DNA of 49,530 nt from Paludibacteraceae bacterium (GTDB lineage: Bacteria; Bacteroidota; Bacteroidia; Bacteroidales; Paludibacteraceae), in the NCBI GenBank assembly GCA_024401455.1, contig JAKSLA010000019.1, positions 1 through 49,530 of the forward strand, read 5' to 3'. The translations under genes were made by a program, and so were the position numbers. Below the pieces are notes generated by a model. The model was not told the DNA's origin. It saw nothing but the letters and a program-made list of their open reading frames with translations, and made no database searches. This document shows positions 1 to 49,530 of the stretch, piece after piece. Position 1 is the first letter of the stretch, and the number at the start of each line of letters is the position of its first letter.

Positions 1-45
1 GCGCCGATGGTACTGGGAAACCGGGAGAGTAGGAGGCCGCCATCT
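1..45 (+). rRNA. 5S ribosomal RNA, 3' end (partial)
   Basis: The first 45 bases match the conserved 3' part of bacterial 5S rRNA: a GCCGATGGTACTG segment, then GGGAGAGTAGG and a GCCGCC end. The gene is cut by the window start, so a ribosomal RNA operon lies just to the left. A strong terminator follows directly, which fits the end of an rrn operon. Confidence 0.85.
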
Positions 46-49
46 TCGG

Positions 50-84
50 GGGGGGCGATTCGAAGGAATCGCCCCCCTTTTTTT
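50..84 (+). terminator. rrn operon terminator
   Basis: An 11-bp perfect stem (50-60 with 67-77, GGGGGGCGATT arm), a six-base loop and a seven-T run form a classic intrinsic terminator immediately after the 5S gene. Confidence 0.85.
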
Positions 85-282
85 GTGTGTGCCGCCCCGG
101 CGGCAGGGGAATGGGGCGCCCTTTTCTCCGCCGTTTTGCGGATTCCGAGGAGGGCACCCACAAGGGGCGCCCGTACACCGGGTCCGGGGCGACGCCCATT
201 TTCGAAGGGATGCGGAGCCCGGCGCGTCCCCCCCCCCCCATTTGTCTATTTCTGAAATAAAATTTATCTTATAAATATTTTA
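85..282. other. GC-rich non-coding block with a 12-C homopolymer
   Basis: The stretch between the rrn terminator and the next promoter is far richer in G and C than the flanking genes. It holds two copies of the palindrome GGGCGCCC (near 113 and 165) and ends with twelve consecutive C (228-239) followed abruptly by AT-rich promoter DNA. Open frames here are low-complexity Pro/Arg/Gly translations and do not look like proteins. The role is unknown: rrn-flanking spacer, a structured transcript, or a slippage-prone tract upstream of the effector cassette. Confidence 0.5.
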
Positions 283-296
283 TTTGAGATTTTTTG

Positions 297-304
297 TATC
301 TTTG
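297..304 (+). promoter_or_regulatory. Probable -7 box of the effector cassette promoter
   Basis: TATCTTTG matches the Bacteroidetes -7 consensus TAnnTTTG. No good TTTG -33 box is seen 19-21 bases upstream (one TTTG at 283-286 is too close). Transcription would begin near 311, giving a leader of about 108 nt. The leader opens with a small stem-loop: ACGGAC at 313-318 pairs with GTCCGT at 323-328 around the loop ATAA. Confidence 0.5.
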
Positions 305-418
305 TGTCTGTGACGGACATAAGTCCGTTCTGAGAATCGGTTTTAGAAATTGCAGGTGTTTTGGGCGTTTTATCGAACCTGTTGTTTTCTGGTCGTGTTT
401 TGTTTATACAAATTGAAA

Positions 419-1270
419 ATGAAAAATGAGTTTGTTTCTGATGCCAAAAAGATGCATCGGAATTATTTCGTTACTAAGAGTGTAGAGGCTTATGGCTCTC
501 AACACCCAATGGGTAGTTCCTCAACGCAGTTTTCGGAGAATGTTTCCGTTTCAGTTGAGAATGATACGTCGGGTAGTGTGGTGGCAAAAATCCTAAAGAC
601 AAATTTCAGAAAGAATGGTAGGCGGTCGTTTGACAATCCCTTGGAACACTATTTTATTAAGTCAGCAGATATGATGAGCCGTCTGACCTTCAAACTATCG
701 ACAGAGGGAAGGATAGAGTCTGTTTTGAACCGAAAAGATATAGTGAAGAATTGGGAAAATATAAAGGTGTATTTGGACAGAACTTTTGTCAGCGATGATT
801 CCGAAATCTTGGCCATTATACATAATTGTACTTCTCAGATTGAAAAAATAGTGAATGACGAGAAACTTTTTTTAGACGCGATTAATCGTGATTGGTTATT
901 CGATCGTATGTTTTATGGCTATTGGGTGGATTATGGAGAGAGTGGGACTCTCTTTCAAAATCATCTCTGCCCTTTGCTCTTGGGAGAAGCAAAGGTTGTC
1001 TTGATGGAGGAACTGCACGTTTCGGAGTTGCAGGAGAAAAAGCAGATCCTATTTAATGGGAATCTGTCCGAGCAATTTTCAGATATGGAGTCCATTAACC
1101 GTTATTTTTTTGAGAAGGGGTTGTCTATGGATGGTTTGTCTGTTACGTTGGTAGGCGACTCTTTAGTCGATGAAGCAGGATTATTGGAACATTTGAATAC
1201 GAAGGTATCCGTACAACTTGCAGATGCTTCCTTCAAAAAAGAAATAAGTCTAATGGTAAAAATGGTTTAG
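419..1270 (+). CDS. Hypothetical protein heading the effector cassette (possible adaptor or chaperone)
   Basis: This encodes a soluble 283-residue protein that I do not recognise. The frame extends upstream to a TTG at 350, but the first ATG (419) gives a cleaner start and avoids an unlikely Cys/Phe-rich extension. No signal peptide, membrane segment or catalytic motif is evident. Residues around 75-115 contain a strand-like stretch followed by GRIESVLN and a helix with a central Trp (VKNWENIKVYL). Only two bases separate its stop from the start of the PAAR-like effector, so the two are surely co-transcribed. Genes placed just before type VI spike effectors often encode effector-specific adaptors or chaperones. 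That role is suggested by position alone and is inference here. Confidence 0.8.
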   Translation: MKNEFVSDAKKMHRNYFVTKSVEAYGSQHPMGSSSTQFSENVSVSVENDTSGSVVAKILKTNFRKNGRRSFDNPLEHYFIKSADMMSRLTFKLSTEGRIESVLNRKDIVKNWENIKVYLDRTFVSDDSEILAIIHNCTSQIEKIVNDEKLFLDAINRDWLFDRMFYGYWVDYGESGTLFQNHLCPLLLGEAKVVLMEELHVSELQEKKQILFNGNLSEQFSDMESINRYFFEKGLSMDGLSVTLVGDSLVDEAGLLEHLNTKVSVQLADASFKKEISLMVKMV

Positions 1271-1272
1271 GA

Positions 1273-4200
1273 ATGGCTCAAGAAAGAAAATATGAAGGTG
1301 CATTTTATGCTGTAGATGGAGCCTTTTACCAATGTCAGTATGGTTCTATCCCGAGTAAAATTCAAGTGTTGGCCAATCAAGCGGTATTAGTTCAGAATAA
1401 ACCAGTGGTGACAGAAGATGAATTGACGTTTCAACTCCAGTCTATGACTTTTGGCGTTTGTGGGCAAAATCCAGACAAAAAGAATCCCGTATGTCTTTAC
1501 GCAAGCGGAATGTGGGATGCGGATACGATGGTTGAGCATGGTGGAAAGAAAGTGGCGACGGAGGATAGCACGATGAAATGCAGTGTGTTCGGAGGTCAGA
1601 TATCATGTCTCTATCATGGTCAGGTCTTAAATGTTTCACCATCGAACCTATCTGATTTTAATGCCGAGGAAATGAATCTTGTAAATCCCTTTGCCGTTGT
1701 TTTTTCTATGTCTTCCCCTAACCAAGCAAAACCGGTGTCCATTACGACCATTGGCCAGTCGGCAGAAACCGTGAGAATAGGAGGTGAGGTCTCGTTTACC
1801 GCATTTAGGGATAAAGTTAAAAAAAACAAAGTTGCAGAAAATGTCCCTGTACATTGGGCTATTCATACAAGGAAAAGTCGGACGGTTGTTGTGGAAGATA
1901 AGAAGAATAACAAGAAAGGAACCGCAAAGCCTCAAGAGACGAAGTCTGAAGAACGTCAATTTGTACATGAATTATTGCTTTACAAAAATTCAACGTCCTC
2001 TTTTTCTGCTAAATTCTCTGAGCCAGGTGTGTATTATATTGAAGGTTTTGGTTCGAATGAAACTTTGAAGAAGTATTTGGCTTTAAAAAAGAGTAGTTTG
2101 ATTACCGATAATAAACCACCCTTTGATGCGAAATGTTCGGCGAAGGTGGATGTTCTCGCTGAGAATAAAATAGTCAATGTCGTTGCTGCTCCGATTATGC
2201 CGCAGAATGGAGTCTATTATGTAAAACAAGGAAATAGCATAACCTTTACGGTCCAGACCGTTTTGCCGTTCGAAGGGGAACGTGAGTCGGTAGAGTGTAT
2301 CGTGAAGACAAAAAAAGAGGAGGCTGTTTTAGAGGAGATGTATTCTTATGATGCGAAGAAATTGGAGTTGAAATTTACCCCCTTTAATGCAGAGGAGGAT
2401 TATAAACTTACATTTAAATTGTATGCCAAGGAGAATCCAATCATAGAATGTTCTTCTCAACAGACTCTATTTGTACACTCTTATAATGAAGCGGTTGTCC
2501 GTGCAGTTATTCCAAACTTGGATGCGCAGGAAGATGCAAACCGCAGCATTTCATTAAGAAGGCCAGGTGATACACTTTTGTTCTCGGTGGAGAAGAAAGG
2601 CGGAGATGATGGGCAAGATTGGGCTTTGGACAAGGTAGATTGGACTGTGAGTCGGAACAATAAGCAGGTGATGGAGGTAAAGAATGATTCCTCCTCTTTT
2701 GTCTATCTCTTCAAGACGGTAGGCGTCTATACAATCGTTGCCGATTTGAAGGACACGGTATTGAGTGACGGGGGTGTCTTAGGTGCAGAGGCCCCTTATT
2801 CGGACGCTAAAGGGAAATTTAGCAGACGAAAAATCTCTCATACGGTCAATGTTGAGAATAATAGCATTGTGAATATTTGCGTTGGGGCGAATAGGGGAAA
2901 ACGATTTGTAGGTGGTAAGTATCCTATTAAACTTGAATTTTATTATGGACAATCCACGACGAGTGGAGAGCGAAAAATGGTCGTTTGGTCGTCCGATGGA
3001 GCCGACGAAAACGAGTTGAAGCGTGGGGTGTTCTATCCGCAAAGGGCAGGAACGGTGACGATTACTGCAAAATTATTTGAAAAAGAGAAGAGCATTAGTA
3101 TTACGGTGTTAGAAGCAGAAGCACAAGTCTGGAATTTTTGCGACTCGAAGAAGCATGCCATTAACAAGATAGGTCGCAATATGCAATTCGGGATAATGGG
3201 GGCTGTTCCTGCTTGGGCTTGTATTGATCCTGCAATAAAGGAGCAACGGACGGTAACCGTGACATTGTATAGTATGGCAACCGCCTTAAAAAGTTTCACT
3301 GTTCAACTCTCTTCGAAAGGTGAATTTTTCATCGAGAATGTTGATGTTGAGAAGGATGTCGTTTCAGTGGCCAGTCGTAAAATTAAATCATGGGGGGAGG
3401 CTAATAGGTTTGTAAATTTTACTGTGTCAAGAGGCACTCATGTCATTAAGTTGAAAGGCATGTGTGAGAGCAAGGTTGGCGGTGTATATTTGTTGAACTC
3501 AGAAATGAAGGTGCATCAAAAAATTTTCATTGATGGTTATTTCTCGGATTCGGAAGGCGGTAGATTGACGAAGATATTGAATTATGGCGACAAGGTGAAC
3601 ATTCATCTTCAAATATTTAATGTGTCCAGAGAAGAACTGAAGGATATGAAGGTCTTGGTCAGGGAGAACAAGTATTCCTATGATTCGGTGGTTTGGGAGA
3701 AGGTTGGACTTGAGTTGGATAAGGATGGATGTGTTGACATTGAATTACCGACGAGTGAGGGTGGAATAAAACAAGATGACCATAAAAGCGGTGCGCAACC
3801 ACGTTTGTTTTATTTTTGTGTAGAGCGTTTGTTTATCACACTCTTGGGAAGTAAATTCCATACGGAAGCATTTATCTATCCACAATCACCAGGCGACTTA
3901 TACGATTTAAATGTTGAGAAAAGAAAGAAGGCGTTGGTTGAAGCGAAAGATAAGGCAAACGACGACTATAAGGAAAAAATGTCGGAAGCCCGTAGCTATA
4001 TATATCAGTTGAAATTGTCCATTCCCGATGAAAAGAATGAATTTGCAAAAGCTTACGATGCGATGGTGCCTGTTGTAGTGGGGGAGAAGAAAAGTTCGAC
4101 GGAAAGAGGAGAAAAAGAAAACACCAAGTGCTTTTGTTGTAGAGATTTTACTGTGGCAGAGGTAACAGCAATGATAAGAAAATTGCGGGGGGTAAAGAAG

Positions 4201-5610
4201 GATGCTGTATTAGAGAACATTTGGGAAAAGGCGAATACAACGTATAAAGAAGGAGATGTTGATGAGAAAAGTATATTCTCTTTTACAAATGAATTAAATG
4301 TGGCATTCCGAAGATATGGAATTAATAAATGTATTCAGAAAATTACTTTTCTTGCAATAGCAGCAGTTGAGACGGGTAATTTTAAGTCATCTGTGGAGCA
4401 GCCAAGTGGTTTTAAATCGTCTAAAAGTCTTTATCGGGGACGTGGATTAATGCAGTTGACGAATGAAGAAGCGTATAAGAAGTATAATGGGCGAATAGCC
4501 AATGTTAACATTTTAGAAAAACCTCAGATTGTAGGCTCCAAATTGCATTATATTGTAGATTCTGGTGCAACCTATTTTACTAATATTAGATTTAAAGCAG
4601 ATGTAAAATGGAAGTCAGAAAGTAAGGTCGCGTATGAAAAGAAGAGGGCAGAAAAGTTTAAGGAAAGTGTGTCGATTCCTTATCGCCTTTCTTTGTCGCA
4701 ATTGTCTTTATTGATGGAATCTGTCGATGAAGGGAAGTATTATTTTTTGATTAATAAGTTGTTGAATGGTTATTTGAAAGGTCAAGTTGAAGAAGGACCT
4801 AATGGTTGGGAGGATAGGAAAAAGAAACTCGAAACGTTAAAGACGGTGTTTAATTATGATAAGTCGGTATGCATGGGAGTAGAGGAAGATTTCCCCGTTA
4901 ATAGTACGGAATGGCATGATCCATTGGATGTTATGCAAATGTGTTTTTATTCTTTTAATGGAAGAAGATTTCCTTATAATTCCACATTTCATTATAGAGG
5001 AAAAACCCCTCATCAAGGAATAGATTTGTATGCAGAGGTAGGAACTCCTATCTATGCGTGTTTAGATGGACGTATTGTGTTTTGCGGAGAACAGACAGGA
5101 TACGGGAAAATAATTATTCTTGAAATTTATGAGCCATCGCAAATTCTCGCTTTTAAGGAGAGAAGAAAATCAAATTTTGAGAGCATTTTTATAAAGGAAA
5201 ATCAGAAAGAAATGTCTGAAGGCCCAGAATTTGATAAAGATGCATCTTCTTTTTATTTCGCATATGCCCATCTGTCTGAATTTCATGTGATTGATGGTGA
5301 TAGTGTGAAGTCTGGTCAGCAGATAGGCCTTTCCGGAGAGACCGGGAATGCAAAAGGGACGAAAGGACCTCATGTCCATTTTGAAATACGATCAAAAAAA
5401 TTTGCATCAGGAATGAATAGTAGGTGTAATCCTATTCTATATCTTGATTATGAACAATATTTTTACTCCAACGAAGGTGGTGTAGGGCAAGGTAAGAAGG
5501 GAAAGGATGAAGTAATCATATATAGGAAAAATGGTGACGAGCAAACAGTTGAATATAAGGATTTTGCAATATCAGAATTTGCTCAATATAATTATGTAAG
5601 TAAAAAATGA
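1273..5610 (+). CDS. PAAR-like (DUF4280-type) effector with GH19-like lysozyme and M23 endopeptidase domains
   Basis: This 1445-residue protein has no signal peptide. Residues about 10-125 match the DUF4280 PAAR-like pattern (GAFYQCQYG, MTFGVCG, MKCSVFGGQISCLYHGQ), a fold that caps the spike of contractile injection systems. Residues about 150-620 look like immunoglobulin-like beta repeats; about 620-950 is unassigned. A KCFCC element near 952 leads into a GH19/lysozyme-like domain (about 985-1200) with a candidate catalytic Glu1033 in AAVETGNF and GRGLMQLT at 1056-1063. An M23/LytM domain (about 1230-1400) keeps its zinc and catalytic residues: H1247 and D1251 in HQGID, H1333, and H1367/H1369 in HVHFEI. 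Two peptidoglycan-cleaving domains on a spike-tip module indicate an antibacterial effector delivered to the periplasm. The stop overlaps the next gene by four bases. No hcp, vgrG or sheath genes are in view, so the apparatus would be encoded elsewhere. Confidence 0.88.
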   Translation: MAQERKYEGAFYAVDGAFYQCQYGSIPSKIQVLANQAVLVQNKPVVTEDELTFQLQSMTFGVCGQNPDKKNPVCLYASGMWDADTMVEHGGKKVATEDSTMKCSVFGGQISCLYHGQVLNVSPSNLSDFNAEEMNLVNPFAVVFSMSSPNQAKPVSITTIGQSAETVRIGGEVSFTAFRDKVKKNKVAENVPVHWAIHTRKSRTVVVEDKKNNKKGTAKPQETKSEERQFVHELLLYKNSTSSFSAKFSEPGVYYIEGFGSNETLKKYLALKKSSLITDNKPPFDAKCSAKVDVLAENKIVNVVAAPIMPQNGVYYVKQGNSITFTVQTVLPFEGERESVECIVKTKKEEAVLEEMYSYDAKKLELKFTPFNAEEDYKLTFKLYAKENPIIECSSQQTLFVHSYNEAVVRAVIPNLDAQEDANRSISLRRPGDTLLFSVEKKGGDDGQDWALDKVDWTVSRNNKQVMEVKNDSSSFVYLFKTVGVYTIVADLKDTVLSDGGVLGAEAPYSDAKGKFSRRKISHTVNVENNSIVNICVGANRGKRFVGGKYPIKLEFYYGQSTTSGERKMVVWSSDGADENELKRGVFYPQRAGTVTITAKLFEKEKSISITVLEAEAQVWNFCDSKKHAINKIGRNMQFGIMGAVPAWACIDPAIKEQRTVTVTLYSMATALKSFTVQLSSKGEFFIENVDVEKDVVSVASRKIKSWGEANRFVNFTVSRGTHVIKLKGMCESKVGGVYLLNSEMKVHQKIFIDGYFSDSEGGRLTKILNYGDKVNIHLQIFNVSREELKDMKVLVRENKYSYDSVVWEKVGLELDKDGCVDIELPTSEGGIKQDDHKSGAQPRLFYFCVERLFITLLGSKFHTEAFIYPQSPGDLYDLNVEKRKKALVEAKDKANDDYKEKMSEARSYIYQLKLSIPDEKNEFAKAYDAMVPVVVGEKKSSTERGEKENTKCFCCRDFTVAEVTAMIRKLRGVKKDAVLENIWEKANTTYKEGDVDEKSIFSFTNELNVAFRRYGINKCIQKITFLAIAAVETGNFKSSVEQPSGFKSSKSLYRGRGLMQLTNEEAYKKYNGRIANVNILEKPQIVGSKLHYIVDSGATYFTNIRFKADVKWKSESKVAYEKKRAEKFKESVSIPYRLSLSQLSLLMESVDEGKYYFLINKLLNGYLKGQVEEGPNGWEDRKKKLETLKTVFNYDKSVCMGVEEDFPVNSTEWHDPLDVMQMCFYSFNGRRFPYNSTFHYRGKTPHQGIDLYAEVGTPIYACLDGRIVFCGEQTGYGKIIILEIYEPSQILAFKERRKSNFESIFIKENQKEMSEGPEFDKDASSFYFAYAHLSEFHVIDGDSVKSGQQIGLSGETGNAKGTKGPHVHFEIRSKKFASGMNSRCNPILYLDYEQYFYSNEGGVGQGKKGKDEVIIYRKNGDEQTVEYKDFAISEFAQYNYVSKK

Positions 5611-6920
5611 AAACGGTAATTAAAGAAGTGATGATGGGGTTATTACTCGTCAGTTGTGTTGAAAATGCAAGTGTGAGGGAGGAATCCCAAGTCTGTGGCA
5701 CGGAAGTTCATAATGAACAATGTGTCGATAGTTTGTATGATAGTGGAGTGGAATGTAATGTAAAAGTGATAAATGGACTTGATATGAGATGCTTTTTGTC
5801 GCAAGAAGAAAAAAACACAATTAGGAAGAGAGAAAGTAAGTTTAACCATGTGTTATTAGAAAACATTGATGTAATAGAGCAATATACATATAGTTTCGAA
5901 GATTATGAACGTATTACATCCTTGGAATTAAAAGTATTTAATGAGGTGTTGATGCGTTATGGATATAAAACGCCTTCAGAAGATGATTTTTTGGAAAGAA
6001 TAAAAAGGCATTTGGGCGTTAACCCGGACCAATTCTATTTTTCTGAGTTTTACCCCCATAACCTCTCGTTCGCAGAAGATTTGTATATAGTGGAGCGCTG
6101 TATGAAAATATCCACAAAATATCGTTTGGCTTTATTTACACATTACTCTTTTAATACTTTTTTCTCTTTTGAAAGGAAGATAGATACGATAGATGCATAT
6201 GGTCTTGATGTGACTATACATGATGTGAATTCGGATATTGTTGTTGATATTAAGAGGATAGAAACAGAAATTTATGCAAATTTGTTTTTGTTTAATGATA
6301 GTAAATCGGCCAAAGTTTGGTTGATTAATAATGACTTGCAATTTTTTGATGAAATAAGGCACTATGAAGATAGAGAAGTGAATGAACGGAAGTTATCCAA
6401 TTATTTGGCTGAAGTTCCTAATGAATACGATGATTATGATGTAAGTCTTCATGTGAATGAGATAAGGAGTGTTTGGAAAGGTCAAGATATATTGAACTTA
6501 GTTTATGAGAAGACGGATAGTGCAATTGTGGCTTACGAAGAAGACAAAAAAAGAAAAATGGATATTAAAGCCTTTGATTTGTTGGCTATGTATTTGTTGC
6601 GGTATTGTGGAAAAAGAATAAATGAGTATGAAATGGACTTCGTGGAACTAATTTGTCGTTTTGCCAAAATGGAAGTTTCGCTCAATAAAAAACATGCGAA
6701 AGAAGAGTGTCATGGTTATTTCAATGTCGAGGGAACGTCTATCTCTTATAACTTGCTTAATGATAAAGTGATGGAGTTTGCAAAGGAAGAGAATTATTTC
6801 GGTATCGAGGGTTTTGATGAGGTTTTGAAAGTGGTAGAGTGGGATAGAGTACACGATCCTCGAGGTTCCAATGAGTATGAGCCATTTGACTATAGGACCT
6901 TAAATGATTGTAGCGAATAA
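5607..6920 (+). CDS. Unknown lipoprotein, probable immunity protein of the PAAR-GH19-M23 effector
   Basis: This 437-residue protein starts with a short hydrophobic signal ending in LLLVSC, a lipobox with the lipidated cysteine at about residue 17. The mature part is strongly acidic and rich in Tyr and charged residues, with no family I recognise. Its ATG overlaps the effector's TGA (ATGA, 5607-5610), implying translational coupling. An effector that cuts peptidoglycan needs protection in the producer's periplasm, and a membrane-anchored periplasmic lipoprotein encoded in this position is the usual immunity arrangement. That function is inferred from position and predicted location, not from homology. 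A long inverted repeat follows the gene and closes the cassette. Confidence 0.8.
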   Translation: MKTVIKEVMMGLLLVSCVENASVREESQVCGTEVHNEQCVDSLYDSGVECNVKVINGLDMRCFLSQEEKNTIRKRESKFNHVLLENIDVIEQYTYSFEDYERITSLELKVFNEVLMRYGYKTPSEDDFLERIKRHLGVNPDQFYFSEFYPHNLSFAEDLYIVERCMKISTKYRLALFTHYSFNTFFSFERKIDTIDAYGLDVTIHDVNSDIVVDIKRIETEIYANLFLFNDSKSAKVWLINNDLQFFDEIRHYEDREVNERKLSNYLAEVPNEYDDYDVSLHVNEIRSVWKGQDILNLVYEKTDSAIVAYEEDKKRKMDIKAFDLLAMYLLRYCGKRINEYEMDFVELICRFAKMEVSLNKKHAKEECHGYFNVEGTSISYNLLNDKVMEFAKEENYFGIEGFDEVLKVVEWDRVHDPRGSNEYEPFDYRTLNDCSE

Positions 6921-6927
6921 ATCCCTA

Positions 6928-6970
6928 AAAACGCAGAAAACCTATTGGATTGTTGGGTTTTCTGCGTTTT
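6928..6970. terminator. Long inverted repeat, probable terminator between convergent genes
   Basis: A perfect 15-bp stem (6928-6942 with 6956-6970, arm AAAACGCAGAAAACC) with a 13-base loop lies eight bases after the lipoprotein stop. The arm ends give T runs on both strands, so it could end transcripts from either side. The next gene converges from the right. Confidence 0.7.
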
Positions 6971-7094
6971 GGTTCCTCCGTCTAAGCGGTTATTTTAAGA
7001 TGTTTGTAGCCAATTTGAAAAAAAAGATTTTCAAGATGGATGCTTAATTCTAAATGGGATAGGCATTTTGAATTTTGAACGAACAATCTTGTTG

Positions 7095-7862
7095 TTATTT
7101 TGTGAGTGGAACATCATCAGCATCATCTCCTATTTCATTTTCATCTCTTATAGGAGCCGCGGGTTCATAGCACATAGCGTTCTCTATTACTATTTCAATT
7201 TCAGGGTCAGCCTCTTGGGCCGTTGCTTTCAGACGTTTTTGGAGTTCTTCTTTTTCGCCTGAATCATCGTGTTTTTTGCCAGTCAACAACTCGTAAGCGG
7301 CAATTTCCTCAGCAGTAAGTGTTGCAGTTTCTCCTTTCTTTTGTTTTCGAAGATACTCTATTGTGTTATAGAAAGTTTGTAGGTTCGTTATTACCACTTG
7401 GTGAAAGTCCTTTTCGCCCATTTTTCTAATGTTCAGAACCCCATATTGGTTACTGTTTGCAATTTTGTCGTCTGCTTTTAAGTCGGTATCTATTCCCTTT
7501 TTGTCGATAAGCTTTTCTAAGCAGTCTGGACAAATGCTCTCCACCTCTCCCTCGTAACCGTATCGGGCAAGGGTTATGATACTATCATTGAGTTCGTATG
7601 TGAAAGCATCGGGACGAACGGCGGTTTCTGCTCCGCATACAGAACACGATTTTGATTCTGTAATAGGCTCTGCAGGTTCGTAGCACATGGCGTTATATAA
7701 TTCAGGGGCAAATGTTTCCTCAGAAGCATCGTTTCCTACGATCATCTTCAAACGTTTTATGAGGCTGGGCGTTTCGTTCTCACTGCCCTTCACTGTGTTT
7801 GAACACGAGTTGTTGCCAATCACTAACAAACTGCCGATTAGTGCGGATAGTTTCTTATGCAT
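7095..7862 (-). CDS. Lipoprotein with duplicated NAMCYEPAxPI motif, probable substrate of the adjacent radical SAM enzyme
   Basis: This 255-residue protein begins with a signal-like segment ending at Cys20 (GNNSC, a weak lipobox). The motif NAMCYEPAxPI occurs twice, at residues 57-67 and 228-238. Each copy is preceded about 20 residues earlier by KRLK, so a module of about 33 residues is duplicated. Between the copies are two CxxC pairs (C73/C76 and C111/C114) that could bind zinc or another metal. The gene starts ten bases after the radical SAM stop and shares its promoter. I recall NCBIfam models of a Bacteroidetes radical SAM enzyme paired with a lipoprotein (TIGR04133/TIGR04134), which this pair resembles, but I could not check the match. 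Modification of the repeated motif is inference. Confidence 0.82.
   Translation of the reverse strand: MHKKLSALIGSLLVIGNNSCSNTVKGSENETPSLIKRLKMIVGNDASEETFAPELYNAMCYEPAEPITESKSCSVCGAETAVRPDAFTYELNDSIITLARYGYEGEVESICPDCLEKLIDKKGIDTDLKADDKIANSNQYGVLNIRKMGEKDFHQVVITNLQTFYNTIEYLRKQKKGETATLTAEEIAAYELLTGKKHDDSGEKEELQKRLKATAQEADPEIEIVIENAMCYEPAAPIRDENEIGDDADDVPLTK
7149..7181 (-). repeat. Motif copy 2 (NAMCYEPAAPI) of the lipoprotein
   Basis: This segment encodes residues 228-238 near the C-terminus. It differs from copy 1 only by Ala for Glu at the ninth position, while surrounding sequence has diverged, so the 11-residue core is under selection. Confidence 0.85.
7662..7694 (-). repeat. Motif copy 1 (NAMCYEPAEPI) of the lipoprotein
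   Basis: This segment encodes residues 57-67, close behind the membrane anchor and just before the first CxxC pair. Cys60, Tyr61 and the prolines are candidate modified or recognised residues by comparison with copy 2. Confidence 0.85.
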
Positions 7863-7872
7863 AGACTTGTCT

Positions 7873-8913
7873 TTATTTAATTAATTTGAAAGGGTGGCCT
7901 AAACTGGTATCTAAAGCCGTCGGACTTCCGTGAAGAATGTTGGCCACTTCGCGGCATCCTCCATCGCACAACTTCTGCAAGTTGCATCCGTTGCAAGTCT
8001 GGGGCTTGTACTCACCTTTGGCGAACAGGTTCCAATAGTCCACGTCTTGAATCATCGGTTCCGATAACGCATGGCCCACAATGCGAGGAGAGTGGTTACA
8101 TGTGCGTATCTGTCCTGCTGGGTCAATCACAAAAAAATTCGATGCGGCGGCGCAACGGTACCCGAACCTCAGGTGGCTGTAGGTCGATTCGTCGTCGATG
8201 GTGCAACCTGCTATTTCGGTACCCAAATTTCCTTTTCTGTTGGCGTAGGATAGCACCTCTTCTGCGGTGTCGAGCAAACCCTTTATCTGTTCGTGCGAAA
8301 GCAGGAGTTCTTCTATGTGGCTCAAGCCACGTCCGCCGGGCAGAAACCTGTTCAGCAGTACGGAAGATGCCCCGTTGAGAAGCGCATACGAAATGTTTTG
8401 GAATAGTTCGTGGTAATTGACCTTCGTTACAGTGATGTTTGCGGTGGTGGACACTCCCAGTTCTTTCGCCTTACGGAACCAATGGAGAACTCCCTCCACG
8501 TTATCGACTCCAGTCAGGTCTTTGAAGGTTCTGTAGCCTGGCATGCTTATGCAAAGGTGGACGTTCTGCTCTTTGAAGAAGTGGATCCACTCGTCGGTCA
8601 GTGTTTTGCCGTTCGAAATCTGCACTATCGTCTTTTCGAGTCCCCGTTTTTTACCTTCTTCGCGTATGTGCTTGATAACCTCACGCGTTCCTTCATATAG
8701 AGTGGCTTCGCCCCCAGTAATGGAAAAGTTTTCAACTCCCGCGTCGTATAGTTTGTCTATAATCTGTTTCCACTGGTCCGCGTCCATCTCTTTCCCCATG
8801 GGGTAGGTTGAGTTGGGAGCATACCAAGGGCAGGAACAGAACAAACACTTGTGGTTGCATTTGTAGGTCAGTTCCAAAACTGCCGATTTCGGGAGTTGTA
8901 TATCGTTTCTCAT
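7873..8913 (-). CDS. Radical SAM/SPASM enzyme paired with a lipoprotein
   Basis: This 346-residue enzyme has the radical SAM cluster motif C19-x3-C23-x2-C26 (KCNHKCLFC), with an extra Cys28, then the SAM-binding ITGGEATLY segment. The C-terminal third is Cys-rich (RTCNH, then TCNGC, KLCDGGC), as in SPASM domains that hold auxiliary iron-sulfur clusters in peptide- and protein-modifying enzymes. It is the first gene of a two-gene operon with the motif-repeat lipoprotein and has a near-perfect promoter. Family knowledge suggests a cytoplasmic enzyme that alters the partner before its export. The reaction (thioether link, epimerisation, oxidation or other) cannot be told from sequence. Confidence 0.9.
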   Translation of the reverse strand: MRNDIQLPKSAVLELTYKCNHKCLFCSCPWYAPNSTYPMGKEMDADQWKQIIDKLYDAGVENFSITGGEATLYEGTREVIKHIREEGKKRGLEKTIVQISNGKTLTDEWIHFFKEQNVHLCISMPGYRTFKDLTGVDNVEGVLHWFRKAKELGVSTTANITVTKVNYHELFQNISYALLNGASSVLLNRFLPGGRGLSHIEELLLSHEQIKGLLDTAEEVLSYANRKGNLGTEIAGCTIDDESTYSHLRFGYRCAAASNFFVIDPAGQIRTCNHSPRIVGHALSEPMIQDVDYWNLFAKGEYKPQTCNGCNLQKLCDGGCREVANILHGSPTALDTSLGHPFKLIK

Positions 8914-8975
8914 ATACTTGCTTTTATTTTGTGTATATGCACTTATATGCCAACCGCATTACCAGATTACCGCAT

Positions 8976-9006
8976 CAAATATAGCAAATAATCATATACA
9001 AACAAA
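8976..9006 (-). promoter_or_regulatory. Promoter of the radical SAM/lipoprotein operon
   Basis: Read on the minus strand: TTTG (9006-9003), 19 bases, TATATTTG (8983-8976). This matches the Bacteroidetes consensus exactly. Transcription would start near 8969, about 55 nt before the start codon. The -33 box lies inside the T run of the upstream tRNA terminator. Confidence 0.85.
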
Positions 9007-9032
9007 AAAGTCAGCCCATTCGGACTGACTTT
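8999..9032 (-). terminator. Terminator of the tRNA-Arg transcript
   Basis: On the minus strand, AAAGTCAG (9032-9025, stem partner 9014-9007) forms an 8-bp hairpin followed by six T. It directly follows the tRNA gene and overlaps the -33 box of the next promoter. Confidence 0.7.
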
Positions 9033-9082
9033 ATGTCTTGATGATGCAGAGTTGGTGAGCATACCGTCTCTACTAATTTAGG

Positions 9083-9159
9083 TGGTGACCCCGGCGGGAT
9101 TCTAACCCGCGATCTTCAGAACCGGAATCTGACATTCTATACAACTGAACTACGGAGCC
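9083..9159 (-). tRNA. tRNA-Arg (anticodon CCG), CCA encoded
   Basis: The minus strand folds as a complete cloverleaf: acceptor GGCTCCG/CGGGGTC, a four-pair D stem, anticodon stem TCAGA/TCTGA around loop TTCCGGT with anticodon CCG, five-base variable region, and T stem GCGGG/CCCGC with loop TTAGAAT. Discriminator A is followed by an encoded CCA (9085-9083). Confidence 0.95.
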
Positions 9160-9172
9160 TTTTTATTTTTTG

Positions 9173-9180
9173 CAAAGATA
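9173..9180 (-). promoter_or_regulatory. Probable -7 box for tRNA-Arg
   Basis: The minus strand reads TATCTTTG, matching TAnnTTTG, about 14 bases upstream of the mature tRNA 5' end. No clear TTTG is seen at -33. Confidence 0.5.
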
Positions 9181-9249
9181 AATAAAATTACGGAATTTAC
9201 GCGTCAGAATTGTTGGCTCTGGTGCGTTTTCTTTCTTTTTGTTTCATTT

Positions 9250-9888
9250 TTACAATTCTACACCTAACAACTTAGCCTTCTGTTTGATGAAATCGAGAAG
9301 GAAGTCGAGCGTTTGTCTTTCGCCCAATGCCGAAACGTCTATGGATAGGGTGTAGGTGGAGGATTTCCCCCACGATTTATTGGAGTAGAAGTTGTAGTAG
9401 TTGGCGCGGCGCTTGTCTGCCAATTTCATCATTTCTAAAATCTTTTCGTCGCTTTCTCCTTCCATACGCTTTTTGATGCGTTGTATGCGGTCTTCTTCTG
9501 AACTATGGAGGAAGATGCTGATGCAGAAAGGGTTGTCACGGAGAACATAGTCGGAACAACGGCCTACGATGACGCATGGCTTCTCTTCTGCCAATCGGCG
9601 GATGGTGTCAGACTGCATTTTGAAAAGTTGGTCGTTGGACAAGAGGTTGTGGCTGAAGAAGCCTCCAGAAATATACTCTTCGATCTGTTGCAAAAAGAAA
9701 TTTTTGTCCGATTTCTCGTCTGCTTTCTTGAAGAAGTCTGGGTCTAACCCATACTCTTTTGCCGTGACTGTGATGAGTTCGTTGTCGTAATAGTCGAATC
9801 CTAGTGCATCGGCCAATGCTTTGCCGATGGTCCTTCCTCCGGCTCCGAATTGGCGGCCTATGCTGATGATTATATTGTTCTTTCCCAT
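9250..9888 (-). CDS. Cytidylate kinase-like protein
   Basis: This 212-residue protein begins with a P-loop-like segment ISIGRQFGAGGRTIGKALA (residues about 9-27), typical of the cytidylate kinase-like family (Cytidylate_kin2) common in Bacteroidetes and Firmicutes. CVIVGRCSDYVL in the middle resembles the second nucleotide-binding strand, and the C-terminal half has the Arg/Lys-rich helix (ADKRRANYYNFYS) of the kinase lid. It probably phosphorylates a nucleotide or related small molecule in the cytoplasm; the substrate is not certain because the essential cytidylate kinase is usually a separate gene. It lies 26 bases after the MATE gene and is likely co-transcribed. Confidence 0.88.
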   Translation of the reverse strand: MGKNNIIISIGRQFGAGGRTIGKALADALGFDYYDNELITVTAKEYGLDPDFFKKADEKSDKNFFLQQIEEYISGGFFSHNLLSNDQLFKMQSDTIRRLAEEKPCVIVGRCSDYVLRDNPFCISIFLHSSEEDRIQRIKKRMEGESDEKILEMMKLADKRRANYYNFYSNKSWGKSSTYTLSIDVSALGERQTLDFLLDFIKQKAKLLGVEL

Positions 9889-9914
9889 TTCCTTGTGTTT
9901 TTAGAAGGTCTGAT

Positions 9915-11267
9915 TTATTGGTTCTTTCTTTTCTTGTATCTGAATTCGTAATAGAGCATTCCGCAGGCCACAACGGTTGACATGGCGTCGGAAATCGGCA
10001 TACTGAGCCAAACGCCATTGGTGTCGTAATATCGCGGAAGTATGAGCAGCAACGGCAAGAGGAAGAGTAGTTGGCGGGAAGCAGAGTGGAAGATGGCCCA
10101 TTGTGCTCGTCCGATAGATTGGAAGAAGTTGGTCACCACCATTTGCATACCCACAATCGGGAATACACTCACTACGATGCGCATTCCTTTGGCAGAGATA
10201 TCAATCAACTCTTGGTCGTCGGTAAAGAGTCCTGCCACTTGGTAGGGCAGCAACTCGCCGATAAGGAATGAGGCCGTCATAACGATGCTGGCGTATATGA
10301 TAGTGAGCTTCAAGACTTGGTTGACGCGGGCTTGCTGGTTAGCACCAAAGTTGTAGCCTGCGATAGGTTGCATGCCTTGGTTCAATCCCATGACGAGCAT
10401 GACAAAGAGCATCACCACTCCGTTGATAATGCCATAGGCACCGATGGCTAAGTCGCCTCCGTGGCTTTGCAGGGCGTTGTTGATGATGATGATGACCAGG
10501 CAGGAACAGGCGTGCATGACAAACGGAGCCATGCCGATAGAGAATATTCCACCGACGATTCGTGCTTTCAACTTGTAGATGCCTGCCTTGAAATGCAGGT
10601 AATTTTTCTTGTCTATGAAGTGGACGAGAACAAAGATGAGGGCTACAAGTTGCGCTATAACCGTGGCTGTGGCAGCGCCTCTGATTCCCCATCCGAAATA
10701 GAAGATGAAGATAGGGGCGAGGATGAGGTTCACCACGACGGTAAGCAGGGTTGTTATCATTGCCTTATTCGGATTGCCCGACGAACGCATCACGCTGTTG
10801 AGTCCGAGGTAGAGGTGCGTTATCACATTACCCAAGAGGATTACCTCCATAAAGTCGCGGGCGTAAGGGAGCGTATTTTCACTTGCACCGAAAACGTAGA
10901 GAATCTCGTCCAAGAAAGTTAGTCCGGCTAACATGAAGACGATTCCGAGGATGATGTTGAGTGTGAATACATTACCCAATACCATTTCAGCACTTTCCTT
11001 GTCTTTCTGGCCTAACTTGATGGAAACCAATGTAGCGCCTCCTGCTCCGATCATGGCACCGAAAGCGGCGGCAAGGTTCATCAGTGGAAAGGTCAATGCT
11101 AAGCCTGAAATGGCCAAAGAGCCAACTCCCTTTCCAATGAAAATGCGGTCTATGATGTTGTAGAGGGAGGAGGCCATCATAGCAACGATGGCAGGACCGG
11201 AATACTCCCAAAGTAGTTTTTTTATGTTTCCCGTGCCTAATATGGCCGGAGAACTTTTCTCGTTCAT
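9915..11267 (-). CDS. MATE family efflux transporter
   Basis: This 450-residue polytopic protein shows about twelve hydrophobic segments in two similar halves. The start resembles MATE/NorM transporters: GNIKKLLWEYSGPAIVAMMASSLYNIIDRIFIG followed by the GVGSLAISGLALTFPLMNL stretch. A second-half signature (GAYGIINGVVMLFVMLVMGLNQGMQPIAGYNFGA) also matches the family. It would export drugs or metabolites from the inner membrane using a cation gradient. It sits 65 bases downstream of the MMPL fusion gene and directly upstream of the cytidylate kinase-like gene on the same strand, suggesting one operon. Confidence 0.93.
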   Translation of the reverse strand: MNEKSSPAILGTGNIKKLLWEYSGPAIVAMMASSLYNIIDRIFIGKGVGSLAISGLALTFPLMNLAAAFGAMIGAGGATLVSIKLGQKDKESAEMVLGNVFTLNIILGIVFMLAGLTFLDEILYVFGASENTLPYARDFMEVILLGNVITHLYLGLNSVMRSSGNPNKAMITTLLTVVVNLILAPIFIFYFGWGIRGAATATVIAQLVALIFVLVHFIDKKNYLHFKAGIYKLKARIVGGIFSIGMAPFVMHACSCLVIIIINNALQSHGGDLAIGAYGIINGVVMLFVMLVMGLNQGMQPIAGYNFGANQQARVNQVLKLTIIYASIVMTASFLIGELLPYQVAGLFTDDQELIDISAKGMRIVVSVFPIVGMQMVVTNFFQSIGRAQWAIFHSASRQLLFLLPLLLILPRYYDTNGVWLSMPISDAMSTVVACGMLYYEFRYKKRKNQ

Positions 11268-11332
11268 CTCTATTCTGCTTTTATAGAGGGACTATAGACA
11301 CCCTCGATTTGTTTTGTAACCTATTGAAAATC

Positions 11333-14300
11333 TTATGCTTTTCTGAGAATGTAAATGGTGTTGGATGTGACTTGGTCGTTGTCCAATGCCTCCATTGAAA
11401 ATCCGTTCTTTTCGGCAACGGCTGAAATCCTCTTTTGGGATGTGAAGTAGAGTTGTCCTGCCGTTTTGTTGAACTTGAATATCTTGGTGGAGAATACCTC
11501 AGTCATCTTTGTCACCTCATGTCGTTCCTGCTTTTCGCTGTCTCCGTCGCGTATGATGATGAATCCGTTGTCGGAGAGATTGTGCATACAATTCTCGATG
11601 AGTTTGTCTTGCATCTCGTAAGGCATGTAGTGGAGCATGTCGTTCATGAGGAATACATCGCTTTGAGGGACGATTTCCGATGTGGCGTCGCCTGCGATGA
11701 AGTTCAGTCGCTCGTGTTTCGAGAAGGTGTTGTTTGCCACCTCGATTTTCTCTTCGTCATAGTCTATTCCCGTGATTTGCCGCCCTTTGGCGACGAAAGA
11801 AAGCATGAAGGCCAAGAATCCGTAGCCACAGCCTATGTCGGTGATGCGGGCCTCTTTTGGAATGAGTTCGTCGAAGAGTTTGTAGTTGTTTTCAAGCATT
11901 ACTTTCGTACGCATATACCATTCTGTGACAGGCCCTTTGTAGATGAAGTTTCTTGTCAGCAAGTGGTAGTAGTGGGGATTGTCCACCAATTGACGGTTGT
12001 ATTCCATTTCCTTTTCATACTCTTGCTTGTAATAGCGGGAAATGTTCTTTTGGCGCTCTTGATAGGTTTCTCCCCAACTTTTGTCGTCTGCCTTGATGCG
12101 AGGCAACATTTTGATGGTCAGAAGACCTCTGTTGAGCATGAAGTCGTATTTCTTTAAGCCTTGGCCGTTACCTGTCATGATGATTGGAAGAATGTCCAAA
12201 TTGAGTTTTTCGGCCAAGAAGAACGCCCCTTTATGGAAACGTTTCAATTCGTCGTTTTCTGAACGCATGCCTTCTGGGAAGATGGCAATGGAATAGCCTT
12301 TGGCGATGAGGTCTGGCAATTCGTTGTTCGGGTCTTCATAGCCTTCGCTGATATTGAAGAATCCTGCCATACGTACCAGTCCGCCCATAATTGGCGATTT
12401 CCATACCCAATCCTTCGTAATCATAATGATTTTAGGGGAAAGGGTGAGGATTTGCAAGATGTCAATCATGGATTGGTGATTGCAGATGATCATTGAAGGT
12501 CGGTCGAACTCCGTTTCGTCAATATCTTTTGTCTCTTGCTTTAATAGCGTACGCGAGATGTACATGATGTAGCGCACTAAGTGGGTGATGAGACGATGGA
12601 TATGTCTCTCCTTACTCTCTCTCTTGATGGGAATAAAGCGCAACACGAATGCATAAAGGGTAAGCAAAAGCGTGAGTATCGTGAAGGAGCCAAAGATGAG
12701 AAGGAATAGCGTCAAACTGAAAATGGACCATGGCGCCAAGCCTTTCTTCGTACGGCTGGTGACGAAGAAGTCGAAGATGAGCGGTTGGATGGTGTAGGCA
12801 ATCAGCAGCACGGCAAACATACCGATGATGGACGTGAACGAAACAGACTGCAAGGCTGGGTGTTTAGCAAAGGCTAAGGCTCCCATGCCGACGATGGTCG
12901 TGAAGGCCGAGTAGAAGATGGCCGTTTTGTGGGCGGCGAACATCTTCTTGCCTGTTCGGTATTCATAGAGGAGACCATCGGAGATGAAGATGCTGAAATC
13001 GTCACCGATACCGAAGATGAAGGTCGATATGATGATGTTCACGATGTTGAATTCAATGCCGAAGAGCGCCATCAGTCCGAGGATGATGAACCAACTGAGC
13101 GCCATCGGTGTGAAGGAGAGCAAAGCCAATTCAAAGCGTCCGTAAGAGATGAGCAGCGCAATGAATACGATGAAGGAGGAGACGAAGAGGACGAAGTAGA
13201 AGTCGTCTTTGATGGAACTAACGAAGTTGGATGCAAAGAAAGGCTTGTCCAAAATGACGATGTTCTTGTCGTCTTGGAACTCTGCGTAGATGCTTGCCTT
13301 ATCCTCTTCTTTCAGTTTTATCTGGCTGATAGCCATCGTGATGTCTGCCTCTTTGGTAATCCAGTCTGAATAGATTCTTGTAGAGTCAGAATAAGCCTCG
13401 TAACCGATGGTCGAATAGTCCTTGTTGAGGATTGCCCAGAAATCTTCAAAACTATCTACATCGAAAGGGGTGTTGTTGCACGCTTCTTGGACCGTCGCTT
13501 TTAGAACCGTCTTGCGTTCGGCCGTCCAATAGTTCTTCCAACGGTCAATTCTTGCCAGTTGTTCGCTTGTAGGGTAGAGTAGGCTTTCGCCTGTAGCATA
13601 TTCTGCGATTGCTCCAGCCGTTTTCAACGAGTCGATTTTCTTGTTCATCGCGCCGTAGGATTGTAAGGCTTCTTCTTCGTTTTCGCCTGTGGCGATGAAG
13701 TATATGTTCTTGTAGTCCTTTTGGAAAACGGAGTCGAGTTTCACTTCCGTAGCGCGGAGGTGTGTGGGTTGGAAACTGAGTGAATTCATGTCGGCGTTGA
13801 ACTTCACGTCGTTGGAGAAGTAGAGTCCGAGAGCCGATAGGAGCAAGATGCCGAAGACTAACCAACGGTTTTTCTCGTATCGGTAAGCGTTTAGTTTCTC
13901 TACGGCCGTCAAGAATCTGTTCGACTTGATGGAGCCGTCGCCCACAAGGAAATGGGGTAAGTAGATGAGGCAGAAGATGGTCGTTCCGATGATGGTCAGG
14001 GAGGCGAACCATCCAAAGTCTTGCAATACTTCAGAGGAGGTGAACACCAGACTGAAGAATGCGCCTATTGTCGTGAAACTTCCGATGGTGAGCGGTTCGG
14101 CCATCTCTTTGATGATCTCTTCGCAGTTCTTCGTGTGTTCGCGGTGTGCCACCACATGTATGGAATAACTGAGCACCACGCCAAAGACAGCAGAGCCTGC
14201 ACCGATGGCGATGAGAGACATGTCTCCTTTTATGAAACTTAGAATCGCCAGAGCGAACAACCCTCCGAAAAGGACGGGAAGCAAGATGAGCAGAAGCGAT

Positions 14301-15172
14301 AGTTTATTGCGGAAAGAAAGAACGATGACCACGCTGATGATGGTCAGGGCGATGCCGAGCGTCAGCATCGTGTCGTGCTTGATTTGTCGTGAGTTGTAAA
14401 CGGCTACGGCAGGGCCGCCAAAATATTCCGCTGTGATGTCCGGACGCTCTATGGCGAGGTCGTTGAGGCAGTCCTCTATGGCATCAATCAGTTTGGCATT
14501 CTCCGTCGTGTTGCCCGCAGGGTAGTGAGGCTCAATGAAGAGCATCATGGATTTGCCGTCTTGAGTGAAGAGGTGTTCGTTCTCCACTTGGTAGTTGCCG
14601 CTCATCTGCATGGAGCGTAATCGTTCCATGGGTTTGAATCCCCAGCCGAGCGGGTCTTTCAAGATGAAGTTGGTGGAGAATGAGCCCATTGGCGAAGCGA
14701 TGACTTCGTAGTTCTTCTGCATCTTCTGTTTTAGTGCAGGGAGCGTCAATGAGGAGTCTATTCGGGCAAAGTCTGCCGAGTCGAGGAAGATGGGGAGGTT
14801 GTCATAGATGAAATCTGTCACGGAAAGCATCTTTTCACCATCTACCTTGCTTGTTATCTGGTTGATGTGTGTCTTGCCTATGGAAGAGTCGATGCGGGTG
14901 GCGAGTTGGTCGCCCGTCTCCATCAATTGTTCCTTATTGCCTTCTGCCGAGGTGAGCAAGACAATCAGTTTGTCTTTTACTTTGAGGTTTTGGAAGACTG
15001 CATTGATGCGGTCTGATTCGGTAGAATTGGGGATGAATTTTGTAATGTCCTCTTCGTATCTGACGTTCATGGCAAAGTGGCCCATGAGGATAAAGAGGAA
15101 AACCATGCTACTGTATAGAAGTTTCTTGTGGCCTTGAAAAAATCTATAAATTGCAATGAATAAAGATGACAT
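11333..15172 (-). CDS. Three-part fusion: MMPL/RND exporter, PlsC-type acyltransferase and SAM methyltransferase
   Basis: This 1279-residue inner-membrane protein has three parts. Residues 1 to about 830 form an MMPL-type exporter with two sets of membrane helices separated by large periplasmic loops; the second set carries FGIGDDFSIF. Residues about 850-1030 form a PlsC-like acyltransferase with H899-x4-D904 (NHQSMID) and FPEGMRSE. Residues about 1080-1279 form a class I methyltransferase with DIGCGYGFLAF from D1112. Exporters and acyltransferases of this kind occur next to each other in lipid-tailed pigment and aryl-polyene pathways. Joining all three suggests that one acylated product is made, methylated and moved across the membrane. 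The substrate is unknown and no biosynthetic cluster is adjacent. The frame is intact from start to stop. Confidence 0.9.
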   Translation of the reverse strand: MSSLFIAIYRFFQGHKKLLYSSMVFLFILMGHFAMNVRYEEDITKFIPNSTESDRINAVFQNLKVKDKLIVLLTSAEGNKEQLMETGDQLATRIDSSIGKTHINQITSKVDGEKMLSVTDFIYDNLPIFLDSADFARIDSSLTLPALKQKMQKNYEVIASPMGSFSTNFILKDPLGWGFKPMERLRSMQMSGNYQVENEHLFTQDGKSMMLFIEPHYPAGNTTENAKLIDAIEDCLNDLAIERPDITAEYFGGPAVAVYNSRQIKHDTMLTLGIALTIISVVIVLSFRNKLSLLLILLPVLFGGLFALAILSFIKGDMSLIAIGAGSAVFGVVLSYSIHVVAHREHTKNCEEIIKEMAEPLTIGSFTTIGAFFSLVFTSSEVLQDFGWFASLTIIGTTIFCLIYLPHFLVGDGSIKSNRFLTAVEKLNAYRYEKNRWLVFGILLLSALGLYFSNDVKFNADMNSLSFQPTHLRATEVKLDSVFQKDYKNIYFIATGENEEEALQSYGAMNKKIDSLKTAGAIAEYATGESLLYPTSEQLARIDRWKNYWTAERKTVLKATVQEACNNTPFDVDSFEDFWAILNKDYSTIGYEAYSDSTRIYSDWITKEADITMAISQIKLKEEDKASIYAEFQDDKNIVILDKPFFASNFVSSIKDDFYFVLFVSSFIVFIALLISYGRFELALLSFTPMALSWFIILGLMALFGIEFNIVNIIISTFIFGIGDDFSIFISDGLLYEYRTGKKMFAAHKTAIFYSAFTTIVGMGALAFAKHPALQSVSFTSIIGMFAVLLIAYTIQPLIFDFFVTSRTKKGLAPWSIFSLTLFLLIFGSFTILTLLLTLYAFVLRFIPIKRESKERHIHRLITHLVRYIMYISRTLLKQETKDIDETEFDRPSMIICNHQSMIDILQILTLSPKIIMITKDWVWKSPIMGGLVRMAGFFNISEGYEDPNNELPDLIAKGYSIAIFPEGMRSENDELKRFHKGAFFLAEKLNLDILPIIMTGNGQGLKKYDFMLNRGLLTIKMLPRIKADDKSWGETYQERQKNISRYYKQEYEKEMEYNRQLVDNPHYYHLLTRNFIYKGPVTEWYMRTKVMLENNYKLFDELIPKEARITDIGCGYGFLAFMLSFVAKGRQITGIDYDEEKIEVANNTFSKHERLNFIAGDATSEIVPQSDVFLMNDMLHYMPYEMQDKLIENCMHNLSDNGFIIIRDGDSEKQERHEVTKMTEVFSTKIFKFNKTAGQLYFTSQKRISAVAEKNGFSMEALDNDQVTSNTIYILRKA

Positions 15173-15276
15173 TGTATGATTGTTTGATTCGTGTCGGAAG
15201 GAGACGCTTCTCCTTCCATTCTATCCAAGCCTGACGATAAAATCGTTGGGTATAGAGTTGATGTTATAAAATGAGC

Positions 15277-15317
15277 AAACGAGGCTCTCGCCCTCAAAGG
15301 GGAAAGCCTCGTATGTT
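15277..15317 (-). terminator. Hairpin downstream of the Lrp-type gene
   Basis: CGAGGCT (15280-15286) pairs with AGCCTCG (15305-15311) about 20 bases past the regulator's stop codon. The T run is weak, so this is a modest call. Confidence 0.45.
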
Positions 15318-15331
15318 TGATTCTTTAATGT

Positions 15332-15838
15332 TTATTCTTCCATGTAATCGTCATCGATCACCTCTTCGAATTCGTCGCTCATGATAGGCGCTTGTCTTTT
15401 GAATCCTTCACAGAGGGAGATGATGGTTTCCGTACTGGAGATGCCGTTGATGGGCTGTAGTTTCTCTTGGATGATACGGAGGAAATCCATGTTGTTCTTT
15501 GCATAGATCTTGATGAACATAGCATACTTGCCAGTTGTGTAGTGACACTCTACCACTTCGGGAATCTTATGCAATTCGTCGGCCACTTCCTTGAATAGGT
15601 TGGCGTCTTTCAAGAAGATGCCCATGTAGGCACATGTGTTGTAGCCGATTTTAGTGGGGTCGAGTATGAACTCTGAACCTTTTATCACTTCAAGATTCTG
15701 AAGTTTTTGAATGCGTTGGTGAATCGCGGCTCCCGATACGTTACATTCGCGGGCAACTTCAAGGAACGGGATTCTGGCATTGTTAGATATCAACTTCAAT
15801 ATCTTTTCGTCCAATTTATCTATTTGGTGGTGTCCCAT
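15332..15838 (-). CDS. Lrp/AsnC family transcriptional regulator
   Basis: This 168-residue protein has an N-terminal winged helix-turn-helix (DKLDEKILKLISNNARIPFLEVARECNVSGAAIHQRIQKL, residues about 6-46). A C-terminal RAM/AsnC effector-binding domain follows (GIFLKDANLFKEVADELHKIPEVVECHYTTGKYAMFIKI). An acidic tail (EFEEVIDDDYMEE) extends past the domain. Such proteins form octamers and respond to amino acids or related small molecules. It is a single-gene unit with its own promoter and terminator, so its targets cannot be read from its neighbours. Confidence 0.93.
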   Translation of the reverse strand: MGHHQIDKLDEKILKLISNNARIPFLEVARECNVSGAAIHQRIQKLQNLEVIKGSEFILDPTKIGYNTCAYMGIFLKDANLFKEVADELHKIPEVVECHYTTGKYAMFIKIYAKNNMDFLRIIQEKLQPINGISSTETIISLCEGFKRQAPIMSDEFEEVIDDDYMEE

Positions 15839-16009
15839 ACTTGTTTGATTTAAGGGAAATTCTGTAAATTCCCCGATTTCCTAATTTTACATTTGAGGAT
15901 TCCTTGAAAATCACGGTAAAGCAATTTTTTAATTTCTCTACGAGGAGATTTCTATTTTGTCCCCAATTATTTGTCAAAGAGTTTGGCAAGAGCCGTTCTC
16001 TATTCTCTG

Positions 16010-16040
16010 CAAAGTTACAAAAAATTGTCTATTCTTGAAA
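16010..16040 (-). promoter_or_regulatory. Promoter of the Lrp-type gene
   Basis: On the minus strand: TTTC (16040-16037), 19 bases, TAACTTTG (16017-16010). One mismatch to the -33 consensus and a perfect -7. The leader would be about 165 nt. Confidence 0.7.
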
Positions 16041-16070
16041 AATCAGAAAAGTTGATATTCTCCTTGAAAC

Positions 16071-16331
16071 TTATCTTATATCCAGGAACGTCTCGTCGTG
16101 TCTGATCTTTTCTTTCATGTAGTTGAGATGTTTAATCATCTCATCAATGTCGTGGTGAAGAATCGCTTTGTTGATTTCCACGTGTTTCGTATATTCAAAA
16201 GGATAGAGCTGCTTGTATTTTGATCTGTCTTCCGCCACACCGTTCAGGTCGTTCATCAAATTCTGAAACTTCTTTTCGAGTTCCTCCTTGCAAAAAGTGA
16301 CCTTCTCTTTCTTCGCTAATATGTTTTCCAT
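16071..16331 (-). CDS. Small hypothetical helical protein
   Basis: This encodes 86 residues, almost all helix-forming and highly charged, with heptad-like stretches (KEELEKKFQNLMNDLNG, NKAILHHDIDEMIKHLNYMKEKI), suggesting a small coiled-coil or helical-bundle cytoplasmic protein. No signal peptide or known motif is present and I do not recognise a family. It stands between the Lrp-type gene and the nucleotidyltransferase, separated from both by more than 100 bases. A competing minus frame at 16195-16476 is Arg/Cys-rich and less protein-like. Confidence 0.6.
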   Translation of the reverse strand: MENILAKKEKVTFCKEELEKKFQNLMNDLNGVAEDRSKYKQLYPFEYTKHVEINKAILHHDIDEMIKHLNYMKEKIRHDETFLDIR

Positions 16332-16476
16332 GATAATCTGTTTTAAAGTTGTAACAAATTCTTTTGATAAACATACGATTTATTTTTGTAGTTTGCAAGA
16401 AAAAATCAATAAAAAAGAGCGCACGATTTGTGATGTGCCATCCTCGTATGATTTCTTGGTGTTTGCCTTTAGACAA

Positions 16477-17220
16477 TCAATTTCCGTTGAAAGCAGATAA
16501 CTTCTTTTCTGCTTCGTCAAGCGAATTTAGTTTCCCGACATCAATCATTTCCAAAGAGGTGGAAACGGAGGCTTGGAATTGTAGTTGGTTGGCCTCGGAA
16601 ATGTAGAAGTCCATGATGGGGAACTTCTCTGGGTAGCGCTCCATTTGTTTGAAAACGGAGGGCGACATGACATGGATGCCAGAGAAAGCATATTTCTCGT
16701 AATGGTCTGCATCGAAATCAGCGATAGGAGATTTCACCTCGCCCGTCGTCTCGTTCTTCCAGCCTTGAAGCCTATGCTCTTGATTGAAGAGCAGGTAGCG
16801 GCTTGTTTTACGTTGGCTCACCAATAGGGTGGCATCGGCTTGGCTTTGGATATGTCGCTTGTATAGTGCCACGAGGTCGGCGTTGGAGATGATGTCCACG
16901 TTGTGGATAAGGAACGGCTCGTTTTCGCCGAGGAGGGAACTTGCTTTCTTGATGCCTCCCCCTGTGTCCAAGAGGCGTTCTGTCTCATCAGAAACGGAGA
17001 TGTTCAGTCCGAAGTTGTTGTTGGCCTTCAGATATTGAATGATTTGGTCGGAAAAGTGATGCACGTTGATGACGATGTCTCCGAATCCGCTCTTTTCTAA
17101 TTTCTCGACGACATGGCGCAAAAGGGGCTTCCCTGCCACGGGCACCAGTGCCTTAGGCATAGTGTCGGTCAGCGGCTTGAGTCGTGTGCCGAGGCCGGCG
17201 GCGAATATCATTGCTTTCAC
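16477..17220 (-). CDS. MurU-like nucleotidyltransferase
   Basis: This 247-residue protein opens with the sugar-nucleotide transferase signature MKAMIFAAGLGTRLKPLTDTMPKALVPVAGKP (Gly-rich loop plus the Lys in the PKAL segment). A middle NVDII segment would bind metal and sugar phosphate. Length and N-terminus resemble MurU, which makes UDP-MurNAc in peptidoglycan recycling, and related NDP-sugar pyrophosphorylases. The usual partner kinase gene (AmgK type) is not beside it, so the substrate remains open. Its ATG overlaps the stop of the upstream S41 protease gene by four bases, so translation is coupled to a periplasmic protease. Confidence 0.85.
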   Translation of the reverse strand: MKAMIFAAGLGTRLKPLTDTMPKALVPVAGKPLLRHVVEKLEKSGFGDIVINVHHFSDQIIQYLKANNNFGLNISVSDETERLLDTGGGIKKASSLLGENEPFLIHNVDIISNADLVALYKRHIQSQADATLLVSQRKTSRYLLFNQEHRLQGWKNETTGEVKSPIADFDADHYEKYAFSGIHVMSPSVFKQMERYPEKFPIMDFYISEANQLQFQASVSTSLEMIDVGKLNSLDEAEKKLSAFNGN

Positions 17221-18893
17221 TTCTTCTCCGTTTTTTTCTTGGTCTCTTCTGTTGTTGCCTTAGGCGATAGCAGTTGGTCATAGCGAGCGTTGTCGTTGAG
17301 GAGTTCCACTGCGGCCTTGAAGGTCTTGTCTCGCTTCAGCATTTCTGCTATTTCTCCCTTCTGGTAGTAATAGCGTTTGGCGATTTCAATGCTGATGAGG
17401 TCCACAATCTCATCTTTAAAGAGGTCAAGGTCTTTTTCTACATTGTGCGAAAGTTTGCCTTCCAGCGCTTTGAACTCTTCGGATGAACTTTCGAAATACC
17501 CCTCTTCTTTGGCTATCTCCTTGAGGCTGTTGAGCACCTCTTCCGTTTTCAGTTTGTATGAGAAGTTCTTCTCCTTTACGAATTTTTTGAAATCTTCGTA
17601 ATCCTCAAATTTGAAGTCGTTTAGCGAACCAATGGTTTCGTGCTTCTCTTGGAAAATGTTGACATAGTCGAAGATTAAATTGTTGGAATACAAGTAGTAG
17701 GCGATTGTTGAACCTTTTTCTGGCTCAACATATAGGTCTGGGTTGATGCCTCCACCGTCACGTACGATTCTTCCTTTGGCCGTTTTGAACTCGGTTGTCA
17801 AACTGTCTGGAATGCGTTGTACATATCCGTCCTTGCTGCGTCTTGAGTAGTCGATGGCTTGGATGCATCGTCCGCTTGGAATATAATATTTCGAAATGGT
17901 CACCTTCAAATTGCCGCCATACGGGAGGTTACGGGTGGTTTGTACCAATCCTTTTCCGTAGGTGCGCTCGCCAACGATAGCAGCGCGGTCGAGGTCTTGG
18001 AGTGAACCGGCCAAAATTTCGGCAGCGGATGCCGAGTTCCTGTTTACAAGGACGGCAATAGGGATGTGGCGGTCAACCGGTTCGCGAGTGGCTTTGTAGG
18101 TTTCGTCCCACTGCTTTACCTTGCCTTGCGTATAGACGATGGTTGACTTCTTCTCGACGAAGAGGTTGGTGATTCTGACCGCCTCGCCCAAGATTCCTCC
18201 AGGGTTGTTGCGGAGGTCTATGACGAGCGCCTTGATGCCCTTTTTCTTCATCTCGGCAAAGGCGTCAGCAAAGGCATCGCCTGACTTCTCTGTGAAACTT
18301 GAGAAGTTGATGTAACCGATGCCGTCCTTAATGGTCGAGTAGGAGACAGGCGGGATACTGATTTTGTCACGCATGACATCTATCTTGATCTCCTCTTTCC
18401 CGTTGCGGCGGACTTTCACCTTGACTATGGTTTTGGCTTGTCCTTTGAGTAGTTCGCTTGCTTGACTGGTGGTTTTGCCGTTGAGGCTTTGACCGTCGAT
18501 TTCGATGAATACGTCGCCTGTCTTAAGTCCGCTCTTGAAAGCAGGCATCCCCTCGTAGATTTCGGAGATGTATATCTCTCCATTCCTTTCGCCTATGATG
18601 GCTCCGACACCAGCATATTCGCCTGTGGTCATGAACTTTAGATTGTCCATTTCCGATTCGGGTATATAGGTTGTATAGGGGTCCAAGTTGTTGAGCATGG
18701 CGTCAATGCCATACTTGATCTCTTTCTCTGGTTGTATGGTGTCAACATAGAGCATATCCAACTCTTTGTAGATGGAGTTGAAGATGTCCAAGTTTTTGGA
18801 AGTCTCAAATTCTCTTGTCCCTCTCTTCTCGGCTGCTTGGCTGAGTGGGAGAAGAAGAGACGCTAATGCGATTGAGAGTATTCTTTTCTTCAT
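17217..18893 (-). CDS. S41 family C-terminal processing peptidase
   Basis: This 558-residue exported protease has a signal peptide (MKKRILSIALASLLLPLSQA). A PDZ domain spans about residues 85-170 (AGVGAIIGERNGEIYISEIYEGMPAFKSG begins it). The S41 core has Ser287 in NRNSASAAEI and Lys314 in TYGKGLVQ, the expected catalytic Ser/Lys pair. The long C-terminal region (about 420-558) is helical and Lys/Glu-rich, ending in TEETKKKTEKK. These enzymes trim or degrade periplasmic proteins, often recognising C-termini. It has a good promoter and overlaps the nucleotidyltransferase gene downstream. A second S41 gene lies at 29741-31333. Confidence 0.93.
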   Translation of the reverse strand: MKKRILSIALASLLLPLSQAAEKRGTREFETSKNLDIFNSIYKELDMLYVDTIQPEKEIKYGIDAMLNNLDPYTTYIPESEMDNLKFMTTGEYAGVGAIIGERNGEIYISEIYEGMPAFKSGLKTGDVFIEIDGQSLNGKTTSQASELLKGQAKTIVKVKVRRNGKEEIKIDVMRDKISIPPVSYSTIKDGIGYINFSSFTEKSGDAFADAFAEMKKKGIKALVIDLRNNPGGILGEAVRITNLFVEKKSTIVYTQGKVKQWDETYKATREPVDRHIPIAVLVNRNSASAAEILAGSLQDLDRAAIVGERTYGKGLVQTTRNLPYGGNLKVTISKYYIPSGRCIQAIDYSRRSKDGYVQRIPDSLTTEFKTAKGRIVRDGGGINPDLYVEPEKGSTIAYYLYSNNLIFDYVNIFQEKHETIGSLNDFKFEDYEDFKKFVKEKNFSYKLKTEEVLNSLKEIAKEEGYFESSSEEFKALEGKLSHNVEKDLDLFKDEIVDLISIEIAKRYYYQKGEIAEMLKRDKTFKAAVELLNDNARYDQLLSPKATTEETKKKTEKK

Positions 18894-18920
18894 AAATTCT
18901 TATATGGTTTCTATTTTTTG

Positions 18921-18951
18921 TAAAGGTAGGCATTTGTAAGTTTTTGACAAA
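18921..18951 (-). promoter_or_regulatory. Promoter of the S41 protease/nucleotidyltransferase operon
   Basis: On the minus strand: TTTG (18951-18948), 19 bases, TACCTTTA (18928-18921). Perfect -33 and one mismatch at the last position of the -7 box; the leader is about 20 nt. Confidence 0.75.
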
Positions 18952-18994
18952 TTAAAAGAATCTTAAAAACTGCTTTTTCTTCCAAAGGCTTCCT

Positions 18995-20242
18995 TTACTC
19001 GAATTTGATTGACTTTGCTGGATTTATTTTTGTGATGATGTAGGACGGAGCAATCGTGATGAGAAGAAGTATGAGAAATGCTCCGGCGTTGATTAGCAAT
19101 ACGTTAGTGGGCGTGATGGCGATTGGAACTGCCTCCACATAATAAACGTCCGGGTCAAGTTTTATCAGTGCGAAATACTTTTGGATGAGGCAAGCGGCAA
19201 TGCCGATGAAGTTGCCTATCAATAGACCTTTGGCGATGAGAAAGGCTGATTGACAAAGGAATATCCGTCGGATGGTCCAGTTGTTTGCCCCTAATGCCTT
19301 TAGTATGCCGATCATATTGGTGTGTTCCAAAATAAGGATCAGTAAGCCCGAGATCATGGTGAAGCCTGCCACCAAAGCCATTAGAATGAGTATGACGATG
19401 ACGTTCATGTCCAAAAGATCCAACCAACTGAAAATCTGTGGATTGATTTGCTTGATGGAGCGGAGTAGGTAGGAGGCGCCATTTTCGTCGAAGCGGTTGC
19501 CCATGACGTCGAAAGTCTCTTCCAATGCAAGGTCGAGGTGGTCGTAGTCGTCCGTCAGAATTTCCAGTCCGCTGCATTGGTTTTCGCTCCAGTTGTTGAG
19601 GCGTTGGATGATGCGCTTGTCGCAGAGGACGAAGAGCTTGTCGTAGTCGCCAAAGCCAGTGGCGTATATGCCTTGGACGGTCAGCGGTCGAACACGCACT
19701 TTCCCTTCGATGACGAAGTAGGCCAGTAACTTGTCGTTGACTTTGATCTTCAGCATGTCCGAAATCTTCTGGGAGATAAGGATGTTCTTGCTGATGGTGC
19801 TGTCTTCAAACGAGAGAATTTCGCCCTCTTTGAGGTTGGATTGGAAAAAGGCCCAGTCGAACTCTTGGTCGATGCCTTTCATCACGATGCCTTGGAAGTT
19901 GCCATCGGCGTTGATGATGCCCGGTTGGGTGGCAAATTCGTGGACATGCTTGATCCATTGACCTTTACACAGTTTTTCCTTGATGCCCTCGCTGAATGTA
20001 ATGGGGTCTGTTTCGTACGTTTGATTGCTATACGACGAACTCACTTGGATGTGCGATCCGAACCCGACAAGTTTGCTGCGCACCTCCTGTTTGAAGCCGA
20101 TGACGATGGAGACGGCGACAATCATGACGGCCAAACCCATGGCAATGCCTCCGATGGCAATGCGAACGGCAGGACGGGAGACCTTCTTGCCCTTCTCTTT
20201 GTTGAAATGGATTCGCTTCGCTATGAACAACTCGAACTTCAT
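18995..20242 (-). CDS. FtsX/LolE-like ABC transporter permease
   Basis: This 415-residue protein has one N-terminal membrane helix (AIGGIAMGLAVMIVAVSIVIGF), a large extracytoplasmic domain (about residues 55-270) and three C-terminal helices with the FtsX-like pattern (LILMALVAGFTMISGLLILILEHTNMIGILKALGANNWTIRRIFL). That is the layout of LolC/LolE and MacB-type permeases. It probably works with an ATPase encoded elsewhere, in lipoprotein release or another extraction task at the outer face of the inner membrane. No ATPase gene is adjacent. It reads in the same direction as the aminotransferase gene but is separated from it by a terminator. Confidence 0.9.
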   Translation of the reverse strand: MKFELFIAKRIHFNKEKGKKVSRPAVRIAIGGIAMGLAVMIVAVSIVIGFKQEVRSKLVGFGSHIQVSSSYSNQTYETDPITFSEGIKEKLCKGQWIKHVHEFATQPGIINADGNFQGIVMKGIDQEFDWAFFQSNLKEGEILSFEDSTISKNILISQKISDMLKIKVNDKLLAYFVIEGKVRVRPLTVQGIYATGFGDYDKLFVLCDKRIIQRLNNWSENQCSGLEILTDDYDHLDLALEETFDVMGNRFDENGASYLLRSIKQINPQIFSWLDLLDMNVIVILILMALVAGFTMISGLLILILEHTNMIGILKALGANNWTIRRIFLCQSAFLIAKGLLIGNFIGIAACLIQKYFALIKLDPDVYYVEAVPIAITPTNVLLINAGAFLILLLITIAPSYIITKINPAKSIKFE

Positions 20243-20334
20243 CGTCTCGTCTTTAGTTTAGGCTATTCCCCGTTTTTTTTGACTGATTTCGCGTGCGAGC
20301 AATTCAGTCGCAGAAGAGGGAAGAGCGTTATTTT

Positions 20335-20374
20335 ATGAAAAAAACGGATGGCAACCTATTAAGGGCCATCCGTT
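20335..20374 (-). terminator. Terminator of the aminotransferase gene
   Basis: A perfect 10-bp stem (AACGGATGGC at 20343-20352 with 20365-20374) sits 18 bases past the aminotransferase stop and is followed on the minus strand by a T run. Confidence 0.85.
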
Positions 20375-20391
20375 GATTTTATCTTTATTGT

Positions 20392-21591
20392 TTATATTGT
20401 GCGTCCAGGATAAACTTCCAACGCCTTTCTGAGCACGATTAGAGCCTTTGCCAACTCCTCTTTTTCAAGGACATAGGCAACTCTGACTTCGTCTCTACCC
20501 AAATTGTCGGCCGTGTAGAATCCTGAGCAAGGGGCCATCATGACGGTTTGTCCTTCGTATTCGAAGTCGTTGAGCAGCCAAGCGCAGAACTTGTCCGAAT
20601 CGTCGATCGGCAGTTTAGCCACTGTATAGAAAGCACCCATCGGAATCGGCGTATAAACGCCAGGAATACGGTTGAGGCCGTCGATGAGGAATTTTCTTCT
20701 CTCCACGTACTCGTTGTACATCTCAAGCATATACTCCTTGGAGGTGTCAATGGAAGCCTCGGCGATGATTTGTCCGATAAGCGGTGGGCTCAAGCGGGCC
20801 TGGCAGAACTTCATGACGCTCTTTCTTACCTCTGCGTTCTTTGTCACCAATGCACCGATACGGATACCGCACTCGTTGTAACGCTTTGAAACAGAGTCGA
20901 AGAGGACGACGTTTTCGTCGATTCCCTCCAAGTGGAAAGCCGAAATATAAGGGGCACCCGTGTAGCAGAACTCTCTATACACCTCGTCTGAGAACAAGTA
21001 CAAGTCGTACTTCTTCACCAAATCGCGGATTTTGTTCATCTCCGTTTGAGTATAGAGGTAGCCCGTTGGGTTGTTTGGATTGCAGATGAGGATACCTTTC
21101 GTGCGTGGAGTAATCAACTCCTCGAACTTTTCAACGGGAGGAAGTGCAAAACCCTCTTCGATCGTTGAAACGACAGGCTTTACGATGGCACCCGCGCCGA
21201 TGGCGAAGGCTGTGTAGTTGGCATACGCAGGCTCTGGCACAATGATTTCATCTCCTGGGTCGAGGCACGCCATAAAGGCGAAGTTCACCGCCTCTGAACC
21301 ACCCGTGGTGACGATGATGTCGTTTTCGTCCACGTCGATGTTGAATCCGTGGTAGTATTGCGCCAATTTCTTACGAAGACTCTTGAATCCGTTACTTGGA
21401 CTATATTCGAGGATGCTTCTGTCAATCTTCTTCATTGCCTCGAAGGCGATTTTAGGCGTCTTTACATCGGGCTGTCCGATGTTTAGGTGATATACTTTCA
21501 CGCCTCTCTCTTTCGCCTTGTCTGATAGCGGAACCAGCTTTCTGATAGGGGATTCTGGCATTATGTGTCCCCGGTTGGAAGTCTGTGGCAT
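20392..21591 (-). CDS. PLP-dependent aminotransferase (class I, aspartate aminotransferase-like)
   Basis: This 399-residue cytoplasmic enzyme has the fold-type I aminotransferase layout: HLNIGQPDVKTP near the N-terminus, NPNNPTGYLYT in the middle, FSDEVYREF with the PLP-contacting Asp, and SVSKRYNECGIRIGALV with the Schiff-base Lys. The late segment EVRVAYVLEKEEL carries the conserved Arg for the carboxylate. Length and motifs fit aspartate or broad-specificity aminotransferases of amino-acid metabolism. It forms a single-gene unit with its own promoter and terminator. Confidence 0.92.
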   Translation of the reverse strand: MPQTSNRGHIMPESPIRKLVPLSDKAKERGVKVYHLNIGQPDVKTPKIAFEAMKKIDRSILEYSPSNGFKSLRKKLAQYYHGFNIDVDENDIIVTTGGSEAVNFAFMACLDPGDEIIVPEPAYANYTAFAIGAGAIVKPVVSTIEEGFALPPVEKFEELITPRTKGILICNPNNPTGYLYTQTEMNKIRDLVKKYDLYLFSDEVYREFCYTGAPYISAFHLEGIDENVVLFDSVSKRYNECGIRIGALVTKNAEVRKSVMKFCQARLSPPLIGQIIAEASIDTSKEYMLEMYNEYVERRKFLIDGLNRIPGVYTPIPMGAFYTVAKLPIDDSDKFCAWLLNDFEYEGQTVMMAPCSGFYTADNLGRDEVRVAYVLEKEELAKALIVLRKALEVYPGRTI

Positions 21592-21688
21592 CTTAATTTA
21601 TATTGTTTAAAAAGCAGCTGCGTACTTTGACCAACTTGCTGTTATTGTTTCTTTGTTTCCCGTTTGTTTGGAGATAATTCTCAATCTG

Positions 21689-21720
21689 CAAGGTTATCAC
21701 ATCTATTTTTCAAAATCAAA
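21689..21720 (-). promoter_or_regulatory. Promoter of the aminotransferase gene
   Basis: On the minus strand: TTTG (21720-21717), 20 bases, TAACCTTG (21696-21689), one mismatch from TAnnTTTG. The leader would be about 90 nt. Confidence 0.6.
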
Positions 21721-21759
21721 AAAAAGAATGACATTCTTCTTTGAATGAGAGTAAAAGGT

Positions 21760-22689
21760 TCATTTCTTCCATTTGAGACCTTGGCGACTATCTCTTTCTC
21801 TCAATCGTTTTTCGAGTTTTGCCGTGAACTCGTAGTTTTTCAGTCCCCAATTGGGTAAGATGCGGAATTCGCTGGGTGATTGGGAGACGAATCGTTCTAT
21901 GACGAAAGTTGGGTTCACGCGTTCGATGAAGTCGATGGCAAGGTCGATGTATTCGTCGGCCGTATAGAATTTGAACCATTCTGGGCGTTTTGCATATTCC
22001 GTTGCCATTTTAGTTCCTCTGATGAGTTGCAACTGATGAAGTTTGATGCTTGTTAGCGGAAGTTCCGAGATGCGTTCGGCATGAGAGAGGATTTCTTCTC
22101 TGCTTTCTCCCGGCAGCCCTAATATGAGGTGTGCGCAGGTGTGTATCTTCCGGTCTGCCGTTTGGCGGATGGCTTTTTGCGAAGCCTCGAATAGATGGCC
22201 CCTGTTGATGGCTTGGAGGGTACGGTCTATTGTCGATTCCACGCCGTATTCCACCATGACGTATCGCTCTTGGGCTAAATGGCCTAAGTAGTCGAGCAAC
22301 TCTTCGTTGACGCAGTCTGGACGGGTGCCGATGACAATGCCTACTACGTCGGGGTGTGACAATGCCTCTTCGTAGCGTTGCTTCAAGATGGCGTTGGGGG
22401 CATAGGTGTTGGAGTAGGCTTGAAAATAGGCCAAGTATTTTTGCCCTTCGTATTTCTTGAAGAACTCCACTCCTTCGTCCAACTGTTGGCGGATGGATTT
22501 GTCGGGTTGGCAATATTCGGGGTTGAAGGTTTGGTTGTTGCAAAAGGTACATCCTCCGTGGCTGATGGATCCGTCGCGGTTGGGGCAGGTGAACCCTGCA
22601 TTGATGGATATTTTCTGCACCTTGAAATCGGGAAATACTCCTTTTAAATAGGAGGAGTAGTCGTTGTATCTTTTGTCGAGTGTAGCCAT
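21760..22689 (-). CDS. YhcC-like radical SAM protein (TIGR01212 type)
   Basis: This 309-residue protein matches the YhcC/TIGR01212 family. It starts with RYNDYSSYLK, continues with VQKISINAGFTCPNRDGSISHGGCTFCNN (the cluster-binding cysteines), and has the family's YLAYFQAYSNTYAP and GLPGESREEI segments. These are cytoplasmic radical SAM proteins widespread in bacteria; the reaction is not well defined. A frame-shifted overlapping frame of similar length (22010-22903) is Arg/His-rich and is not a gene. Confidence 0.92.
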   Translation of the reverse strand: MATLDKRYNDYSSYLKGVFPDFKVQKISINAGFTCPNRDGSISHGGCTFCNNQTFNPEYCQPDKSIRQQLDEGVEFFKKYEGQKYLAYFQAYSNTYAPNAILKQRYEEALSHPDVVGIVIGTRPDCVNEELLDYLGHLAQERYVMVEYGVESTIDRTLQAINRGHLFEASQKAIRQTADRKIHTCAHLILGLPGESREEILSHAERISELPLTSIKLHQLQLIRGTKMATEYAKRPEWFKFYTADEYIDLAIDFIERVNPTFVIERFVSQSPSEFRILPNWGLKNYEFTAKLEKRLRERDSRQGLKWKK

Positions 22690-23058
22690 TTTGTTGCTCT
22701 TTTTGCAAAAGTAGGGAAAATATTAGTGATAAGTGGCAAGATGGGTCGCCTCTTTCTCGTTGTGACTTCGTTGCTCCTGAAAAGACGATGTGCTGGGAGC
22801 AATAGAGCATGCGGTCTAAGGCGTTTGGGGAGAAATAGGCATTCGTTGTTGAAAAAATAAGACGAAATGCCATTGAATCGCTACCAATATGGTTTAAAAA
22901 CATATATTTTTAGTTTGATGAATGATAAGAAATGTAGTATATTAGCAAAACTAAAGAATGGAGAATTTCACAACGATAATCAGTTGAAAAAACATTCTGA
23001 AACTTGGTGGACGACCCAAAGCGTTTGCTGAAAAAATTAATTCGAAATTTGTGTAGAT
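22690..23058. other. Intergenic region between divergent genes
   Basis: These 369 bases separate the YhcC-like gene (minus) from the DUF4301 gene (plus). On the minus strand TACTTTTG (22713-22706) and TAGTTTTG (22953-22946) resemble -7 boxes but neither has a convincing -33 partner. I found no clear plus-strand promoter. A 37-codon plus frame from an ATG near 22918 has no supporting signal. I see no RNA gene or repeat. Confidence 0.5.
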
Positions 23059-24582
23059 ATGTTGACTAGGGATGATATGGATTGCCTATCCAAAAAAGGC
23101 ATAAGCGAGGCTGCGTTGGAAGACCAGTTGGCTCGTTTTAGGGAAGGATTCCCATATCTCACGGTGTGCAGCCCTGCAACCTTGGGGAATGGCATTGTGC
23201 GTATTGATGAAACATCGAAAGCGAACTGTAAAAGAGAGTGGAACGACTATTTGGCTAAGGATGTCAATGTAGTCAAATTTGTGCCGGCTTCGGGTGCGGC
23301 GAGCCGAATGTTCAAGAGCCTCTATGAGTTTATGGAGTTGTCGGACGGCGTTCTTTCACGCGAAGCGGATATGAAGTTTTTTAGCGAGATAGAGAAATTT
23401 GCCTTCTTCAACGTATTGAATGAAAAGTGTACGGAGAGGGAGGGTAAAAATGTCGCGGAACTTTGTCGCCAAGGAAGACACAAGTCGGTTGTCTCTAATG
23501 TGTTGAACGATAAAGGTTTGAATTACGGAGCGTTGCCGAAGGGCTTGTTGCTCTTCCATCGTTACGAGGATGGTAACAGAACTCCGTTCGAAGAGCATTT
23601 GGCGGAAGGTGCGATGTATGCGAAAAATGCTCACGGCAAAGTGCGTCTGCACTATACGGTCTCGCAAGAACATATGAACCTGTTCCGTGATATATGTAAT
23701 CGTGCCGTGCCGTTCTTTAGTAAAAAGTATGGTGTGGAATATGAAGTGACCTTCTCGGTCCAGAAGCCTTCCACAGATACGGTGGCAGTGGACAAGGACA
23801 ATAACTTCTTCCGAAAGAGCGATGGCAGTTTGCTTTTCCGTCCGGGTGGACACGGTGCTTTGATCGAAAATTTGAATGACATTGATGCGGATATCGTATT
23901 TATAAAGAATATCGACAATGTGGTGCCTGATAGTTTCAAGCAGGATACCGTTGAGTATAAGCAGGTGATTGCTGGTTTGCTTGTCGGTTTGCAGAAGCAG
24001 GTGCACGAATACCAACGCATATTGGATGAAGGGGCAACGGAAGAGCAGGTGAATGAGATGATCGATTACTGTGAAAAGCGTCTCTGCTTCTTCTGTACAG
24101 GCATCCGTTCGAAATCTTTCGATGAAAAGGTGACTTATTTGACCAATAAGTTGAATAGGCCTATTCGTGTCTGTGGAATGGTGAAGAACGAAGGTGAGCC
24201 AGGTGGTGGTCCGTTCCTTTGCGTCAATCCAGACGGTACTCGTTCATTGCAAATTCTGGAGAGTTCTCAGTTTGACAAGAACGATGAGTCACAATGGGGA
24301 ATCATGCAACGTGCGGAGTTCTTCAATCCTGTTGACTTGGTTTGTGCGGTGAAAAACTATAAGGGGGAGAAGTTCGACTTGCCTAAGTATGTTGACCCTA
24401 ACACGGGCTTCATCTCGTTGAAGTCGAAAGACGGCAAGGAGTTGAAGGCGTTGGAGTTGCCTGGCTTGTGGAACGGCGCGATGTCCGACTGGATTACCAT
24501 CTTCGTAGAAGTGCCTATCTCAACCTTTAATCCTGTAAAGGTGGTGAATGACCTTTTGCGTAAGGAACACCAAAGCGAGTAA
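23059..24582 (+). CDS. DUF4301 domain-containing protein
   Basis: This 507-residue protein matches DUF4301, a Bacteroidetes family of unknown function that spans nearly the whole chain. Recognisable family segments are VVKFVPASGAASRMFKSLYEF near residue 75, PKGLLLFHRYEDGNRTPFEEH near 175, and GMVKNEGEPGGGPFLC near 375. The PASGAASRMFK segment resembles a phosphate-binding loop and GMVKNEGEPGGGPF looks like a second nucleotide or sugar site, suggesting a nucleotidyltransferase-like enzyme; this is inference. No signal peptide. It is transcribed alone and ends in a hairpin terminator. Confidence 0.9.
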   Translation: MLTRDDMDCLSKKGISEAALEDQLARFREGFPYLTVCSPATLGNGIVRIDETSKANCKREWNDYLAKDVNVVKFVPASGAASRMFKSLYEFMELSDGVLSREADMKFFSEIEKFAFFNVLNEKCTEREGKNVAELCRQGRHKSVVSNVLNDKGLNYGALPKGLLLFHRYEDGNRTPFEEHLAEGAMYAKNAHGKVRLHYTVSQEHMNLFRDICNRAVPFFSKKYGVEYEVTFSVQKPSTDTVAVDKDNNFFRKSDGSLLFRPGGHGALIENLNDIDADIVFIKNIDNVVPDSFKQDTVEYKQVIAGLLVGLQKQVHEYQRILDEGATEEQVNEMIDYCEKRLCFFCTGIRSKSFDEKVTYLTNKLNRPIRVCGMVKNEGEPGGGPFLCVNPDGTRSLQILESSQFDKNDESQWGIMQRAEFFNPVDLVCAVKNYKGEKFDLPKYVDPNTGFISLKSKDGKELKALELPGLWNGAMSDWITIFVEVPISTFNPVKVVNDLLRKEHQSE

Positions 24583-24606
24583 GATTTTTTCGGCTAAATT
24601 TAAGAT

Positions 24607-24648
24607 AGGGGCTGGCGAAACCATAATGGTTTGGACAGCCCTCTTTTT
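24607..24648 (+). terminator. Terminator of the DUF4301 gene
   Basis: GGGCTG (24609-24614) pairs with CAGCCC (24636-24641), extended by an inner AAACCA/TGGTTT pair, and is followed by a T run. Confidence 0.75.
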
Positions 24649-24686
24649 ATTGGGAAAATTGTTTTTTGTTGCTTTGGCAGGAAAAC

Positions 24687-24726
24687 AAAAAAGAGTTTAA
24701 GCCACGCCTGACTTAAACTCTTTTTT
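24687..24726. terminator. Bidirectional terminator between convergent genes
   Basis: A perfect 15-bp stem (24687-24701 with 24712-24726, arm AAAAAAGAGTTTAAG) and a ten-base loop give T runs on both strands. It separates the DUF4301 gene from the convergent CotH-family gene. Confidence 0.85.
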
Positions 24727-24765
24727 ATGGGACTTCTGCCCCTTAATGCAGATTCGAATCTACCA

Positions 24766-27700
24766 TCAATATTTCACGATTTTTATTACGTCTCCTTCGA
24801 TGTGGAGGAGGTAAACACCAGGGATGAGTTGACTACCGATGCGTGCGCCTTTATGAGCTTGGCCTATCTCGATGACATCACCTGCAATGTTAGAAATTGT
24901 ATATTCAGACTCCGAATTTAAGGTCCACTCCGTAGTGGTTGGGTTAGGATAGACGATGTTGTCTGCCGTAGCCTCATCGCATCCGTTAGGTACGTAAGAG
25001 CACTTTACGCTGCCGTTTTCCGCGTCAGGCGATGCAATGGCAAGGCCGTTGCTCTCTTTTCCGCAGGCAGGGAAAATCTTGAGATCGGATGTTCCGTCAG
25101 CATTTCTACCATAAGAACCGTCTCTGTCGTGCAACTTGTAGGTTACCTCGTCGATCTTCTCCTCGCGTCCCTCGTAAGGAATGACCAATTGGATACGTTG
25201 CTCTGCCGACGCACTGAGTTTGAAGTCGAGGTGGAGCGGACCGCTGGTTGGCTCTTTGTCGCACCACAACATGGCTCTTCCCTTGGCAGGGATGATGGTT
25301 GTGCTGTAATTGTAAGGAATGACTGAAGATGCGCCGGTGGTCATGTTTTTGACAATCATGCCAGCCAAGTCCACCTCGTGGTCCTCGTTGTTGTAAACTT
25401 CGATCCAGTCAGGCTTTGACCCATATTCATCTTCGGTGCTTCCGTTAGAGGCGCAGAACTCGTTGAGGAAGAGTTGAGGCAACTTGAACTCGTTGTCTTT
25501 GACGAAGGATACTTGTATCTCCATTCCGTTGTCGGCAACTGTGCCTACATAAGATGTGGCGTTGCCGTTTTGTGTCGAACCGTTGATGGTCCAAGATTGA
25601 ATCTTGTAGCCGAATGGTTCGCGAACCTCAATTTTGATGCGCTCTCCGACGAAAAGTTGGCGCTCGTAAGCCGAGTTTTCCGACTTGATTTTGTTCACCA
25701 TAAAACTGTATTCAGGAGTGGCTCCTCCGAAGTTGAGGCGTACGTTGACCTTTGCCTTGGTTGACTGTACTTCGTAGTAGTTGACGAGTTGTCGTTCAAC
25801 AATGGTTGGGCGTTGGTTGGAGAATGTCTTCATGCTCTCGATGCCGCTCTCGTATTGTTGTTGGGTTCCTGCACCCAATCCGTTGCGTTGGAACATGGCG
25901 CAGACTTCCGTTTGCGTCAGTTGGGCGATAGAGTCCATTACGGCCACGATACGTTGATAGTTGAACTTCGTCTCTAATAAATAGGTGTATCTGTCCAAGA
26001 ACTTGTATTTGAAGTCCTCGTTTTTCATGCAAGAACTGAATAGCGTGCAGTAACTTTGGTCAACGGTTGATGTGCCTCCACCGAAGCCGCCGCCCCAATC
26101 AAATCCGCCGAAGCCGCCACCGCCCCAGTCGAAGCCGCCACCACCGATGCCGCCCCAGCCGCCATTGCCGCCAGGTGTGACTCCGCCGCCATTGTTGTTG
26201 TTCGAGTTGTCAGCGGCGTTGCCAATCGTAGTGAAGAGCAACATGTTGTTGTTCACGTTTGTGTGTTGAGACATACCGAAGTCAACGTCGAAGAGGATCC
26301 AACGGAACTTTCCACCGTCGATTTTTCTCCACAACTTGGTGTTGTTGTTCACCCAGTCGGTGTTGCCTATGAATTGCTGGATGATTTGGTAGTCGATGTA
26401 TTCGTCGATATCCATTATTTCGGACAACTTGTCGAAGAAGTCTGCATCGGAATAGTGTTGCTGAGCATACTGTTCCATCTCCTTGTAAACTTTGTTTGTT
26501 CCGATTTGGGCTACGTAACCTTCGCCCTTTATGACACGGAGATATTCGATTTCGTCTTCTTCCAAACCGTAGTTTTGGTAAATGTAATCTTCGTCGGTGC
26601 GCTCACGTAGGCCCATAAGACCTTTGTATTCGCCGTTCAAGAAGTATGCGACCGGTTGGTAGGCTTGGTAGTCGATGTTCATCCCCTTGGTCAGCGACTG
26701 CATAAATCCGTCTCTCCAACGAGGGTAGAGGTACCATCCGTTGCCACCGTTGCGGAGCGCAAGACTCTTGTATTTCTTGTAACTTCTGTCGGCAAAGAAG
26801 TTGGTGTATTGGAACTTGTTGGCGCCTGTGCGCTTGTTGGCCTTGATTTTGAAACTCTTTACATCGTGTGAGCGGGAGCATCCTCCGAATATGCCTACCT
26901 CCACCTCTTGGCAGTCCACCACTTGACCGTTGACGATGTACTCGAAATTGGCAGGACGTGTCCAGTCTTGGTTGTAGTTGGCGTTGCCGTTCATATCACT
27001 AGAACAAGCGGAAGGAGCACCGTTCGTGCCTTTTACGCAGAGGCCTAAGCGGTCGCCGTAGAAGTGGTCTCTGTCGGATGACAAAGAGACGATAGGCAAT
27101 TGGGACGAACCGCAAGCCGAATAGAGGTCGTTGGTGAAGAGGTAGGATCCTGTGGCCACCGGGCTGTAAAGAGCACCGTCTTTATAGGCTCTTGCTCTTA
27201 CAATTGTCGTTTGGCTGATGGCAATGGGCGCAGAGTAGGCTGTTCCGTTGGTTGGCGTCGGAATGCTTCCGTCCAATGTGTAGTAGATGGTCGCATCGGC
27301 CGTGTTGGTCGTCAATGTTACAGAAGCCGAACCTGAGTTGACAACGCCTGGGTTGGTGCCCGAGAACTTGGGTGTTTCTACTCTATTCGAGATGGCATAA
27401 GTAGGAGCGTTCTCTTGGCCTGGAGTCGGTGCCATAAAGCCGCCGTCGCCGTAAGAGAGGTGCGGGTATTGCTTAGGGTATGCTATGCTTATTCTTTGGT
27501 TGCCGTTGCTCAATGTGAGCGTTCCTGCGTCGGACGTTAGTTTCTGGGTTATGCAGCCGGCCGATTTGACGTTGGAGAGCGGAAGCATTCCTCCGTTTGT
27601 CTCTTTGTCAGTTCCGAAGAATAGCAAGTTGTAGCCTTGTTGTAGGACGTGGGATTGAGTGAGTCGGATAGACCAGTTCGGACTGCCTTCCTTCTCGTTG

Positions 27701-27918
27701 GTGATAGTCCAGCCGTTTAGGTCCACCTGTCCACCGTCATTGTAGATTTCTACATAACCGTTGTAGTCGTATTGTTCGCTGACGATGGTGGAGATGTTGC
27801 TGGGCATTATCTCCGTAATCTTTATTTCTGCATGGCTTTGGGAGGCACATGCTAAAAGGGCCGGAGCCATTAGCAGCCTCAGTTTTTTAGAAGTCTGATG
27901 TAAGTTGATGTGTTTCAT
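24766..27918 (-). CDS. T9SS-exported CotH-family protein with two lamin-tail domains
   Basis: This 1050-residue secreted protein has a signal peptide (to about residue 30). Domains in order: a lamin-tail domain (about 32-185); a chitobiase/FN3-like segment (about 185-255, ATIYYTLDGSIPT); a CotH kinase-like domain (about 270-720, with LRERTDEDYIYQNYG and WILFDVDFGMSQ); a spacer; a second lamin-tail domain (about 850-970, LFLNEFCASNGSTEDEYG); and a type A type IX secretion tail (about 990-1050, IVYPNPTTTEW ending IKIVKY). An unusual Gly/Trp/Phe-rich insertion (about 600-640) interrupts the CotH domain. CotH proteins phosphorylate spore-coat proteins in Bacillus; related domains in secreted Bacteroidetes proteins are uncharacterised. 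It should be displayed on the cell surface or released. Confidence 0.88.
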   Translation of the reverse strand: MKHINLHQTSKKLRLLMAPALLACASQSHAEIKITEIMPSNISTIVSEQYDYNGYVEIYNDGGQVDLNGWTITNEKEGSPNWSIRLTQSHVLQQGYNLLFFGTDKETNGGMLPLSNVKSAGCITQKLTSDAGTLTLSNGNQRISIAYPKQYPHLSYGDGGFMAPTPGQENAPTYAISNRVETPKFSGTNPGVVNSGSASVTLTTNTADATIYYTLDGSIPTPTNGTAYSAPIAISQTTIVRARAYKDGALYSPVATGSYLFTNDLYSACGSSQLPIVSLSSDRDHFYGDRLGLCVKGTNGAPSACSSDMNGNANYNQDWTRPANFEYIVNGQVVDCQEVEVGIFGGCSRSHDVKSFKIKANKRTGANKFQYTNFFADRSYKKYKSLALRNGGNGWYLYPRWRDGFMQSLTKGMNIDYQAYQPVAYFLNGEYKGLMGLRERTDEDYIYQNYGLEEDEIEYLRVIKGEGYVAQIGTNKVYKEMEQYAQQHYSDADFFDKLSEIMDIDEYIDYQIIQQFIGNTDWVNNNTKLWRKIDGGKFRWILFDVDFGMSQHTNVNNNMLLFTTIGNAADNSNNNNGGGVTPGGNGGWGGIGGGGFDWGGGGFGGFDWGGGFGGGTSTVDQSYCTLFSSCMKNEDFKYKFLDRYTYLLETKFNYQRIVAVMDSIAQLTQTEVCAMFQRNGLGAGTQQQYESGIESMKTFSNQRPTIVERQLVNYYEVQSTKAKVNVRLNFGGATPEYSFMVNKIKSENSAYERQLFVGERIKIEVREPFGYKIQSWTINGSTQNGNATSYVGTVADNGMEIQVSFVKDNEFKLPQLFLNEFCASNGSTEDEYGSKPDWIEVYNNEDHEVDLAGMIVKNMTTGASSVIPYNYSTTIIPAKGRAMLWCDKEPTSGPLHLDFKLSASAEQRIQLVIPYEGREEKIDEVTYKLHDRDGSYGRNADGTSDLKIFPACGKESNGLAIASPDAENGSVKCSYVPNGCDEATADNIVYPNPTTTEWTLNSESEYTISNIAGDVIEIGQAHKGARIGSQLIPGVYLLHIEGDVIKIVKY

Positions 27919-28110
27919 GTGGAAAGCGTTTTTTTTTGGTTCAGCCTAAGCCTTTATTAAGGGACATTCAATGAATCCCCTGTTTTTTAATGTTTGTCAT
28001 TTGGTCGCTCTTGTCGGTCAGACAAATTCTGCAAAATCCCTGCGAAGCAATTAGTAGAAACGCGTAGAAATGTCTTGTGCATTGTGGCAACCTGTGACAA
28101 TCATACGATG

Positions 28111-28142
28111 CAAATATAATAATAGTATTGTTTCTCCCCAAC
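28111..28142 (-). promoter_or_regulatory. Promoter of the CotH-family gene
   Basis: On the minus strand: GTTG (28142-28139), 20 bases, TATATTTG (28118-28111). Perfect -7, one mismatch at -33. Confidence 0.65.
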
Positions 28143-28411
28143 GAAAATGGGGTCTCCTTTGGTTGAGAAAAGATAGTTTTCAGTATAAGTGTGTTTTATT
28201 GCGTTGAAAGGCGAATTTCTTCCAAGTAGTAGAATGGATAAGTGTTTGGACGAGGAGGTTTAATGTCCGTATTGGAGAGAAGTTTCTTTCTTGGATGATA
28301 TTCTATTGTAATGGTTTTTGCCCGATTATATATCAAACTGAAACCAAAAGAACGAAAATGTGTGTAGGTTTTCTTTAAAGTGCGTCGTTTTATTGATATT
28401 TTTGCTACAAA

Positions 28412-28445
28412 ATTGTGCTGATACATTGAAAAAATGATATATTTG
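28412..28445 (+). promoter_or_regulatory. Promoter of asnA
   Basis: TATATTTG (28438-28445) is a perfect -7 box. The -33 element is ATTG/TTGT at 28412-28416 with 21-22 bases of spacing. The leader would be about 20 nt. Confidence 0.65.
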
Positions 28446-28472
28446 CACATTGAAATTTAGAAAGGTATAGCA

Positions 28473-29510
28473 ATGAGTCAATTGATAATTCCAAAGGGAT
28501 ACCGACCAATTCTTGATATTAAGCAGACTGAGTTGGGTATCAAAAAGATTAAAGACTTCTTCCAAGGAAGTTTGTCGGCAGAGTTGAGACTTAGAAGGGT
28601 GACAGCCCCTTTGTTCGTTATGCAAGGACAAGGTATCAACGATGACTTGAATGGTATAGAGCGTCCAGTGTCGTTCCCTATCAAGGATATGGGTGACCGT
28701 CGCGCCGAAGTGGTTCACTCTTTGGCAAAGTGGAAAAGAATGATGCTTGCCGATTATAATATCGAGGCAGGATATGGACTTTATACAGATATGAATGCTA
28801 TTCGTCCGGACGAGGAGATGGACAACCTCCACTCTTTGTATGTGGATCAATGGGACTGGGAGCGTCATATTAATAAGGAGGATAGGACGATTGACTATTT
28901 GAAGGACATCGTTTCTCGCATCTATTCGGTTATGTACCGCACGGAATATGTGGTTTATGAAATGTTCCCTTCCATCAAGCCTTCTTTGCCAGAGAAGATT
29001 ACCTTCATTCATGCAGAGGAGTTGCGTCAACTTTATCCAAACTTGACTCCGAAGGAACGTGAGAATGAAATCGCAAAGAAATATAGAGCCGTATTTATTA
29101 TTGGTATCGGTGGCCCTCTTGGCGACGGAAAGAAGCACGACGGCCGTGCTCCAGACTATGACGATTGGACTACACCAGGCGTGAACGGCTTGCCAGGTTT
29201 GAACGGTGACATCATCGTTTGGAACGAAGTGTTGGGCATGTCATTCGAACTCTCTTCAATGGGTATCCGTGTTGATAAGGAGGCTTTGTTGCGTCAGTTG
29301 GAGATGTCGGGGCAAGAGCAACGTAAGGAACTCTATTTCCACAAACGCTTGTTGGAGGGTTCTTTGCCACTTTCTGTGGGTGGTGGAATCGGTCAATCTC
29401 GTCTTTGTATGTTCTTCTTGAAGAAGGCTCACGTCGGCGAAATCCAAGCCAGCATCTGGCCAGACGATATGAGAAAGACTTGTGCTGAAAATAATATTCC
29501 TTTGATTTAA
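28473..29510 (+). CDS. asnA: Aspartate--ammonia ligase (AsnA)
   Basis: This 345-residue protein matches AsnA, the ammonia-dependent asparagine synthetase related to class II aminoacyl-tRNA synthetases. It makes asparagine from aspartate, ammonia and ATP in the cytoplasm. Diagnostic segments include ELRLRRVTAPLFV, HSLAKWKRMML, GLYTDMNAIRPDEE, HSLYVDQWDWE and the C-terminal GGGIGQSRLCMFFLKKAHVGEIQASIWP. Length is typical for Bacteroidetes homologues. It is a single-gene unit with a promoter close to the start and two hairpins after the stop. Confidence 0.97.
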   Translation: MSQLIIPKGYRPILDIKQTELGIKKIKDFFQGSLSAELRLRRVTAPLFVMQGQGINDDLNGIERPVSFPIKDMGDRRAEVVHSLAKWKRMMLADYNIEAGYGLYTDMNAIRPDEEMDNLHSLYVDQWDWERHINKEDRTIDYLKDIVSRIYSVMYRTEYVVYEMFPSIKPSLPEKITFIHAEELRQLYPNLTPKERENEIAKKYRAVFIIGIGGPLGDGKKHDGRAPDYDDWTTPGVNGLPGLNGDIIVWNEVLGMSFELSSMGIRVDKEALLRQLEMSGQEQRKELYFHKRLLEGSLPLSVGGGIGQSRLCMFFLKKAHVGEIQASIWPDDMRKTCAENNIPLI

Positions 29511-29563
29511 GCGGACTTCTAAGTAAGAACTCTTATTAAATAAGGAGTAGCCTCAATCAGTAG

Positions 29564-29586
29564 AGACGTGGTTCTTCCACGTCTTT
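29564..29586 (+). terminator. First hairpin after asnA
   Basis: AGACGTGG (29564-29571) pairs with CCACGTCT (29577-29584) around a five-base loop; only a short T tail follows. Confidence 0.5.
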
Positions 29587-29604
29587 GCATTCCATAATAA
29601 ATCT

Positions 29605-29635
29605 AAAAAGCCCGGAAACTTTCTGGGCTTTTTTT
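29605..29635 (+). terminator. Main terminator after asnA
   Basis: AAAAAGCCC (29605-29613) pairs with GGGCTTTTT (29625-29633), and a run of T follows the stem. Confidence 0.8.
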
Positions 29636-29668
29636 GTTTCGTAAACAATATTCTTGTAAGTTTGTACA

Positions 29669-29676
29669 TAGGTTTG
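29669..29676 (+). promoter_or_regulatory. Probable -7 box for the second S41 protease
   Basis: TAGGTTTG matches TAnnTTTG about 65 bases before the start codon; the -33 element is not clear. Confidence 0.45.
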
Positions 29677-29740
29677 TTAAGGTCGTATGGCTTTTTCGTA
29701 TTCCTATTTTTTTTGATTTGTTGAATGTAACTCATATAAG

Positions 29741-31333
29741 ATGAAGAAATTTTTGATGATGGTGGCGCTTGTGCTCTCGTTTGGCTTTTCCGCTGTGGCC
29801 GATAGCAACGAGGAATTGCAGAAGTTGACACATGCTGTTTATTTTACAAGCCATTATTATGTAGATTCTGTGAAAATGAGCAAGTTGGTTGATGATGCCA
29901 TCGTCGGCATGTTGGAACAACTTGACCCACACTCTTCCTATATTCCAAAGGAAGAAGTGCAGAAGATGAATGAACCGCTGGAAGGCAGTTTCGATGGTAT
30001 TGGCGTTCAGTTCCAGATGGTGGAGGATACGCTGCTCGTTGTTCAAACCATTAGTGGTGGCCCTTCGGAAAAAGTCGGCATTGTGGCTGGCGATAGAATT
30101 GTGTATGTCAACGACACGACGATCGCAGGCGTGAAGATGCAAAATACAGACATCATGCATAAGTTGCGTGGCCCTAAAGGTACGACGGTGAATGTGAAGG
30201 TGTTGCGCCGAGGCGTGAAGAATTTGATCGATTTCCGTATCGTCCGTGATAAGATTCCGGTTTATAGTTTGGATGCATCCTATATGGTGGACGATAAAAT
30301 CGGTTATATAAAGGTGAATCGTTTTAGTGCGACGACAATTGATGAGTTCAATGAGGCATTGTCCAAGTTGAAGAAGGAGGGCATGGAGTCGTTGATTTTA
30401 GATTTGCAAGGAAATGGCGGAGGCTATTTGACGGCTGCGGTTGCGTTGGCGGACCATTTCTTGCAGTCGGGTCGATTGATTACTTATACCGAAGGTAATG
30501 CTCAGTCTCGTTTGACCTATGAGGCTACCTCCAAAGGCGACTTTGAAAAGGGCGATTTGGTGGTTTTGATCGACGAAAATTCGGCTTCGGCAAGTGAGAT
30601 TGTTTCAGGTGCTTTGCAGGATTGGGATCGCGCCATGTTGGTGGGACGCCGTTCGTTTGGTAAGGGATTGGTTCAGAAGCCGATTGAATTGCCGGGAGGC
30701 GCTCAAATCCGTTTGACCATAGCTCGTTATTATACGCCGACAGGGCGTTGCATTCAACGTCCTTACAAAGAGGGCACAAAGCAGTATCGTCGCGATTTGA
30801 TTGAGCGTTATAACCATGGAGAGTTGATGCACGAAGATAGCATTGTATTCCCTGACTCCCTCAAGTACAAGACGTTGAGTATGAGAAGAGTCGTGTATGG
30901 CGGAGGTGCAATCATGCCGGATGTCTTTATTCCGTTGGACACGACACGTTATACGGATTATCACCGTAATTTGGTGGCCAAAGGTGCGATGAACAAGGCT
31001 GTCCTCAATTATGTTGAGGCTAACCGTAAGGATATTATGCGCAACTATCCTCGCTTCGAGAAGTACAACAAGACGTTTGAGGTGACGGATGCCATGTTGA
31101 AGGAGTTGACCGATTTGGGCGAGAAAGAAGAGGTGAAGTTCAATGAGGAGGAGTTTGCGAAGTCTAAAGAGTTGCTTCGCTTGCAGATGAAAGCTCTGAT
31201 CGCCCGTGATATTTGGAAAACGAATGAGTATTTCCAGATAATGAATGCCAACAACGACTCCTATTTAAAGGCTATCGAGTTGCTCAGAGACAAGAATTTG
31301 TATCAGAAGAGTTTTGTAAAGCGCAAGGAATAA
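29741..31333 (+). CDS. S41 family C-terminal processing peptidase (second copy)
   Basis: This 530-residue exported protease has a signal peptide (MKKFLMMVALVLSFGFSAVA). The PDZ domain runs about residues 80-160 (FDGIGVQFQMVEDTLLVVQT). The S41 core has Ser281 in DENSASASEI and Lys308 in SFGKGLVQ. A Lys/Glu-rich helical region of about 130 residues follows. It is a divergent paralogue of the protease at 17217-18893: both share the LDPxxxYIP segment and catalytic motifs, but the catalytic loops and tails differ. Bacteroidetes commonly carry several such proteases. It is flanked by terminators on both sides and so is transcribed alone. Confidence 0.93.
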   Translation: MKKFLMMVALVLSFGFSAVADSNEELQKLTHAVYFTSHYYVDSVKMSKLVDDAIVGMLEQLDPHSSYIPKEEVQKMNEPLEGSFDGIGVQFQMVEDTLLVVQTISGGPSEKVGIVAGDRIVYVNDTTIAGVKMQNTDIMHKLRGPKGTTVNVKVLRRGVKNLIDFRIVRDKIPVYSLDASYMVDDKIGYIKVNRFSATTIDEFNEALSKLKKEGMESLILDLQGNGGGYLTAAVALADHFLQSGRLITYTEGNAQSRLTYEATSKGDFEKGDLVVLIDENSASASEIVSGALQDWDRAMLVGRRSFGKGLVQKPIELPGGAQIRLTIARYYTPTGRCIQRPYKEGTKQYRRDLIERYNHGELMHEDSIVFPDSLKYKTLSMRRVVYGGGAIMPDVFIPLDTTRYTDYHRNLVAKGAMNKAVLNYVEANRKDIMRNYPRFEKYNKTFEVTDAMLKELTDLGEKEEVKFNEEEFAKSKELLRLQMKALIARDIWKTNEYFQIMNANNDSYLKAIELLRDKNLYQKSFVKRKE

Positions 31334-31356
31334 TAGGCAGGCGCAAGGAAGAAATT

Positions 31357-31390
31357 GGGATGCTGGTTGGTTCTGGCATCCCTTTTTTTT
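31357..31390 (+). terminator. Terminator of the second S41 gene
   Basis: GGGATGC (31357-31363) pairs with GCATCCC (31376-31382), followed by a run of eight T. Confidence 0.8.
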
Positions 31391-31438
31391 GTTCTGACCA
31401 GACAAAATTTTCCTTGCTCTTGTAACAAAAGGAATTAG

Positions 31439-31471
31439 ATTGTGATATCTCAATGAAAATGTGTAACTTTG
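31439..31471 (+). promoter_or_regulatory. Promoter of the T9SS surface-protein operon
   Basis: ATTG (31439-31442), 21 bases, TAACTTTG (31464-31471). The -7 box overlaps an upstream in-frame ATG at 31469, so that codon cannot be in the transcript; the start must be the ATG at 31499. Confidence 0.7.
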
Positions 31472-31498
31472 CACCCAAACGAAATTTTTAATTGTAAA

Positions 31499-34400
31499 AT
31501 GAAAGTTCTAATTAAGAGTTTTGCATTTGTACTATTTTGGTTAGTCGCAAGTGTACAACTAATGTTTTCGCAGGGCGTGCTAATATTTGAGTTGTCCGAT
31601 CCGGACAATGCGCCAATTCAAAATTTGCCCATTTCAATTAGCGGTAAGGGCGTTTCAGGAAGGGACACTTCGTTCGTTTTGACAACGGATACGGAGGGTC
31701 GAGTTGTTGCTACGTCAATCCCGGTAGGTGATTACGTTTATAGTCTCGACTATGGAGATTATGGACAAGGAAAGTTCACCGTCAAGCCCGGTGGCTATAC
31801 ATGGATTGACTTGGATTACCGTTCTTTGGTCATCTCATTTGTGGATGAGGAGAACAATCCGCAGCAAGGCCGTAGTCTTGTGTTGTACAAGGAGTTTGAC
31901 AACGGCGATCCCGATTTCGAGTTTGACAAGCGTTTCTCCAAGGCAGACGGTATGATTTCATTTGTTTTGCCCGAGGGTAATTACCACTATGTTTCCAATG
32001 GCGTCGCTGAATTCTTTGAGTTGAACGACGAGAATAAGACGATGAACTTCAATGCCCAGGCTGGTTTAATCACGCACAATACTTATTTCCGTTTCGTTAG
32101 AGCGGATTCTACGGTCGTGAAGACATGGTGCCAATCCATCTATCTTTTGATGAAGGATAAGGACGGAAATTTCACGAAGGCGTATGGAAGTATCGACCCA
32201 TATAGTGATTTGTTGGTGGGTGATTATTATCTGATAGACACCACGTTGGAGTATCTGTCTTGTGCTGACGGCGAGTATGTTTATACGGTGAATACAAAGT
32301 CTTATGGCACATTGTCTGATACCTTTGTCATCCAATCGACGGATGACATCATGAAGCATGTGGTTGACATTATTCTTCCTGCAGACACGTCACACGGCGG
32401 ATCGGGAGGAGATCAGGGTGGTAGCGAATTGGATACGTTGCCGCATCTGCCAATGGAGGAAATTCCAGTTGTGGATGTGACGTTGGTTGTCCTTTCTGCC
32501 AAGGATAGCATTACGCCATTGCCTGGCATCGTCAATTGGTACTCAAAGGAATATAAGTGGACGAATAGCAGAGGCGAGTCTTATTACAAACTCTCTCCTG
32601 GCGGTTATTATGACATTCATGTCGCCAATGAGATTTTTAGAGATGTTCATATTGTGGGCGACACGACTATTTATTATTATTTGGAAGATCCACACTATTC
32701 GAAGGTGAAGTTCAACTTCTACCTCGGAGTGGAGAAGTTCGATCCATCTTCTATTCGCTCTATTACGTTGTATCGAGCAAGGGGAGGGGCAATTTATGAG
32801 GAGTACCGTTATGATGTGCTTAGCGGCCTATGGAATGCGGCAGACTCTCTCTTCCATTATGACGATGTCTTTTCTAATGCTGTCTTGGGTGAATATATGT
32901 ATGAGTTTTACATAGCCGAAAAGAATTATAATGGAGGCATACGAGGCTCTTTTGACGTGGTGGACAAGGATACCATTGTAGATGTGGACATCCACTTGAA
33001 GACGTCACACAGGATAGAGGTGCATGTCTTGGATGCGGACAAGAATGTGATGAACAATCGTTATGTCTTTGTGGCAGACTCGGCAAGTAATTATACCATG
33101 ATGTTGACCGATACGGCGGGAGTGGCAGACACTTTGATGTTCGACGGCCATTACAAGGTGATGGTATCTAACCAGATGCAGGAGGTGGATTTGGTGCGCG
33201 ACACGGTGCTCTATTTCAGTTTGAAGGAGGTGACACAAAACGTCAACGTCAAGTTCTTGCACGATGGCAAGATCGTTTATCCACAGATTTCCAATTTGGA
33301 TTTCTATACATCAAAGGATTCGGCACTTTATTCAAGAATGATTTCCACCTATTATTCTGATCTGGATGGAACAGGAGAGGCTTGGGTGTTTGAGGATGCC
33401 GTGCCTTGTGAGTCGGGCGACTATTATTTCAATTATAAATTGAATGACTATAATTACACGAATGCGACGTTCAAATATGATTTTAATGTGGCTGGCCCAG
33501 GCAGTGCTGATACGACGGTTTATGTCGTTGTCCCAGTTAAGCGTACGGTGACCATTACGATCAAGGATGCTATCGGCGCTTTGGTGAAGGGTGTGAATGC
33601 GAACATCTATAAGTATGACGAGGAGGGTGTGTTGAGTGAAGAGTTGGTATATGACTTTGCCGAGCACGGTCCACTTAAGACCAATACCGATGGTATCGTG
33701 TTCGATCATCTGCTTCCTGGTCGTTATCAAATTCGTATCCTTGATATCGTGCGTGATTTTGTCGTGACGGACTACGACCTTCAGTTCGAGATTCGTTCGG
33801 GCATGGAGATGGTGGACGTTACATATTATGTATTGTATGAATCTTCCAAGGAACCAGTAGAGGGCGTTTCTCTTGAAATCCATAAGGGCGACCAATTCTA
33901 TACGCTTCAGAAGACGGACAGCGACGGTGCGGTTTATACGCAATGCGAGCCTGCTGACTATACATGGTATTTGAACTATTCTCAGCAATCGGGCACGGTT
34001 GAGGTGGATAGAAAGCGAACAGTCTTCATCTATGTTCCTGACCCAGTTCTCATTAAGTCGATGAACCTCTCGACTTGTCAATATGTTAACCATAATGACA
34101 CGATTGCGTTGCCGTTGACGATTGCGCCTGACAATGCGACTATGAAGGATGTTGTATGGAGTGTTGACAATGAAGTGTTGGCTCGTGTCTTTGCAGACGG
34201 TAAGTTGATTACGAATAACATCGGTCTTGACGGTTATTTCACGATTGAGGCTATGAGTACGGACGGCAGCGGTAAGAAGGCAAGCCTTAAGATGTATGTT
34301 GGCGATTCTATCGAAACATCATTGTCTTTGACAATTGACGGAGGTAAGACGGATGCCGTATTGAATTCTGATAGTATCAAGATTTCGGTAGCGAAGGTTG

Positions 34401-36616
34401 ACCAATTTGAAAGATATTATATTTACCAATCTTCAACAGATTCGGTTACATGGACGAATGCTTATGGTCCAACACAAGACAAGGACATCTCTTTGCCTGC
34501 CGACCTATATGCTAATTCAGCCACTTATTTCAGAGCCGTTTCTGCAACGAATACCTCGGATGTTTTGGCTTTGGCGTCTAACCGTCCAATTTCTTGTGCG
34601 GCTGGATTGGTCTCAAATGCGGTTGTCAATCGAGTGTTTGACTTGACTCCGTTGAATTGGAGCAGCGTTGTCTGTGCTTCCGGTTCGGTAGTATTGGCTA
34701 TTGATAGTGCAAACATCGCCGCATTGCCAGAAGGGTATTTCATCAATTGGTATCTTATGAAGAATGCGGAAGCGGGTTACGAGAAGATTGATGCAACCAA
34801 TAAGGATTCTGTTGTCTTGAGCCTTGATTCGGTCGTGACGATTAAGGTGGCTATTGAGCGCGACAGTGTCGAGTTGAAGAAATATGAGCAAAAGATGACT
34901 GTCGTTAAGTCGGTTCGTTTCAATATCGTATCTAACGATTCGATCTATTGCGAGGGCGAGGAGGCGCTTTTGTCTTTGGATGTTCAATACGGAGAGCCGA
35001 CTTCTATCCTTTGGAGCAACGGTTCGACAGAAAAGTCCATCAATGTTGCGGCAGACCAAACTCAATATAGTGTGACTGTCGGTACGCAAAGTGCTATTTG
35101 TCCTACAGTGACTGAATTGTTCAATTTCAAAATTGACCAGTTGGCTGATTTGGCGTTGAAGGCAGACAAGTCTTCTATCTGTAAGGGAAGTGGCGATACG
35201 GTAAGGATTTCAGTCGTAAATCCTCTTGCTTACGATTCAATTTTCTCTTGGACGGATAGAACGGAGACGGATAGTTTCATCGTCGTTGTTCCAAATAAGA
35301 CCACCACTTACACCGTGAAGGCTAACAGCAAGTATGGCAAGTGTGGAAGTAAGGAGGCAAGCGTTCAAGTCTTTGTGGATACTCCGGTTGAATTTGCTAT
35401 CGAGCCAAGCGACTCCATTGCGTGTGTAGGTTCTGATGTGACATTCTCTGTTAATGTTACCAAAGGTAAGGCCGGATCATACTTGTGGAACAATGGTTCT
35501 ACCGATAGCACGATAGTAGCGGAGGCGGTTGCCGATTCTGTCTTCTACGGTGTTGCTATAGAGTCAATCCACAAGGGTTGTCCAGTCGTTTCTGACTCTA
35601 TCCGCTTGAAGGTGGAAACGCCTGTTCAAGTATATTTGTCTGCAAGCGAGAACTTGATCTGTTATACAAGGACAGATTCGGTAAAACTTACCATTATCAA
35701 TCCTTCCAATGCGGCAATCTCGGCTTATAGTTGGGGTGATTCGTCGATGACCAAGGCTTCTTATTTGAAAGTGTTGCCAAAGACTTCAACCGTTTATACT
35801 GTTGCGGCTCTAAGTAAGTATGGAAGATGTAGAGGCGCAGAATCTTCGGTGGCAGTCAATGTGGTAGAGCCAATTGATGCTTCTATTTCTGCCGATATGA
35901 CGAGTGTTTGTCAAACGGGTGATAGCAAGGTTGTGCTCACGGCTCAATCAAAGGCTGGTGTAGAAACTCCTACATTTATTTGGTGGGACGGAGTTAGAAG
36001 TACGGATTCCGTTCGTGTGGTTTCGCCAGATACCACTACCACTTATTGGGTGGCAACCTCTAATTCGGCTTGTGTTCAGGCTGGAAACGATAGTGTGACG
36101 GTGGTCGTTGCAAAGCCGGCTACGGTTGATTTGACGACAGCCAACAAGGTTTACGAGTACGGTGGTACCATTGACTTCTCAGCGAACACCTCTTCTAAGG
36201 TTGTCGGTCCTTATACTTGGATTTCGGTTGACGAGCAAGGGGAGGAGACAGTCATCAACGTGACGAATACTTCTTCTTATTCCGAGATGCCTTCGGGCGA
36301 TGCCAACTACTATGTTAAGGTAGAGAACGGTGCTTGTCCTACGCTCACGAGTGAATTGATTAAGACTCACTTGGTTGATAACATCGTTATCCCGACCGTA
36401 TTTACGCCTCATGAGTTGAATGGCGAGAATGACGACTTTATGCCAGGCTACGAGGTGGTCATCTACGACCGCTACGGTAATGTCATTGCTGATTCCAAGA
36501 ATGGTTGGGATGGAGATTATAAAGGCGATGTGGCAGATGCCGGCGTTTACATTTATGTCTTGACGTTGAAGGACGGTAGAGTGAAGAAAGGAACAATTGA
36601 GGTTTATAGAAAATAA
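31499..36616 (+). CDS. Giant surface protein with Ig/PKD-like repeats and gliding-motility-type (T9SS type B) C-terminus
   Basis: This protein of 1705 residues starts at ATG 31499, downstream of the promoter, with a signal peptide ending near FSQ. The N-terminal half is a series of CNA-B/carboxypeptidase-regulatory-like beta modules (repeated pattern of D-T-x-G-x-V and YxV/YxI strands). A bacterial Ig-like module (MNLSTCQYVNHNDTIALPL) follows at about 855-960. Then come at least five modules of about 85 residues, each opening with a Cys near a C-x-G/S-D pattern (YCEGEEALL, ICKGSGDTV, ACVGSDVTF, ICYTRTDSV, VCQTGDSKV). The last about 85 residues (IPTVFTPHELNGENDDF through YDRYGNVI and GVYIYVLTLKDGR) are the type B T9SS signal of gliding-motility adhesins such as SprB. 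It is followed by OmpA-like and PorP/SprF genes, the standard export partners. Confidence 0.93.
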   Translation: MKVLIKSFAFVLFWLVASVQLMFSQGVLIFELSDPDNAPIQNLPISISGKGVSGRDTSFVLTTDTEGRVVATSIPVGDYVYSLDYGDYGQGKFTVKPGGYTWIDLDYRSLVISFVDEENNPQQGRSLVLYKEFDNGDPDFEFDKRFSKADGMISFVLPEGNYHYVSNGVAEFFELNDENKTMNFNAQAGLITHNTYFRFVRADSTVVKTWCQSIYLLMKDKDGNFTKAYGSIDPYSDLLVGDYYLIDTTLEYLSCADGEYVYTVNTKSYGTLSDTFVIQSTDDIMKHVVDIILPADTSHGGSGGDQGGSELDTLPHLPMEEIPVVDVTLVVLSAKDSITPLPGIVNWYSKEYKWTNSRGESYYKLSPGGYYDIHVANEIFRDVHIVGDTTIYYYLEDPHYSKVKFNFYLGVEKFDPSSIRSITLYRARGGAIYEEYRYDVLSGLWNAADSLFHYDDVFSNAVLGEYMYEFYIAEKNYNGGIRGSFDVVDKDTIVDVDIHLKTSHRIEVHVLDADKNVMNNRYVFVADSASNYTMMLTDTAGVADTLMFDGHYKVMVSNQMQEVDLVRDTVLYFSLKEVTQNVNVKFLHDGKIVYPQISNLDFYTSKDSALYSRMISTYYSDLDGTGEAWVFEDAVPCESGDYYFNYKLNDYNYTNATFKYDFNVAGPGSADTTVYVVVPVKRTVTITIKDAIGALVKGVNANIYKYDEEGVLSEELVYDFAEHGPLKTNTDGIVFDHLLPGRYQIRILDIVRDFVVTDYDLQFEIRSGMEMVDVTYYVLYESSKEPVEGVSLEIHKGDQFYTLQKTDSDGAVYTQCEPADYTWYLNYSQQSGTVEVDRKRTVFIYVPDPVLIKSMNLSTCQYVNHNDTIALPLTIAPDNATMKDVVWSVDNEVLARVFADGKLITNNIGLDGYFTIEAMSTDGSGKKASLKMYVGDSIETSLSLTIDGGKTDAVLNSDSIKISVAKVDQFERYYIYQSSTDSVTWTNAYGPTQDKDISLPADLYANSATYFRAVSATNTSDVLALASNRPISCAAGLVSNAVVNRVFDLTPLNWSSVVCASGSVVLAIDSANIAALPEGYFINWYLMKNAEAGYEKIDATNKDSVVLSLDSVVTIKVAIERDSVELKKYEQKMTVVKSVRFNIVSNDSIYCEGEEALLSLDVQYGEPTSILWSNGSTEKSINVAADQTQYSVTVGTQSAICPTVTELFNFKIDQLADLALKADKSSICKGSGDTVRISVVNPLAYDSIFSWTDRTETDSFIVVVPNKTTTYTVKANSKYGKCGSKEASVQVFVDTPVEFAIEPSDSIACVGSDVTFSVNVTKGKAGSYLWNNGSTDSTIVAEAVADSVFYGVAIESIHKGCPVVSDSIRLKVETPVQVYLSASENLICYTRTDSVKLTIINPSNAAISAYSWGDSSMTKASYLKVLPKTSTVYTVAALSKYGRCRGAESSVAVNVVEPIDASISADMTSVCQTGDSKVVLTAQSKAGVETPTFIWWDGVRSTDSVRVVSPDTTTTYWVATSNSACVQAGNDSVTVVVAKPATVDLTTANKVYEYGGTIDFSANTSSKVVGPYTWISVDEQGEETVINVTNTSSYSEMPSGDANYYVKVENGACPTLTSELIKTHLVDNIVIPTVFTPHELNGENDDFMPGYEVVIYDRYGNVIADSKNGWDGDYKGDVADAGVYIYVLTLKDGRVKKGTIEVYRK

Positions 36617-36624
36617 GGAAAGTA

Positions 36625-38031
36625 ATGAAAAAGTTATTTTATATAGTTTCCGCTGTACTGTTTAGCCAGTCTGTGTTGGGCGGAAATGTACAAATGGCAA
36701 ATTTCGTTGACGATAAGGGTGTCTCTCCTTCAAACGTGATTTCAAAGTATGAGGGTAATACGGTCATCTTTTTCAGGAACGATAGCGCATTTGTCGCAAA
36801 TATCAACGAGGACGGGGAGTTGCAAAACATCACCCACGACAAGAATTTGGAGAAACTTCATGCCGACGGCCAAATCGCTTACGATGCGGCTAACAAGATG
36901 GCATACTACACGCAGTCGGGTAAACTTTTCGTTTCTCAAAAGAAAGAGAACGGGAAGTGGGGCTCTTCCAAGTCAATCGAGTTGAAAGGCACTGAGGTGA
37001 AGCGTGACAAGTATAGAGGTTCGGTCTTGGCCTATTCAAACTGGAGATATATGCCGAAAGATTCGGTGGTGGTCTTGAATCCAACAATCTCTAACGACGG
37101 CCTCCGTCTCTACTTTGCTTCCAATATGCAAGACTCAAAAGGCTTGGATATTTGGTATGTCGAAAAGGATGCGGAAGGAGAATGGGGAGAACCGATGAAG
37201 ATGCCAGGCGCTATCAATTCGGATGCCGACGAGAATTTCCCGTTCGTTCGCGAAGATGGCAAGTTGGTCTATGCTTCTGATCGAAAGGTGGATGGTGAGA
37301 CACCAGAACCTGGTAAATACAATTTATTCTTCGTCAATCCTTCCAATCCGAATAGAACCATCCTTTTGGCTAATTTGTTGGAAAATGATTTGAAGGAGCC
37401 TGAATTGTTGGAAGAGAATGCCTTGAATGAGTCTTTGGCGATGAATGACGACTCTCGTTCGGACAACGGTTCGAAGGAGGAGAAGCGAGGCTCTAATAAG
37501 GACAATGGCGATTCCTATGAGTCAGGCAGCGATGGGCAAGAAATGGGTCGAACAGAGAACGAGAAGATCTTGGATGCCTTTACCAAACTTGATACGACCA
37601 ACGTCAACAAGAAGGTGGACCAACAGCAGTTGGCTTCTTCATTTGAGACCAACAGCGATACGATTCTTCAAGCCTCTCGCAATGTCTTGGCAACCGTTGA
37701 CAAGCGTATTTTCTATTTCGACTACAACAAGGACATCCTTGACGGTGATTACCAGAAAGATATAGAAGTAATCCTTGATTTTATCAACTTCTATCCTAAC
37801 AGCAGTTTCTTGGTGATCGGTCACACGGACGAAAGAGGCTCGTATGAATATAACGATGCCTTGTCTATGAAGAGAGCCAGAAGGGTTCAAAGCATCTTGA
37901 TTCATCATGGAGTGTCGAAGTCAAGGCTTCACGTTATGGGACTTGGTGAGTACAAGCCTGTCATTCGAGAAGCGGAGACGGAGGAAGAGCACCGTAAAAA
38001 TCGTCGAGTTGAGATTCAAAGAATGGAGTAG
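36625..38031 (+). CDS. OmpA-family protein with beta-propeller (PD40) repeats
   Basis: This 468-residue protein has a signal peptide (MKKLFYIVSAVLFSQSVLG). Residues about 30-270 contain WD40/PD40-like propeller strands (VLNPTISNDGLRLYFASNMQDSKGLDIWYVEKD; ENFPFVREDGKLVYASDRK). An acidic, Ser/Gly-rich low-complexity linker spans about 285-330. The C-terminal OmpA peptidoglycan-binding domain (about 355-468) has GHTDERGSYEYNDALSMKRA and NRRVEIQRM. The domain mix resembles PorE and related T9SS-associated proteins, though the TPR domain of PorE is absent. It starts eight bases after the giant surface protein gene and likely anchors that machinery to the cell wall. Confidence 0.9.
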   Translation: MKKLFYIVSAVLFSQSVLGGNVQMANFVDDKGVSPSNVISKYEGNTVIFFRNDSAFVANINEDGELQNITHDKNLEKLHADGQIAYDAANKMAYYTQSGKLFVSQKKENGKWGSSKSIELKGTEVKRDKYRGSVLAYSNWRYMPKDSVVVLNPTISNDGLRLYFASNMQDSKGLDIWYVEKDAEGEWGEPMKMPGAINSDADENFPFVREDGKLVYASDRKVDGETPEPGKYNLFFVNPSNPNRTILLANLLENDLKEPELLEENALNESLAMNDDSRSDNGSKEEKRGSNKDNGDSYESGSDGQEMGRTENEKILDAFTKLDTTNVNKKVDQQQLASSFETNSDTILQASRNVLATVDKRIFYFDYNKDILDGDYQKDIEVILDFINFYPNSSFLVIGHTDERGSYEYNDALSMKRARRVQSILIHHGVSKSRLHVMGLGEYKPVIREAETEEEHRKNRRVEIQRME

Positions 38032-38163
38032 AGGGGGGCTTCTATAAATTGTTTTGCTAAGTCAATCGATGATTTGCAAACGATTTTTTAGGAACGCATA
38101 AAGGTTAAATTTTTTAAATCGGGGAATTTATTGAAACCCCCAATATTTTGATTGAATAAGGAA

Positions 38164-39066
38164 ATGATAACTAATATAAAAAGAGCAGTTGTAGCATCGT
38201 TGCTATTGTGCGGTTCTACATTTTCGGGTCTCGCTCAGCAAGACTTGATGGTCTCCCAGCAGATGTTTTCTCGTATAAATGTCAACCCTGCAGGTACGGG
38301 TAATAATGACAAGTTTGATGTGTTCTTGTTGGGTAGAATTCAATGGGCAGGCGTAGAGAATAGCCCCAAGACGGGATTGTTGAACTTTACGGGCTATAGT
38401 GAGAAGTTGAAGTCAAGTCTCGGTTTGTCTGTCAACTATGACAAGATTGGTGTGGGACATAATTCGACCAACGCTCAGGCCGTTTATGCTTATCACGTCG
38501 ATTTGAACGACAAGTACATCTTGTCAATGGGACTCTCGGGTGGAGCCAACTTCGGTACATACGACCCTTCCGTAAACATTCTTCGTGACCAGTCGGAGTC
38601 GTCCAATATGGAGACTTATACGCAGGAGAAGGACACGGAAATTTCGCCGGACGCCAACTTCGGTTTGGAGTTGACCTCAATGCATTGGATGGTGGGTGCC
38701 TCTTGTACGCACTTGTTCAATAACGAGTCAACTACGTATAAGCCAGGCCGTCACTACTACGGATATGTGAGGGGATTCTTCCCTTTAGGAGAGACGTTCG
38801 ATGTGGCTCCCGCCCTTGTCTATATGCACAAGCATAAGACCAATGTCATGGAGGCTAACGTGATGGCGTTCTATAAGCGTTTCGTATGGGGAGGTGCGAC
38901 ATGGAAACCCGATTTGTCTGATCCGTTGGACATGTCGATGCTTTCCGTTACATTAGGAATTGAGTGGACCAACTTCCGTTTCGGTTACACGTATGATTTG
39001 AACTTGGGTAAGACCAACAACCTTCCGTCCAACACGCATGAGTTGCTGCTCTCCGTTCAATTCTAA
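38164..39066 (+). CDS. PorP/SprF family type IX secretion outer-membrane protein
   Basis: This 300-residue protein (from ATG 38164; the frame also extends to a TTG at 38152) has a signal peptide ending near GLAQ. The family start follows: QQDLMVSQQMFSRINVNPAGTGNND, then RIQWAGVENSPKT. The rest is a run of amphipathic strands ending in an aromatic C-terminus (LLLSVQF), fitting an outer-membrane beta-barrel. SprF-type proteins are needed to export or attach the particular SprB-like substrate encoded beside them. It is the third gene of the T9SS module, 120 bases after the OmpA-like gene, and is followed by a terminator. Confidence 0.92.
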   Translation: MITNIKRAVVASLLLCGSTFSGLAQQDLMVSQQMFSRINVNPAGTGNNDKFDVFLLGRIQWAGVENSPKTGLLNFTGYSEKLKSSLGLSVNYDKIGVGHNSTNAQAVYAYHVDLNDKYILSMGLSGGANFGTYDPSVNILRDQSESSNMETYTQEKDTEISPDANFGLELTSMHWMVGASCTHLFNNESTTYKPGRHYYGYVRGFFPLGETFDVAPALVYMHKHKTNVMEANVMAFYKRFVWGGATWKPDLSDPLDMSMLSVTLGIEWTNFRFGYTYDLNLGKTNNLPSNTHELLLSVQF

Positions 39067-39118
39067 TATGATGACTTCCGCGCGGACTTTACAAACCATA
39101 TAATATGTTGAACCAATG

Positions 39119-39149
39119 AAAAAGGTCGGGGTAAGCCTCGACCTTTTTT
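39119..39149 (+). terminator. Terminator of the T9SS module
   Basis: GGTCGGGG (39124-39131) pairs with CCTCGACC (39136-39143) with one G-T pair and a four-base loop, flanked by A and T runs. The remaining bases to 39300 hold nothing I recognise. Confidence 0.85.
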
Positions 39150-39300
39150 GGTGTCCAAGCGTATGTTGCGGGCGAAAGGGCGAAATGCCAGTCGGGTCAG
39201 TGCCCCGACTCTACGGGTCTGGAAAACAACCCCCTCAATCGAAAAGAGATGGTAAAGGAGGGTATTTATAGGTTTGAGATTCTTTTATGTTAAAGGCGGA

Positions 39301-39798
39301 TTATTCATCAAGGTAAATCACTCCTTCTGTATTTTTTGCGAGGTCAATAATGCGTTCATTAGGATCTTGGCTGTGCAATTTGATATAGTATGCTTTAGCC
39401 AACGCACCTTTAATCTTTGAAGTGAGATTGAATGTGCACATACAATCGGCAATAGATTCGTTTGTTAAATAAGGTACAAGAGTCAAAGTATCTCCATTTA
39501 CATTAACATTCATCTTCATATCGGCATCACAGGCTGCAACAATGTTATTCATCACAAGTTCAACCTCTTTGCTTTTTGTGTCGTATTTATATGAAATGTA
39601 CGGAATTATCGCTTGGTCATATGAGTCGACAGCGTCGTCTACAGAAGAACCGAAAGCTGAGCCCAAGCATCCACTCCGTCCAACAAATTCGGTTGTTAGT
39701 TTCACTTCGGTAGGTGTGTTTTCTTCGTCATCGTCACATGAATTCAAGCTGAAAGCGGCAAAAGTAAAAAGGCCGCAAAAAAGCAATGTTTTTCTCAT
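39301..39798 (-). CDS. Hypothetical surface lipoprotein
   Basis: This 165-residue protein has a lipoprotein signal ending LNSC with Cys21, followed at once by DDDEE. Acidic residues after the lipid cysteine resemble the lipoprotein export signal that sends Bacteroidetes lipoproteins to the cell surface. The mature chain has paired cysteines (SGCLGSAFG, AACDAD, DCMC) and beta-like stretches. I do not recognise a specific family. It has its own promoter, next to a perfect 28-bp palindrome, and lies downstream of the HipBST-like operon on the same strand. Confidence 0.8.
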   Translation of the reverse strand: MRKTLLFCGLFTFAAFSLNSCDDDEENTPTEVKLTTEFVGRSGCLGSAFGSSVDDAVDSYDQAIIPYISYKYDTKSKEVELVMNNIVAACDADMKMNVNVNGDTLTLVPYLTNESIADCMCTFNLTSKIKGALAKAYYIKLHSQDPNERIIDLAKNTEGVIYLDE

Positions 39799-39837
39799 AA
39801 AAATAAATAAATTGGTATTATTGTTAAATTGTAAATG

Positions 39838-39870
39838 TAAAGTTAACGTTTTCTAGTGAAAAAAAACAAA
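39838..39870 (-). promoter_or_regulatory. Promoter of the surface lipoprotein gene
   Basis: On the minus strand: TTTG (39870-39867), 21 bases, TAACTTTA (39845-39838), one mismatch at the end of the -7 box. The leader would be about 35 nt. Confidence 0.7.
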
Positions 39871-39880
39871 TTTTCTTCAT

Positions 39881-39908
39881 TTAACTATGGAAAATTTTCC
39901 ATAGTTAA
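39881..39908. repeat. Perfect 28-bp palindrome, probable operator
   Basis: The half-site TTAACTATGGAAAA is followed directly by its exact reverse complement, with no loop. It begins ten bases upstream of the lipoprotein promoter's -33 box, a usual position for a dimeric regulator. It also lies 62 bases past the hipT-like stop, so a terminator role is possible, but no T run follows. Confidence 0.8.
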
Positions 39909-39969
39909 CATAATCTTAATTATGATTTATTAAAAGACTTGAATTTGAAGCTTGACTAAAAATAAAATG

Positions 39970-40908
39970 TTAAATGACCTTCAATTGTACGAGCCTCTTT
40001 TCTATTATGTTTAAATATGCCTCTTGCATTTCCTCGCTTAAAAATGAACTTTTTATTAGTACTCGCCATAAAGGAAGAGCTTTACGCATATTTTCAATCA
40101 TTTGGAGCGTAATATTTTCTTCTATACCTATGGTGGCTGATGCCTTGAGGAAATCCTGCAGTTTTAGATTCGACTTCTTTCCGTTAAGCGAAAGTGCAAG
40201 TTCTTCTTTGTCCTTCGGATTGACAATGGCAACATTCAAAAGATCGTATGCTGGTGTAAGTTGATAAAACTTTTTGGAACAGTAGAGAGAGAAATTCTTA
40301 AGGTGCATGTCATTGTTTCCAGTAACAAACGAAAAGAGCAAGACCTGCATGTAGTTTACAAGATCTAACTTGGGTGTAGTACTATAAGTTGCAATAACCT
40401 TTGCAATCTGTTCATAAGAACTTTTATATTTATATTCTGTAGGGTGTAAAGTAAGTTGGCAGAAGTCTTCCATGTCAATCTTCTCACCCGTCTTGGTGCG
40501 ATCAATACGCCTGGTAATGTATCCAAGACTCCCGTCTGCGAGACGAATCAGAGAATGAGGCACAACCTGGATGCGTACAGCTTCCGCCATGCGCATTGTG
40601 AGGTCTTCATTTTCGGGTAATTCTGGATAGACTTCCGTCTGAGGTTTGAGGATGAAGTTTCCCCATAGTCCTACGATAGTAAGTCGATTGCACCCTTCGT
40701 GCTTGTGCAGGTTGAGCGAAAGTTTTGGCTGAACTCCAGTCAATGTAGTTTGAGATTGAATAACCTGAGCAGCCAACTCATCAAGATCTTCTCTTTTATA
40801 CTCCATCAATGGGACTTCCGAAGTGCCAAAAAACTTGCGTGAACACTTGGGATGAAAATCAGTCTGACCTTCTTCCAGCTCTTTATAACAAAATAAGCAC
40901 TTGCACAT
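39970..40908 (-). CDS. HipT-like serine/threonine kinase toxin (split HipA, C-terminal part)
   Basis: This 312-residue protein starts at the ATG at 40908; the frame extends further upstream but overlaps the previous gene. The N-terminus is a short Cys/His cluster (C2, C4, C7, H19, C22) that could bind zinc. The HipA-type kinase core follows: Gly-rich loop TLTGVQPK with T55 and T57 where E. coli HipT has its two autophosphorylated serines, NFILKP, catalytic Asp200 in GNNDMHLKNFS with metal ligand Asn205, and Asp222 in TPAYDLLN. All catalytic residues look intact. HipA-family kinases phosphorylate aminoacyl-tRNA synthetases (GltX or TrpS) and stop growth. The separate N-terminal subunit gene just upstream makes this a HipBST-type arrangement. 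Confidence 0.87.
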   Translation of the reverse strand: MCKCLFCYKELEEGQTDFHPKCSRKFFGTSEVPLMEYKREDLDELAAQVIQSQTTLTGVQPKLSLNLHKHEGCNRLTIVGLWGNFILKPQTEVYPELPENEDLTMRMAEAVRIQVVPHSLIRLADGSLGYITRRIDRTKTGEKIDMEDFCQLTLHPTEYKYKSSYEQIAKVIATYSTTPKLDLVNYMQVLLFSFVTGNNDMHLKNFSLYCSKKFYQLTPAYDLLNVAIVNPKDKEELALSLNGKKSNLKLQDFLKASATIGIEENITLQMIENMRKALPLWRVLIKSSFLSEEMQEAYLNIIEKRLVQLKVI

Positions 40909-40913
40909 ACGCT

Positions 40914-41234
40914 TTATTGATTTACAGGGACAACACTTATACTTCCGATACATTCTTTGCAACACAGCAGTAACAGAGACATTCGGTCAAGCACGCTTAT
41001 GTCAGTATTCCTTAATGCCACATCAAGCAGCCATCCTTCGGGTATCAAACCATCAAAAAAAGGGAATAATATAGGACTCCTGTATGGTTCTGCCTGCAAA
41101 GGTAAGGTAAGGCTTATTGCGATAGGACAAGACGAACTAAGGTATGTGCTGTCATACTCAAATACATACTCTCCTCCATCTTCAGTAAGTAAACCTGCGA
41201 AAGTGCCTTTTCTATATATCTTTGCCTGCCTCAT
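40914..41234 (-). CDS. HipS-like protein (separate HipA N-terminal subdomain), likely antitoxin
   Basis: This 106-residue protein corresponds to the N-terminal subdomain of HipA on its own. It starts with IYRKGTFAGLLTEDGGEYVFEYD and continues through ISLTLPLQ to PFFDGLIPEGWLLDVALR, the family signature. In the E. coli HipBST system the equivalent HipS binds the kinase and neutralises it, whereas HipB binds DNA. It starts 14 bases after the hipB-like stop and ends five bases before the HipT-like start, so the three are translated as a tight unit. The antitoxin role is transferred from the characterised system. Confidence 0.85.
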   Translation of the reverse strand: MRQAKIYRKGTFAGLLTEDGGEYVFEYDSTYLSSSCPIAISLTLPLQAEPYRSPILFPFFDGLIPEGWLLDVALRNTDISVLDRMSLLLLCCKECIGSISVVPVNQ

Positions 41235-41248
41235 AATGCTTCATAGGG

Positions 41249-41461
41249 TTAAAGAGACTGGTACTTGGGAGATGCCACAAGCGTATAATTAAACAAGTCA
41301 AGCAACTGATTAACCTTGTCCATACGAAGTGTTGCTTTCCCTTGCTCAAGATTGCGTACAAAGTTAAGACCTACGCCAGACTTCATGGCGAGTTCCTCCT
41401 GCGTCAGTCCATACTCCTTTCTTAGACTCTTTACTGTTTCAGATAGTTTGGTTCTTTCCAT
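41249..41461 (-). CDS. HipB-like XRE-family DNA-binding protein
   Basis: This 70-residue protein is taken from the ATG at 41461. An ATG 33 bases further upstream is possible, but it falls within the predicted promoter and operator. A helix-turn-helix of the XRE/Cro type covers residues about 8-60 (LRKEYGLTQEELAMKSGVGLNFVRNLEQGK). It is the first gene of the HipBST-like operon and probably represses it by binding the three palindromes upstream. The protein is shorter than E. coli HipB. Confidence 0.88.
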   Translation of the reverse strand: MERTKLSETVKSLRKEYGLTQEELAMKSGVGLNFVRNLEQGKATLRMDKVNQLLDLFNYTLVASPKYQSL

Positions 41462-41473
41462 ATTACATGTCAA

Positions 41474-41497
41474 ATTATATCCTATCGAATGCAAAAA
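41474..41497 (-). promoter_or_regulatory. HipB-like operator 1 (degenerate), overlapping the operon promoter
   Basis: ATTATAT at 41474-41480, spacer CCTATCGA, then a diverged right arm. Its centre is 41 bp from operator 2. On the minus strand TATTTTTG (41499-41492), a match to TAnnTTTG, lies across its right arm, so binding here would block transcription. Confidence 0.6.
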
Positions 41498-41513
41498 TAT
41501 AAAATTTCTACAA

Positions 41514-41537
41514 TTTTATATCATTTCGAATATAAAA
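41514..41537 (-). promoter_or_regulatory. HipB-like operator 2 (perfect)
   Basis: TTTTATAT and ATATAAAA form perfect 8-bp arms around the eight-base spacer CATTTCGA. E. coli HipB sites also have two short arms separated by eight bases. Confidence 0.75.
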
Positions 41538-41555
41538 TAGTAATATTGAAGATAT

Positions 41556-41577
41556 ATTATATCATTTCGAATATAAT
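41556..41577 (-). promoter_or_regulatory. HipB-like operator 3 (perfect)
   Basis: ATTATAT and ATATAAT form perfect 7-bp arms around the same spacer CATTTCGA. Its centre is 41 bp from the centre of operator 2. Confidence 0.75.
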
Positions 41578-41734
41578 TTTTAAGTCGAGTTATAGAAATT
41601 GTAGAAAATAATCTATCTATTCACTACTCTTGACAAGCAAATCAGCATCCAAGAACGAAGGTAGAGAAGTTGAGAAGCAGTGAAGAAGACATTACTAAAG
41701 AAGATGTTTGCTCGGTCTCTCGGTGTGCTTACTG

Positions 41735-41872
41735 TTATCTTTCCCACTGAGGTGCGTACCTGCTTCTGCCGATACCTTCATTCAGTATTTGATTATCTTC
41801 CTTGATGAAAGTTTTAAGTTCTTGTTCACTCATTGTCATACATTCATCAATAGTAATAATTCGTCTTTTCAT
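41735..41872 (-). CDS. Small ORF, 45 codons, possible gene or remnant
   Basis: An ATG at 41872 opens a 45-residue frame, MKRRIITIDE to the end RYAPQWER, with a stop at 41735. It is mostly hydrophilic, with a helical segment MSEQELKTFIKED, and has no signal peptide. The composition is protein-like and it is the only such frame in the roughly 590-base gap between the HipBST-like operon and the serpin. I recognise no family and see no promoter, so it could be a real small protein or a leftover of a larger gene. Confidence 0.35.
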   Translation of the reverse strand: MKRRIITIDECMTMSEQELKTFIKEDNQILNEGIGRSRYAPQWER

Positions 41873-41974
41873 TATCTAAAAAATCTTTAATATATGATGT
41901 AGTTTTCCCATTTCATGTCTCAGTAGAATCTGTAGATTCAACAATTAAATTCAAATAGTGGGGGAAGCAATAAT

Positions 41975-42021
41975 AGAAGAGAGCATATCGCCACTTTATT
42001 AGATTTGATACACTCTCTTCT
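41975..42021. repeat. Inverted repeat in the serpin-hip gap
   Basis: AGAAGAGAG (41975-41983) and CTCTCTTCT (42013-42021) are exact 9-bp arms with a 29-base loop. It lies between the serpin terminator-like hairpin and the small ORF. Function unknown. Confidence 0.4.
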
Positions 42022-42030
42022 TGTTTATCT

Positions 42031-42068
42031 CAGAGATCGGTCTTTTAATAGACCTTGTGAAATCTCTG
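42031..42068 (-). terminator. Double-stem hairpin downstream of the serpin
   Basis: The outer stem CAGAGAT/ATCTCTG (42031-42037 with 42062-42068) encloses the inner stem GGTCT/AGACC (42039-42043 with 42050-42054). It starts 17 bases past the serpin stop. The T run on the minus strand is poor, so the terminator call is tentative. Confidence 0.45.
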
Positions 42069-42084
42069 TTTGGTCATTCGATAT

Positions 42085-43365
42085 TTATAATTCAGCTTTC
42101 ACAACTTCACCCATAAACAGGATCAAGCCTGTCTTAGCTTCGCGAATAGCAAAAAGGAATGGATGGTCGGCGTTGAAAATTTTATGACCGTTTGGATCTG
42201 GTGATATAATTACTGTATCATGGATGCCTATAGTAATGCCGGCAGCCTCAGTTCCATCTTGGTCAACTTTAACGTAAGTGTCTTGTTGTAGTTCGCTGAG
42301 TATAAGGTCGTTTCCCATTCTGACAAGATATTTTTCGAACAAGGAGTTTAGTCCCATATCTATAAGTGTTTGTCGTAAGTCGAATCTGTTCTTTGCTGTG
42401 AATTTAGGCATGTTTACCCTCACTTTCTCTGGCGTAAAGTTGATGTTGTTCCAATCGATGGATGGCATTAAATTTTCCGTGCTCAAGTTTTTGGTAGGAA
42501 GAATTACATCCATGCAGAATGTTTGGTTTCCATATGGCAAACGCAAAGCTTGGTAACTGTCAGTTTCTGCATAAGAATAAGTTCCTCCATTATGGAAGAA
42601 GGAAACATTGGCTATGGTGCCATCTGCTTGGGTAAAAGTGCCTAAAAGGGAATCTTTGAAATTTTTAGTCCATTTGGCCTTGAAATAGCAAGCATTAGCA
42701 ATCACAACTTTCGTGTTGTTGTTGAGTTTCAAGTTCAGAGATGGTATGAGGCCTCGTGTTGCCATGTTTGCCCAGTCGTCAATGGTTTGAGATGCCTCTG
42801 GTTTAGTAAAATCGAGGTCGGCAACAGAAGCTTTGTACGAATCCTTTATGACATTGTAAAAGTCTAATCTGATCTTCTCGTCTTTTTGGATCCACATGGA
42901 ATTCTGTGTTTCGAAGCAAGCGGCAGTGTCAAGTTCTGAATTCAAACTTGCAGATATTTTCGAATACGTATTATTGATTTCCTGCATGTCCATCCCTTGT
43001 AAGCCAATAAAGTCATTCACCTCTTTTTGTACATCGGGGGAAGTTCCGTTGTTTATCATAGCCAACGCAAGCTGTAAACTGTAAGGAGCTACCATTGTGT
43101 TTTCAGTCGAGGTCCTAACTTTTGCCAACAATTTTGTCGATAGTTGGGTGTTTGCCCCTACAACCTCCAATTCTTTGGTCGTGAGATTGAGTGGAATGGA
43201 AGATGAATTGCGCGGCGTGACTGTCCAACCTGACAGATTTTCGCAGAATTCTGTACTTGACGACTCGTTTCCAAGATCGTTGTCCATTGTGTCGTCGTCA
43301 CTGCAAGATGTTAGAAATACTGGTGCTAAAAATGATAGTGCACCTAAAAATAACATGTTTTTCAT
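42085..43365 (-). CDS. Serpin-family protease inhibitor, surface lipoprotein (miropin-like)
   Basis: This 426-residue protein has a lipoprotein signal ending LTSC with Cys21, then SDDD, like the surface-export signal of Bacteroides lipoproteins. The rest is a full-length serpin: NTMVAPYSLQLALAMINNG (start of the fold), NACYFKAKWTKNF (breach region), FHNGGTYSY, and the C-terminal FNADHPFLFAIREAKTGLILFMG. The reactive-loop hinge DGTEAAGITIG keeps the small residues that inhibitory serpins need. Counting from the hinge puts the bait bond near Val-Ile or slightly later, suggesting elastase-like rather than trypsin-like targets; this is approximate. Tannerella miropin is a known lipoprotein serpin that blocks host and microbial proteases. 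Such genes are unusual in bacteria and may have been acquired. Confidence 0.92.
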   Translation of the reverse strand: MKNMLFLGALSFLAPVFLTSCSDDDTMDNDLGNESSSTEFCENLSGWTVTPRNSSSIPLNLTTKELEVVGANTQLSTKLLAKVRTSTENTMVAPYSLQLALAMINNGTSPDVQKEVNDFIGLQGMDMQEINNTYSKISASLNSELDTAACFETQNSMWIQKDEKIRLDFYNVIKDSYKASVADLDFTKPEASQTIDDWANMATRGLIPSLNLKLNNNTKVVIANACYFKAKWTKNFKDSLLGTFTQADGTIANVSFFHNGGTYSYAETDSYQALRLPYGNQTFCMDVILPTKNLSTENLMPSIDWNNINFTPEKVRVNMPKFTAKNRFDLRQTLIDMGLNSLFEKYLVRMGNDLILSELQQDTYVKVDQDGTEAAGITIGIHDTVIISPDPNGHKIFNADHPFLFAIREAKTGLILFMGEVVKAEL

Positions 43366-43412
43366 AAGCCCTATTATATAAAATTATGTCTATAAAAATG
43401 ATTCTCAAAAAA

Positions 43413-43420
43413 CAAATATA
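43413..43420 (-). promoter_or_regulatory. -7 box of the serpin gene
   Basis: The minus strand reads TATATTTG, a perfect TAnnTTTG, about 48 bases before the start codon. No good -33 partner is visible. Confidence 0.55.
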
Positions 43421-43576
43421 TGATTATCAGTTAGGATAAATCAGTTCTCATGCCTTTTTAGCGTATGGAAAGAATTTATAATTCTCCATGTGAATATTCC
43501 CGATAACCAACTGCTAAATTATAGAAAAAAAATAAATATCCAATAAATAAAGTTAAAAATGAAATCAAAAAAGTGC

Positions 43577-43606
43577 AAAAAAAAGCAACGCTCAGATGAA
43601 CGTTGC
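43577..43606 (-). terminator. Terminator of ahcY
   Basis: GCAACG (43585-43590) pairs with CGTTGC (43601-43606), followed on the minus strand by eight T, 24 bases past the stop codon. Confidence 0.8.
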
Positions 43607-43629
43607 CTTTCTTAATATCTATGTCCGAA

Positions 43630-45051
43630 TTAATATCTGTATAAGTCAGATTTGTAAGGACCGTCAACGGTTACACCAATGTAAGCGGCTTGCTCAGGAG
43701 TGAGTTTAGTAAGTTTAGCACCAATCTTCTCCAAGTGCAAGCGAGCCACCTCTTCGTCCAAATGCTTAGGCAAGCAGTAAACGTCGATGTCGTATGGCTT
43801 GGAGAACAACTCGATTTGAGCCAATGTTTGGTTGGTGAATGAGTTACTCATCACGAATGAAGGGTGACCCGTAGCACAACCAAGGTTCACCAAACGACCG
43901 TCGGCCAACAAGAGGATAGAGTGTCCTTCTGGGAAGAAGTATTGATCTACTTGAGGCTTGATGTTGCGGCACTTGATGCCTGGATATTTCTTCAACTTGT
44001 CAACTTGAATCTCGTTGTCGAAGTGACCGATGTTGCAGACGATAGCCGACTCCTTCATCTTGGCCATGTGCTCGATGCGGATGATGTCGATGTTACCTGT
44101 TGTAGTTACGTAGATGTCGCCCAAAGGAAGTGCATCCTCAACCGTAGCCACCTCGTAACCCTCCATGGCTGCTTGCAAAGCGCAGATTGGGTCGATCTCA
44201 GTCACGATGACTCTTGCTCCGTATGAACGCATAGAACTTGCGCAACCCTTACCTACGTCTCCATAACCGCAAACGACAACTACCTTGCCTGCGATCATCA
44301 CGTCTGTAGCGCGCTTGATACCGTCGGCAAGCGATTCGCGACAGCCGTAGAGGTTGTCAAACTTGGACTTAGTAACAGAGTCGTTCACATTGAAGGCAGG
44401 GAACTTCAATCGTCCCTCGTTTCTCATTTGATACAAGCGGTGAACGCCAGTTGTTGTCTCTTCTGACACACCCTTGATTTCAGTGATGCGGTTGCTCCAG
44501 AACTTCTTGTCCACTTTTTGGATCTCCTTCAAGATGCTGTAAAGGCAAATCTCGTCCTCGCTCTCGACCTTCTTGTCCAAGATGCTGCTGTTTGCCTCAG
44601 CGTCAGCACCGAGGTGGAACATAAGGGTAGCGTCGCCACCGTCGTCAACAATCATATTAGGGCCCATTCCGTTCGGGAAGTTGATGGCTTGTAGTGTACA
44701 CCACCAATAATCAGCCAAAGTCTCACCCTTCCAAGCGAATACAGGGACTCCCGCCTTTGCGATGGCTGCTGCGGCGTGGTCTTGGGTAGAGTAGATGTTA
44801 CAGCTTGCCCAACGCACGTCTGCACCAAGTTCAACCAATGTCTCGATGAGCACTGCTGTTTGGATAGTCATGTGGAGGGATCCGGAAATGCGGGCACCTT
44901 TTAGTGGTTTTTGTTTTCCGTACTTTTCGCGAAGAGCCATTAGGCCAGGCATTTCATGTTCTGCCAATTCTATCTCTTTACGGCCGAAATCGGCGAGAGA
45001 TATGTCTGCCACTTTGTAAGGCAGTGTTGAAAACAAATCTTCTTTTGCCAT
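43630..45051 (-). CDS. ahcY: Adenosylhomocysteinase
   Basis: This 473-residue cytoplasmic enzyme splits S-adenosylhomocysteine into adenosine and homocysteine, clearing the product of methyltransferases. Family segments are in order: [21 protein letters not shown], the [13 protein letters not shown] stretch with the catalytic Lys, the NAD-binding [38 protein letters not shown], and the C-terminal dimer tail [23 protein letters not shown] that reaches the neighbouring active site. Length is typical. It is a single-gene unit with a strong terminator. Confidence 0.98.
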
Positions 45052-45079
45052 TTTTATAAATTGAATAAAAGTTTATTTG

Positions 45080-45087
45080 CAAAAATA
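45080..45087 (-). promoter_or_regulatory. -7 box of ahcY
   Basis: The minus strand reads TATTTTTG, matching TAnnTTTG, about 30 bases before the start codon. The -33 element is weak. Confidence 0.5.
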
Positions 45088-45151
45088 GTAAAATTTTTGT
45101 GTTCCGACTTCTTAATGTTTGTTTAATCGAATTAAAAAACGAATTGTAAAT

Positions 45152-45182
45152 GTTGTTCGTTATTTTGTTTTCGTTACATTTG
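45152..45182 (+). promoter_or_regulatory. Promoter of the PspC-domain gene
   Basis: GTTG (45152-45155), 19 bases, TACATTTG (45175-45182). Perfect -7, one mismatch at -33; leader about 95 nt. Confidence 0.65.
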
Positions 45183-45283
45183 TTCAGGCTGATCTCTGAA
45201 GGAGGGAGGAACTGAAATTTTTCCTTGGGATGGACAATTCCATTGTTTCCCCAAGTCATTCTATATTCTAATGGTAGTAAGTT

Positions 45284-45937
45284 ATGGAAGAACCGATTTA
45301 TGATGCAGAAGAAGTGTTGGACGGGGGCGCTCCTGTTTCCAACAACGAGGACAAAGGCCCCAAGAAACGGCTGATGCGTGACATGCAAAAAGGCATGTTG
45401 GGGGGTGTCTTTGCTGGTCTGGCCGAATATTTAGAGTGGGAGGTCTCTCTCATTCGTATCGCGTATGTGATATTGACTATTTTCACGTTTGGTGTTTTCT
45501 CTGCACTTGCCTACCTCTTTTTATGGATTTTGCTGCCATTGAAGCCGGGTGGCGAAGCGGTGGGGGCGTCAGAAACGGCAGGCCGGATCTTCAAGTTCGG
45601 CTGTGGAGGCTGCCTCTTTTTGGTCGGCTTCCCGTTGCTGATCATTGCGCTGCTGTTGATTATTCCAGCCATTTATGCAAGTGATTTCGCCACGTTGCTT
45701 TCAGACCCTAACTTCTTTGCCGTTGACGACATTTCATGGGACATCCGCTACAACCCGAACATTACGCAATTGATTATCGGAGCATTCGCTGCGTTTGTCT
45801 TCCCGTTAATTTCGTTCGTTGCCATGCAAGGCAAAGAAGAGATATTTGGCGTCTCCAAACGGATGGCTTATCTGTTTGTCGGTTTGGTGACGGTGGCTGG
45901 CTTGATGATGGTGGTCAGTGCCTTGACGGCAAGTTGA
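45284..45937 (+). CDS. PspC-domain membrane protein
   Basis: This 217-residue protein has a short acidic N-terminus, then a PspC domain (about residues 35-90): KGMLGGVFAGLAEYLEWEVSLIRIAYVILTIFTFGVFSALAYLFLWILLP. Additional hydrophobic segments follow at about 103-128, 163-182 and 193-215, giving four or more membrane passes. PspC proteins take part in envelope-stress sensing in enterobacteria; in Bacteroidetes the role is less clear. It precedes the thioredoxin-rfb operon but that operon has its own promoter. Confidence 0.88.
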   Translation: MEEPIYDAEEVLDGGAPVSNNEDKGPKKRLMRDMQKGMLGGVFAGLAEYLEWEVSLIRIAYVILTIFTFGVFSALAYLFLWILLPLKPGGEAVGASETAGRIFKFGCGGCLFLVGFPLLIIALLLIIPAIYASDFATLLSDPNFFAVDDISWDIRYNPNITQLIIGAFAAFVFPLISFVAMQGKEEIFGVSKRMAYLFVGLVTVAGLMMVVSALTAS

Positions 45938-46001
45938 TGACCCCGTTGGGGAAAGTGCAGAAGGCGTAGAATGGCGGCTCTTGCGTTTTTTGGCTGTTGG
46001 G

Positions 46002-46033
46002 GTTGCGTTATTCGTTTATAAACATTAATTTTG
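46002..46033 (+). promoter_or_regulatory. Promoter of the thioredoxin-rfbACD operon
   Basis: GTTG (46002-46005), 20 bases, TAATTTTG (46026-46033). The -7 box covers an in-frame upstream start at 46031, so the thioredoxin start is the ATG at 46055. Confidence 0.65.
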
Positions 46034-46054
46034 AACACTTTTAAATGTAGTAAC

Positions 46055-46507
46055 ATGAATAAAATGAAAGTTATGCGTAAATATGGCATCCTTGCTATGA
46101 TGCTTTTGATGGGTGCTTTTTCATTCGGAGTAAGTGCGCAAGGCGGTGCGGTGATGGAAATCAACAAGGCTGAATTTGTGCAAAAGGTTTTCGATTTTGA
46201 AAAAGAGCAGGAGTTTAAGTATAAGGGAGACAAGCCTTGTATCTTGGATTTCTACGCTTCTTGGTGTGGACCTTGCAAAATGTTGTCGCCACATTTGGAT
46301 GACATGGCAAAGGAGTACAAGGACAAGATTTATATCTATAAGATTAACGTAGATAAGAACAGAGATTTGGCCAGTGCGTTTGGCGCTTCTTCTATCCCAT
46401 TGGTGATATTCATCCCTACAGAGGGTTCTCCTGCTGCGGCAAGGGGGTATCTTCCAAAGGAGGAACTGGTGAACGCTATTGAGACTGTGCTAAAAGTAAA
46501 GAAGTAA
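46055..46507 (+). CDS. Exported thioredoxin-family protein
   Basis: This 150-residue protein starts at ATG 46055, just after the predicted promoter, with a signal peptide (hydrophobic GILAMMLLMGAFSFGVSA) cut near SAQ. A thioredoxin fold follows with the active site YASWCGPCK and the conserved cis-Pro in SSIPLVIF. It should act in the periplasm on protein disulfides. Its stop is three bases before the rfbA start, so it is co-transcribed with the dTDP-rhamnose genes; no functional link between the two is obvious. Confidence 0.9.
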   Translation: MNKMKVMRKYGILAMMLLMGAFSFGVSAQGGAVMEINKAEFVQKVFDFEKEQEFKYKGDKPCILDFYASWCGPCKMLSPHLDDMAKEYKDKIYIYKINVDKNRDLASAFGASSIPLVIFIPTEGSPAAARGYLPKEELVNAIETVLKVKK

Positions 46508-46510
46508 TTT

Positions 46511-47377
46511 ATGAAGGGAATCATATTGGCGGGTGGAAGTGCGACGAGGTTGTATCCTTTGTCTAAATCCATTTCCAAACAAATAATGCCGGTCTATGAC
46601 AAGCCGATGATCTATTATCCGCTTTCGACTTTGATGTTGGCGGGAATTAGAGAGGTTTTGATCATCAGCACGCCGCGAGACTTGCCGATGTTCCGTGATT
46701 TGTTCGGAACAGGCGAGGAGTTGGGCATGCAGTTCAGCTATAAAGTGCAGGAGCAGCCCAATGGCTTGGCGCAGGCTTTTGTCTTGGGTGCCGAGTTCTT
46801 GAATGGCGAGCCAGGTTGCCTTATCTTGGGCGACAATATGTTCTACGGCCAAAACTTCTCTGCTATGCTGAAACGCGCGGCTTCGTTGAGCAAGGGCGCC
46901 TACATATTCGGTTATTATGTGAAGGACCCGAGAGCCTACGGCGTAGTTGAGTTCGATGACAATCACAACGTGATTTCGTTGGAGGAGAAGCCAGAATGCC
47001 CAAAGTCAAATTATGCGGTGCCGGGTCTCTATTTCTACGACAGCACGGTGACGGAAAAGGCGGCTTCGTTGAAACCATCGGCGAGAGGCGAATACGAGAT
47101 CACAGACTTGAACAAAATGTATTTGGAAGAGAAGTCGCTGAAGGTCGAACTTTTCGGTCGTGGTTTCGCATGGTTGGATACGGGCAATTGCGATTCGTTG
47201 TTGGAGGCAGGCAATTTCGTGGCTACTATCCAAAAACGCCAAGGATTCTATGTGGCGTGCATAGAGGAGATTGCATGGCGAAACGGCTGGATATCAGATG
47301 ACCAATTGAAGTTTGCTGGACAAAAATTAAGCAAAACGCAATACGGACAATATATATTATCATTGTTGGAAAAATGA
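46511..47377 (+). CDS. rfbA: Glucose-1-phosphate thymidylyltransferase
   Basis: This 288-residue enzyme starts with [45 protein letters not shown], the RfbA signature, and continues with [10 protein letters not shown] and [22 protein letters not shown]. It makes dTDP-glucose from glucose-1-phosphate and dTTP, the first step to dTDP-rhamnose for surface polysaccharides. Length is normal. It overlaps rfbC by four bases (ATGA). Confidence 0.97.
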
Positions 47378-47922
47378 ATTTTATAGAGCAAAGCATCCCT
47401 GGAGTTTGGGTGATTGAACCAAAGGTATTTTGTGATAGCCGTGGCTATTTCATGGAGGCGTTCAAACAGAGTGAATTCGAAAAGTATGTTGGTCACGTTG
47501 ATTTCATTCAGGACAATGAATCAAAATCTTCATACGGCGTCTTGAGAGGCCTTCATTATCAGAAGGGCGAATTTGCCCAAGCCAAGTTGGTGCGTGTGAT
47601 CAAAGGAGAGGTGTTGGATGTGGCAATTGATATTCGCAAGAGTTCTCCAACCTTTGGCAAGCATGTGGCTGTGAAGTTGAGCGAGGATAATAAGCGTCAG
47701 TTGTTTATTCCGCGTGGTTTCGCTCATGGGTTTGTCGTTTTGAGCAAAGAGGCGATTTTTACATATAAGGTGGATAATGTCTATGCTCCTCAGTCGGAGG
47801 CGGGCATCATCTATAATGATCCTCAAATTGGAATAGAGTGGGGTGTGCCTGCGGCAGACATCCTTTTGTCGGAAAAGGACAAAATCTCTCCAATGTTGAA
47901 GGATGCAGTTGTTTTTGAATAA
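47374..47922 (+). CDS. rfbC: dTDP-4-dehydrorhamnose 3,5-epimerase
   Basis: This 182-residue cupin-fold enzyme has the RfbC segments [39 protein letters not shown] (catalytic His), [14 protein letters not shown] and [10 protein letters not shown]. It carries out the third step of dTDP-rhamnose synthesis. Translationally coupled to rfbA and eight bases upstream of rfbD. Confidence 0.97.
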
Positions 47923-47930
47923 GATAAGGA

Positions 47931-48779
47931 ATGAATATTTTAGTTACAGGTGCGAATGGTCAATTGGGTAATTCCATTCGTAAAATATCAGCATCCTATC
48001 CTAATAATTATTTCTTCACGGATATGCCGGAGGTGGATATCACCAATTTGGCGTTGTTGGAGAATTTGATGAAGGAGAAGCAGATTGATGCCATCATCAA
48101 TTGTGCAGCCTATACGGCCGTTGATAAGGCGGAGGATGATGTGGCGTTGGCAACGAAGATCAATGTAGATGGGCCTCGCAATTTGGCCATTGCTGCTAAG
48201 AATGCCAATGCTAAGTTGGTTCATGTCTCTACTGATTATGTCTTTGGAGGCAAAGCATATTTGCCATTGAAGGAGAGCGATCCAACCGCTCCGATAGGCG
48301 TTTATGGACGCACGAAGTTGGCAGGCGAGGAGGCCGTAAAGGAGGTTGGCTGTGATGCCGTGGTTGTTCGTACGGCTTGGTTGTATAGCGAGTTCGGCGG
48401 TAACTTCGTGAAGACGATGTTGCGTTTGGGACGTGAGCGTTCAGAGTTGGGCGTTGTCTATGACCAAGTGGGAACACCTACTTATGCCACTGATTTGGCT
48501 GTGGCTTTGATGGAGTTGCTCACGAAAGGTTTTTCGGGCTTCTCGTTGTATCACTATTCTAACGAAGGAGTCATCAGTTGGTATGATTTTGCGAAGACAA
48601 TCTTCGATTTGTCTGACATCCATATTAAGTTGAATGCGTTGGAGAGTTCTGAATATCCTTCCAAGGCGGAGCGCCCTGCGTATAGCGTCTTGAACAAGAA
48701 GAAGATTCGGGAGGCTGGCATCAAGGTGCCTTATTGGCGTGATTCGTTGGTAGAGTGCTTACGGCTGTTGAATGCTTGA
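47931..48779 (+). CDS. rfbD: dTDP-4-dehydrorhamnose reductase
   Basis: This 282-residue short-chain reductase begins with the NAD(P)-binding ILVTGANGQLGNSI. It has the catalytic Ser/Tyr/Lys set (VHVSTDYVFGG, then VYGRTKLAGEEAV) and the family's VVRTAWLYSEFGGNFVKTMLRL and DQVGTPTYATDLA. It makes dTDP-L-rhamnose, the last step. The operon ends here with a terminator; the second-step gene, rfbB, is absent. Confidence 0.97.
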   Translation: MNILVTGANGQLGNSIRKISASYPNNYFFTDMPEVDITNLALLENLMKEKQIDAIINCAAYTAVDKAEDDVALATKINVDGPRNLAIAAKNANAKLVHVSTDYVFGGKAYLPLKESDPTAPIGVYGRTKLAGEEAVKEVGCDAVVVRTAWLYSEFGGNFVKTMLRLGRERSELGVVYDQVGTPTYATDLAVALMELLTKGFSGFSLYHYSNEGVISWYDFAKTIFDLSDIHIKLNALESSEYPSKAERPAYSVLNKKKIREAGIKVPYWRDSLVECLRLLNA

Positions 48780-48805
48780 TAAAGGTTCTTTTTTTTGAAT
48801 GATAT

Positions 48806-48838
48806 GCCCCGGGAAAAATGTTTCTCGGGGCTTTTTTT
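48806..48838 (+). terminator. Terminator of the rfb operon
   Basis: GCCCCGGGAAA (48806-48816) pairs with TTTCTCGGGGC (48821-48831, one G-T pair), followed by seven T. Confidence 0.85.
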
Positions 48839-48926
48839 GTGATTGATGCGAAACAAAAAAAACACAGACAATCGCTGTGGCTTTTGGGGATAGAGGACAT
48901 CTATCATCAAGTGTCCCTAACCATTC

Positions 48927-49388
48927 TCATTCATGCCTGTCCCTTTCTTCTAATTTCTGTTTGGCGTACTCGTAGTCGGCGTTGGTAATGGTGTAAGAGG
49001 CTTTCCGAATATATTCGTTTTCTTCTAAAGGAATATAATTAGAATAACTTGCGAATTTTACCGTGTTAAAAAAAGGATGTGCATAATCTTCAAATGTTAA
49101 ATCTGGAAGAAAAGAGACTTGTATGGTATCCGCAAAATGAAAGGGTTGAGCTTTAATATCCCATATCTCTTCTATTGTGTAGGACGAATCCATTCTTATG
49201 GTTGTGTCGTATGAAATGTCCCCTATGTACACGTTTTTTTCATGATACTTCAGCCTAATATCATAGTCTGATTTGTTAATCAATATATAGTATGAATGGC
49301 ATTTGCCGTCCTCTTCTATATCAGAATTACATGAGTATAATGTAAGAATACAAGTTGCGTACATTACAAAAAAAAATACTTTTACCAT
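48927..49388 (-). CDS. Hypothetical lipoprotein
   Basis: This 153-residue protein has a lipoprotein signal ending LTLYSC (Cys20) and a mature part rich in Tyr, Asp and Ile with beta-like stretches (SYYILINKSDYDIRLKYHEKNVYIG) resembling small immunoglobulin-like folds. I do not recognise a family. Its ATG overlaps by seven bases the stop of a frame coming from the right edge, which suggests coupling to an upstream gene. It is convergent with the rfb operon. Confidence 0.75.
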   Translation of the reverse strand: MVKVFFFVMYATCILTLYSCNSDIEEDGKCHSYYILINKSDYDIRLKYHEKNVYIGDISYDTTIRMDSSYTIEEIWDIKAQPFHFADTIQVSFLPDLTFEDYAHPFFNTVKFASYSNYIPLEENEYIRKASYTITNADYEYAKQKLEERDRHE

Positions 49389-49530
49389 CTGTCTTCAAAT
49401 GTTTTAAATAATAAGTCAATATCGGCATCAGTTATTCCTGATGGTTTTTGTTTTTTGATGTTTTCCTTGAAACTATTTTGCAAGTTTAGGGAACTTATAT
49501 CTCATATTTTCAAAGACTTGGACAGCACCT
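49382..49530 (-). pseudogene. 3' end of a gene running off the window, possibly frameshifted
   Basis: From the right edge the minus strand reads GAVQVFENMRYKFPKLAK and stops at 49473-49475. In the next frame the sequence continues as SFKENIKKQKPSGITDADID and ends FEDRW with a stop at 49382-49384 that overlaps the lipoprotein start. Removing one A from the AAAA run just before the first stop would join both into one chain. Either a one-base insertion, a sequencing error, or a separate short gene explains this. The family is unknown because only the tail is visible. Confidence 0.35.

Follow-up and report, generated by a model that had tools for sequence, protein, structure and literature searches.

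A radical SAM/SPASM enzyme and a lipoprotein with a repeated Ala-x-Cys-Tyr motif form a candidate protein-maturation pair in a Paludibacteraceae bacterium

The window, a 49,530-nucleotide stretch of contig JAKSLA010000019.1 from a Paludibacteraceae bacterium, carries two closely spaced genes on its minus strand. The first encodes a radical SAM/SPASM enzyme of 346 residues, the proposed maturase (7873–8913), and ends 10 bp upstream of a 255-residue lipoprotein ORF (7095–7862), the proposed substrate with two modification cassettes. Both ORFs and the class of the enzyme agree with the original prediction, with matches of 74.7 bits to PF04055 and of 37.5 bits to the SPASM model TIGR04085 (cut-off 27). 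A promoter-like TTTG-N19-TATATTTG precedes the enzyme gene, and thus the operon, at 8976–9006 (minus strand), and follows the Bacteroidetes-type consensus. The consensus promoter proposed for both genes is present as a pattern, but the window as a whole holds three such matches against 1.85 expected, no excess over chance, so that a single promoter common to the two genes is at most plausible. Neither the lipoprotein nor the enzyme had relatives on viral contigs, and the phage and plasmid collections gave no match at E ≤ 1e-20.

The cluster motif of the enzyme, CNHKCLFCSC (8830–8859, minus strand), contributes C19, C23 and C26 together with a further cysteine, C28, all four being invariant in the 19 family enzymes aligned. 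The SPASM region (7909–8205, minus strand) contains Cys 237, 254, 272, 307, 310, 316 and 320 as well as Asp335, and these eight residues are likewise conserved in 19 of 19 sequences; an eighth SPASM cysteine occurs in eight of them and is absent from the window enzyme. The CxxxCxxC motif, the CX2CX5CX3C motif and the upstream GX4C of the radical SAM/SPASM superfamily are thus all in place. Thirteen other aligned enzymes are 47–76% identical to the window enzyme. The alignments and the tree do not include the L022 enzyme, half of which is masked, and several aligned sequences (including L013, L015, L016 and L018) begin near the tblastn start instead of the ORF start.

No specific NCBIfam or Pfam model reached its cut-off for this enzyme family. 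The profiles with the lowest best E-values in NCBIfam were those of PqqE and PapB, both of which matched all 14 members scanned. For the window enzyme, PqqE (TIGR02109) was the best profile at 68 bits, nearly full length and including the SPASM domain, and PapB (NF047865) was second at 64.1 bits, also over nearly the full length; these scores lie far below the respective cut-offs of 381 and 340, and the sequence consequently does not fix the chemistry. PqqA has a spaced Glu/Tyr pair, and the proposed window substrate has none with that spacing. PMC5715301 describes PqqE Asp319 as an AuxII ligand that occupies position three of the CX2CX5 motif. By motif spacing, this position appears to correspond to Cys316 of the window enzyme, which rules out Asp335 as the equivalent of the PqqE ligand. 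Seven SPASM cysteines, the same number as in the invariant set found here, are reported in PMC10352776 for QhpD, CteB and Tte1186.

The AlphaFold model of the enzyme (pLDDT 83.6, pTM 0.86) returned SkfB, SuiB, anSMEcpe and CteB as its first Foldseek matches. SkfB, CteB and SuiB, which are 16–22% identical to the window enzyme, carry extra leader-binding domains, whereas the 346-residue window enzyme seems to be without them. Two of these neighbors are described as thioether-forming, SkfB in a paper abstract and CteB in the title of entry 5wgg.

The original prediction had likened the pair to TIGR04133/TIGR04134 (rSAM_w_lipo/lipo_with_rSAM), a combination from the same phylum in which a lipoprotein gene likewise neighbors one for a radical SAM/SPASM enzyme. 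Profile searches refute this membership, as neither window protein reaches the family-specific cut-off. The true TIGR04133 gene of this genome lies on another contig, C49 (569.7 bits, cut-off 425), and its product is 21% identical to the window enzyme. The window enzyme was not among the TIGR04133 matches of its own genome at E ≤ 0.001, a search that scores first-look candidates only, and TIGR04133 was not among the best 25 of its 67 NCBIfam matches, the top one being the 68-bit match. The lipoprotein did not match TIGR04134 (cut-off 39.8 bits), and its two NCBIfam matches up to E 1 were to other families (E 0.016 and 0.092); the genome's own TIGR04134 member is L001:2580-3032 (58.3 bits). Close to its end, a small lipoprotein-like ORF beside the true TIGR04133 gene does carry KCMYGGPESFYRPI, a Cys/Tyr/Pro stretch of loose similarity, but the C49 lipoproteins contain no Ala-x-Cys-Tyr (AxCY) motif. 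That the window genes are this known but unstudied system has practically no chance of being correct: the two pairs coexist in one genome as different enzyme families with different lipoproteins, and can now be told apart although they are easily mistaken for each other. Among open-licence papers we found none on TIGR04133/TIGR04134 and nothing on the AxCY motif, which radical SAM RiPP atlases in subscription journals may describe.

The window lipoprotein matched no NCBIfam or Pfam family above cut-off. Its predicted signal peptide (7803–7862, minus strand), read by eye, has a lipobox-like end, GNNSC20, and Cys20 is conserved in nine or more of the ten sequences in partner alignment A6. Two cysteine pairs of zinc-ribbon type, CSVC (residues 73–76) and CPDC (residues 111–114; together 7521–7646, minus strand), presumably bind zinc. 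AlphaFold places a folded α/β domain at about residues 69–195 (7278–7658, minus strand), with ten-residue confidence means of 71–94 over residues 71 to 200, and Foldseek found no PDB fold for the model at E ≤ 0.001. Around the two motif copies that flank this domain the means fall to 50–65, and both stretches are probably flexible in light of the model.

The repeat of a near-identical 11-residue motif at the two ends of the lipoprotein was borne out. Copy 1, NAMCYEPAEPI (residues 57–67; 7662–7694, minus strand), and copy 2, NAMCYEPAAPI (residues 228–238; 7149–7181, minus strand), agree at 10 of 11 positions, and a profile made without the window protein detected copy 2 at 27.5 bits. A degenerate DNA pattern for NAMCYEP matched twice in the window and never in 100 shuffles; of 395 genomes sampled from the class, this one alone matched the strict MCYEPAxP pattern. 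The 33-base copies differ by five synonymous and two nonsynonymous changes (pS 0.75, pN 0.08, Fisher P 0.0016). Such mainly synonymous divergence excludes a fresh DNA duplication and points to selection at the protein level as what keeps the repeat.

KRLK precedes both copies, at residues 36–39 and 209–212, as had been noted earlier, and in relatives it forms part of a conserved LxxxLxxL element. The window segments that align with the LxxxLxxL of other partners are two candidate recognition helices, SLIKRLKMIV (residues 33–42; 7737–7766, minus strand) and ELQKRLKATA (residues 206–215; 7218–7247, minus strand). AlphaFold models the former as a helix over residues 34–42 at low confidence and the latter over residues 201–217 at a pLDDT of about 71–74. 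Within the window alone, both scored only moderately above shuffled sequences (fractions 0.057 and 0.026), and with the motifs masked the element profile detected only the second, at 2.2 bits. The central leucine of the element occurs 17–27 residues ahead of the motif in 27 of 28 non-window partners, a table that leaves out L022:2239-2670, whose start is masked, and L094; the partner in G498 lacks this leucine. A cassette can accordingly be described as the LxxxLxxL element, a spacer of about 7–17 residues and Ala-x-Cys-Tyr. Part of the RiPP pattern is present here, in that a conserved core follows a conserved element and the protein bearing both is inherited together with the enzyme; we infer that the element is the recognition site.

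Including the window, 20 enzyme loci were found in 18 genomes from Bacteroidales, Treponema and Melainabacteria, that is, from three phyla. Three of the 17 loci from one search (L023–L025) had been dropped as other radical SAM proteins at 20–26% identity. Each of the 18 genomes encodes an Ala-x-Cys-Tyr partner, with the motif some 20 residues beyond the LxxxLxxL element in nearly all cases; this upholds the view that enzyme and motif-bearing protein belong together. The partner is adjacent to the enzyme at 17 of the 20 loci; at the other three (L013, L015 and L018, all Bacteroidales) it is unlinked, being encoded elsewhere in that genome on a separate contig. An apparent absence of partners from three enzyme genomes was discarded, as the DNA pattern used had required Asp/Glu and a wider one recovered them. 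The counter-example named in the original prediction, a lipoprotein homolog that lacks the motif next to this kind of enzyme, did not appear in the ORF lists.

Among 300 family-level genomes, partner profile A6 matched six, all of them among the seven with an enzyme match, and in the seventh the partner lies on a different scaffold. Since at least five of the six had given rows to A6, the informative part is the lack of matches in the other genomes. The Treponema partner profile A5 matched two of 271 genomes, both enzyme-bearing, one of which had given rows to A5; one of the two also encodes an additional, unlinked cassette protein. Were the AxCY protein an electron donor, docking or regulatory partner that touches the enzyme through its Cys-Tyr loop, with the real substrate encoded elsewhere, the co-occurrence and the motif conservation would be no different, and the unlinked partners at three of 20 loci would suit this arrangement. 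Tandem paralogs, cassette duplication within one protein and unlike scaffolds are, however, typical of substrates, and by eye we noticed no further gene that the loci share, which makes a non-substrate role very unlikely.

Ala, Cys and Tyr are present in 30 of 30 cassettes, a count that holds partly by construction because A[MDSL]CY was the expression used to extract the cassettes; the presence of an AxCY protein at each enzyme locus or in its genome does not follow from the extraction. Of the conserved Cys-Tyr and prolines emphasized at the outset, A-x-C-Y is kept across the 30 cassettes, whereas Pro and Glu vary. An acidic residue directly follows the tyrosine in 17 of 30, and the partner L017:3574-3756 has no acid after its cysteine.

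The scaffolds bearing the cassette comprise lipoproteins, membrane-anchored zinc ribbons and small zinc-knuckle proteins. The label of a surface or periplasmic lipoprotein therefore does not extend to the whole family: by eye, Treponema partners lack a signal peptide, and in one Bacteroidales partner a membrane segment lies at the C terminus. Most Treponema partners are proteins of 60–100 residues whose motif lies in the C-terminal half, and at least two tandem paralogs stand beside the enzyme. These resemble precursor peptides, as would be expected of a conventional RiPP in which the zinc ribbon serves as an oversized leader and the AxCY tail, once cleaved, leaves the cell as a small natural product. 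Possible helpers for such a pathway would be a MATE-type exporter gene (PF01554) at 9915–11267 of the window, two protein genes upstream of the pair, and an ORF with a metallopeptidase-like HELFH motif that follows the pair at L012 (5586–6656; best Pfam match eCIS_core at 21.4 bits, just below the cut-off of 22). Between the MATE gene and the pair, however, lie a tRNA-Arg gene and a cytidylate-kinase-like gene, and reading loci by eye, with some of the neighbors profiled, revealed neither a protease nor an exporter that recurs beside the pair. In lipoproteins and Melainabacteria partners the motif stands ahead of a conserved domain, and in the window it lies near both ends of one protein. A released peptide is thus quite unlikely.

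We consider it probable that the pair is instead a protein-maturation system, in which the SPASM maturase recognizes a helix and modifies a cysteine, most likely into a thioether. As judged from sequence, the AxCY motif is very probably the modification site, and the thioether is the most likely product. The enzyme would grip the LxxxLxxL element, as a helix, in the manner of a leader-peptide address, so that the downstream AxCY loop is presented to its active site. There, a 5'-deoxyadenosyl radical would take a hydrogen and the cysteine thiol would be joined to carbon as a thioether, with a loss of 2 Da. PapB offers a likeness in what may be shared Cys-centered SPASM chemistry: PMC9413430 describes it as a leader-directed ranthipeptide maturase, and its substrate PapA as carrying repeated Cys-x3-Asp/Glu motifs. 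AxCY partners differ from PapA: they share no conserved acid, and their motif is carried by zinc-ribbon proteins. The PapB-type Cys-Xn-Asp/Glu acceptor is not found in every proposed substrate, and L017:3574-3756 eliminates a Cys-Asp/Glu thioether as the general product. Because Ala, Cys and Tyr alone are kept throughout, the acceptor is probably Ala at −2 (α carbon) or Tyr at +1, and not an acidic residue as for PapB.

SPASM enzymes also make C–C bonds or oxidize single residues. Anaerobic sulfatase maturases, for instance, turn a motif cysteine into formylglycine in a secreted protein ahead of export, and both QhpD and anSME modify residues inside proteins that are exported afterwards. An internal motif cysteine in an exported, otherwise ordinary protein with no implied leader cleavage follows the same logic, and the top structural matches of the enzyme model include chains of anSMEcpe (query TM 0.71–0.74). 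Oxidation or epimerization of the Cys (or Tyr) without a cross-link is nevertheless unlikely. Profile matches to QhpD and anSME (TIGR03906, TIGR03942) are weak and partial, the latter reaching 46.7 bits against a cut-off of 349 with its best stretch at residues 16–136; the sulfatase target motif CxPxR has no counterpart in the cassettes; and Tyr is as strictly kept as Cys.

Most studied radical SAM/SPASM maturases act on small dedicated precursor peptides. The enzyme family described here tracks a minimal element-plus-AxCY cassette on zinc-ribbon proteins in three phyla, also in trans, and provides a testable enzyme–substrate pair in which the conserved Cys-Tyr narrows the possible chemistry. 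A broader reading, which we regard as possible though doubtful, is that AxCY is a portable tag: the helix-plus-AxCY cassette would have moved between unrelated scaffolds in Bacteroidota, Spirochaetota and Melainabacteria, where a single dedicated radical SAM enzyme, active in trans as well, would make a permanent Cys-Tyr (or Cys-Ala) cross-linked, metal- or redox-active site. If so, the system would yield a new protein-derived structure and not a secreted peptide, and the cassette would be a possible natural case of a transplantable radical-modification tag.

For the window lipoprotein, the two cassettes lead us to expect two modifications, which would take place in the cytosol ahead of Sec export and lipidation; the modified loops would stay in the working protein, and no peptide would be released. 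Two complete cassettes occur only in this protein among the partners seen, and the partner L016:1987-2289 contains a second CY (PPPCYAP) without the Ala.

The radical SAM/SPASM enzyme (346 aa) is encoded on the minus strand at 8913–7873, and the gene for the 255-aa lipoprotein follows 10 bp later on the same strand (7862–7095). By eye, the lipoprotein starts with a signal peptide with a lipobox-like end (NNSC20). Its motif copies, NAMCYEPAEPI (copy 1, aa 57–67) and NAMCYEPAAPI (copy 2, aa 228–238), lie on either side of a predicted folded domain (about aa 69–195) containing two CxxC pairs (aa 73–76 and 111–114). Ahead of each copy is a KRLK-containing stretch (aa 33–42 and 206–215), over which AlphaFold placed helices (34–42, at low confidence, and 201–217). 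The two-copy motif is not due to chance. Nor is it a recent DNA copy, because the two copies differ by five synonymous and two nonsynonymous changes (pS 0.75 vs pN 0.08, P 0.0016).

The original prediction had likened this pair to TIGR04133/TIGR04134. An HMM search placed the true pair elsewhere in the genome: one same-genome protein exceeded the TIGR04133 cut-off (569.7 bits), on contig C49 (L001:1185–3032), and its 150-aa lipoprotein neighbor matched TIGR04134 (58.3 bits). The C49 enzyme differs from the window enzyme (21% identity), which was absent from the same-genome TIGR04133 matches at E ≤ 0.001 among the first-look candidates scored; its best NCBIfam profiles were PqqE (68 bits, cut-off 381) and PapB (64 bits, cut-off 340). 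Neither the window lipoprotein nor any of ten further partners matched a Pfam or NCBIfam family above its cut-off. The radical SAM/SPASM superfamily and its leader-guided logic are already known. We regard as probably new within it both the enzyme family and the cassette of its proposed substrates (an LxxxLxxL element followed by an Ala-x-Cys-Tyr, or AxCY, tag), since neither reached a specific NCBIfam or Pfam cut-off and no description was found in the open-license literature searched. The C49 pair also adjoins an 89-aa lipoprotein-like ORF with KCMYGGPESFYRPI near its end, which matches no NCBIfam family and is possibly a second substrate type.

A GTDB contig search with a two-sequence enzyme alignment returned 17 loci, 14 of which were accepted as real relatives, from Bacteroidales, Treponema and Melainabacteria/Gastranaerophilales. 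Whole-genome searches with a 14-row alignment (E ≤ 1e-50), whose results overlap the genomes from the contig search, found the enzyme in 7/300 genomes sampled from the window's family, 4/390 from the order of one Treponema genome and 3/241 from that of one Melainabacteria genome. In total, we obtained 20 enzyme loci in 18 genomes of three phyla, including the window; genome G479, which matching coordinates identify as Candidatus Physcocola equi (NCBI family Paludibacteraceae), belongs to the same family group as the window genome. A tree of 19 family enzymes clustered mostly by phylum, with Melainabacteria grouped (support 100/100); of its 17 inner branches, six were well supported and five open. 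The enzyme was not found in any of the three other searched genomes of the window's genus, indicating a patchy distribution. A tRNA-Arg gene (9083–9159, minus strand) lies about 170 bp upstream of the window pair and, taken with this patchiness, could mark an insertion site. Further upstream lie a cytidylate-kinase-like gene (PF13189) and then a MATE-type exporter gene (PF01554).

Every enzyme genome found (18 genomes) also carried an AxCY partner, encoded by a gene adjoining the enzyme at 17/20 loci, and the ORF lists showed no lipoprotein homolog lacking the motif beside the enzyme, a finding that the original prediction had named as refuting it. At the remaining three loci, all from Bacteroidales (L013, L015 and L018), the partner is unlinked: each genome encodes one cassette lipoprotein on a different contig, 5.6 kb or more away from a contig end. 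No other single result carries as much weight, since simple linkage cannot account for it. An initial reading of these genomes as partner-less was rejected, as a pattern demanding an Asp/Glu-type codon after Tyr had missed the partners. Taking the two family-level samples as the same 300 genomes, the lipoprotein profile A6 matched six, all among the seven with an enzyme match; at least four of the six had supplied profile rows (G000, G496, G479, G538 with G457), so the test rests on the lack of matches elsewhere. In G498, the seventh enzyme genome, the tag is the same but the scaffold differs. The window lipoprotein alone matched 2/61 genomes, both with the enzyme. A Treponema peptide profile matched 2/271, both enzyme-bearing and one absent from profile building, and gave an extra unlinked cassette protein (L094:1414–1629, contig G720:C27) with the element IETDLKDLP, then ADCYF, and with seemingly unrelated ORFs on both sides. 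At the three loci with unlinked partners (L013:1836–2931, L015:5043–6104, L018:2808–3867), the enzyme gene is followed by one for a small membrane protein of the same kind (in L015 it matched no Pfam family) and one for a WG-repeat protein (in L015, PF14903).

In 28 non-window partners, each with exactly one AxCY, an xLxxxLxxL decamer starts 17–27 residues ahead of the Ala, with the central Leu in 27/28 and Leu or Ile at the last position in 26/28. The stretches holding the KRLK noted in the original prediction fit this spacing before both window copies (25 and 23 residues). A profile from which the window was omitted scored copy 2 at 27.5 bits, over element and motif, and copy 1 at 10.7 bits, over the motif region; once both motifs were masked, it picked up just the copy 2 element, weakly (2.2 bits), and shuffles matched the two window element scores at fractions of 0.057 and 0.026. 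The upstream element is thus strong across the family but no more than suggestive in either window copy. Among 30 tabulated cassettes, counting both window copies, Met precedes the Cys in 26 and Asp/Glu stands at C+2 in 17. Of the Cys-Tyr and prolines proposed as conserved, Cys and Tyr are present throughout, as is the Ala (30/30, partly by construction because cassettes were excised with the expression A[MDSL]CY); Pro positions vary. Independently of that expression, ORFs listed by position beside the enzyme gave an AxCY protein at 17/20 loci. Two complete cassettes occur in the window protein alone among the partners seen; in one Treponema protein (L016:1987–2289), a second CY is present but lacks the Ala.

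AxCY scaffolds vary in fold and predicted location. In the lipoproteins, and in Melainabacteria proteins that by eye carry a membrane segment at the N-terminus, the cassette lies ahead of a CxxC-containing domain. A CxxGHxY...CPxC knuckle comes before the cassette in Treponema proteins 60–100 aa long, in a 179-aa Treponema protein (L045) and in a Bacteroidales protein (L030) whose membrane segment is C-terminal. Candidate zinc-binding elements therefore occur on either side of the tag. In G498 (L080:3708–7002, contig C92), three FHA-domain genes (PF00498, 62.8–70.9 bits), one also with CD225, lie upstream of the AxCY zinc-ribbon gene.

Eleven cysteines (C19, C23, C26, C28 and seven in the SPASM region) and Asp335 are kept in 19/19 family enzymes, with an eighth SPASM Cys in 8/19. 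Three of four Treponema ORFs (L016, L019 and L045; 467–484 aa) are extended at the C-terminus by roughly 110 residues, unlike the fourth (L017, 351 aa) and all other family enzymes. A seven-Cys SPASM has likewise been reported for QhpD, CteB and Tte1186 (PMC10352776). The AlphaFold model of the window enzyme (pLDDT 83.6, pTM 0.86) matched SkfB, SuiB, anSMEcpe, CteB, viperins and PqqE in the PDB, and the enzyme profile retrieved six PDB sequences at E ≤ 1e-10: SkfB, CteB (5wgg), TigE (8vpo), PqqE and two viperin-like proteins.

Co-inheritance, the conserved cassette and the enzyme class form the established part of this system. The helix of the upstream element would act as an address for the enzyme, with AxCY as its putative target and the Cys as the probable reacting group. 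Our leading guess for the product is a thioether, since the Cys is conserved and enzymes that form thioethers are among the nearest ones in SPASM Cys count, profile and fold. PapB links its Cys to an Asp or Glu, losing 2 Da (PMC9413430), but the acid is dispensable in AxCY cassettes, making Ala-2 or Tyr+1 the likelier acceptor. Modification should precede lipoprotein export, since no signal peptide was seen by eye in the window enzyme. The final role of the modified site could be structural, redox or metal-binding.

Other genes were noted around these systems. Two overlapping genes lie on the plus strand at window 1273–6920: the first encodes a 1445-aa protein with DUF4280 at the N-terminus and an M23 peptidase domain at the C-terminus, which resembles a secreted cell-wall hydrolase, and the second, a 437-aa lipoprotein-like ORF that matched no Pfam family, is a possible immunity gene. 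After the L012 pair comes a HELFH-motif ORF (L012:5586–6656; best Pfam eCIS_core, 21.4 bits, below the cut-off of 22). In Melainabacteria (L020:5039–7083, L021:4890–6647, L082:1–1425), a second radical SAM gene, with SPASM by Pfam in L021, lies beside the AxCY system and adjoins genes for secreted-looking proteins in which YGVxFxDDIxxTYP-like stretches occur (as repeats in L021); these are perhaps another enzyme-substrate pair.
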